Shown: positions 1 to 33,515 of the stretch, piece after piece
How the letters are laid out: every line of letters starts with the position of its first letter
Numbering within the stretch: position 1 is the first letter of the stretch
Assembly: GCA_035937135.1 (NCBI GenBank)
Contig: DASYVL010000056.1
Coordinates: 1-33,515 of the forward strand
Source of the DNA: Terriglobales bacterium
GTDB taxonomy: Bacteria > Acidobacteriota > Terriglobia > Terriglobales > Acidobacteriaceae
DNA: 33,515 nucleotides
Reading direction: 5' to 3'
Made by a program: the position numbers and the translations under genes
The notes under the pieces: model-generated
The model's database searches: none
Told to the model about the DNA's origin: nothing
What the model saw: the letters and a program-made list of their open reading frames with translations, nothing else

Positions 1-152
1 ACTTCTAAAAGACTTGGGGTTAACGCAGGTCCGGTACCAGGCCAACAAGTGGCGAACGGCGGCGGCTTGTTAGGCGCTCTGCTAAAGGTTGCCGCCAACC
101 AATGAGTTAGCCCCTCAGAGGCTCAAAATGGATAACGATAAGGAGAAAAACA

Positions 153-332
153 ATGGACTCGAGCACGAAGGATGAGATCAAAGGCACCTTTCATGAAGTG
201 AAAGGCGCAGTCAAAAAGAAGGTAGGCCAAGTCACGAACAATCCTGACTTGGAGGCTGAAGGCAAAGCTGAACACAAGGCCGGCAAAGTTAAAAAAAAGG
301 TCGGGCAGGTCAAAAAAGTACTCGGGATGTAA
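153..332 (+). CDS. CsbD-like small stress protein
   Basis: This 59-residue, lysine-rich, hydrophilic protein has the CsbD-like pattern of two imperfect repeats built around 'KGAVKKKVGQV' (about residues 17-27) and 'AGKVKKKVGQVKK' (about residues 44-56). Family members are small, highly charged proteins induced by general stress; in Bacillus subtilis csbD belongs to the sigma-B regulon, but no molecular activity is established. The ATG at 153 is chosen because an AAGGAG ribosome site lies at 140-145, about 7 bp upstream. The upstream ATG at 128 is in another frame. The protein has no signal peptide or membrane segment, so it is probably cytoplasmic. It stands alone, with no recognisable gene between it and the left edge. 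The family call is strong; any role is inferred from the family only. Confidence 0.85.
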   Translation: MDSSTKDEIKGTFHEVKGAVKKKVGQVTNNPDLEAEGKAEHKAGKVKKKVGQVKKVLGM

Positions 333-394
333 ATCAGGCGGGCTCGGTCTGGAGCATGTTCCTGCGCTTATGACCCGGCACGGGCCCCCGGCTC

Positions 395-455
395 CCCTTC
401 GACTTCGCTCAGGGCTTGCTTCGCTCGGCTGCTGAGCCGCGCTGCCGCGCTACTC
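395..455. repeat. Dispersed intergenic repeat, copy 1
   Basis: The sequence CCTTCGACTTCGCTCAGGG followed by CTTGCTTCGCTCGGC, then an imperfect palindromic GCTGAGCCGCGCTGCCGCGC stretch, resembles the other intergenic repeats of this window (near 1840, 2010, 16600, 22300, 28180 and 28480), which share the CTTCGC/GCTCAGG core. No coding frame is recognisable between 333 and 516. The boundaries are approximate. Confidence 0.5.
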
Positions 456-516
456 AGGAGGACGGCTTTCCACACTCGCATTGGCTTTCTGCCGGTTGCC
501 GGCCGCAGGGTGCCCG

Positions 517-1728
517 CTAGCTCTTAGGCAGCGTGGGAATCGGCGGCCAGGAGAGGGCACTGCCCTGGAAAAGGGCGACGCAATCCTCGGTGCGCTTTTC
601 CCCGTCGTGGACGGCGAAGTTGCGCGGCTTTCCGCTCGAGCTGTGGCCCCACAGGGAGACGCCGGCGTAGGCGCCGTCGCGCCGCAGGATGTAGAAGATC
701 ATGTCCACGAAGCGCAGCCGGGTCATGTCGCCGTTGAAGTTGCGCACGATGCGCTTCAAGGCGTCGAGGCCGGCCTCTTTCGGCTCCATGCCGCGGCGCA
801 TGTTCTCGACGACGGTGTGCGCGCCGCAGATCTTGATGTTCTCCTCGCCGCGGCCGGTGGCGCCCGCCGAGCCTACGTCCTGATCGGTCCAGCAGCCGGC
901 GCCGATGATGGCGGAGTCGCCCACGCGCCCGGGAATCTTCCACGCCAGGCCGCAGGTGCTGGTGGCGCCGGATATCTCTCCCTTCTCATTGACCGCGGAG
1001 ACGTGAATGGTGCCCGTCGGCGGAAAGAGCACGCGCTCGACCGCCTGCTGGCGGAAGGCGGGTTCGATGCCCAGTTGCGCGGCCACCTCTTCTACTTCCT
1101 TTTTGCGCTGTTCCAGATGCGCTTGGGGCGGAACCTCGACCGGAGGCTTCCAGTTGGGATCGGAGAGCCCCGGACCCCAGGAGTCCTGGTTGGACATGGT
1201 CTCCTTCCACAGCAGCCAGATCTTGCGCGAGCGTTCGGTGAGCAGGTTCTCCCGGGGAAAGCCCTGGGCGAGCGCGAAGCGGGTGGCGCCTTCGCCTACC
1301 AGCATCAGGTGGTCGGTGCGCTCCATGACGCGCTTGGCCAGCGCGCCGACGTTCTTGATGTCGTGGACACCGGCCACGGCGCCGGCGCGGCGCGTGGGCC
1401 CGTGCATGCAGCAGGCATCGAGCTCGACCACTCCCTCTTCGTTGGGCAGCCCGCCCAGGCCGACCGAGTCGTCCAGCGGATCGTCCTCCTGCACCTTGCA
1501 CATGAAGAGGCAGGCATCCAGGGTGTCGCCGCCGCGGCGCATCAGCTCGTACGCGCCGTCCATGGACTGCGCCCCGGTGTATTTGGAGATGATGACCGCG
1601 CGCTTGGCCGCGGGAAAAGCCGGCGCCGGCTGTTCGGCGGCCGCCAGCGGCGAATCGAGCGAGGCCAGCAATGAGGCCGAGGTCACGGCTCCGGCGGCGG
1701 TGACAAAGTCTCTGCGGGTGAGCTTCAT
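517..1728 (-). CDS. Tat-exported N4-(beta-N-acetylglucosaminyl)-L-asparaginase
   Basis: This 403-residue protein is a glycosylasparaginase of the N-terminal-nucleophile hydrolase superfamily, which cleaves the GlcNAc-asparagine bond of glycopeptides after autoproteolysis. Residues 1-30 form a twin-arginine signal (KLTRRDFVTAAG), so it should be exported folded. The predicted nucleophile is Thr240, the T of 'PTGTIHVSAV'. It is followed by the family segment 'GRVGDSAIIGAG' and then by a glycine/glutamate-rich 'TGRGEE' motif. The start at 1728 is preferred over the upstream frame extension to 1755 because GGAGGA sits 4 bp upstream of the ATG and the extension precedes the Tat motif. The gene is alone, downstream of mqnE and separated from it by an inverted-repeat pair. 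The substrate in a bacterium is unknown; scavenging of glycopeptides from outside is a reasonable inference. Length fits the family. Confidence 0.9.
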   Translation of the reverse strand: MKLTRRDFVTAAGAVTSASLLASLDSPLAAAEQPAPAFPAAKRAVIISKYTGAQSMDGAYELMRRGGDTLDACLFMCKVQEDDPLDDSVGLGGLPNEEGVVELDACCMHGPTRRAGAVAGVHDIKNVGALAKRVMERTDHLMLVGEGATRFALAQGFPRENLLTERSRKIWLLWKETMSNQDSWGPGLSDPNWKPPVEVPPQAHLEQRKKEVEEVAAQLGIEPAFRQQAVERVLFPPTGTIHVSAVNEKGEISGATSTCGLAWKIPGRVGDSAIIGAGCWTDQDVGSAGATGRGEENIKICGAHTVVENMRRGMEPKEAGLDALKRIVRNFNGDMTRLRFVDMIFYILRRDGAYAGVSLWGHSSSGKPRNFAVHDGEKRTEDCVALFQGSALSWPPIPTLPKS

Positions 1729-1837
1729 GGGGTCCTCCGTTGGGGAGAAGACCAAAGGATAGCTGAGTTGTTCTAGAAACGTTCTCGAAAAATAATCCGC
1801 TGTTGGTAGCCATCTCGTCGCTGCTACTTCCCAGAAC

Positions 1838-2056
1838 GAATGTCATCCTGAGCGAGCCGCAAGCGCATGCGCAGCGGCGAGTCGAAGGACCCCTAAAGCG
1901 TTGGACAACCAATGCAGTTGCAAAGGCATTTCTACGAGAGCAGCCCAAAGCCTGCGATGCATCGTGAGAATGTCCTAGAGTCGCATCGTGATACGAACGG
2001 GGTAGGGGTCCTTCGACTCGGCCGTCATTTGCATTCCTCCCTCGCTCAGGATGACA
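1838..2056. repeat. Inverted pair of dispersed repeats between mqnE and the glycosylasparaginase
   Basis: The left arm, about 1841-1895, reads TGTCATCCTGAGCGAG and ends with GAGTCGAAGGACCCCTA. The right arm, about 2003-2055, is its inverted counterpart, beginning TAGGGGTCCTTCGACTC and ending CTCGCTCAGGATGACA. The two outer blocks of each arm match nearly perfectly while the middle has diverged. The roughly 110 bp enclosed has no recognisable gene. The whole 1729-2105 gap contains nothing else that I can identify. A transcript across it could fold into a long hairpin. Confidence 0.75.
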
Positions 2057-2105
2057 GCTCTCTGGAGGGTTGCGCGCGTTCAAGCGGAGCGCGCGGAGCG
2101 AGATC

Positions 2106-3245
2106 CTAGACGGCGACGGTGAAAGTGGTTTCGGTGCGGGTGACGGGGCGGTAGAGAGTGTCGCGCTCGATGGGCTCGCGGCCGGCTTCGCGGATCAGGC
2201 GGATGAGCTGGTCGCGGCGCAGGCCCTGGGGCGTGGTGGCGCCGGCGTCGTGGTAGATCTTCTCCTCGATGACAGTGCCGTCGATGTCGTCGGCGCCGAA
2301 GCGCAGCGTGATCTGCGCGATCTTGGGCGTCACCATCTGCCAGTAGGACTTCACGTGCGGGAAGTTGTCCAGCACCAGGCGGCCGATGGCGATGTTCTTC
2401 ACGTCGTCCATGCCCGTGGTGGTGGACAGGTGCTTGAGCGCGGTGTGCTCGGGATGGAAGGCCAGCGGGATGTAGGTCTGGAACCCAGAGGTCTCGTCCT
2501 GCAGTTGGCGCAGCTTGAGTAGATGGTCCACGCGGTCTTCGTCGTTCTCCACGTGCCCGTAGAGCATGGTGGCGTTCGACCGCAGGCCGATCTGGTGAGC
2601 GGTGCGCGCCGTCTCCAGCCACTCGTCGCCCGAGATCTTGTGGTCGCAGATGACGCGGCGCACGCGCTCGATGAAGATCTCCGCGCCGCCGCCGGGGAGC
2701 GATTCCACCCCCGCCGCCTTCATTTGCTCCAGGGTCTCGCGGATGGAGAGCTTGGCCCGCCGGGCCAGATACGCCACCTCCACCATGGTGAAGGCCTTCA
2801 GATGCACCTGCGGGAAGCGCTGCTTGAGGCCGGAGATGAGGTCGAGAAAGTACTGGAAGGGCAGGTCGGGATGCAGTCCGCCGACGATGTGGAACTCCGT
2901 GATGGCTTCCGTGTAGCCGGTGGCGGCGGTTTCAAAGGCTTCCTCGAGCGCCATGGTGTAGGCGCCGGGAGCGTCCTTCTTGCGGCCGAAGGCGCACAGG
3001 CGGCAGGCGGCCACGCACACGTTGGTGGGATTGATGTGGCGGTTGACGTTGAAGTAGGCCACGTTGCCGTGCATCCGTTCGCGCACGTGATTGGCCAGCC
3101 AGCCCAGGGCGAGGACGTCGTGAGAGCGGAAGAGGGCGAGGGCGTCGGCGGCGTCGAGACGCTGTGCCGCCGTCACCTTTTCGGCGATGGGGTTAAGGCG
3201 TGGGTCGTCGCTCTGAAAGGCGTGGGTCTGGAAGGCGTGGGACAT
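2106..3245 (-). CDS. mqnE: Aminofutalosine synthase MqnE (radical SAM)
   Basis: This 379-residue radical SAM enzyme joins chorismate-derived 3-[(1-carboxyvinyl)oxy]benzoate to the adenosyl radical, making aminofutalosine in the futalosine route to menaquinone. The [4Fe-4S]-binding CxxxCxxC is Cys77, Cys81 and Cys84 in 'NVCVAACRLCAFGRK', and 'EFHIVGGLHPDLPF' follows. The GGLHP form points to MqnE rather than MqnC, which I recall as having GGHNP at this place. The ATG at 3245 gives the usual family length. The frame stays open to a TTG at 3341, but that extension would run up to the cspA terminator and has no family-like residues. No strong ribosome site is visible at either start. An mqnP-like prenyltransferase lies about 550 bp upstream on the same strand, so two menaquinone genes flank cspA. 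Confidence 0.9.
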   Translation of the reverse strand: MSHAFQTHAFQSDDPRLNPIAEKVTAAQRLDAADALALFRSHDVLALGWLANHVRERMHGNVAYFNVNRHINPTNVCVAACRLCAFGRKKDAPGAYTMALEEAFETAATGYTEAITEFHIVGGLHPDLPFQYFLDLISGLKQRFPQVHLKAFTMVEVAYLARRAKLSIRETLEQMKAAGVESLPGGGAEIFIERVRRVICDHKISGDEWLETARTAHQIGLRSNATMLYGHVENDEDRVDHLLKLRQLQDETSGFQTYIPLAFHPEHTALKHLSTTTGMDDVKNIAIGRLVLDNFPHVKSYWQMVTPKIAQITLRFGADDIDGTVIEEKIYHDAGATTPQGLRRDQLIRLIREAGREPIERDTLYRPVTRTETTFTVAV

Positions 3246-3345
3246 GCGCAGCAACGATGATACCGCAGGGTGCGGCCCGGTCAGCACACGGAGGCTGTTC
3301 TTAGATTCTAAACGCGGTGAAAGGTTCGAAAGCACCGCCAAATGA

Positions 3346-3371
3346 AAAGCCGGAGCTCGCGCTCCGGCTTT
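3346..3371 (-). terminator. Rho-independent terminator of cspA
   Basis: A perfect 10-bp stem (AAAGCCGGAG with CTCCGGCTTT) and a 6-base loop lie 22 bp downstream of the cspA stop. On the minus strand the stem is followed by TTTTC. It separates cspA transcription from mqnE. Confidence 0.8.
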
Positions 3372-3392
3372 CCCCCGAGTTCTTCGTGGAGG

Positions 3393-3596
3393 CTACAGAC
3401 GTGTGACGTTCGCGGCCTGCAGGCCCTTGGGGCCCTGCTGGACCTCGAATTCCACCGCGTCCCCTTCATTCAGCGTGCGGTAGCCATCGGCCTGGATGGC
3501 GGAGAAGTGGACAAACACGTCCCCTCCCGACTCCCGCTGGATGAAGCCGTAACCCTTTGTAGCGTTGAACCACTTCACGGTTCCTTTTTCCTTCAT
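3393..3596 (-). CDS. CspA-family cold-shock protein
   Basis: This 67-residue protein is a single cold-shock domain: an OB-fold that binds single-stranded RNA and DNA and melts RNA secondary structure. RNP1 is 'KGYGFIQ' (residues 14-20) and RNP2 is 'VFVHFSAI' (about residues 27-34). The start '[11 protein letters not shown]' is standard and the length is typical of the family. It is followed by its own strong terminator (3346-3371) and preceded by a hairpin (3667-3692), so it is probably transcribed alone. Whether it is cold-inducible cannot be told from the sequence; many family members are constitutive. Confidence 0.96.
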
Positions 3597-3666
3597 GTGG
3601 TGCGCCGGCTCCTTGTGGAAGCGATCTGGGTCCCGGAAAGCGGTCCCAACCCCCGAAAACGAAAAT

Positions 3667-3692
3667 CCCCGGAGGCCTGCCGGCCCTCGGGG
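3667..3692 (-). terminator. Probable terminator of the mqnP-like gene
   Basis: On the minus strand, CCCCGAGGGCC and GGCCTCCGGGG pair as an 11-bp GC-rich stem with one mismatch and a GGCA loop. ATTTTCGTTTT follows. It sits about 100 bp after the mqnP-like stop and about 70 bp before cspA. It could instead be part of a structured cspA leader. Confidence 0.6.
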
Positions 3693-3796
3693 ACACCCTT
3701 CGTCAGGTATCAGAACGGTCCTTCACTTGCCGAAACTCAAGCTGATTTATGGCTGAGGCGGCGGACTCTTGTCAAGTATTTATGGAGACGGCGGCA

Positions 3797-4663
3797 CTAC
3801 CCCTGGCGCAGGAGCAGGTCGCCGGCCACGAAGGCCAGGAAGACCACCGAGATCACCCCATTCATGGTGAAAAAGGCGGCGTTCAAGCGACTGAGGTCGT
3901 TGGGCGCGACCAGGGAGTGCTCGTAGGTGAGGAGCAGAGCGACGACCAAGACCCCGGCGGCGGCCACGATGCCCAGGCCAAAGGCGAAAACCACTGCTCC
4001 CAGCAGCGCCAGCATGAGGACGTGCAGGGCGCGAGCGATGGTGAGGGCGCGGGCGATGCCGAAGGCCTTGGGAATGGAGTAGAGGCCGGCGCGCAGGTCG
4101 AAGTCGTAGTCCTGGCAAGCATAGAGGATGTCGAAGCCGGCCACCCAGAGGGTGACGGCGGCGGTCAGCAGCAAGATGCGCGGGTCGAGCGAGCCGCGCA
4201 CGGCGATCCAGGCGGCGGCCGGGGCCATGCCCAGGGCGAATCCCAGCGCCATGTGCGAGCAGCGGGTGAAGCGCTTGGTGTAGGAGTAGAGCAGGAGCAC
4301 GGCGACTGCCACTGGCGAAAGCATCAGGGCCAGGCGGTTGAGTTGCGAGGCCGCCAGCACCAGCACCGCGCAGGCGAGGACGACGAAGCCAGCGACGAAT
4401 CCGCGGGAGAGCGTGCCCGCCGGCAGGGCGCGGGAGGCGGTGCGGGGGTTGGCAGCGTCGAAGGCGGCGTCGGCCAGGCGGTTGAAAGCCATGGCCGCGG
4501 AGCGCGCCGCCACCATGGCCACGATGATCCACGCCAGGGTGCGCCCGGGAGGCCATCCCCCGCCGGCCAGCATCGCGCCCAAAAGCGCGAAGGGGAGCGC
4601 GAAGACCGAGTGCTCCCACTTGATCATTTCCAGGGTGACGCCGATGCTGCGCAGCAAGGCCAC
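3797..4663 (-). CDS. mqnP: UbiA-like polyprenyltransferase, probably MqnP
   Basis: This is a membrane prenyltransferase of the UbiA superfamily with about eight hydrophobic segments. The first Asp-rich motif is N61-R-x-x-D65-x-x-x-D69 ('NRLADAAFDAANPRT') and the second is in 'CQDYDFDLRAG'; both bind the Mg-diphosphate of the prenyl donor. 'MIKWEHSVFALPFALLGA' near the N terminus is typical of the bacterial UbiA-like subfamily linked to futalosine menaquinone synthesis, where the acceptor is 1,4-dihydroxy-6-naphthoate. Proximity to mqnE supports MqnP over a 4-hydroxybenzoate enzyme. The start is uncertain. The frame is open to 4813 but would overlap the neighbouring BON gene and a palindromic repeat, so the GTG at 4663 (288 residues, family-like length) is chosen; no clear ribosome site is seen there. 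Confidence 0.85.
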   Translation of the reverse strand: MALLRSIGVTLEMIKWEHSVFALPFALLGAMLAGGGWPPGRTLAWIIVAMVAARSAAMAFNRLADAAFDAANPRTASRALPAGTLSRGFVAGFVVLACAVLVLAASQLNRLALMLSPVAVAVLLLYSYTKRFTRCSHMALGFALGMAPAAAWIAVRGSLDPRILLLTAAVTLWVAGFDILYACQDYDFDLRAGLYSIPKAFGIARALTIARALHVLMLALLGAVVFAFGLGIVAAAGVLVVALLLTYEHSLVAPNDLSRLNAAFFTMNGVISVVFLAFVAGDLLLRQG

Positions 4664-4672
4664 GCAGGGATT

Positions 4673-4747
4673 GTAGCGCCCGGCTATAGACCGCGGGCGT
4701 GGGCTAGGTGCCCACGCCCGCCACAGCCGCCGGAGAGGCGGCGCTAC
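4673..4747. repeat. Palindromic intergenic element (nested hairpin)
   Basis: An inner perfect 12-bp stem (GCGGGCGTGGGC at 4693-4704, GCCCACGCCCGC at 4710-4721, loop TAGGT) is enclosed by outer 8-bp arms GTAGCGCC (4673-4680) and GGCGCTAC (4740-4747). It fills the whole gap between the BON gene and the mqnP-like gene. It lacks a T tract, so it looks like a REP-type element rather than a canonical terminator, although it could reduce read-through. Confidence 0.7.
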
Positions 4748-4748
4748 G

Positions 4749-5543
4749 TCAGTAGGCCATGTCCTTGCCGACCACCAGTCGGTTCTCCACGCTGAAGGCA
4801 CCGGAGACCCCACGCGCGCGAATCTCAGCCACCTGGCTGTCCATGGGGCTGGACACCACTCCGTAGAGGGTGATGTGACCGTTCTGGACCACGATGCGGA
4901 TGGGCGCGCCGGGATCGTTAGCGTAGCGGCTCAGCACCGAGTCGCCATAGATGGCGCGAGCGGCGCTGAGGCGCAGGTCGTCGTCAAAGATGGAGGTGGG
5001 CAGGAGTTGGATCTGGTTCACCATGCCGCGCACTCCCTTTTCGTTCTCCGTGACCGCCACGGCGTAGTCGCGCGAACTCTCGTTGCGCACCTGGCCGCCC
5101 AGGGTCACCACACCGTCCCGCACCGTCAGGGTCAAGTGGTTGAACATGTTGCCGGTGCCATAGCGGTCGGAGTAACCCGAGGGGTCGTAGGCCAGTTTGC
5201 GCGCCAGGCGCTGCGCCAGCTCCGCGTCCGAGAGGTTCTCCGTCCGCACCGCGATCAGGTTGCGAACGTCGGCCACGTTCTTGACCCTGGCGGCCTTCTT
5301 CTCCGCCTTGGACTTGTCGGCGTAGCGAGAGACGCTGCCGGTCAGGGTGACCGCGCCGTCCTCGACGGTGGCGCGAACGTTATTCAGCTTGATGTCGCCT
5401 TGAAGTTTCTTGTTGACCTCTGCCGCGATCACTTTGTCGTAGCGCCCGCCCGCCACCCGGTCGGCCGGATAAGCCAGAACCGGCAGCGCCAATGCCGCTA
5501 AGGTCATGATTACAAGCACGTTCCTTAAAATCCTAGCTCCCAT
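4749..5543 (-). CDS. Exported protein with three BON domains
   Basis: This 264-residue protein has an N-terminal signal peptide (hydrophobic 'VLVIMTLAALALPVLAYP', about residues 9-26) and three consecutive BON-type units at about 33-100, 105-180 and 185-262. Each carries the recurring 'V.DG.VTL.G.V' strand pattern, for example 'VEDGAVTLTGSVS', 'VRDGVVTLGGQVR' and 'VQNGHITLYGVVS'. BON domains occur in periplasmic proteins such as OsmY and are thought to bind phospholipid or protect the envelope under osmotic stress. A GGGAGGGAAG ribosome site precedes the ATG. The protein should be periplasmic. It is followed by the palindrome at 4673-4747. The domain call is firm; the specific role is unknown. 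Confidence 0.88.
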   Translation of the reverse strand: MGARILRNVLVIMTLAALALPVLAYPADRVAGGRYDKVIAAEVNKKLQGDIKLNNVRATVEDGAVTLTGSVSRYADKSKAEKKAARVKNVADVRNLIAVRTENLSDAELAQRLARKLAYDPSGYSDRYGTGNMFNHLTLTVRDGVVTLGGQVRNESSRDYAVAVTENEKGVRGMVNQIQLLPTSIFDDDLRLSAARAIYGDSVLSRYANDPGAPIRIVVQNGHITLYGVVSSPMDSQVAEIRARGVSGAFSVENRLVVGKDMAY

Positions 5544-5609
5544 ACTTCCCTCCCGCAGATTTTAACTGTTTGGTTAATTAGATGAGGGAAGCGGCCGCGG
5601 AGTTGTAGC

Positions 5610-6290
5610 CTATTCCCAGCCCGAGGGGAAGCCTTCTCGCCCGATGAGGGGCACGAAGCGGCAGGCGTCCAGGCGAGTGATGAGGGGCTGGCCCTGCTCT
5701 TTGCGCACCAGCTCCAGCTCCTGGCCCTGGGCGAAGCCCACGGGGACGATCATGCGGCCGCCCTCCGCCAGTTGGTCGAGCAGCGGTGGCGGGAGTTTGG
5801 GCGCCGCGGCGGAGACCAGGATGACGTCGAAGGGAGCGGCGGCAGGCCAGCCTTCCGTTCCGTCGCCGACCACCACCTTGACGGCCGTGTATCCCAGGCG
5901 CGCGAGTGTTTCCCGGGCGCGCTCGGCAAGCGGCGCGTGGCGCTCGATGCTATAGACCTTCCCTGCCAGCTCCGCCAGGAGCGCGGTCTGATATCCCGAA
6001 CCGGTGCCGATCTCGAGCACGCTGTCGGAGGGCTGGATCTCGAGGGCCTCGAGCATGGCGGCCACGATGTAGGGCTGGGAGACGGTCTGGCCGTGGCCGA
6101 TGGGCAGAGGGCGGTCCTCGTAGGCTTCCCTTTGGGACTCCGGCCCGAGGAACTCGTGCCGGGGGACGCGCTCCATGGCGGCGAGCACGCGCGGGTCGCG
6201 GATGCCGCGGCCGCGCAGTTGCAACTCCACCATGGCTACGCGCTGGATGTGGAAGGGATCGGAAATCTGCTGTGCTGATCCTGAATCCAT
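5610..6290 (-). CDS. pcm: Protein-L-isoaspartate O-methyltransferase
   Basis: This roughly 226-residue SAM-dependent methyltransferase repairs isoaspartyl residues in damaged proteins by methylating the abnormal carboxylate. SAM motif I is 'VLEIGTGSGYQTALLAEL'. Upstream is the family signature 'PLPIGHGQTVSQPYIVAAM', and 'GRMIVPVG' near the C-terminal part is also characteristic. The start is taken at the ATG at 6290. A TTG at 6332 would add 14 unconserved residues and lies inside a 20-bp tandem repeat; the internal Met 'MVELQLRGRG' is a further alternative. It is divergent from the ThiF-like gene across an intergenic gap of about 90 bp. The protein should be cytosolic. Confidence 0.93.
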   Translation of the reverse strand: MDSGSAQQISDPFHIQRVAMVELQLRGRGIRDPRVLAAMERVPRHEFLGPESQREAYEDRPLPIGHGQTVSQPYIVAAMLEALEIQPSDSVLEIGTGSGYQTALLAELAGKVYSIERHAPLAERARETLARLGYTAVKVVVGDGTEGWPAAAPFDVILVSAAAPKLPPPLLDQLAEGGRMIVPVGFAQGQELELVRKEQGQPLITRLDACRFVPLIGREGFPSGWE

Positions 6291-6321
6291 GAGAGTGCCG
6301 GGTAACGGCGGCTCCGCGGCG

Positions 6322-6361
6322 GTTCGACTCAATCCTTATAAGTTCGACTCAATCCTTATAA
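6322..6361. repeat. Perfect 20-bp tandem duplication in the pcm/thiF-like divergent promoter region
   Basis: The unit GTTCGACTCAATCCTTATAA occurs twice, at 6322-6341 and 6342-6361, with no mismatch. The second copy runs into T and so completes TATAAT. It lies between two divergent genes, so the duplication changes promoter spacing for at least one of them. Confidence 0.9.
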
Positions 6362-6362
6362 T
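6357..6362 (+). promoter_or_regulatory. Candidate -10 element for the ThiF-like gene
   Basis: A consensus TATAAT lies 17 bp before the ATG at 6379, which implies a leader of only about 10 bases that still contains the AGGAAG ribosome site. No good -35 is visible at 16-18 bp upstream, so the call rests on the -10 alone. Confidence 0.4.
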
Positions 6363-6378
6363 ACGAGCAGGAAGCACT

Positions 6379-7401
6379 ATGCCGACCAACTGGGAGGAGC
6401 GCTACTCGCGCCAGGTGCTGTTTGCGGGCATCGGAGCGGAGGGACAGCGGCGGCTGGCGGCGGCGCGAGTGGTAGTAGTGGGCTGCGGCGCCACCGGCTC
6501 GGCGGCGGCGGCGCTCTTGGCGCGCGCCGGCGTGGGCACGCTGCGCATCCTCGACCGCGACTACGTGGAAGCCAGCAACCTGCAGCGGCAGTCGCTCTTC
6601 GACGAGGCCGACGCCACCGAATCGCTCCCCAAGGCCATTGCCGCCGCGCGGAAGATCGCCGCCTTTAACTCTCAGATCGTGGTGGAGCCGGGGGTCGCAG
6701 ACCTGACTCCCGCCAACATCGACCATTTGCTGGTCGGCGCCCAGCTCATCCTCGACGGCACCGACAACTTCGAGACCCGCTACCTCATCAACGATTACGC
6801 GGTGAAGGCGGGTACCCCATGGATCTACGGCGCGGCGGTCGGCAGCTACGGCGTGACCATGAACATCCTGCCAAGCGAGACGGCGTGTTTGACCTGCCTC
6901 TTCCCCGAACCGCCACGCGGTACGGTCGAGACCTGCGACACGGCTGGCATCCTGAATTCCGTCGCGCACTCTGTGGCCTCGGTGCAGGCGACGGAAGCGC
7001 TCAAGCTGCTGGTGGGAGCAAAGGACAAGTTGCGCCGCACGCTGCTTTCCTGGGACGCGTGGAACAACGCGCGTTCGGAGGTTTCGGCGGAGAAGCCGCG
7101 CCCCGACTGCCGCACCTGCGGCGCGCGCGAGTTCCCTCACCTGGCGGGCGAAGGACGGCCGCACATCACGCTCTGCGGGCGCAATTCGGTCCAGATCCAC
7201 GAGCGCCAGCGGCCCGTGGACTTCGCCGAGACCAGCCGCCGCCTCGAACCCCACGGGCGGGTTCGCCACAATGAGTTCGTGCTCAAGTTCTGGCACGAGG
7301 CTTACGAGATGACCGTCTTCCCCGACGGCCGCGCCATCATCAAAGGCACCACCGACCCGGCGGCGGCGCGCAGCTTCTACGCCCGCTACATCGGGTCGTA
7401 G
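6379..7401 (+). CDS. ThiF/MoeB/HesA-type E1-like adenylyltransferase
   Basis: This 340-residue cytosolic enzyme belongs to the E1 superfamily that adenylates the C-terminal glycine of a ubiquitin-like sulfur carrier (ThiS, MoaD or similar). The nucleotide-binding loop is 'VVVGCGATGSAAAALLARAG' and the acidic 'ILDRDYVEASNLQRQSLF' follows. 'DGTDNFETRYLIND' is the conserved ATP/Mg site. Zinc-binding cysteines appear as 'CLTCLF' and 'CRTCG'. The C-terminal part, about residues 255-340, is not a rhodanese domain and has no catalytic Cys-containing rhodanese loop. The ATG at 6379 is preceded by AGGAAG; the frame extends upstream into the pcm region but without family sequence. No ThiS, MoaD, ThiG or JAMM gene is nearby, so the partner carrier cannot be assigned. 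Confidence 0.88.
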   Translation: MPTNWEERYSRQVLFAGIGAEGQRRLAAARVVVVGCGATGSAAAALLARAGVGTLRILDRDYVEASNLQRQSLFDEADATESLPKAIAAARKIAAFNSQIVVEPGVADLTPANIDHLLVGAQLILDGTDNFETRYLINDYAVKAGTPWIYGAAVGSYGVTMNILPSETACLTCLFPEPPRGTVETCDTAGILNSVAHSVASVQATEALKLLVGAKDKLRRTLLSWDAWNNARSEVSAEKPRPDCRTCGAREFPHLAGEGRPHITLCGRNSVQIHERQRPVDFAETSRRLEPHGRVRHNEFVLKFWHEAYEMTVFPDGRAIIKGTTDPAAARSFYARYIGS

Positions 7402-7510
7402 CTCGGGCGGAGGATTTCCCGCCCATCCGGGCGGCGATTCTGCTATCTTTTCTCTCGCTTTGGGCCTAAAAGCGTTGTCTTGTCGCACCACCGCATCACA
7501 GGACTGACCT

Positions 7511-8809
7511 ATGAGCGAGACCGGTTCGCAGGTGGTCACAGGACAGAAACCGCCGCCGCCGCGCAGCTTGCGCTGGGTAGTGCTGGTTGCCATCAGCCTG
7601 GCCATGTTCGGCAACTACTACGTCTACGACGCCATCGGCCCGCTGGCGGACGTGCTCAAATCGCAGCTCGGCTTCTCCGACGCCAACATCGGCCTGCTAC
7701 AGGCCATCTACAGCATCCCCAACGTCTTCATGGTGCTGATCGGCGGGGTGATCGTGGACCGCATCGGCACGCGCAAGTCCATCTTCATCTTCGGGACGCT
7801 GTGCCTGGTGGGGGCGGGAATCACCGTCATCTCGGGAACGCTGCCCATGATGGCGGCGGGCCGGCTGGTGTTCGGATTGGGGGCGGAATCGCTGATCGTC
7901 GCCGTGACCACGGCCTGCGCCAAATGGTTCCGCGGCAAGGAACTGAGCTTCGCCTTCGGCATCAACCTGATGATCGCGCGCGCCGGCACCTGGCTGGCGC
8001 AGAACTCGCCCACCTGGGCCAAGGGCGCCTACCAAAGCTGGCGCACTCCGCTGGTGATCGCTGTGGGCTTCGCCACCCTGTGTGTGGTCGGGGCGGTGGT
8101 GTACTGGCTGCTTGAGATCTACGCGGAGAAACGCTTCGAGCTGGGACAGGCGGGCGAGACCGATAAGGTGGTGTTCGCCGACCTATTCCGCTTCGGCAAG
8201 TCCTACTGGTACATCGTGGCCCTGTGCATCACGTTCTACTCCGGCATCTTCCCCTTCGAGACCTTCGCGGTGAAGTTCTTCATGGAAGCGCACGGCACCA
8301 GCCGGGAGTTGGGCGGATTCCTGATCAGCATCCTCACCGCCTTCACTATGTTCGGCACTCCGGCGTTCGGGCTGCTGGCCGACAAGGTGGGCAAGCGCGC
8401 CCTGTTGATGATGTTTGGCTCGGTGCTGCTGATCCCCGTCTATCTGATGATGGGTCATACCCACATCACCCTCTATGTTCCCATGGCCATGATGGGCATC
8501 GCCTTCTCGCTGATCCCGGCTGTGATGTGGCCCTCGGTGGCTTACATCGTGGGACAGAGCAAGCTGGGCACAGCCTACGGGCTGATGACCATGATCCAGA
8601 ACATCGGGCTGGCGGGCTTCAATCTGCTCATCGGTTGGGCCAATGACCACGCCGGCGCCAGCGCCCAGAATCCCGAGGGATACCAGCTGGGCATGTGGAT
8701 CTTCTCCATTCTGGGCCTGGTGGGATTGACGTTCGCCTTCCTGCTGCGCCAGAGCGAGAGCGGCCCGGGGGCGCACGGGCTGGAGACCATCACCGCCGGG
8801 AGCAGTTGA
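7511..8809 (+). CDS. MFS transporter, MFSD1-like
   Basis: This 432-residue major facilitator superfamily protein has about 12 hydrophobic segments and a larger cytoplasmic loop after segment 6, at about residues 205-225. The loop 2-3 motif is 'GGVIVDRIGTRKSIF' and a second copy, 'GLLADKVGKRALLM', lies in the C-terminal half. The segment 'GQSKLGTAYGLMTMIQNIGL' resembles the MFSD1 branch, which has eukaryotic members described as lysosomal dipeptide transporters; substrate assignment to peptides is therefore only a suggestion. AGGA lies 7 bp before the ATG. The gene follows the ThiF-like gene by 109 bp on the same strand, with no obvious functional link. Confidence 0.85.
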   Translation: MSETGSQVVTGQKPPPPRSLRWVVLVAISLAMFGNYYVYDAIGPLADVLKSQLGFSDANIGLLQAIYSIPNVFMVLIGGVIVDRIGTRKSIFIFGTLCLVGAGITVISGTLPMMAAGRLVFGLGAESLIVAVTTACAKWFRGKELSFAFGINLMIARAGTWLAQNSPTWAKGAYQSWRTPLVIAVGFATLCVVGAVVYWLLEIYAEKRFELGQAGETDKVVFADLFRFGKSYWYIVALCITFYSGIFPFETFAVKFFMEAHGTSRELGGFLISILTAFTMFGTPAFGLLADKVGKRALLMMFGSVLLIPVYLMMGHTHITLYVPMAMMGIAFSLIPAVMWPSVAYIVGQSKLGTAYGLMTMIQNIGLAGFNLLIGWANDHAGASAQNPEGYQLGMWIFSILGLVGLTFAFLLRQSESGPGAHGLETITAGSS

Positions 8810-8831
8810 AGCGGCGCGCTGCACACCAAAG

Positions 8832-9452
8832 CTAGTCGCAGCACACGTCGCCGCGAAGCGCGTCGATGCCCTCTTTGGCAATGATGGGGACCATCACCAG
8901 GGCGGCGACCGGGTCGGCCCACCAAAGGCCGAAGGCGGCGTTCAGAAGCAATCCCGCGAGCAGGATGGCGGAGAGATAGGTGCAGAACTCGGTCTGGCGG
9001 GCGTCGGCATGCATGGCTGCGCTTTGCAACCCCCGGCCCACCTTGCGCTTGGCGCGCGAGAGCAAGGGCATCACAATCAACGAAACGCACGCCAGGATAA
9101 TTCCAAGAAGGCTTTGTTCCGGTGCTCGGCGCCGAAGCAGGTCGGCGGCCCCTTCGTAGCTCATATACGCGGACAGCAAGAGAAAACATCCGCCGACAAT
9201 CTTGAGCGCTACCTTTTCAATCCGCTCGCGGCGGCGTTCGTCGGCCTCGGCAGACATGCGCCACAGCAGCGCCCCACCCGAGGTCACCTCGATGAAACTG
9301 TCGAAGCCAAAGCCGACAAGGGAGATGCTCCCCGCCATGGCACCGGCGATTACGGCTACGATCCCTTCCAGGCTGTTCCATACCAGGGTGAAGTACTCCA
9401 GGCGCTTGCCGCGCTGGGCCAGCGCCTGACGGTCGAGCACCAAGTCGGCCAT
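8832..9452 (-). CDS. Small CDF-like cation transporter
   Basis: This 206-residue membrane protein has about five or six hydrophobic segments. Segment 2 carries 'GFGFDSFIEVTSGGALLWR', with Asp and Glu spaced four apart as in metal sites of cation diffusion proteins. 'DARQTEFCTYLSAILLAG' later in the protein resembles the second metal-site helix. It lacks the cytoplasmic C-terminal domain of classical CDF transporters and ends in 'GDVCCD', a cysteine pair likely to touch metal. This architecture fits the short bacterial 'cation transporter' group related to TMEM163-type zinc proteins. It is the downstream neighbour of a full-length CDF transporter on the same strand (65 bp apart), so a shared metal-efflux role is likely. 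The ion is not identifiable. Confidence 0.75.
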   Translation of the reverse strand: MADLVLDRQALAQRGKRLEYFTLVWNSLEGIVAVIAGAMAGSISLVGFGFDSFIEVTSGGALLWRMSAEADERRRERIEKVALKIVGGCFLLLSAYMSYEGAADLLRRRAPEQSLLGIILACVSLIVMPLLSRAKRKVGRGLQSAAMHADARQTEFCTYLSAILLAGLLLNAAFGLWWADPVAALVMVPIIAKEGIDALRGDVCCD

Positions 9453-9516
9453 GGGACGAGCATATCAGGCCCGCGGCGCAGGAGCCCGGTGCATGGTCCT
9501 CTCCTGCCGTTGGCAC

Positions 9517-10545
9517 TTATGGTGTCAATCCACCGCCATCAAGATGGCCGTCGGCTGCGTGCGCGTTCTGATGGCCGTGTGCGTGATGGATTTCGCCTGA
9601 TTCGCCGACTGGATCGACATGGATCACGGCTCGCTCAAGGAACTGGAGGTTGTGCATCAGTTGGTGATGAACCTCATTTGCAATGGAGTGGGCCTGTACG
9701 ACTGTAAGCTGTCCCTCAACGGCGATGTTGACTTCAGCGTGCATCCGGTGCCCGATCCACCGCGCGCGTACTTCCGTAACATCCTCCACTCCGTGCACTT
9801 CGTGAGCGGTCTGTCGTATTTGGTCCACCACATCCGGCTCCACGCCATCCAAGGCCCTCGTAAGCACGGCCTTTAGGGAGTCCCAGACGATGAACAAAAT
9901 GGCGATTGTGATTCCCATTCCAACAATGGGATCCGCGATTGGATACCCGAGCCACACACCGGTTGCTCCGAAAAGAACTGCGAGGCTTGTCCAGCCATCG
10001 GTGCGCGCGTGGTATCCGTCCGCAATCAGGGCCGCACTTCCAATCTCTTTTCCCACTCTGATACGAAAGACCGCAACCCCTTCATTGCCCAGGAAGCCGA
10101 TGACGGCGGCGACGGCGACCGCCCAAAGATGACTCACCTTCTGGGGATGAATCAGGCGCTGGATGGACTCGTATCCCGCAACCACCGCGCTGGCGAAGAT
10201 GATGAGAACCACGAGCATGCCCGCCAGATCCTCAACGCGGCCGTAGCCGAACGGGAAGCGCTTCGTCGGCTTCAGCCTCGCAAACAGGAACGCTATTCCA
10301 AGCGGAATCGCAGTAGCGGCATCACCGAGATTGTGGATGGTATCGGCCAGCAGACTAATGCTTCCCGAAACGAAGACGACGACGACCTGGAGAACAGCCG
10401 TTATAAACAGCGCTACGAATGACCATTTGATCGCCCACAGCCCTCGTTCCGAACTCGCAATAGTTGCGTCAACAACCCCATGTGTATGGCCATGAGATCC
10501 ACCCTCGTGTCGATGACTGGCATCGTGGCCATGTTTGTGGTTCAT
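9517..10545 (-). CDS. Cation diffusion facilitator, CzcD/ZnT type
   Basis: This 342-residue inner-membrane metal/proton antiporter has six hydrophobic segments. The two metal-site motifs are HxxxD: His71/Asp75 in 'LADTIHNLGDA' and His179/Asp183 in 'DGYHARTDGW'. This pattern is typical of zinc, cadmium or cobalt exporters. Both termini are His-rich ('MNHKHGHDASHRHEGGSHGH' and a His-rich tail from about residue 322), and a cytoplasmic regulatory domain follows segment 6. The ATG at 10545 has GGGGGAG 2-3 bases upstream and is preferred over the open extension to 10626. The GC content is lower than in the neighbours: sampled lines give about 50-58% against about 70% in the MFS gene, which suggests acquisition by transfer. 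Confidence 0.9.
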   Translation of the reverse strand: MNHKHGHDASHRHEGGSHGHTHGVVDATIASSERGLWAIKWSFVALFITAVLQVVVVFVSGSISLLADTIHNLGDAATAIPLGIAFLFARLKPTKRFPFGYGRVEDLAGMLVVLIIFASAVVAGYESIQRLIHPQKVSHLWAVAVAAVIGFLGNEGVAVFRIRVGKEIGSAALIADGYHARTDGWTSLAVLFGATGVWLGYPIADPIVGMGITIAILFIVWDSLKAVLTRALDGVEPDVVDQIRQTAHEVHGVEDVTEVRARWIGHRMHAEVNIAVEGQLTVVQAHSIANEVHHQLMHNLQFLERAVIHVDPVGESGEIHHAHGHQNAHAADGHLDGGGLTP

Positions 10546-10748
10546 GCTCCCCCCAGATTTGAATATCGGAAGCGGGCTCATTGACGGCGGGCCACTCTTC
10601 AGCCATCCAAGCCGCAAACTCGCCACCGAAACCAGGCCATTTTAGGGGTCTTTGACGGGAGCAGCCAGCAATTCCTACCGCGCCAGGTTTCGGTTACACT
10701 CAGGCTTGCCATACACAGGCCCCTATCCATACAACACAAAGCCACTTA

Positions 10749-10770
10749 GCCGCATCTGGATAGATGCGGC
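10749..10770. promoter_or_regulatory. Perfect hairpin just upstream of the sigma factor gene
   Basis: GCCGCATC and GATGCGGC form an 8-bp perfect inverted repeat with a TGGATA loop, ending 14 bp before the proposed TTG start. It could be an operator or a leader hairpin affecting translation. There is no T tract, so a terminator is less likely. Confidence 0.4.
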
Positions 10771-10784
10771 CCTAAAAAGGCCAC

Positions 10785-11390
10785 TTGACCCCAGCCAAGA
10801 AAACAACAGTCTCCGGACTTTCGGAAGCAGAGGCGATTGACGGGGCCAAAAAAGGGGATGCAAGGTCGTTCGATGCGTTGTACGACCTGCATAAGCGGCG
10901 GGTGTACTCACTATGCCTGAGGATGACAGGCAACGTAGCCGAAGCGGAAGATCTGACACAGGAAGCCTTCCTGCAGCTTTACCGCAAGGTGGCGACCTTC
11001 CGCGGCGAATCGGCGTTCTCCACCTGGCTGCATCGGCTGTCGGTGAACGTAGTGCTGATGCACCTGCGCAAGAAGGGCCTGTCCGAGGTCTCCCTGGAGC
11101 AGACGCTGGACCCCGAACCGGACGAGGGTCCAAAGCGAGAGTTCGGGACGGCGGACCTGGCCCTGAAAGGGGTGGTCGACCGGGTGAACTTGGAGCGGGC
11201 CATCGCCAGCCTGTCGCCGGGCTACCGCACGATTTTCGTGCTGCATGACGTGGAAGGGTATGAGCACAACGAGATCGCGGAGATGCTGGGATGCTCGATC
11301 GGCAACAGCAAGTCGCAGCTGCACAAGGCACGGCTGAAGCTGCGCGAGATTCTGCGGCTGGATAGAGCTGAGAAGGCCCCGCGGCACTGA
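10785..11390 (+). CDS. ECF-type RNA polymerase sigma factor
   Basis: This 201-residue sigma-70 family protein has region 2 at about residues 28-95, with 'DLTQEAFLQLYRKVATFRG' and 'FSTWLHRLSVNVVLMHLRKK', and region 4 at about 138-190, with 'LSPGYRTIFVLHDVEGYEHN', 'EIAEMLGCSIGNSKSQLHKA'. There is no region 3, as is usual for ECF factors. The start is probably the TTG at 10785, because the upstream in-frame ATG at 10764 meets a stop three codons later; AAAAGG lies 5-10 bases upstream. A zinc-finger anti-sigma gene follows 37 bp downstream. The pair should be co-transcribed, and such pairs are often autoregulated, though I could not identify the promoter motif. Confidence 0.93.
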   Translation: MTPAKKTTVSGLSEAEAIDGAKKGDARSFDALYDLHKRRVYSLCLRMTGNVAEAEDLTQEAFLQLYRKVATFRGESAFSTWLHRLSVNVVLMHLRKKGLSEVSLEQTLDPEPDEGPKREFGTADLALKGVVDRVNLERAIASLSPGYRTIFVLHDVEGYEHNEIAEMLGCSIGNSKSQLHKARLKLREILRLDRAEKAPRH

Positions 11391-11427
11391 TGCCGGAGCG
11401 GGAAGAAGTGGAAGAGAGGAAGTTAAG

Positions 11428-12054
11428 ATGAACTGCACGGAGTTTCAAAACGCGCTGCCCGACTTCATCGATGGCGGAGCTGCACCGGAGGCCGACGGGC
11501 ACCTGAAGTCCTGCGCCGCCTGCGCCGGGCTGGTGGCTGACCTGAAGGAGATCGCCGGGCAGGCGCACCTGCTGGCGGCCTCTGACGAGCCCGGCCCGCA
11601 GGTGTGGTCGAGAATCGAAGCATCTCTGGAGCTCGAGGGCCTGGTGCGCGTACAAGCGCCAGCGCCGCGCCGCGCCCTCTGGTGGGGCGCGGGACAGAAC
11701 CGCTGGGCGGTTCCCGCCTGGGCGGGCGCCGTGGCCGCGCTGCTGCTGCTGGCCTTCGGAATGAACACGCTGCGTCAGCCTACGACTCCGCCGGCCGGGG
11801 TGGCCGTGGTCAAGCCGGCAGCCCTGGTGGATGACGACGATATGAAATTTCTGGCGGCCGTCGAGGAGCGCGCACCCAGCAAGGGCGCCGCGCGCTATAA
11901 GGTGCACCTGGAGGCGGTGAACGCCTCCATCCGCGACGCCAAGCGCTCGGTGGAGCAGGATCCGCGGAACGAGTTGGCGCGTGAGCGTTTGATCCAGGCT
12001 TACGATCAGAAGAGCGCTTTGTACGAGATGGCAATGGCGAGGTCGATGCAGTAA
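11428..12054 (+). CDS. Zinc-finger (zf-HC2) membrane anti-sigma factor
   Basis: This 208-residue protein has the zinc-binding anti-sigma pattern at its N terminus: Cys3, then His25-x3-Cys29-x2-Cys32 ('GHLKSCAACAG'). A single transmembrane helix lies at about residues 93-112 ('VPAWAGAVAALLLLAFG'). About 95 residues of predicted extracytoplasmic sequence follow, ending in a charged helical stretch. The cytoplasmic zinc domain should bind and hold the ECF sigma factor encoded just upstream, releasing it when the outer part senses an envelope signal. The ATG has AGAGGAAG 6-13 bp upstream. The protein is somewhat long in its C-terminal part compared with minimal anti-sigmas, and that part is not a domain I recognise. 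Confidence 0.88.
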   Translation: MNCTEFQNALPDFIDGGAAPEADGHLKSCAACAGLVADLKEIAGQAHLLAASDEPGPQVWSRIEASLELEGLVRVQAPAPRRALWWGAGQNRWAVPAWAGAVAALLLLAFGMNTLRQPTTPPAGVAVVKPAALVDDDDMKFLAAVEERAPSKGAARYKVHLEAVNASIRDAKRSVEQDPRNELARERLIQAYDQKSALYEMAMARSMQ

Positions 12055-12085
12055 TCTGTACCACGCAACAACACCCTTACAGGGG

Positions 12086-12961
12086 ATGGTAGGAAGCATG
12101 GGACGCGAGAATCAAAACAGGAAGCTGGCCTGGCTGCTAGTCGCCGGATGGGCGGGACTCACCTTGGCGGGCGCGCAGACCAAAGAGCTGCAGTACCTGG
12201 CCGCACCCGGCGCCTCGGTTTCCCTCACCAACGATATCGGCCCAGTCACCGTCCGCTATGCCGAGGGCCACAAGATCGTGGTCAAGAGCAAGGCCAACTC
12301 CAACAAGGTCGAGGTGGACGCCGAGCAGAAAGGCAACCGCTTTGAGATCCGCACTCACATCCTGCAGCCGGGCTCCGAGGAGGAACAGAAGGTGGAGTAC
12401 GAGATCTTTCTCCCGGCCAAGGTCGGGATCACCGTACGCGCCAACACCGGCCCCATCCGGGTGAAAGGCCTGCGCGGCTCCGAAGTGATCCTGGAAGGGG
12501 ACTCCTCTCCCGTGGAGGTGCACGAGGTGGACGCGGGCGGGCAGCACCTGCACGTGCGCACGGTAAGCGGAACCATCACGCTGGGCAACGTCTCCAGCGC
12601 CCACCTGGAGGTCCGCTCCTTGAGCGGCGACGTGTCGTTGGAGAACGTTTCCGGCCCCAAGGTGCAGGTGACCACCACCCAGGGCGACATCCGCTACCAG
12701 GGCGAGTTCGGTTCCAACGGCGAGTACTCACTCATCAGCCATTCGGGAGACATCGACGTGGCGCTGCCCGAGGGCGCTTCTGTGGACATGATGGCGGAGT
12801 CGGTCGAGGGCTCGGCGGACAATGATTTCCCCCTGCAGCGCAAACAGCACTCCTCCTTCCTCCCGCACAAAGGACGTTCCTTCTCAGGTACTTCCCACTC
12901 CGGTTCCTCCAGCGTCCAGCTCAGTTCCTTCAGTGGTAAAATCCGCGTCAAGAAGCAGTAA
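12086..12961 (+). CDS. Exported DUF4097-type beta-strand repeat protein
   Basis: This protein of about 290 residues has a signal peptide ('LAWLLVAGWAGLTLAGAQ', after a short charged stretch) followed by repeated short beta-strand units such as 'VRTVSGTITLGNVS', 'VRSLSGDVSLENVSG' and 'LISHSGDIDVALPEG'. This pattern is typical of the DUF4097 family, which folds as a right-handed beta-helix and often sits beside sigma/anti-sigma or PspC-type regulators. The C terminus is Ser-rich and basic. Two starts are possible, the ATG at 12086 or the ATG at 12098; neither has ideal ribosome-site spacing. It follows the anti-sigma gene by 31 bp and is probably in the same operon. The function of the family is unknown, and an envelope-stress effector or sensor role is an inference from context. 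Confidence 0.8.
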   Translation: MVGSMGRENQNRKLAWLLVAGWAGLTLAGAQTKELQYLAAPGASVSLTNDIGPVTVRYAEGHKIVVKSKANSNKVEVDAEQKGNRFEIRTHILQPGSEEEQKVEYEIFLPAKVGITVRANTGPIRVKGLRGSEVILEGDSSPVEVHEVDAGGQHLHVRTVSGTITLGNVSSAHLEVRSLSGDVSLENVSGPKVQVTTTQGDIRYQGEFGSNGEYSLISHSGDIDVALPEGASVDMMAESVEGSADNDFPLQRKQHSSFLPHKGRSFSGTSHSGSSSVQLSSFSGKIRVKKQ

Positions 12962-12995
12962 CGGAACGGGCGTCGCCGCTGGCCGCTCCCCGCAC

Positions 12996-13556
12996 ATGGA
13001 GCAAAAAGGATCACCGCGAGCCGTGTTCCTCGTGGGCTTCATGGGCGCGGGCAAGAGCCGCGTCGGCCGCGCCCTGGCCCGGCGACTGGGCTGGCGTTTC
13101 GTGGATCTCGACCGCCGGGTGGAAGCGCACGCGGGCCGCTCCATCGCGCGGATGTTTCGGGAGTCGGGCGAAGCCGCCTTCCGCCAGGCCGAAACGGCGG
13201 GATTGAAGCGATTGCTGGGCGAGCTCAAGGACTCGTCGGGAACCGTGGTGGCGCTGGGCGGCGGGGTTTCGGCGCAGGCAGAAAACCGAAGGCTGTTGCG
13301 GGGAGCGCAGACGGTGTTTCTGGATGTTCCCGCGGGAACGCTGTGGGAGCGCTGCCGCGGGGAACGCGGGAAGCGGCCTCTGGTAGAGGACGAGGCAAGT
13401 TTTCTGCGGCTGTATGACTCCCGGCGTCCGCACTACGCGGCCGCGGGGATGCGGGTGGAAGCGGCGGACCGCAGCGCCAAGGAGCTGGCGGCGGAGATCG
13501 TCGAAAAACTGGGATTCACTCAAGGAAGCACAACCGGGAAACGGGAGAGATTGTGA
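12996..13556 (+). CDS. aroK: Shikimate kinase
   Basis: This 186-residue enzyme phosphorylates shikimate at the 3-OH in the chorismate pathway. The P-loop is 'GFMGAGKS' (residues 14-21). The substrate and Mg site Asp37/Asp39 is in 'FVDLDRRVE', the shikimate-binding Arg63 is in 'GEAAFRQAE', and the Gly triplet is 'GGG' at 88-90. 'KRPLVEDEA' and 'YDSRRPHYAAA' near the C terminus are the lid and the adenine-side arginine. The ATG at 12996 gives the family length; the frame continues upstream inside the DUF4097 gene but without homologous sequence. The stop overlaps the next start by 4 bp (GTGA). Chorismate also feeds the menaquinone route represented by mqnE at 2106-3245. Confidence 0.92.
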   Translation: MEQKGSPRAVFLVGFMGAGKSRVGRALARRLGWRFVDLDRRVEAHAGRSIARMFRESGEAAFRQAETAGLKRLLGELKDSSGTVVALGGGVSAQAENRRLLRGAQTVFLDVPAGTLWERCRGERGKRPLVEDEASFLRLYDSRRPHYAAAGMRVEAADRSAKELAAEIVEKLGFTQGSTTGKRERL

Positions 13557-14296
13557 AGAGATTCCGTGTGGCAGTGGTGGTGGCGGCGCTGGCGCTGGCG
13601 GTGCCGAGCATGGACGCGGGCAAGAAAGACAAGTCCGAGAAAGCCGGCGAGATCGTGGACTCCGGTTCCTTCGGCGTCTTCGTGGACGGCAAGCGCGTGG
13701 CCACGGAGAAATTCAAGGTCGAGAAGCGTGAGGACGGGAGCGTCGCCAGTTCGGAGCTGACCGTGGACGGCGGCAACCAGAAAGCTAGCCAGACGTCAGA
13801 GCTGCGCCTCTCGTCCAGCGGCGACCTGCAGAGCTATTCCTGGAAGGAACAGAGCCCGGGCAAGGGCGAGATCACGGTCGCGCCCAAGGAAACGTTCTTG
13901 ATGGAGTCCATCACTCCGAATCCGGCGGAAAAGACGCAGGAGGTGCCTTTCTTCTCGCCCCGTTCCACCGCGATTCTGGACGACAATTTCTTCACCCACA
14001 GGGAATTGCTCACCTGGCGCTATCTGGGAGCAGGGTGCCGCCAGGGTCTGGGGCAGACCACCTGCCGCCCCCCGAAAATGACGTTTGGAGCCATCGTCCC
14101 GCGCCAGGGCACCTTCATCACCGTCACCTTGGAGTACCTCGGGCGAGAGACAGTGAAGGTGGGCGGAGCGGAGCGCGAGTTGAACCGCTTCAACCTGGCT
14201 AGCGAAGGCATGGACTGGGCGCTCTGGCTGGACGACCAGCACAAACTGGTCCGCATCCTGATCACCGCCGATAACACCGAAGTCGTTCGGGACTGA
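13553..14296 (+). CDS. Exported protein of unknown function, coupled to aroK
   Basis: This 247-residue protein begins at a GTG that overlaps the aroK stop (GTGA), with GGGAGAG just upstream, so translation is probably coupled. It has a signal peptide (about residues 5-22, 'RVAVVVAALALAVPSMDAG') and then a largely beta-strand sequence beginning 'SGSFGVFVDGKRVATEKFKV'. It contains two cysteines close together at about residues 163 and 172 ('GAGCRQGLGQTTCRPP'), which could form a disulfide. I do not recognise the family with confidence; the opening resembles DUF6134/DUF3108-like periplasmic proteins that describe an attribute carried by a beta-barrel, but this is a weak impression. No metabolic link to shikimate kinase is evident. 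Confidence 0.7.
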   Translation: MKRFRVAVVVAALALAVPSMDAGKKDKSEKAGEIVDSGSFGVFVDGKRVATEKFKVEKREDGSVASSELTVDGGNQKASQTSELRLSSSGDLQSYSWKEQSPGKGEITVAPKETFLMESITPNPAEKTQEVPFFSPRSTAILDDNFFTHRELLTWRYLGAGCRQGLGQTTCRPPKMTFGAIVPRQGTFITVTLEYLGRETVKVGGAERELNRFNLASEGMDWALWLDDQHKLVRILITADNTEVVRD

Positions 14297-14338
14297 CCGC
14301 CGACCCCGCCCAAGACCTTCCGCGACCTCTTCTCTGGC

Positions 14339-15337
14339 CTACACCTTCACGTTGCGCAGGAACTCGGCCGCCACTTCCGGGAGCATGGTGTTGATGAACA
14401 TGCCGGAGCCCAGCTCGAAGCCGGCCACGCGCGTGAGCCGCGGGATGATGCTCAGATACCAGTGGTAGTAGGTGACGCCGGCGCTCTCATGCGGCGCGGT
14501 GCGGATGGTGTAGTTGAAGTCGGGATTGTCGAGGCCGTGGTAGAGCTTGGCCAGGACGCTGCGCAGCACGTGGGCCAGGCCCTCTATCTCCGGCTGGCTG
14601 ATGGCTCCGAAGCTGGCCATGTGCCGCCGCGGGAAGATGTGGGTACAGAAGGGCGTGGGCGAGGCAAAGGGTTCCAGGGCCACAAAATGTTCTGTGACCA
14701 AAACAATGCGCACCGGATCGGCGAACTCCTCCTGCAGGATCTCGCAGAACATGCACTCACCGAACTCGTCGAAGTGGCGCAGGGCTTCGGTCAGCCGCCC
14801 GCGCACCTGGGAAGAGATCACCGGGCTGGCAATCATCTGGGAGTGGGGATGCTCCAGGCTGGTGCCGGCGGCGATTCCGTGGTTCTTGAAGATGATGACG
14901 TGAGCCACGCGCGAGTCGGCGCTGGCCGCCTCGAAGCGCGCCTTGTAGGAGCGCAGGATGTCCGCCACCTGAGAATCGCTCAGCAGGGCGGTGGTCAGCG
15001 AGTGGTCCGGCGTCTCCACGATGACGTCGTGGATGCCCACGCCGTTGATGGTGCGCCGCGAGCGCACGATCTTGCGCGTGGGCTGCCCTTCGCGAGCGAG
15101 CGCGGCGAACTTGTTGGGAAGCACCCGCACCCGCCAGTCTCCTTCCGTGCTCGCGGGCATGCGCCACACCTCAGGCGGGGCCAGGGCTTCGTTCCCTGGA
15201 CAGAAGGGGCAGGTTGGGACGTAGGTCGGCAATGGCTTGGCGTCGCGCTTGACCTTGAGTTCCTCCGGGCGCTTGGCGCGCTCGGTGGCGACGATCACCC
15301 ACTCCTTGGTGAAGCGGTTCTGGCGTAGCTCCGGCAT
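14339..15337 (-). CDS. galT: Galactose-1-phosphate uridylyltransferase
   Basis: This 332-residue HIT-superfamily enzyme exchanges UDP between glucose-1-phosphate and galactose-1-phosphate in the Leloir pathway. The nucleophile is His165 in 'SLEHPHSQ' (H163-P-H165). Zinc-site cysteines are Cys43/Cys46 ('CPFC') and Cys195/Cys198 ('CMFC'). The start 'MPELRQNRFTKEWVIVATER' is family-typical, and GAAGGGAAGG lies upstream of the ATG; the open extension to 15532 is spurious because it crosses the asd start. It is divergent from asd with about 130 bp between them. No galK or galE is adjacent, so this could also act as a related ADP/UDP-sugar adenylyl or uridylyl transferase. Confidence 0.9.
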   Translation of the reverse strand: MPELRQNRFTKEWVIVATERAKRPEELKVKRDAKPLPTYVPTCPFCPGNEALAPPEVWRMPASTEGDWRVRVLPNKFAALAREGQPTRKIVRSRRTINGVGIHDVIVETPDHSLTTALLSDSQVADILRSYKARFEAASADSRVAHVIIFKNHGIAAGTSLEHPHSQMIASPVISSQVRGRLTEALRHFDEFGECMFCEILQEEFADPVRIVLVTEHFVALEPFASPTPFCTHIFPRRHMASFGAISQPEIEGLAHVLRSVLAKLYHGLDNPDFNYTIRTAPHESAGVTYYHWYLSIIPRLTRVAGFELGSGMFINTMLPEVAAEFLRNVKV

Positions 15338-15470
15338 CGGCGCGCCTTCCCTTCTCTGGACCTGGCTGGAATCCGGGGAGCATACCAGATTCAGCCGGGA
15401 GACTCCCAGCCAGAGACGGCTGGGCCGCACCGTCCGCGCGAAACCAGTGGTGTAAAATCCGAGGATTGCG

Positions 15471-16526
15471 ATGAATGACGGGAAAATCCCGGTCGGGATC
15501 CTGGGCGCCACGGGCACCGTGGGCCAGCGCATGGTGCAGTTGCTGGAGCGCCATCCCTGGTTCGAGGTGGCCTGGCTGGGAGCCTCGGAGCGCTCCGTGG
15601 GGCAGACCTACGCCGAAGCCACGCGCTGGCGATTGAAGACTCCCATCCCCGTCCATGTCGCGGCGCTGAAGGTCTCGGAGCCGAACCCGGAGAACGCCCC
15701 CCAGGTGGTCTTTGCCGCTCTCGACGCCGCGGTGGCGCAGAAGTTGGAGCCGCACTTTGCGGCTGCCGGACACGCCCTCATCTCCAACTCCAGCGCCTTC
15801 CGCATGCAGCCTGACGTGCCGCTGGTGATCCCCGAGGTCAATCCCGACCACCTACGCGTGCTCGAATGCCAGTCCTGGCGCAAGAAGTCCGGCGGGTTTC
15901 TGGTGACCAATTCCAACTGCTCGGCCATGGGGCTCACGCTGGCGCTGGCGCCACTCCACCAGCGCTTTGGAGTGGAACAGGTCTTCGTGGTCACCATGCA
16001 GGCGGTGAGCGGCGCGGGATACCCGGGCGTGGCGTCGCTGGACATCCTGGGCAACGTGATTCCCTACATCGCGCGCGAAGAAGAGAAGATGGAATCGGAG
16101 ACGCGCAAGATGCTGGGCCGGGTGGGCGACTCGAGCATCGAGCCGGCGGAGTTCGTGATCAGCGCGCAGTGCAACCGCGTGGCGGTGGAGGACGGGCACA
16201 CGGAATCGGTCTCGGTGAAGCTCAAGAAGCCGGCCACGGCGGAGGAGATCATCTCGGCGTGGCAGGGCTTCCGCGGGCTGCCGCAGGAGCTGCGCCTGCC
16301 CAGCGCCCCCGAATCTCCGCTTTTTTACGACCCGGCGCCCGACCGGCCGCAGCCGCGGCTGGACGTGGAGCGGGGCGCGGGCATGTCGGCGACCCTGGGC
16401 CGCTTGCGGCCCTGCAATCTGCTGGACTGGAAGTTCACCGTGCTCTCCCACAACACCATCCGCGGAGCCGCGGGCGCGGCCCTGCTCAATGCTGAACTCC
16501 TGAAAGCGCAGGGATATCTGGGTTGA
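15471..16526 (+). CDS. asd: Aspartate-semialdehyde dehydrogenase
   Basis: This 351-residue enzyme reduces L-aspartyl 4-phosphate to the semialdehyde with NADPH, the branch point to lysine/DAP, threonine and methionine. The N-terminal Rossmann motif is 'VGILGATGTVGQRMVQLL'. The catalytic Cys150 lies in 'TNSNCSAMG' and the C-terminal active-site His is in 'SHNTIRGAAG'. The sequence is of the archaeal/fungal-type Asd group rather than the E. coli type. GAGG lies 6-9 bp before the ATG. It opens the lysine cluster asd-lysC-dapB-dapA-dapD. A TGTAAAAT at 15451-15458 might be a -10 element, but no -35 is evident. Confidence 0.95.
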   Translation: MNDGKIPVGILGATGTVGQRMVQLLERHPWFEVAWLGASERSVGQTYAEATRWRLKTPIPVHVAALKVSEPNPENAPQVVFAALDAAVAQKLEPHFAAAGHALISNSSAFRMQPDVPLVIPEVNPDHLRVLECQSWRKKSGGFLVTNSNCSAMGLTLALAPLHQRFGVEQVFVVTMQAVSGAGYPGVASLDILGNVIPYIAREEEKMESETRKMLGRVGDSSIEPAEFVISAQCNRVAVEDGHTESVSVKLKKPATAEEIISAWQGFRGLPQELRLPSAPESPLFYDPAPDRPQPRLDVERGAGMSATLGRLRPCNLLDWKFTVLSHNTIRGAAGAALLNAELLKAQGYLG

Positions 16527-16548
16527 ACCTCCGAAGCGTGGTGCGGCG

Positions 16549-16686
16549 ATGATCGTGATGAAGTTGAGCCGCTTCGCGGGCGTGAGCGCAGCGGGAGCCC
16601 CCGGGCGAAATCCTGAGCGGAGCGAAGGATCCCAGTTGCTCTATCGTGGAGGCATTCTGCTTTCGGCCTGGACGGTGTCTCCATGA
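16549..16686 (+). other. Possible upstream reading frame in the lysC leader
   Basis: The duplicated lysC start begins a 45-codon frame that first reads MIVMK, then runs through the inserted repeat ('NPERSEGSQ') and ends at a TGA overlapping the lysC ATG (ATGA). It is probably a by-product of the duplication. If translated, however, it would end exactly at the lysC start and could couple or interfere. No clear ribosome site precedes it. Confidence 0.3.
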
Positions 16687-16699
16687 TCGTGATGAAGTT
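16549..16699. repeat. 17-bp duplication of the lysC start flanking a repeat-containing insert
   Basis: ATGATCGTGATGAAGTT occurs at 16549-16565 and again at 16683-16699, where it is the first 17 bases of lysC. The 117 bp between them include AATCCTGAGCGGAGCGAAGGAT, a copy of the dispersed repeat family of this window. The arrangement looks like insertion of a repeat unit with duplication of flanking sequence. Confidence 0.8.
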
Positions 16700-18056
16700 C
16701 GGCGGCACTTCGGTGGAGGACGCCGCCGCCATCGAGCGCGCCACTGCCATCGTCAAGGGCCGCGTGGCGGAGCACCCCGTGGTGGTGGTCAGCGCTCTCG
16801 CCAAAGTGACCGACCAGTTGCAGGAGATGGGCGAGGCCGCCGGGCGCGGCGACCGCGAGAGCGCACTCCAGCTCGCCCGCTGCCTGCGGGAGCGCCATTA
16901 CAACGTCGCCGGTGAGCTGCTGGGCACCGGGCTTTTCACCCAGTTCCACGCAGAGCTGGAATCCGACTTCGACTCGCTGGAAGAATTGCTGCGCGGCATC
17001 GCCGCTGTCGGCGAGTTGACCCCGCGCATCAGCGACAACGTCCTTTCTTTCGGCGAACTTCTTTCCAGCAAGATCGTGAGTGCTGTCTTTTCCCTGCGCG
17101 GGCTGGAGGCCAGCCTGGTGGACGCGCGCGATTGTATCGTCACCGACGCCACCCACGCCCGCGCCACACCGCTCTTTGACGAGATCAACGACCGCCTGCA
17201 GCATCAGGTGAAGCCTCTGGTCGAGCGCGGGCGCGTGCCGGTGCTGGGCGGATTCATCGCGGCCACGCGCGAAGGTATCCCCACCACGCTGGGCCGCGGC
17301 GGCTCCGACTTCACCGCTGCCATCGTGGGCGCAGGCCTCGGCGCCGAGCGCATCGAGATCTGGACGGACGTGGACGGCATGATGACCACCGACCCGCGAC
17401 TCTGCCCGGGAGCGCGGCGCATCAAGGTGATGAGTTTTGACGAGGCCGCCGAGCTGGCCTACTTCGGCGCCAAAGTGCTGCATCCCGCCAGCCTGCTTCC
17501 CGCCATCCAGAAGAACATCCCGGTGCAGGTGCTGAACTCGCGCAAGCCGAAGAGCGAAGGCACGCGCATCACTGCGCAGGCGCCGAGCTGCCGCAACACC
17601 TTCAAGGCCATCGCCGCCAAAGCGCGCATCACCATCGTGGACGTGGCCGCGCCCCGCATGCTGATGGCCCACGGCTTCCTGCGGCAGATCTTCGAGGTCT
17701 TCGACCGCCATCGCTGCCCGGTGGACATGGTCTCGACCTCGGAGGTCAGCGTCTCGCTGACCGTGGATTCGAACCATGCCATCCCCGCCATCGCCGCCGA
17801 CTTGGGCAAGCTGGCGGACGTGAAGTTCACCGGGCGCAAGGCCATCGTCTGCCTGGTGGGCGAGAACCTGCGCAACACACCGGGCATCGCCGCCGGGGTC
17901 TTCGGCGCGCTGGGCGACGTGAACGTGCGCATGATTTCCCAGGGCGCTTCGGAGATCAACATCAGCTTCGTCATCGACGAAGAGGACGTGCCCGCCGCCG
18001 TCCGGCGGCTGCATGAGAAGTTCTTCGCCGATGTGGATCCCGCGATTTTCGAATAG
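16683..18056 (+). CDS. lysC: Aspartate kinase
   Basis: This 457-residue enzyme phosphorylates aspartate, the first step toward lysine/DAP, threonine and methionine. 'KFGGTSV' (residues 5-11) is the nucleotide/aspartate signature, and 'GGFIAATREGIPTTLGRGGS' is the conserved catalytic segment. Two C-terminal ACT-type domains ('VDMVSTSEVSVSLTV' and 'VRMISQGASEINISFVI', from about residue 310) give allosteric control by pathway amino acids. It is monofunctional, without a homoserine dehydrogenase domain. The start at 16683 is a duplicated sequence, and the immediate upstream bases (GGTGTCTCC) are a weak ribosome site, perhaps because a repeat inserted there; the internal ATG at 16692 would still keep KFGGTSV. 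dapB starts 6 bp after the stop. Confidence 0.95.
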   Translation: MIVMKFGGTSVEDAAAIERATAIVKGRVAEHPVVVVSALAKVTDQLQEMGEAAGRGDRESALQLARCLRERHYNVAGELLGTGLFTQFHAELESDFDSLEELLRGIAAVGELTPRISDNVLSFGELLSSKIVSAVFSLRGLEASLVDARDCIVTDATHARATPLFDEINDRLQHQVKPLVERGRVPVLGGFIAATREGIPTTLGRGGSDFTAAIVGAGLGAERIEIWTDVDGMMTTDPRLCPGARRIKVMSFDEAAELAYFGAKVLHPASLLPAIQKNIPVQVLNSRKPKSEGTRITAQAPSCRNTFKAIAAKARITIVDVAAPRMLMAHGFLRQIFEVFDRHRCPVDMVSTSEVSVSLTVDSNHAIPAIAADLGKLADVKFTGRKAIVCLVGENLRNTPGIAAGVFGALGDVNVRMISQGASEINISFVIDEEDVPAAVRRLHEKFFADVDPAIFE

Positions 18057-18062
18057 AGCACA

Positions 18063-18752
18063 ATGAACCTAGTGGTACTGGGCAAGGGGAAGACCGGGTC
18101 GCTGGTGGCGGAGGTGGCGCGGGAGCGCGGCCACCAGGTGCGTGCCCTGGGCGCCGCCGACAACGCCAACGCCTTTGCCCTGACTAAAGACGGCCTGCGC
18201 GGCGTGGATGTGGTGATTGACTTCACCACGCCCCAGGCAGTGGTCCAGAACATCGAGGCCTGCGCCAAGGCGGGCGCCAGCATGGTGGTGGGGACTACGG
18301 GCTGGTCCGCAGAACTCCCGCGGGTGAAGGAGTTGGTGGAGCGCAGCGGCATCGGGTTCCTCTACGCCCCGAATTTTTCCGTTGGGGTCAACGTGCTGTT
18401 CGAGATCGCGCGCGCGGCGGGCGCGGCTCTGCGTCACGGCTACGCCGGGCACATCGTGGAGCGCCACCACGAGCAGAAGAAGGACAAGCCCTCGGGCACG
18501 GCCGCCAAGATGAAGCAGATCATGGACCAGGCGGGCGGAACGAACCTGGAGATCACCTCCATCCGCGAAGGCGACGTGGTGGGCACGCACGTCATCCTGC
18601 TCGATTCGGCGAACGACACCATGATGATCACCCACGACGCCAAGTCGCGCCGCGGCTTCGCCGAGGGCGCGGTCCAGGCGGCCGAGTGGCTGGCGGGCAA
18701 GAAGGGTTTTTTTGAATTCAAAGACGTGCTGACAACCGGCTCGTCCAAGTAG
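18063..18752 (+). CDS. dapB: 4-hydroxy-tetrahydrodipicolinate reductase
   Basis: This 229-residue enzyme reduces the DapA product to tetrahydrodipicolinate with NAD(P)H. 'VVGTTGW' and 'YAPNFSVGVN' are family motifs. The active-site segment is 'HIVERHHEQKKDKPSGTA', with the catalytic His pair and Lys, and SGTA binds the substrate. The protein is short compared with the usual 240-270 residues. The N-terminal nucleotide loop reads 'VLGKGKTGSLVAEVA', a variant of the usual GxxGxMG form, and the segment between it and 'VDVVIDFTTPQA' is reduced. The ATG lies 6 bp after lysC, so it is probably co-transcribed and perhaps translationally coupled. Confidence 0.92.
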   Translation: MNLVVLGKGKTGSLVAEVARERGHQVRALGAADNANAFALTKDGLRGVDVVIDFTTPQAVVQNIEACAKAGASMVVGTTGWSAELPRVKELVERSGIGFLYAPNFSVGVNVLFEIARAAGAALRHGYAGHIVERHHEQKKDKPSGTAAKMKQIMDQAGGTNLEITSIREGDVVGTHVILLDSANDTMMITHDAKSRRGFAEGAVQAAEWLAGKKGFFEFKDVLTTGSSK

Positions 18753-18799
18753 AATTCGGTCCTCTTGAAACTCGGAACTGAAAGCTTGAGACTGCCTTT

Positions 18800-19687
18800 A
18801 TGAACCTTCGCGGCTGCGGTACCGCTCTTGTGACTCCGTTTCAATCCGATGGCTCGCTCGACAAGCCCGCACTGCGGGCGCTGGTGGAGTGGCAGGTGGC
18901 CTCGAAGATCGACTTCCTCGTTCCCTGCGGCACCACCGGGGAGACGCCGACACTGGCTCCGGACGAGATCCGCCAAGTCATTGAAATCACGATAGAAACG
19001 GCCGGGGGCAAGGTGCCCATCATGGCCGGGGCAACCTCGAACTCCACACGCGAGGCGGTGGAGAAGGCCAAGGCGGTGGCGCGCATCAAAGGCGTGGACG
19101 CCATCCTGACCGCCTCGCCCTACTACAACAAGCCCACGCAGGAGGGCCAGTACCAGCACTTTGCGGCCATCGCCGGAGCGGTGGATAAGCCGCTGGTGCT
19201 GTACAACGTCCCCGGACGTACTGGGGCGAACATCGAACCGGCGACGCTGGCACGGCTGGCGGAGATCAAGAACATCATCGCGGTGAAAGAAGCGAGCGGC
19301 AGCATCACGCAGATCGCCGAGGTATGCAACGCGGTTCCCGACAGCTTCCTGGTCTTTTCCGGCGACGATGCGTTCACGCTGCCGGTGATCGCCCTGGGCG
19401 GAGTGGGGATTATTTCCGTCGCCTCGAACGAGATCCCGAAGGAGATGGCGGAGATGACGCGCGCGGCGCTCGCGAACGACTGGACGACAGCCCGCAAGCT
19501 CCACCGCAAGTATCTGGCGCTGATGCAGGCCAACTTTATCGAGTCCAACCCGCTGCCGGTGAAGGCGGTGCTGGCCATGATGGGCAAGATCGGCGAGCAT
19601 TACCGGCTGCCGCTCGTCCCCATGAAGAAAGAGACGCGCGCCAAGCTGGAAAAGATCGCAGCCGAAGCCGGACTTCTGAAGAGCTAG
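18800..19687 (+). CDS. dapA: 4-hydroxy-tetrahydrodipicolinate synthase
   Basis: This 295-residue TIM-barrel aldolase condenses pyruvate with aspartate semialdehyde. The Schiff-base lysine is Lys163 in 'IIAVKEASG'. The catalytic triad is completed by Thr46 in 'CGTTGE' and Tyr135 in 'LYNVPGRTG', and Arg140 in the same motif binds the substrate carboxylate. Length and motif spacing match E. coli DapA closely. It follows dapB by 47 bp and its stop abuts the dapD start. The protein should be a cytosolic tetramer; lysine feedback cannot be judged from sequence alone. Confidence 0.96.
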   Translation: MNLRGCGTALVTPFQSDGSLDKPALRALVEWQVASKIDFLVPCGTTGETPTLAPDEIRQVIEITIETAGGKVPIMAGATSNSTREAVEKAKAVARIKGVDAILTASPYYNKPTQEGQYQHFAAIAGAVDKPLVLYNVPGRTGANIEPATLARLAEIKNIIAVKEASGSITQIAEVCNAVPDSFLVFSGDDAFTLPVIALGGVGIISVASNEIPKEMAEMTRAALANDWTTARKLHRKYLALMQANFIESNPLPVKAVLAMMGKIGEHYRLPLVPMKKETRAKLEKIAAEAGLLKS

Positions 19688-19693
19688 GTGCAA

Positions 19694-20542
19694 ATGCAGA
19701 AACTCAAAGCCAACATCGAGCGGCTGTTCGCGCTGGGCTCGGGCGTGAAGGACGCCAAGGCCGACCTGGCCAAGGCGCAGCGCGTCTTCATCCAGTTCCG
19801 CAATGCGCTGGGCCAGGGCAAGATCCGCGCCGCGGAAAAGGTGGACGGCCGCTGGCGCACCAACGTCTGGGTGAAGCAGGGCATCCTGCTGGGGTTCATG
19901 ATCGGCGAGCTGGCGGAGATGGGCAATCCCCGCGGCCTTTCCTTCGTGGACAAGGGCACATTCCCGCTGAGGCACTTCCGCGTGCGCGACGGCGTGCGCG
20001 TGGTCCCCGGAGGCTCGGCGATCCGCAGCGGCGCCTACGTGGCGCCCTCGGTCATCTGCATGCCACCCATGTACATCAACGTGGGCGCCTACGTGGACCA
20101 GGGGACGCTGATTGATTCGCACGCGCTGGTGGGCTCCTGCGCGCAGATCGGCAAGCGCGTCCACTTGAGCGCCGGCGCGCAGATCGGCGGCGTGCTGGAG
20201 CCGGTGAACGCCACTCCCGTTATCGTTGAGGATGATGCGCTGATCGGCGGCAACTGCGGCGTCTACGAAGGCGCGGTCGTGGGCGCGCGCGCGGTGCTGG
20301 GTGCCGGCGTCATCCTCACGCGCTCCACGCCCATCTACGACGCGGTGCGCGGCGAGATCTACCGCGCTTCCGCCGAGCAGCCGCTGACCGTGCCGGAGAA
20401 CGCCGTGGTCGTTCCTGGCGCGCGCCCTGTGAAGCAGGGCAAGGGGGCGGAGTGGGGCCTTTCGCTGTACACGCCGGTCATCGTCAAGTACCGCGACCAG
20501 AAGACGGCGCGCGGCGTCGAGCTGGAAGACTTGCTGCGCTGA
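19694..20542 (+). CDS. dapD: Tetrahydrodipicolinate N-succinyltransferase
   Basis: This 282-residue enzyme transfers succinyl from succinyl-CoA to tetrahydrodipicolinate, committing the pathway to the succinylase branch. An N-terminal helical domain (about 1-95) is followed by a left-handed beta-helix of hexapeptide repeats containing '[20 protein letters not shown]' and '[18 protein letters not shown]'. A GTG at 19688 is an alternative start two codons upstream; the ATG at 19694 is preferred. dapC, dapE and dapF are absent from the window, so the later steps are encoded elsewhere. It is the last of the five aspartate-to-DAP genes. Confidence 0.95.
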
Positions 20543-20598
20543 ACTGCTCCCTCTCGCCGGGCTTAAACCACTCCATGTGCTAGCATCAAAGGTTCTTC

Positions 20599-22272
20599 AT
20601 GCCTGCTGGAAAACTCCAAGTCGTGCCCCTGGGCGGTCTGGGCGAGTTCGGGATGAACTGCATGGCCGTGCGCTGGGACGACCACATCGTGGTCATCGAC
20701 GCCGGCCTGATGTTCCCCGAGTCCGAACTGCTGGGCGTGGACATTGTGGTCCCCGACATCACCTACCTGGTCGAGAACCGGAGCAAGGTGCGCGCCATCC
20801 TGCTGACCCACGGTCACGAAGACCACATCGGCGCGCTGCCCTGGATCCTCAGCGAGCTCAACGTGCCGGTGTACGGCACCGAGTTCACCCTGGCCCTGGT
20901 GGAAGGCAAGCTCGAAGAGCACAACCTGCTGGATCGCGCCGTGCTCAATGAGATCGTGCCCGGCCAGCGCTTCCGCGTCGGGCCCTTCGAGATCAATCCC
21001 ATCCAGGTGACGCACAGCCTGGTGGACTGCGTGGCGCTGGCCCTGCACACGCCGCTGGGAGTGATCCTGCATACCGGGGACTTCAAGGTGGACCCCACAC
21101 CCACCGACAACCGGCTCTTCGACCTGCACACCTTCGCCGAGTACGGCAAAGAGCGCGTGCTGGCGTTGTTCCAGGATTCCACCAACGTGGAGCGTCCGGG
21201 CTATACGCCCAGCGAGCGCGCGGTGCGGCGCAAGTTCGAAGAGGTATTTGCCCGTACCCAGCGGCGGCTCTACATCTCCTGCTTCTCTTCCTCCATCCAC
21301 CGCATCAAGCTGGCGGTGGACATGGCCGTCCATCACGGGCGCAAGGTGGCGCTGGTGGGGCGCTCCATGAACGAGTCCACGGAGATTGCACAGGACCTGG
21401 GCTACGTCGAGATCCCCAACGGGACGCTGATCCATCCCGGGGAGATCAAGAACCTGCCGCCGGAGAAGGTGTGCGTGCTGATCAGCGGGACGCAGGGTGA
21501 GCCCATGTCTGCGCTCTCGCGGGCCGCCGTGGACAACCACAAGCACGCCCACATCGAGAAGGGCGACACCGTGGTGCTCTCCTCGCGCATCATCCCCGGG
21601 AACGAGAAGGCCATCTACCGCATGATCGACCACCTCTTCCGACGCGAGGCGTACGTCATCTATGACGACGGCTCCTCGCCCCCGGTGCACGTGAGCGGGC
21701 ACGCCAGCCAGGAGGAGCTCAAGCTCATCATCAACCTGGTGAGGCCGCGCTACTTCATCCCCATCCACGGGGAGTACCGGCAACTGAAGCGGCACGCGGA
21801 GCTGGCCGCCTCCATGCACGGCGCCGTCGGCCAGGTGATCATGCTGGAGAGTGGCGAGATCCTGGAGTTCGACGAGAAGGGCGCACGCAAAGCCGGCAAA
21901 GTCACCGTGGGACGGGTTTGCATCGATTCCGGCTCGCGCACCGACGTAGTCGAGGACCTGGTGATCAAGGACCGAATGCACTTGAGCGAGGACGGAATCG
22001 TGCTGCCCATCATCGCCATCAACAAACTGACGGGGCGGGTGGAGGCGGCGCCGGAGATTGTGATGCGCGGCTTCTCGGCGGGCGGCGGCGGCGAAGACGA
22101 ATTCCTTGATCAGGCGCGCAACATCATCGTGAAGACGCTCGAGGGGTCCAGCGACGAGGAGAAGGGCGACTACGGCGTCATCAAGGAGAAAATCCGCCAG
22201 GATTTGAAGCGCTTCATCTCCAAGAACACCCAGCGTAGGCCGCTGATCATGCCGGTGATCCTGGAGATCTAG
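20599..22272 (+). CDS. rnj: Ribonuclease J
   Basis: This 557-residue metallo-beta-lactamase/beta-CASP nuclease has endonuclease and 5'-3' exonuclease activity in RNA maturation and decay. The zinc-binding motif is 'HGHEDHIG' (residues 71-78), preceded by 'PLGGLGEFGMNCMAV' and followed by 'HTGDFKVDPTP'. The beta-CASP motifs include 'ISGTQGEPMSALSR' and 'HVSGHASQEELKLIINLVRP', and 'PIHGEYRQLKRHAELA' completes the active site. A C-terminal domain of about 100 residues follows, as in full-length RNase J. The start 'MPAGKLQVVPLGGLGEFGMN' is standard. It lies 56 bp after dapD, an arrangement that may only reflect convenience. Confidence 0.96.
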   Translation: MPAGKLQVVPLGGLGEFGMNCMAVRWDDHIVVIDAGLMFPESELLGVDIVVPDITYLVENRSKVRAILLTHGHEDHIGALPWILSELNVPVYGTEFTLALVEGKLEEHNLLDRAVLNEIVPGQRFRVGPFEINPIQVTHSLVDCVALALHTPLGVILHTGDFKVDPTPTDNRLFDLHTFAEYGKERVLALFQDSTNVERPGYTPSERAVRRKFEEVFARTQRRLYISCFSSSIHRIKLAVDMAVHHGRKVALVGRSMNESTEIAQDLGYVEIPNGTLIHPGEIKNLPPEKVCVLISGTQGEPMSALSRAAVDNHKHAHIEKGDTVVLSSRIIPGNEKAIYRMIDHLFRREAYVIYDDGSSPPVHVSGHASQEELKLIINLVRPRYFIPIHGEYRQLKRHAELAASMHGAVGQVIMLESGEILEFDEKGARKAGKVTVGRVCIDSGSRTDVVEDLVIKDRMHLSEDGIVLPIIAINKLTGRVEAAPEIVMRGFSAGGGGEDEFLDQARNIIVKTLEGSSDEEKGDYGVIKEKIRQDLKRFISKNTQRRPLIMPVILEI

Positions 22273-22292
22273 TGCGCTGCATCCCTTTCTCG

Positions 22293-22555
22293 AATGTCAT
22301 CCTGAGCGAAGCGAAGGAACTACTCCGTTGCACTACATGAAGAAGTACTACGTCTACATCATGTCGAACAAAGCCCATCGGATGTACATCGGCGTGACCA
22401 GCACCCTCGAGGAGCGCGTATTCCAGCACAAGAACTAAGGTACTGGAGGGGTTTACATCTCGCTACAACTTTGACCGCTTTGAGTGGGGCCAGCCGTATA
22501 AGGCATCGGAGAAGATTCTTCGCCTACTGAAGTGGGCCCAGAATGACAGCCCTAA
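22293..22555. repeat. Inverted pair of dispersed repeats enclosing the GIY-YIG remnant
   Basis: The left arm, about 22295-22329, reads TGTCATCCTGAGCGAAGCG and ends in CTCCG. The right arm, about 22507-22552, is its diverged inverse: it begins CGGAGAAGATTCTTCGCC and ends CAGAATGACAG. The arms lie just outside the start and within the end of the nuclease remnant. Confidence 0.65.
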
Positions 22556-22562
22556 GGGATAG
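22337..22562 (+). pseudogene. Frameshifted, truncated GIY-YIG nuclease
   Basis: From the ATG at 22337 the frame reads 'MKKYYVYIMSNKAHRMYIGV' and on to 'HKN' at a TAA (22436-22438). This is the first third of a small GIY-YIG nuclease, with 'YVYIM' and 'MYIGVT' as the GIY and YIG strands. Skipping one base (T22436) restores the family text: 'KVLEGFTSRYNFDR' follows directly. After that the frame runs into the right repeat arm and stops at TAG 22560-22562, so the helical part with the catalytic Glu and the REKQIKGWRR-type region is missing. It is therefore both frameshifted and 3'-truncated. Small GIY-YIG proteins of this group are common in Acidobacteriota; their role is unknown. Confidence 0.75.
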
Positions 22563-22580
22563 GCCGGGAAGAGGAAGAAA

Positions 22581-23540
22581 ATCGTCACCCTGAACGACAT
22601 CCAGCAGGCCCAAGAGCGCATCCGCGGCGTGGCCGTGCGGACGCCGCTCGTTCCCTTCCCGCGGCGGCTGGGCGCGCGCCAGCTTTACCTCAAGGCGGAG
22701 AGCTTTCAGCCCATCGGCGCCTTCAAAATCCGCGGCGCCTACAACAAGATCGCGTCGCTCAGCGAGGCGGAGCGCAAGCGGGGCGTCATCACCTATTCCA
22801 GCGGGAACCACGCGCAGGCGGTAGCCTACGCGGCGCGGGCCTTTGGCATTCCGGCGGTCATCGTCATGCCGGACAACGCGCCTCGCTCGAAGTTCGAGGG
22901 CACGCGGTCGCTGGGCGCGGAGGTAGTCACGGTGGGTCCGGCCAGCAGCGAGCGCCAGCGCAAGGCGGAAGAGCTGGCCGCCAAACACGGCTACGTCATG
23001 ATCCCGCCCTACGACGACGCACAGATCGTCGCCGGACAGGCCACCTGTGGCCTGGAGATCGTCGAAGACCTTCCGGAAGTGGACCTGGTACTTGCGCCGG
23101 TGAGCGGCGGAGGCCTGTTGAGCGGCGTCGCCACGGCGGTAAAGCTGACGAAGCCCAGCGTGAAAATCGTCGGTGTGGAGCCGGAGCTGGCTGGAGACAC
23201 GCAGGAGAGCTTTCGCGCCGGGAAGATCGTGGAGTGGCCGGCGGAAAAGACTTCGCGCACCATCTGCGACGGCCTGCGCACCCAGAGTGTGGGCGTGATC
23301 CCTTTTGCGCACATCCAGAAGTACGTGGAGAACATCGTAACCGTGAGCGAGGACGAGATCCGGCAGGCGATGCGGCGCCTGCTGCTGGAGGCGCATCTGG
23401 TGGCCGAACCCAGCGGGGCCGTGAGCGCGGCCGCGGTCTTCTTCCACGAGATGGAGTTGCCCGCGGGCGACTGCGTGGTGGCGGTGATCAGCGGCGGGAA
23501 CGTGGAGGCGGAGTTGCTCAAAGAAGTGGTGAGTGGCTAG
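22581..23540 (+). CDS. ilvA: Threonine ammonia-lyase (PLP-dependent)
   Basis: This fold-type II PLP enzyme deaminates threonine to 2-oxobutyrate; serine or related activity is possible. The PLP lysine is in 'FKIRGAYNK', 'SGNHAQAVAYAA' is the substrate loop, and 'SGGGLLSGVATA' binds the phosphate. It lacks a C-terminal regulatory ACT domain, so it is the short catabolic/TdcB-like type. The start is a problem. Family sequence begins with 'VTLNDIQQAQERIRG', but the preceding codon at 22581 is ATC, with an ideal GAAGAGGAAG ribosome site 4-13 bp upstream. The first standard start in frame is the GTG at 22629, which would remove that conserved helix. An in-frame TAG at 22560 closes the frame upstream. 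I annotate from 22581 as the natural start. Confidence 0.85.
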   Translation: MVTLNDIQQAQERIRGVAVRTPLVPFPRRLGARQLYLKAESFQPIGAFKIRGAYNKIASLSEAERKRGVITYSSGNHAQAVAYAARAFGIPAVIVMPDNAPRSKFEGTRSLGAEVVTVGPASSERQRKAEELAAKHGYVMIPPYDDAQIVAGQATCGLEIVEDLPEVDLVLAPVSGGGLLSGVATAVKLTKPSVKIVGVEPELAGDTQESFRAGKIVEWPAEKTSRTICDGLRTQSVGVIPFAHIQKYVENIVTVSEDEIRQAMRRLLLEAHLVAEPSGAVSAAAVFFHEMELPAGDCVVAVISGGNVEAELLKEVVSG

Positions 23541-23553
23541 TGGCGAGAAAGCG

Positions 23554-24492
23554 ATGAACAAGATGAAGGTGGGAAGCTTTGCGGTTTTGGCAGCGATTCT
23601 GGCAGCGGCCCAGCCGCTGCCGGCCTGGGCGGTGGAGCGAGCGCTCCCGGTGCGCGAGGCGGTGTTGTACGTCGCGCCGGACGTGACCTCGGCCAAGTTG
23701 GGCAACGTCACCCGAGGACGCGAGCTGGTGATCCTGGAGAAGAGTCCGGGATGGCTACACGTCCTGGCCAGCGTCACCCCGGAGCGCGACGTGAACGGCT
23801 GGGTGCTGAACAAGGGGATTGTGAGCACCTCCACGCCCGATGGTGACCGCATCCTGTTCGGAGAAGCGGCCGATTCGGAGGCCGAAGCCAGCCGCCGCCA
23901 CGGGCGCCGTGACGCTGCCGACGATGCCCTGCGCCTTTACTCCCGCATGGCGGAGTATTTCCCCAGCTCGCTGCTGGCGGGCGAGGCCCTCTTCCGCGCC
24001 GCCGATATCAAGTGGCAGATCGACTACGAGGACGCGAGCACCCGTCCTTCCTCCAAGGAGCGCGACCCCGGCGACCGCCCGCAGATCGACGAAGAAGGCA
24101 TGCGCGAGGTGCGCAAGAAGTTTTCCAACACCAAATGGGCTGACATGGCCGCTTTCCGCATGCTCGACAACAAGCTCTGCGGCGACTGGCTGGCGCAGTC
24201 CAAGTGCCCGGAGATGGAGAGCCAGCTCTACGAGAAGTACGTCAGCGAGCATCCTCAGTCGCCCAAGGCGGCGGAGGCGCTTTACCTGGCGGCGTGGCGG
24301 CAAGCGGCGCTGATCGCGATCTACAAGACCGAGAACAACGCCGGCCGCTCCGCCGGAGCGCGGGCCAAGGCCGTGGCCCTGGCGCAGCGCCTCGTCTCTC
24401 AGTATCCGCAGAGCGATTGGGCGCTGCGCGCGCAGCGCCTCGGATACCTGGTGGAACAGAACATCCCCACCTACGGGAGCGCGTTGGAGTAG
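23554..24492 (+). CDS. Exported protein with bacterial SH3 domain and helical repeat region
   Basis: This 312-residue protein has a signal peptide ('MKVGSFAVLAAILAAAQPLP', starting at residue 4) followed by a bacterial SH3 domain at about 30-95 ('REAVLYVAPDVTSAKLGNVT', 'GRELVILEKSPGWLHVLA', 'VNGWVLNKG'). The remainder is helical with TPR-like or YfiO-like spacing ('EYFPSSLLAGEALFRAADIK', 'SEHPQSPKAAEALYLAAW', 'SQYPQSDWALRAQRLG'). Such proteins sit in the periplasm and often bind peptidoglycan or act as scaffolds. The ATG at 23554 is chosen; a GTG at 23533 would overlap the ilvA stop. It lies 14 bp before uppP, whose product also acts in the envelope. Confidence 0.72.
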   Translation: MNKMKVGSFAVLAAILAAAQPLPAWAVERALPVREAVLYVAPDVTSAKLGNVTRGRELVILEKSPGWLHVLASVTPERDVNGWVLNKGIVSTSTPDGDRILFGEAADSEAEASRRHGRRDAADDALRLYSRMAEYFPSSLLAGEALFRAADIKWQIDYEDASTRPSSKERDPGDRPQIDEEGMREVRKKFSNTKWADMAAFRMLDNKLCGDWLAQSKCPEMESQLYEKYVSEHPQSPKAAEALYLAAWRQAALIAIYKTENNAGRSAGARAKAVALAQRLVSQYPQSDWALRAQRLGYLVEQNIPTYGSALE

Positions 24493-24505
24493 TCGCCGAT
24501 CGAAG

Positions 24506-25384
24506 ATGAACGATTACCTGCTGGCAACCGTGCTGGGGATCATCGAAGGGCTGACCGAGTTCCTGCCCGTCAGCTCGACCGCGCACCTACGCATCGCCGA
24601 GGCGCTCCTGGGCGTGGACCTGCGCAACAGCTACTGGAAGATGTTCACCATCGTCATCCAGTTGGGCGCCATCCTCTGCCTGCCCGTTTATTTCCGCAAA
24701 CGCATCGTGGAGTTTCTGGCGAGCTTTCCCAAGGGCCGGAAGGGCGACCGCACCTGGCTGACGCATCCGCTGTCGCTCACCCTGATTGCCTTCGTGGTGA
24801 CGGCCGGGCCCTCGCTGGCCCTGGTCAAGATCATCGGCAAGCATCTGGAGAGCCTGGTGGTGATGGGAACCGCGCTGGTGGTGGGCGGCGTGATCATGTG
24901 GATCGTGGACGCCGCCTGCGGCGCACCGCGCCCCGGCCGCTCCTTCCGCACCCAGGACATGGAGGAGATGACCCTGCTACAGGCGGTGTGGATCGGGGCC
25001 TGCCAGATCCTCTCCGCCGTCTTCCCCGGAACCTCGCGCTCCATGGCCACCATCGCCGCCGGGCAGGTGGCGGGAATGACGCGGGCCTCGGCGCTGGAGT
25101 TCAGCTTCTTCCTCTCCATGCCCACCATGGCGGCGGCCACGGCGTATTACCTTTACAAATCCGTGGTACCCCATGAGGGGGTGAACCCGCTGGGGGTCAC
25201 GCACATCGACGCCCACGGCTGGGTGCTGCTGGCGATCGGATTCGTGGTGAGCTTCCTGGTCGCCTACGCCTCCGTGGCCTGGTTCATGCGCTGGGTGCGG
25301 ACTCGGGGCTTTGCCCCCTTCGCCGCCTACCGCATCGTTGCCGGCCTTGCGGTACTGGCCTGGGCCATGCACTGGCTGGGCTGA
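24506..25384 (+). CDS. uppP: Undecaprenyl-diphosphate phosphatase
   Basis: This 292-residue BacA/UppP-type inner-membrane phosphatase recycles undecaprenyl diphosphate to the monophosphate carrier used for peptidoglycan and other glycan export; its presence also gives bacitracin tolerance. The N-terminal catalytic motif is 'GIIEGLTEFLPVSSTAHL', with Glu14, Glu18, Ser24 and His27. The second motif 'PGTSRS' is at about residues 174-179. There are about eight hydrophobic segments. It lies 14 bp after the SH3-domain gene, so the two are likely co-transcribed. No palindromic terminator with a T tract is seen downstream. Confidence 0.95.
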   Translation: MNDYLLATVLGIIEGLTEFLPVSSTAHLRIAEALLGVDLRNSYWKMFTIVIQLGAILCLPVYFRKRIVEFLASFPKGRKGDRTWLTHPLSLTLIAFVVTAGPSLALVKIIGKHLESLVVMGTALVVGGVIMWIVDAACGAPRPGRSFRTQDMEEMTLLQAVWIGACQILSAVFPGTSRSMATIAAGQVAGMTRASALEFSFFLSMPTMAAATAYYLYKSVVPHEGVNPLGVTHIDAHGWVLLAIGFVVSFLVAYASVAWFMRWVRTRGFAPFAAYRIVAGLAVLAWAMHWLG

Positions 25385-25425
25385 CCGGGGAGCCCGAAGG
25401 GCACTCCGGGGGGTAGAGATTTTCG

Positions 25426-25453
25426 TTGCCCAGAGCCTCAAATCTGGGATAAT
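25426..25453 (+). promoter_or_regulatory. Candidate sigma-70 type promoter upstream of ftsK
   Basis: TTGCCC at 25426-25431 and GATAAT at 25448-25453 are separated by 16 bp and match the -35 and -10 consensus at four and five of six bases. They lie about 125 bp before the ftsK start, with a double hairpin in between. Confidence 0.35.
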
Positions 25454-25490
25454 CAGCTTGCTCTGGTGTACTTCGGGCACTTTCAGTGAC

Positions 25491-25545
25491 CGGGGCTAAA
25501 GCCCCGTTTCTCTGCTCTGCGGAACGGCACGACTCAAGCCGTGCC
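25491..25545. repeat. Twin-hairpin intergenic element before ftsK
   Basis: Two palindromes occur 19 bp apart: CGGGGCTAAAGCCCCG (25491-25506), and GGCACG/CGTGCC with an 8-base loop (25526-25545). Elements with this paired layout recur in acidobacterial intergenic regions as I recall them. It fills most of the 195-bp gap and would form two hairpins in the ftsK leader. Confidence 0.6.
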
Positions 25546-25579
25546 CTCTCGATTTCGCGGATAGTGCCGATACGCCAAA

Positions 25580-27922
25580 ATGAAGTTTGTCTCGCGCGCA
25601 TTTACCCCCACATCCAACCGCCGGCTGAATGAGCTGGTGGGCTTCCTGCTGTTCGTCTCCGCCATCCTGCTGCTGCTGGCGCTGGCTTCTTATTCGCCGC
25701 TCGATCCCTCGCTGAACACCGCGGCCAGCTCGCCCGCCTCCAGTCCCGCGCGCAACTGGATCGGGGTGACGGGAGCGCTGGCGAGCGATCTGCTGCTGCA
25801 GGCCGCCGGGGTCGCCATCTTCCTGGCGCCGCTCATGATCTGGATGCTGGGGATGCGCTGGTTCCGCTCGCGTCCGGTGGAGGCGCCGCTGGCCAAAGCG
25901 CTGGGAGCGCTGGCGCTGATGGTTTTCCTGCCCGCGCTCTTGGCGCTGCTGCCCTGGCATCTACGCTGGCGGCACGCCGTCCCCATGGAAGGCCTGCTGG
26001 GACGCGTCGTGGGCGACGCGCTCATCCACTACTTCAACATCACCGGGGCCTACATCGTGTGCGCCGCGGTGATCGCCGTCAGTCTGTATCTCTCGACCGC
26101 CTTCTCCTTCGGCGTGCTGCGGCTGTGGCTGGAGACGCGCTTTGCCTTCGCCTTTGCCGCCTGGGACCGTTACCAGGACTGGCGCGCGGCTCGCGCCAAA
26201 GCCAAAGCCCAGCGCGAGCTGGAAAAACGCCGCGGCACCAAGCCCGTAGTGACCACGCAACTGGTGGAAGGCAAGCGCGTACTGGCGGCGCCCCGGGCGG
26301 GCATCGAGCGCGCGGCGGAGGAAGTGGCTGCACCCGCGCCGGCGGAGCGCACGCTCAGCCAGATGATGGTGTCCGCGCCCGAGGTGGGCGCCCGCGCTGA
26401 CAGCGACGTCAAGCGCAAGACGGTGATGCCCAGGATCGCCGGCGGCTACAAGCTGCCCTCGACCTCGCTGCTGCACCGTCCCGACGAGCAGCGCACGGTG
26501 GACGAGGAGGAGCTGCGCATCCTCTCCCAGGTGCTGACCGAGAAGTGCGCCGAGTTCGAGGTCCTCGGGCAGGTGACGCACATCAATCCCGGCCCGGTGG
26601 TGACCACCTTCGAGCTCAAGCCCGAGGCGGGCATCAAGTACAGCCGCATCACCAATCTCTCGGACGACCTGTGCCTGGCCCTGCGAGCGGAGAGCATCCT
26701 CATCGAGCGCATGGCGGGCAAGTCCACGGTGGGCATCCAGGTGCCCAACCGCGAGCGCGAGACCATCTGGCTGCGCGAGGTGATCGAGGCGCAGGAGTTC
26801 ATGTCGTCCAAGTCCAAGCTGACGCTGGCCATGGGCAAGGACATCAACGGGCGCATCGTGACCGCCGACCTGGCCACCATGCCCCACCTGCTGATCGCGG
26901 GCTCCACCGGTTCCGGGAAGAGCGTGACCATCAACGCCATGATCATGTCCATGCTCTACAAGGCCACGCCGGAGCAGGTGCGCCTGATCCTGGTGGACCC
27001 CAAGCGGCTGGAGCTGGGCATCTATGAAGGGCTGCCGCACCTGTACACGCCCATCATCACCGAGCCCAAGCTGGCAGCCTACGCGCTGCGCAACGCGGTG
27101 CGCGAGATGGAGCGCCGCCTGAAGTGCCTGGCGGAGAAGAGCGTGCGCAACATCGACCAGTACAACAAGCTGTTCGACGACGACCACACTCCCAGCCTGT
27201 TCGCGGCGAGCGAGACCGAGCACAAACCGCTGCCCTACATCGTCATCATCATCGACGAGCTGGCCGACCTGATCATGCTCGACCGGACGAACGTCGAGGA
27301 ATCCATCACCCGGCTGGCGCAGATGGCGCGCGCCGTCGGCATCCACCTGGTGCTGGCCACGCAGCGGCCGTCGGTGGACGTGATCACCGGACTCATCAAG
27401 GCCAACTTCCCCGCGCGCGTCTCCTTCCGCGTGGCCACCAAGGTGGATTCGCGCACCATCCTGGACGCCAACGGCGCCGAGTCGCTACTGGGCCGCGGCG
27501 ACATGCTTTACCTGCCCTCGGGCTCGGCGCGCGTCAACCGCGTCCACGCTCCCTACGTCACGGAGAAGGAGATCAGCGCGCTGGTGGAGTTCTGGCGCCA
27601 GCAGGCCCCGGCGCAGTACGACGACAAGTTCCTGCAGCCGCCCAAGGACGAGAACGGACGTCCAGAGGGCGGCAGCCTCGCCGATGGCGAAGAGGGCGAG
27701 CACGACGAGCTCTACGAAGACGCGGTGCGCCTGGTCATCGAGTTTGGCAAGGCCTCCACTTCCCTCTTGCAGCGCCGCCTGCGCATCGGCTATGGCCGCG
27801 CCGCTCACCTCATCGACCTGATGGAGCACGACGGCATCGTCGGGCGCCCCGACGGCCCCAAGCCCCGCGAACTCCTCAAGAAGCCCGACTGGATCACCGA
27901 AGTCGAAGAAACCCTGCGCTAG
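25580..27922 (+). CDS. ftsK: DNA translocase FtsK/SpoIIIE
   Basis: This 780-residue divisome-linked translocase pumps DNA during chromosome segregation and dimer resolution. The N-terminal membrane domain (about residues 18-190) has four or five hydrophobic segments, and a short linker of about 100 residues follows. The motor domain has Walker A 'GSTGSGKS' at residues 441-448 and Walker B 'YIVIIIDELADL' with Asp559; 'LATQRPSVDVITGLIKANFP' is a strong family signature. The C-terminal gamma domain (about 710-775, 'STSLLQRRLRIGYGRAAHLI') should read KOPS-type polar DNA motifs. The linker is shorter than in E. coli, as in many non-enteric homologues. ATG 'MKFVSRAF' is used. It appears to be a single-gene unit. 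Confidence 0.96.
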   Translation: MKFVSRAFTPTSNRRLNELVGFLLFVSAILLLLALASYSPLDPSLNTAASSPASSPARNWIGVTGALASDLLLQAAGVAIFLAPLMIWMLGMRWFRSRPVEAPLAKALGALALMVFLPALLALLPWHLRWRHAVPMEGLLGRVVGDALIHYFNITGAYIVCAAVIAVSLYLSTAFSFGVLRLWLETRFAFAFAAWDRYQDWRAARAKAKAQRELEKRRGTKPVVTTQLVEGKRVLAAPRAGIERAAEEVAAPAPAERTLSQMMVSAPEVGARADSDVKRKTVMPRIAGGYKLPSTSLLHRPDEQRTVDEEELRILSQVLTEKCAEFEVLGQVTHINPGPVVTTFELKPEAGIKYSRITNLSDDLCLALRAESILIERMAGKSTVGIQVPNRERETIWLREVIEAQEFMSSKSKLTLAMGKDINGRIVTADLATMPHLLIAGSTGSGKSVTINAMIMSMLYKATPEQVRLILVDPKRLELGIYEGLPHLYTPIITEPKLAAYALRNAVREMERRLKCLAEKSVRNIDQYNKLFDDDHTPSLFAASETEHKPLPYIVIIIDELADLIMLDRTNVEESITRLAQMARAVGIHLVLATQRPSVDVITGLIKANFPARVSFRVATKVDSRTILDANGAESLLGRGDMLYLPSGSARVNRVHAPYVTEKEISALVEFWRQQAPAQYDDKFLQPPKDENGRPEGGSLADGEEGEHDELYEDAVRLVIEFGKASTSLLQRRLRIGYGRAAHLIDLMEHDGIVGRPDGPKPRELLKKPDWITEVEETLR

Positions 27923-27990
27923 GGCGGCTTCAGCCCCGGGACCAGCGATTCCCCGGTGGGGAAGCGCGGCCCTTCGCGAGCGGTGGAAGA

Positions 27991-28115
27991 GCGGCCCTTT
28001 AGGGCCGCGTCTCGGCGCCCCCAGAGAGCGGCTCTAGCCACGGCGAGCGGAGTGCGATAGACCCAGCCCGCCTCGCGGGCGCCATTTGAGTTAGCCCAGG
28101 CCGTAAGGCCTCGGG
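27991..28115. repeat. Cluster of short palindromes downstream of ftsK
   Basis: Three perfect hairpins lie close together: GCGGCCCTTTAGGGCCGC (27991-28008), GCCCGC/GCGGGC with loop CTC (28066-28080), and AGGCC/GGCCT with loop GTAA (28098-28111). The region 27923-28200 contains no gene that I can recognise. The first hairpin could serve as an ftsK terminator, although there is no T tract. Confidence 0.6.
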
Positions 28116-28159
28116 TAGGCAAGACTAAAGACTCCCTCCGCGCTGCCAGAGCTCGCCCT

Positions 28160-28205
28160 GCCTTAGCCGAGCGAAGCTCTCCCTGAGCGTAGTCGAAGGG
28201 GCAGT
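28160..28205. repeat. Dispersed intergenic repeat, copy joined to a gene remnant
   Basis: AGCCGAGCGAAGCTCTCCCTGAGCGTAGTCGAAGGGGCAG is a copy of the CTGAGCG/CGAAGGG repeat family and directly abuts the open frame at 28201. Confidence 0.55.
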
Positions 28206-28446
28206 CAACCTCCTCCGCGCCATCGCCGGCCACCACGTCGCCGAGCGTCGCGCCGCCCTCCTGCTCTACGGCCTTCAGATCGCCGTTTCCAATGTCGCCA
28301 ATGTCCGCCTCCAGCTCTACAGCACGGACCCCTTTGCCCTCACCGACTCCGAGCCCATCCCCGACCTCAACCCTCTCGCCCGCCCCTCTGCCTGGCTCGG
28401 CGAAATCCCCGCCCAGGAGGAACAGGCCGCTTCGGCCGCCTTGTGA
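28201..28446 (+). pseudogene. 5'-truncated remnant of a small hypothetical gene
   Basis: The frame reads 'NLLRAIAGHHVAERRAALLL', then 'YGLQIAVSNVANVRLQLYS', and ends in an Ala-rich tail at TGA 28444-28446. The 'RAALLLYGLQIA' helix is the C-terminal signature of a hypothetical protein family that I recall from Acidobacteriota, whose members begin with a Cys/His-rich zinc-binding segment. Here no start codon precedes it: the frame runs back through the repeat copy at 28160-28205 to a stop at 28126. The N-terminal half has therefore been lost or replaced by the repeat. Identification of the family is from memory and moderately uncertain; that the gene is broken is clear. Confidence 0.5.
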
Positions 28447-28464
28447 GCCAAACCCGAGGTCCCT

Positions 28465-28560
28465 CCCTTCGGCTGCGCTCAGGGCAGGCTTTTCGCGCTC
28501 CTTCCCCTGCCTAGGGCGGGCTCGGTCGCGCTCCCTCGGGATGACAAGACTTGAAGGGAA
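28465..28560. repeat. Dispersed intergenic repeat, degenerate copy
   Basis: CCCTTCGGCTGCGCTCAGGGCAGG and, about 55 bp on, CGGTCGCGCTCCCTCGGGATGACAAG belong to the CGCTCAGG/GGATGACA repeat family, apparently as two partial units. Nothing else is recognisable between 28447 and 28620. Confidence 0.5.
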
Positions 28561-28620
28561 GGTAAGGAGAAAGCAAGAAGGAAAGAATGGAAAAGCGAGC
28601 AGCCAGCAGCTATCTGGCTC

Positions 28621-29838
28621 TTAGCTCTTCAGCCCGCGCAGGGCGACGCCCGCCAGGCCGGCCACCGCGAGGATCATCGCGGTCCACAGCACGGCGGGAT
28701 GCTGGTCCGTCCAGGGACGCTCGTCGGGGCGCCCGGTGTAGGCGAAGTTGTGGGTGCCGGGGTCGAGTTCTGCGCGCACCGCATCTTCCGGCTCCTGGAG
28801 GAGCTTGGCGTAGTCGTAGAGGGGCGCGGCCAGGTGGTCGTCGCCGTAGTAGAGGCGCAGGGTTGAATTGCCGCGCGGATCGAAGTAGACGCGGCGCTCC
28901 ATGGAAAACACCTGCACGCCCAGGATGTGCAAGGGCGGGTCGTCGCCGTTCGCCACCGTGAGCTTGTAGCGGGGAGAATGGATGCCGCCGAGAGAGAGCG
29001 CCAGATCTTCCGAATCCACGGTGCGGCCGAAGCGCGTCATGCGGATGCGGTGGATCTCGCCGCGGCCCACCATGTCGTTGTGGGCGAGCACTTGAACGTC
29101 GCGCCGGAAGTTCACGTCGGCCGGGTCCACCAGCAGCACGACGCGGTCCACAGGCACGTCGGCGAGGGCGTCCCAGGTAAGCAGGGTGCTCTTCCCTACT
29201 TGCTCGATCTTCAGATTCACGTCGAGCGGCGTCCACTGCGCTTTTTGCTCTTCGATGTCGGCGACGGTTGCGCCCAGGACCTCATCCGGCGTCACCGCGC
29301 CCTCGATGTGGATGTGCAGGTAGCGGAAGCGGGAGCGCGGCAGCTTCAGGGTGGAGTTCGAGCCGAGAAACTCGCGCGCGAAATTGTAGAGCGTGTAGGT
29401 GCCGAGCCGCGTGACCGGCGGTTTGGCGAGGTCGTCGCGCCCCTCGACCGTGGCGTGAGCGATGAAGTCCCGCGTGCCCAGGCTCAGCCGCACCTGGTCG
29501 TACTCGGCGACGGCGGAGACGTCGAGCACGAAGTCCGTCGCGCCCCGGACCGTGCCCAGTTGCAGCACTTTGACCTCGGTCTTATGCGTGCTGGAGCTGC
29601 CTTCTTTGACCACCATCGCATATGGAATCTCGGCCCCCGAGGCGGTCACCAGGCGCAGGTCGCCCAGGCTGGTGCTGCCCTTGTCCCACAACTCCGGGTC
29701 CACCACCGGGTAGTTCTGGCGGTCGGGATGAGTGATGCGCACCTCGCGCACGTTGGAGAAGTACGCCGGATTCAGGTCGGAAGCTGTGGCGGCGGTGGAA
29801 AGAAACGCAAGCAGAAGCGCGAGCCGTGACTTCCTCAT
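28621..29838 (-). CDS. DUF3999-type exported membrane-anchored protein
   Basis: This 405-residue protein has a signal peptide ('MRKSRLALLLAFLSTAATAS'), a long beta-rich region and a single C-terminal transmembrane helix (about residues 380-398, 'AVLWTAMILAVAGLAGVALR') followed by a short positive tail. This layout, with 'PVVDPELWDKGSTSLGDLRL' near the start and 'ALLYG/LYYGDD'-like text near the end, fits the DUF3999 family. The ATG at 29838 overlaps the stop of the upstream DUF2339 gene (ATGA) and has GGAG upstream, so the two are translationally coupled. DUF3999 and DUF2339 are often neighbours. The function is not known; it should face the periplasm, anchored in the inner membrane. Confidence 0.78.
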   Translation of the reverse strand: MRKSRLALLLAFLSTAATASDLNPAYFSNVREVRITHPDRQNYPVVDPELWDKGSTSLGDLRLVTASGAEIPYAMVVKEGSSSTHKTEVKVLQLGTVRGATDFVLDVSAVAEYDQVRLSLGTRDFIAHATVEGRDDLAKPPVTRLGTYTLYNFAREFLGSNSTLKLPRSRFRYLHIHIEGAVTPDEVLGATVADIEEQKAQWTPLDVNLKIEQVGKSTLLTWDALADVPVDRVVLLVDPADVNFRRDVQVLAHNDMVGRGEIHRIRMTRFGRTVDSEDLALSLGGIHSPRYKLTVANGDDPPLHILGVQVFSMERRVYFDPRGNSTLRLYYGDDHLAAPLYDYAKLLQEPEDAVRAELDPGTHNFAYTGRPDERPWTDQHPAVLWTAMILAVAGLAGVALRGLKS

Positions 29839-31679
29839 ACCGGCTCCTTTCCCTTGCTGCCGGAGAGCTTCAGCCAGTCCTTCTGATAGACGAACGAGAC
29901 CCCCAGCAGCAGCACACCCAGGATGATGAAGCTCAGGATGCGGTAGCCCTTCTCCAGCTCCGAGACATCGTAGACGAAGACCTTGACTACAGTCATCGCG
30001 ATGAGGATGAGCGCCTGCCAGCGCAGGAAGGCGGAGCGCTTCCGGAAGCCCACCAGCAGCAGCCCGGCGCCGTAGACCATCCACAGAGCGGAGTAGGTGA
30101 AGTCACGCGCCAGGCGCAGGTTGTGGATCTCTACCCAGAGGCCGCTGGTCATCTTCTGCGAGAAGAAGTCGGAAATCTCGGCGGTCAGCGCGACCAGGGC
30201 CAGCAGGTTGATAGCGACCACGGGAATCGCCGACCACAGGCGGTTGGCGCCGCGCTTTTGCGCGTGCCACACCAACCCGGCGAGCACCGCGATGGCCACG
30301 CCGTAGGTGGCCATGCGGGCATTGAAGAAGAGCAGGACCGTATAGAAGTTGTCGAAGAACAGCAGCCTGATCACGCCCAGTCCCAGGGCGGCGATGGCGA
30401 GGTCGCGGAGGAAGTCGGTTTCCGTTCGGTCGGCGATCCACAGCAGCACGCCTGCTTCGATGAACCATCCGATGGTGACCCAGTGCGTCTCCATGCGCAT
30501 CGGGATGGCGACGGCGAGGAAGCCGGTGGCCAAAGCGACATGCAACAGCGGCAGGATGTGGGGACGCGGCTTCTCCGGCGTGCCCGCCTTGTAGAGCCCC
30601 TTCAGGCGCTGGAAGAGCACCAGATACACCACCGCCAGGCCCACCGAAATCCAGGCGATGGCGTGGCGGTTCACCCCTTCGAGCATGTCCCAGATCTGGA
30701 GGAAGTAGGCGGCCGCGTTGGCCAGCGCCAAGATCACCAGGACAGGAAGGAATTCGGCCGCGGGCTTGGAGGTATCGGCGATGGCGCGCGGCGCCCGCGT
30801 CAGCGGCACCATGGCGAACAGCACGAAAAACACGGTGGCGAAGGCGAAGGTAAGCCGCAACTGGTCGTCCTGGTGGTAAAAGGTGCCGTACCAGCCGACG
30901 TAGAGGATCAGCGTGCCGACGAAACTCCCGATCAGCAGCCGCCGCCAGGGCTTCACCGCGGTCAGCACCAGCGCACCCAGGTCCAGCACCGCCACGTATG
31001 CGAAGAGCTCCAGCTCGCGGTTCTGGCCGGTGGAAAGCAGCAGCGGAGTGGTAAAGCCGCCGGCGATGGCGTACGCAGCGAGGAGCTCAGCGTCCTGCCG
31101 CAAGGCCAGCGTGGCCGTGGCCGCGGTCACCATGGCCATGGCGAAGAAGGCGGCGCCACCAGGAATCAGGTGATAGGTCTGAAATGCCGCCCACAAAGAG
31201 AGGTAAAGGGCGCTGATGCCCACAGCCTTCAGCGAAAAGGAAAAGATGCGATAGCCCCGCTTGCGAAAGACCTCGCTCCAAACAATGACGCCGATTCCGA
31301 TCAAGAGCCAAAGCGAAATGCGTCCCGCCGCGCCGAGCTTGTCGTTTTCGACTTCCCACTTGAGGAAGTAGAAGCCGCCGAAAAACATAGCGGCGATGCC
31401 GATACGGTTCAGCCAGTGGGCGCCGATGCGGGATTCCAGGTTTTCCTTGGGCGCGGCAGCCACAGGAGCAAGCGCCGGAGTTGCGCGTGCTACGGCCGCC
31501 TGCGGCACGGCAAACGCAGGAACAGGCGCGGCGGGAGGCGCAGCGATGCTGGGCGCCGGCGCGGCCAGCACCGGCTTCAGCGGCTCCAGCCCGGCCTGCT
31601 GCTCCAGGCGATAGACGCGCTGGGTCAGCGCCGCCAGCCGCTGTTTGAGCTCCTCCAACTCATTGTGCTCCGGACTCAT
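29835..31679 (-). CDS. DUF2339-type polytopic membrane protein
   Basis: This 614-residue protein begins with a short cytoplasmic coiled coil ('ELEELKQRLAALTQRVYRLE', residues 7-26) and an Ala/Pro-rich linker to about residue 85. It then has roughly 15 or more hydrophobic segments. 'ESRIGAHWLNRIGIAAMFFG' at the first membrane helix is the family signature of DUF2339 proteins, as is 'GVLLLGVSFVYQKDW' at the C terminus. It ends 'SGSKGKEPV'. The ATG at 31679 begins 'MSPEHNELEELK'. It lies upstream of, and overlaps, the DUF3999 gene. The family has no established activity. A multispan protein paired with an exported anchored partner suggests an envelope complex, which is inference. Confidence 0.85.
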   Translation of the reverse strand: MSPEHNELEELKQRLAALTQRVYRLEQQAGLEPLKPVLAAPAPSIAAPPAAPVPAFAVPQAAVARATPALAPVAAAPKENLESRIGAHWLNRIGIAAMFFGGFYFLKWEVENDKLGAAGRISLWLLIGIGVIVWSEVFRKRGYRIFSFSLKAVGISALYLSLWAAFQTYHLIPGGAAFFAMAMVTAATATLALRQDAELLAAYAIAGGFTTPLLLSTGQNRELELFAYVAVLDLGALVLTAVKPWRRLLIGSFVGTLILYVGWYGTFYHQDDQLRLTFAFATVFFVLFAMVPLTRAPRAIADTSKPAAEFLPVLVILALANAAAYFLQIWDMLEGVNRHAIAWISVGLAVVYLVLFQRLKGLYKAGTPEKPRPHILPLLHVALATGFLAVAIPMRMETHWVTIGWFIEAGVLLWIADRTETDFLRDLAIAALGLGVIRLLFFDNFYTVLLFFNARMATYGVAIAVLAGLVWHAQKRGANRLWSAIPVVAINLLALVALTAEISDFFSQKMTSGLWVEIHNLRLARDFTYSALWMVYGAGLLLVGFRKRSAFLRWQALILIAMTVVKVFVYDVSELEKGYRILSFIILGVLLLGVSFVYQKDWLKLSGSKGKEPV

Positions 31680-31832
31680 GGGCCGTTACGTTACTGCATC
31701 CTCCGGTCCGTGCCAACCGGATTCTGCCCGCGCTGGTCAGAAAGCCATCCTCGGTCGGGTTCAAGAAGAGGTGGTGCGCGCTTTTGCCAAAGCCTTCGAT
31801 CTCGGGCATGCTGGGCGCGCGGAGGACCTCAG

Positions 31833-33026
31833 TCACACGACCACGCGATTCCGGCCCTCGCGCTTGGCCGTGTACAGAGCCTTGTCGGCGGCCTTGACCA
31901 CTTCTTCCGGGCTGTTGGTCCGCGGCATGGCTTCGGCGACGCCGATGCTGACGGTGACCGCCGTCTCCACCGGCGAGCCCGGCCGCACGCGCCGCGACGA
32001 GGTCCGCCGCCCTGCCCGCTGGCGCTGGCTGCGCTCCGGTCCGCTCACCACGAACACGTCCTGCTCGATGGCGCGGCGTACCTCCTCCACCGAAGCCGCT
32101 GCCTGCTTCAAGGCAACGCCGGGAAAAAAGACGGCGAACTCTTCCCCGCCGCAACGGTAGGCGGTGCCTCCGCCGCCCACGCCAGCCAGGTTGGTGGCCA
32201 CCATGCGCAGTACCTGGTCCCCAGCGTCGTGCCCGAAGCTATCGTTGAAGTTCTTGAAATGGTCCACGTCCACCACGGCGACGGAATAGCGCGTTCCTGC
32301 CTTGGCCAGCGCCTGATTGAAGGCCCGGCGGCCGGGCAGGCGCGTCAGCTCGTCGTGATAGGCGATCCAATGAGAATGCTCAGTCGCCGAGATGCTCACA
32401 ATTAGCGCGGCCAGCGCAGTGCAGCCCTGGATCGCCGTCAGGTGCGACTGGCCCTGGCTCAGGACCACCAGCACCCACACCAGCCCGGCGCCCACCGGGT
32501 CAGGGGAATAAACGAACCGGCCCAGATGAACCAGCAACACCGCGAGGAACACCGCCTCGATCAGCCCGATGTGGCCGAGGGCGCCGAGCGAGAACGCCTT
32601 GGCGCCGAGTGGCTGGATCAGGTTGGGCGCCCAATACGCCGCGCCAATGAAGATCGCCCACTGCGCTGCGAGCACGCCCGTCCACCACATCACCACTTCC
32701 CAATCGAAAAAGGCGTTTTCCAGCAGCAGAAGCAATCCGAGGTCGCAGGCCAGAAGAGCGGCGGCGCAGCGGTCGAAAGAGGGCTCATGGGGTCCAAATC
32801 GGAGGAAGACGAAGCCGCCGACCAGCGCCAGGATGGCGAGGAAGGCGCGCAACGAGCCGACGCGCGCGGCCAGAAACCCGGCCAAGGCCAGCAAACACGC
32901 GGCGAACAGGGTGAAGCTCTGCTCGTATCTCTGGCCGTAGGTCAGAACGAGCCACAGCCCCAAAACGGCCAGGATGCCGTTGGGGAACAGGAGTCTCTGC
33001 GCGGCGGCCCTTAAGTGAAATCGCAC
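31833..33026 (-). CDS. Membrane diguanylate cyclase (GGDEF)
   Basis: This 397-residue protein has about six to eight N-terminal hydrophobic segments (residues 15-210) and a C-terminal GGDEF domain from about 220. It opens with 'AYHDELTRLPGRRAFNQAL', has the metal Asp in 'VVDVDHFKNFNDSFGHDAGD', and the active-site loop 'RCGGEEF' at 292-297. GGEEF is a catalytically competent variant, so it should make cyclic di-GMP. The RxxD inhibitory site expected five residues upstream is absent ('GGGGTAY'). A basic Arg-rich insert, about residues 329-351, interrupts the domain before 'TVSIGVAEA'. The start is a GTG with no strong ribosome site. Its input signal is unknown. Confidence 0.88.
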   Translation of the reverse strand: MRFHLRAAAQRLLFPNGILAVLGLWLVLTYGQRYEQSFTLFAACLLALAGFLAARVGSLRAFLAILALVGGFVFLRFGPHEPSFDRCAAALLACDLGLLLLLENAFFDWEVVMWWTGVLAAQWAIFIGAAYWAPNLIQPLGAKAFSLGALGHIGLIEAVFLAVLLVHLGRFVYSPDPVGAGLVWVLVVLSQGQSHLTAIQGCTALAALIVSISATEHSHWIAYHDELTRLPGRRAFNQALAKAGTRYSVAVVDVDHFKNFNDSFGHDAGDQVLRMVATNLAGVGGGGTAYRCGGEEFAVFFPGVALKQAAASVEEVRRAIEQDVFVVSGPERSQRQRAGRRTSSRRVRPGSPVETAVTVSIGVAEAMPRTNSPEEVVKAADKALYTAKREGRNRVVV

Positions 33027-33099
33027 TTATAGGGAGCATATGACATGCTACGGGCCAGCGTAATAACCGGGCGGATTCGCCGCGAAAGCGGGCGAAAGA

Positions 33100-33144
33100 T
33101 GGTGGCCAGGGACGGAATCGAACCGCCGACGCCAGCCTTTTCAG
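33100..33144 (-). tRNA. Orphan 3' half of tRNA-Phe (probable attachment-site remnant)
   Basis: Read on the minus strand the segment is an anticodon loop CTGAAAA (GAA, Phe), a variable region, a T arm GGCGG-TTCGATT-CCGTC with five pairs, and acceptor CCTGGCC with A and an encoded CCA end. The partner GGCCAGG of the 5' acceptor is absent from the sequence upstream on that strand, and the 5' side of the anticodon stem does not pair with GGCTG. This is therefore only the 3' half, broken in the anticodon loop. Integrases that use tRNA genes often leave such a half at the far end of the inserted element; the element would lie to the right of this point. It is not a functional tRNA. Confidence 0.7.
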
Positions 33145-33515
33145 TCCTCGTACAACCTGAATCTGCAACTACTTACACGTCGCGGGAGACTGCCTAAGTA
33201 CCTCCAAGGACGTGAAGACGGAGCAATCGCGGGCTGGGAATGCGGGCTCGCGTGGGCAGTCGTGAGAACGCCACCGCCGAGGGCAGCGACCTTTACATTC
33301 TCAGCTTCCGTCTTGCAAACGCCTGCGATACCCGCCGCATCTGTGCGGAAAACAAATGGTTCCGGCGCACTCAACGGCACTGTGGTATCTGAAGACCCTT
33401 TATCCGTGGGTTCGATTCTAGATCATGGCCAGTATTCGACGTGCCATTGCCTCCCAATGTGCTACGGCGCTCCCAGGGCTGCCTTGATCTGTTGGGCTGC
33501 AGCAATCAGTTGATT
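33145..33515. other. Unassigned right edge, possible end of an integrated element
   Basis: No coding frame here has recognisable protein text on either strand; frames that are open are short and lack ribosome sites. The composition appears less GC-rich than in the core genes (for example 33301-33420). It lies on the 5' side of the orphan tRNA half, as expected for the end of an inserted element. Positions 33027-33099 also hold nothing identifiable. Confidence 0.35.
33389..33433 (+). other. Degenerate tRNA 3'-half-like sequence
   Basis: On the plus strand CTGAAGA is followed, exactly 22 bases from its first base, by TTCGATT, and then TGGCCA. The same offset of 22 bases separates CTGAAAA and TTCGATT in the tRNA-Phe half at 33100-33144. 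The T stem and anticodon stem do not pair, so it is not functional. It may be a decayed tRNA copy in inverted orientation or a coincidence. Confidence 0.25.

Follow-up and report, generated by a model that had tools for sequence, protein, structure and literature searches.

A dispersed two-hairpin repeat at the start of lysC points to a small mobile element that may land in gene ends without breaking them

What placed a second copy of the lysC start, followed by a dispersed repeat, in front of an aspartate kinase gene? In the window, by which we mean the whole 33,515-nt stretch of DNA analysed, the exact 17-mer ATGATCGTGATGAAGTT occurs at 16549-16565 and again, 134 bp further on, at 16683-16699, where lysC now begins. 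A first-pass annotation had noticed this pair and the repeat between its members, and had proposed an insertion accompanied by a target-site or template-switch duplication. Both copies proved to be exact, and the window held no further match to the 17-mer at up to three mismatches, nor did shuffled sequences. The intervening repeat, which a genome search first located at about 16560-16631 and which we call E, does belong to a dispersed family, with more than 20 relatives in the same genome.

The lysC leader and its duplicated start

The upstream neighbour of lysC is asd (aspartate-semialdehyde dehydrogenase; 15471-16526, forward strand like all features of this locus), an open reading frame with Pfam Semialdhyde_dh and dhC domains, and the left copy of the lysC start begins 22 nt past its stop. 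According to the edge rule of the family, AA[GC]^TTGAG, E starts with the TTGAG at 16564, and the TT that closes the left 17-mer already belongs to the edge of E. Because this edge motif is common to E and its target, the true lysC duplicate is ATGATCGTGATGAAG, 15 bp long and recognised by sequence match at 16549-16563 and, as the copy in use by the present lysC, at 16683-16697; the flanking duplication of the first-pass annotation therefore stands, but its 17-bp length does not. Edge rule and copy pairs together delimit a putative inserted unit of 134 bp (16564-16697). This unit would comprise E itself (16564-16631; two hairpins, TTGAG...GAAGGATC, defined by own-genome and family searches, alignment and covariation), a 51-bp spacer, u, that has no other strong match in the genome (16632-16682), and the restored start of lysC (16683-18056; an open reading frame of 457 aa with AA_kinase and ACT domains).

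Translation from 16549 gives a 45-codon leader frame (16549-16686), MIVMKLSRFAGVSAAGAPGRNPERSEGSQLLYRGGILLSAWTVSP*, which ends, as had been described, in ATGA, its TGA overlapping the lysC ATG, and the present start is indeed separated from its old leader. Ribosomes entering at the old lysC start would read these 45 codons and stop on the present start, a possible case of translational coupling. Spacer u can also pair as RNA with the lysC start region, a pairing that is not significant relative to shuffled sequences (z -1.2).

We take the left copy (16549-16563) to be in the native position, on the basis of empty dnaJ and rplP sites described below, in which native upstream DNA adjoins the sequence corresponding to the left copy. 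An E unit would have entered the first codons of lysC, after codon 5 (ATG ATC GTG ATG AAG^TT), bringing with it a substitute for them, and the junction that preceded it would have read GGTGCGGCG-ATGATCGTGATGAAG-TTCGGCGGC, lacking the 134 bp. This event is inferred from the family because the window genome had no congener among the genomes searched; the two lysC copies do not differ at all, and are hence compatible with import and with duplication alike. In relatives (Acidobacteriota, mostly Terriglobales), the insert is absent from every asd-lysC junction read. The asd-lysC spacers in these genomes range from overlap to more than 100 bp, and in the nearest relatives the two genes overlap or almost touch. 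Assorted different short repeats occupy the spacer in other members of the bacterial family (L067, L086, L088, L090 and L092), and the junction may be a general landing place. One of the records, titled Bordetella parapertussis (MAG; L124), carries an acidobacterial-type lysC, and its bin is probably mislabelled.

The E family and the flanks of its copies

The more than 20 copies of E in the window genome, which comprises 2.2 Mb in 192 contigs, conform to the consensus AA[GC]TTGAGSCGYTTNGCGGGCGTGAGCG-AGCGGGAGCCCGCNGSCGAAATCCYGAGCGNAGCGARGGA. Of 120 genomes from this family of soil bacteria, 71 contain E, which is thin in other families of the class. Across 40 aligned copies, 97% of cells are paired in an 18-pair, two-hairpin structure, and double-sided changes in the hairpins number 54 as against 18 in shuffles, which together indicate that the structure is maintained; it is on this covariation that the structure rests, the single-sequence fold of the window copy being unremarkable (z 0.26). 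Rfam gave no match at the lysC leader and only a tRNA at five further E loci. A literature search that reached few subscription papers returned no description of the E family or of a similar-sized repeat that restores gene ends.

Several other repeats came to light alongside E. A relative consisting of the second hairpin only (GTCATCCTGAGCGAAGCGAAGGA) lies at 22299-22318, directly before a broken GIY-YIG endonuclease-like frame that starts at about 22337. A related element whose first hairpin is TGACGGC...GCCGTCA begins exactly at the TGA stops of genes (L012, L013, L022, L026 and L150 in the window's own genome, and L222); the L222 element, near groEL in genome G114, is missing in its congener G159. 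Copies of E begin within 5S rRNA gene sequence at L214, L215, L236 and L325. Three genera carry E at almost the same place in the pcrA/uvrD linker (L002 in G000, L256 in G001 and L221 in G114), these copies being 86-94% alike; the one in G000 is in frame and adds a peptide such as KLRRSAGVSEAGARSRNPERSEG. Repeats of another kind, CTTCGACT...AGTCGAAG, form inverted pairs in the window at 394-430 and 28165-28201 and at 1878-1902 and 1996-2020.

If the lysC arrangement reflects the way in which E moves, other copies should show it, and many do. The 119-124 copies with an intact 5' edge, most of which come from some 30 genomes of this bacterial family, show strong constraint on the bases preceding E (position -3 is A in 122/124, position -2 is A in 100/124, and position -1 is G or C in 119/124). 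Of 119 copies, 60 are accompanied by a direct repeat in which the left-hand copy stops exactly at the E edge (AA[G/C]^TTGAG), whereas the same DNA score is reached by about 2% in a swapped-flank null, some of these being tandem or tRNA matches; about half of the copies examined have no duplicate. Seven or eight copies in the window's own genome carry such an edge-anchored repeat, at lysC, atpA, tRNA-Asn, tRNA-Gly, tRNA-Lys, a tRNA-Leu-like site and one or two protein genes, with matches of 17/17 (lysC), 32/34 (atpA, where the duplicate is the first 11 codons), 32/32 (tRNA-Asn), 18/18 (tRNA-Gly) and 23/24 (tRNA-Lys) and a null maximum of about 10. The targets of E are the ends of tRNA genes and both the starts and the ends of protein genes. 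The duplicates measure 12-68 bp and often stop at a functional boundary, namely a tRNA CCA, a start codon or a stop codon, while in about one third of the tRNA cases identity extends 4-8 nt past the tRNA; the median spacer in duplicated copies is 23 bp.

Congeneric empty sites at three loci lend further support to insertion. At dnaJ, which carries the E arrangement in G114, the congener G159 has a single, unbroken gene start, and the leader of G159 can be aligned to the DNA that precedes the left copy in G114. At rplP, 25 nt separate rpsC from the gene in the empty locus of G159, and an equal 25 nt separate it from the left copy in G114. The third insert, at rplV, is intergenic and lies between TAAC and GAGAG, with only AAC in common. 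These empty sites imply that the left copy is native and that the inserted unit consists of element, spacer and gene-end copy.

Source of the restored gene ends

In protein genes, the gene-attached and the displaced copy often disagree at the majority of synonymous sites. Ten hand-picked pairs, whose figures are thus indicative, hold 67 synonymous and 11 non-synonymous codon differences, and their GC3 is 79% in left copies, 61% in right copies and 81% in the adjoining gene bodies. For two of these pairs, 3-hydroxybutyryl-CoA dehydrogenase (L203) and sucB (L250), the change in codon usage seems to end at the insertion point, and for yifB the left copies of two genera look, by eye, more alike than the right copies. 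Head-to-tail arrays of E plus gene end, with about 100-150 bp per unit, are seen at L192 (G003), L198 (G152), L241 (G144) and L277 (G007); within L192 and L241, the inner gene ends match one another and differ from the outermost native end.

We think it rather probable that E is part of a small mobile unit of element, spacer and tail, the tail being a functional gene-end copy that restores the target. E would then be a mobile element that carries no gene, belongs to Korobacteraceae-like Terriglobia and spans about 65-70 nt with two conserved hairpins, and the unit would insert directly 3' of AA[G/C]. When the site lies within a gene end, the tail would supply a working version of that end, running as far as the same AA[G/C], and would thus make the gene whole again downstream, while its former end would persist as a fragment on the other side of E. 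The element would bring the tail along from a diverged homologue, in contrast to local duplication, and a recombinase of the host or of another element would presumably act in trans on the folded hairpins. In its fullest form, this proposal describes minimal integrative units, each a 65-70 nt hairpin pair with a synonymously diverged gene-end tail, that enter AA[GC] sites in tRNAs and essential genes, leave these functional and are moved in trans by a recombinase, possibly via folded single strands; to that full form we give tentative assent, somewhat short of calling it probable. Were it true, coding conservation of a displaced native end would signify either recent insertion or recurring precise excision.

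As to machinery, seven hits to tyrosine recombinases were obtained in the window genome, including two XerC/D-like ones, and none of the seven is linked by position to a full E copy. A GIY-YIG endonuclease partner was considered and rejected: such a gene lies beside one own-genome E locus and the hairpin at 22.3 kb, but beside 0 of 89 E loci in the family. Gene-specific homing between genera was likewise rejected. Between genera, E copies from a shared target show no clear excess of similarity over those from different targets (p = 0.26), and much the same holds for the spacers, whose mean identity is 0.60 at the same target versus 0.55 at different targets (p = 0.004); this counts against gene-specific units passing between these genera.

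A serious rival is duplication followed by divergence under selection. Here E and its spacer would have entered between staggered nicks as in ordinary target-site duplication, 3-68 bp would have been duplicated, the copies would have drifted later, and insertions within genes would survive only where the duplicate reaches the gene end. Such an origin suits the near-identity of the lysC and atpA pairs, the tRNA copies that remain identical 4-8 nt beyond the gene end and the insertions of unrelated E at the same site, and yet we consider it unlikely. Duplicates of such varied length often end at a gene boundary, the differences between copies are mostly synonymous, the native left fragment should decay faster, contrary to the appearance of yifB, and the intergenic rplV insertion shares no more than AAC with its target. 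A switch of template during replication, in which the lysC start was copied before a jump to E at AAGTT microhomology and a jump back, would explain why AAG is common to both junctions and why AA[GC]TT marks the E edge in most copies. Random switches would nevertheless scatter their breakpoints, whereas the edge falls on the same base in more than 100 copies and boundaries are respected; synonymous divergence would also go unexplained, and we regard this origin as highly improbable. Hence the duplication that the first-pass annotation attributed to one or other of these processes is present, but its proposed origin is doubtful as a general account, in view of the stops at gene boundaries, the AAC-only rplV site and the synonymous divergence.

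That E is a REP-like repeat moved by a RAYT, a Y1 transposase of the IS200/IS605 type cutting 3' of a short motif, seems improbable to us. The two hairpins and the insertion 3' of AA[GC] do resemble IS200/IS605 ends, and strong E and strong Y1_Tnp hits co-occur in genomes with an odds ratio of about 5 (p of about 1e-4, uncorrected for phylogeny). Against this, 0 of 28 Y1_Tnp loci examined had E within about 1 kb, a single E copy is found near the one further Y1 gene that adjoins E (L206), the window genome has one weak Y1 hit, and E is devoid of a GTAG head. Mere coincidence, be it a chance resemblance or a fortuitous tandem repeat in the leader of lysC, could appeal to the single short pair at this locus, but the shuffles that gave no match even at three mismatches and the agreement of about half of the family copies leave it a negligible probability.

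Significance and relation to known systems

Short dispersed repeats are common in bacteria, and how they spread is rarely visible. The E family leaves a readable record, made up of a fixed edge, a target motif, empty sites, displaced native ends and tandem units, and its mechanism is therefore testable. The insert-and-restore pattern, seen in roughly half of the copies, suggests a small mobile element which would land in gene ends without breaking them, and so illustrates a way for a repeat to spread into essential genes (lysC, atpA, dnaJ, ribosomal proteins and tRNAs) while the host survives. Start codons and tRNA fragments beside such repeats carry a risk of misannotation.

E does not fit REP/RAYT systems or attC sites. 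REPs and RAYTs have been described before (PMC2817692). E resembles REPs and REPINs in being a short dispersed hairpin repeat inserted beside a short motif; it differs in that no transposase gene of the loci examined lies between two inverted copies and in that the 40-copy alignment begins with AA[GC]TTGAG instead of a GT(A/G)G head 5' of the palindrome. Assignment to REP/RAYT was rejected, as in these loci no RAYT gene was found in association with E save one adjacent Y1 gene; REPs are not known to bring copies of gene ends. Like an integron attC, E has a structure-conserved hairpin with a variable loop, and its GTTGAGC resembles the G^TTRRRY core, but alignment and pairing place GTTRRRY on the 5' arm rather than the 3' arm and show no RYYYAAC on the other, and this assignment was rejected as well.

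Rickettsia palindromic elements insert in frame into protein genes, as E does in pcrA, whereas the majority of E copies occupy a gene end and have a restoring copy beside them. MIRU of mycobacteria are short repeats between operon genes with a frame that ends in ATGA on the next gene, as at lysC. MIRU insert at overlapping ATGA stop/start sites, whereas the target of E is AA[GC] and lies in gene interiors; the ATGA ending is not general, the atpA, dnaJ and gidA frames stopping within E or its tail. Islands and prophages with tyrosine integrases integrate within the ends of tRNA genes, commonly in the T-arm, or of protein genes, and supply a replacement gene end that is often synonymously diverged. 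The E unit, at about 80-170 bp (134 bp in the window), has no integrase gene and uses many unrelated targets set only by AA[GC]. It too would integrate inside a gene end and bring a replacement, and the empty sites, tandem units and synonymous divergence agree in identifying, as for an integrative element, the replacement end with the insert and the native end with the displaced fragment.
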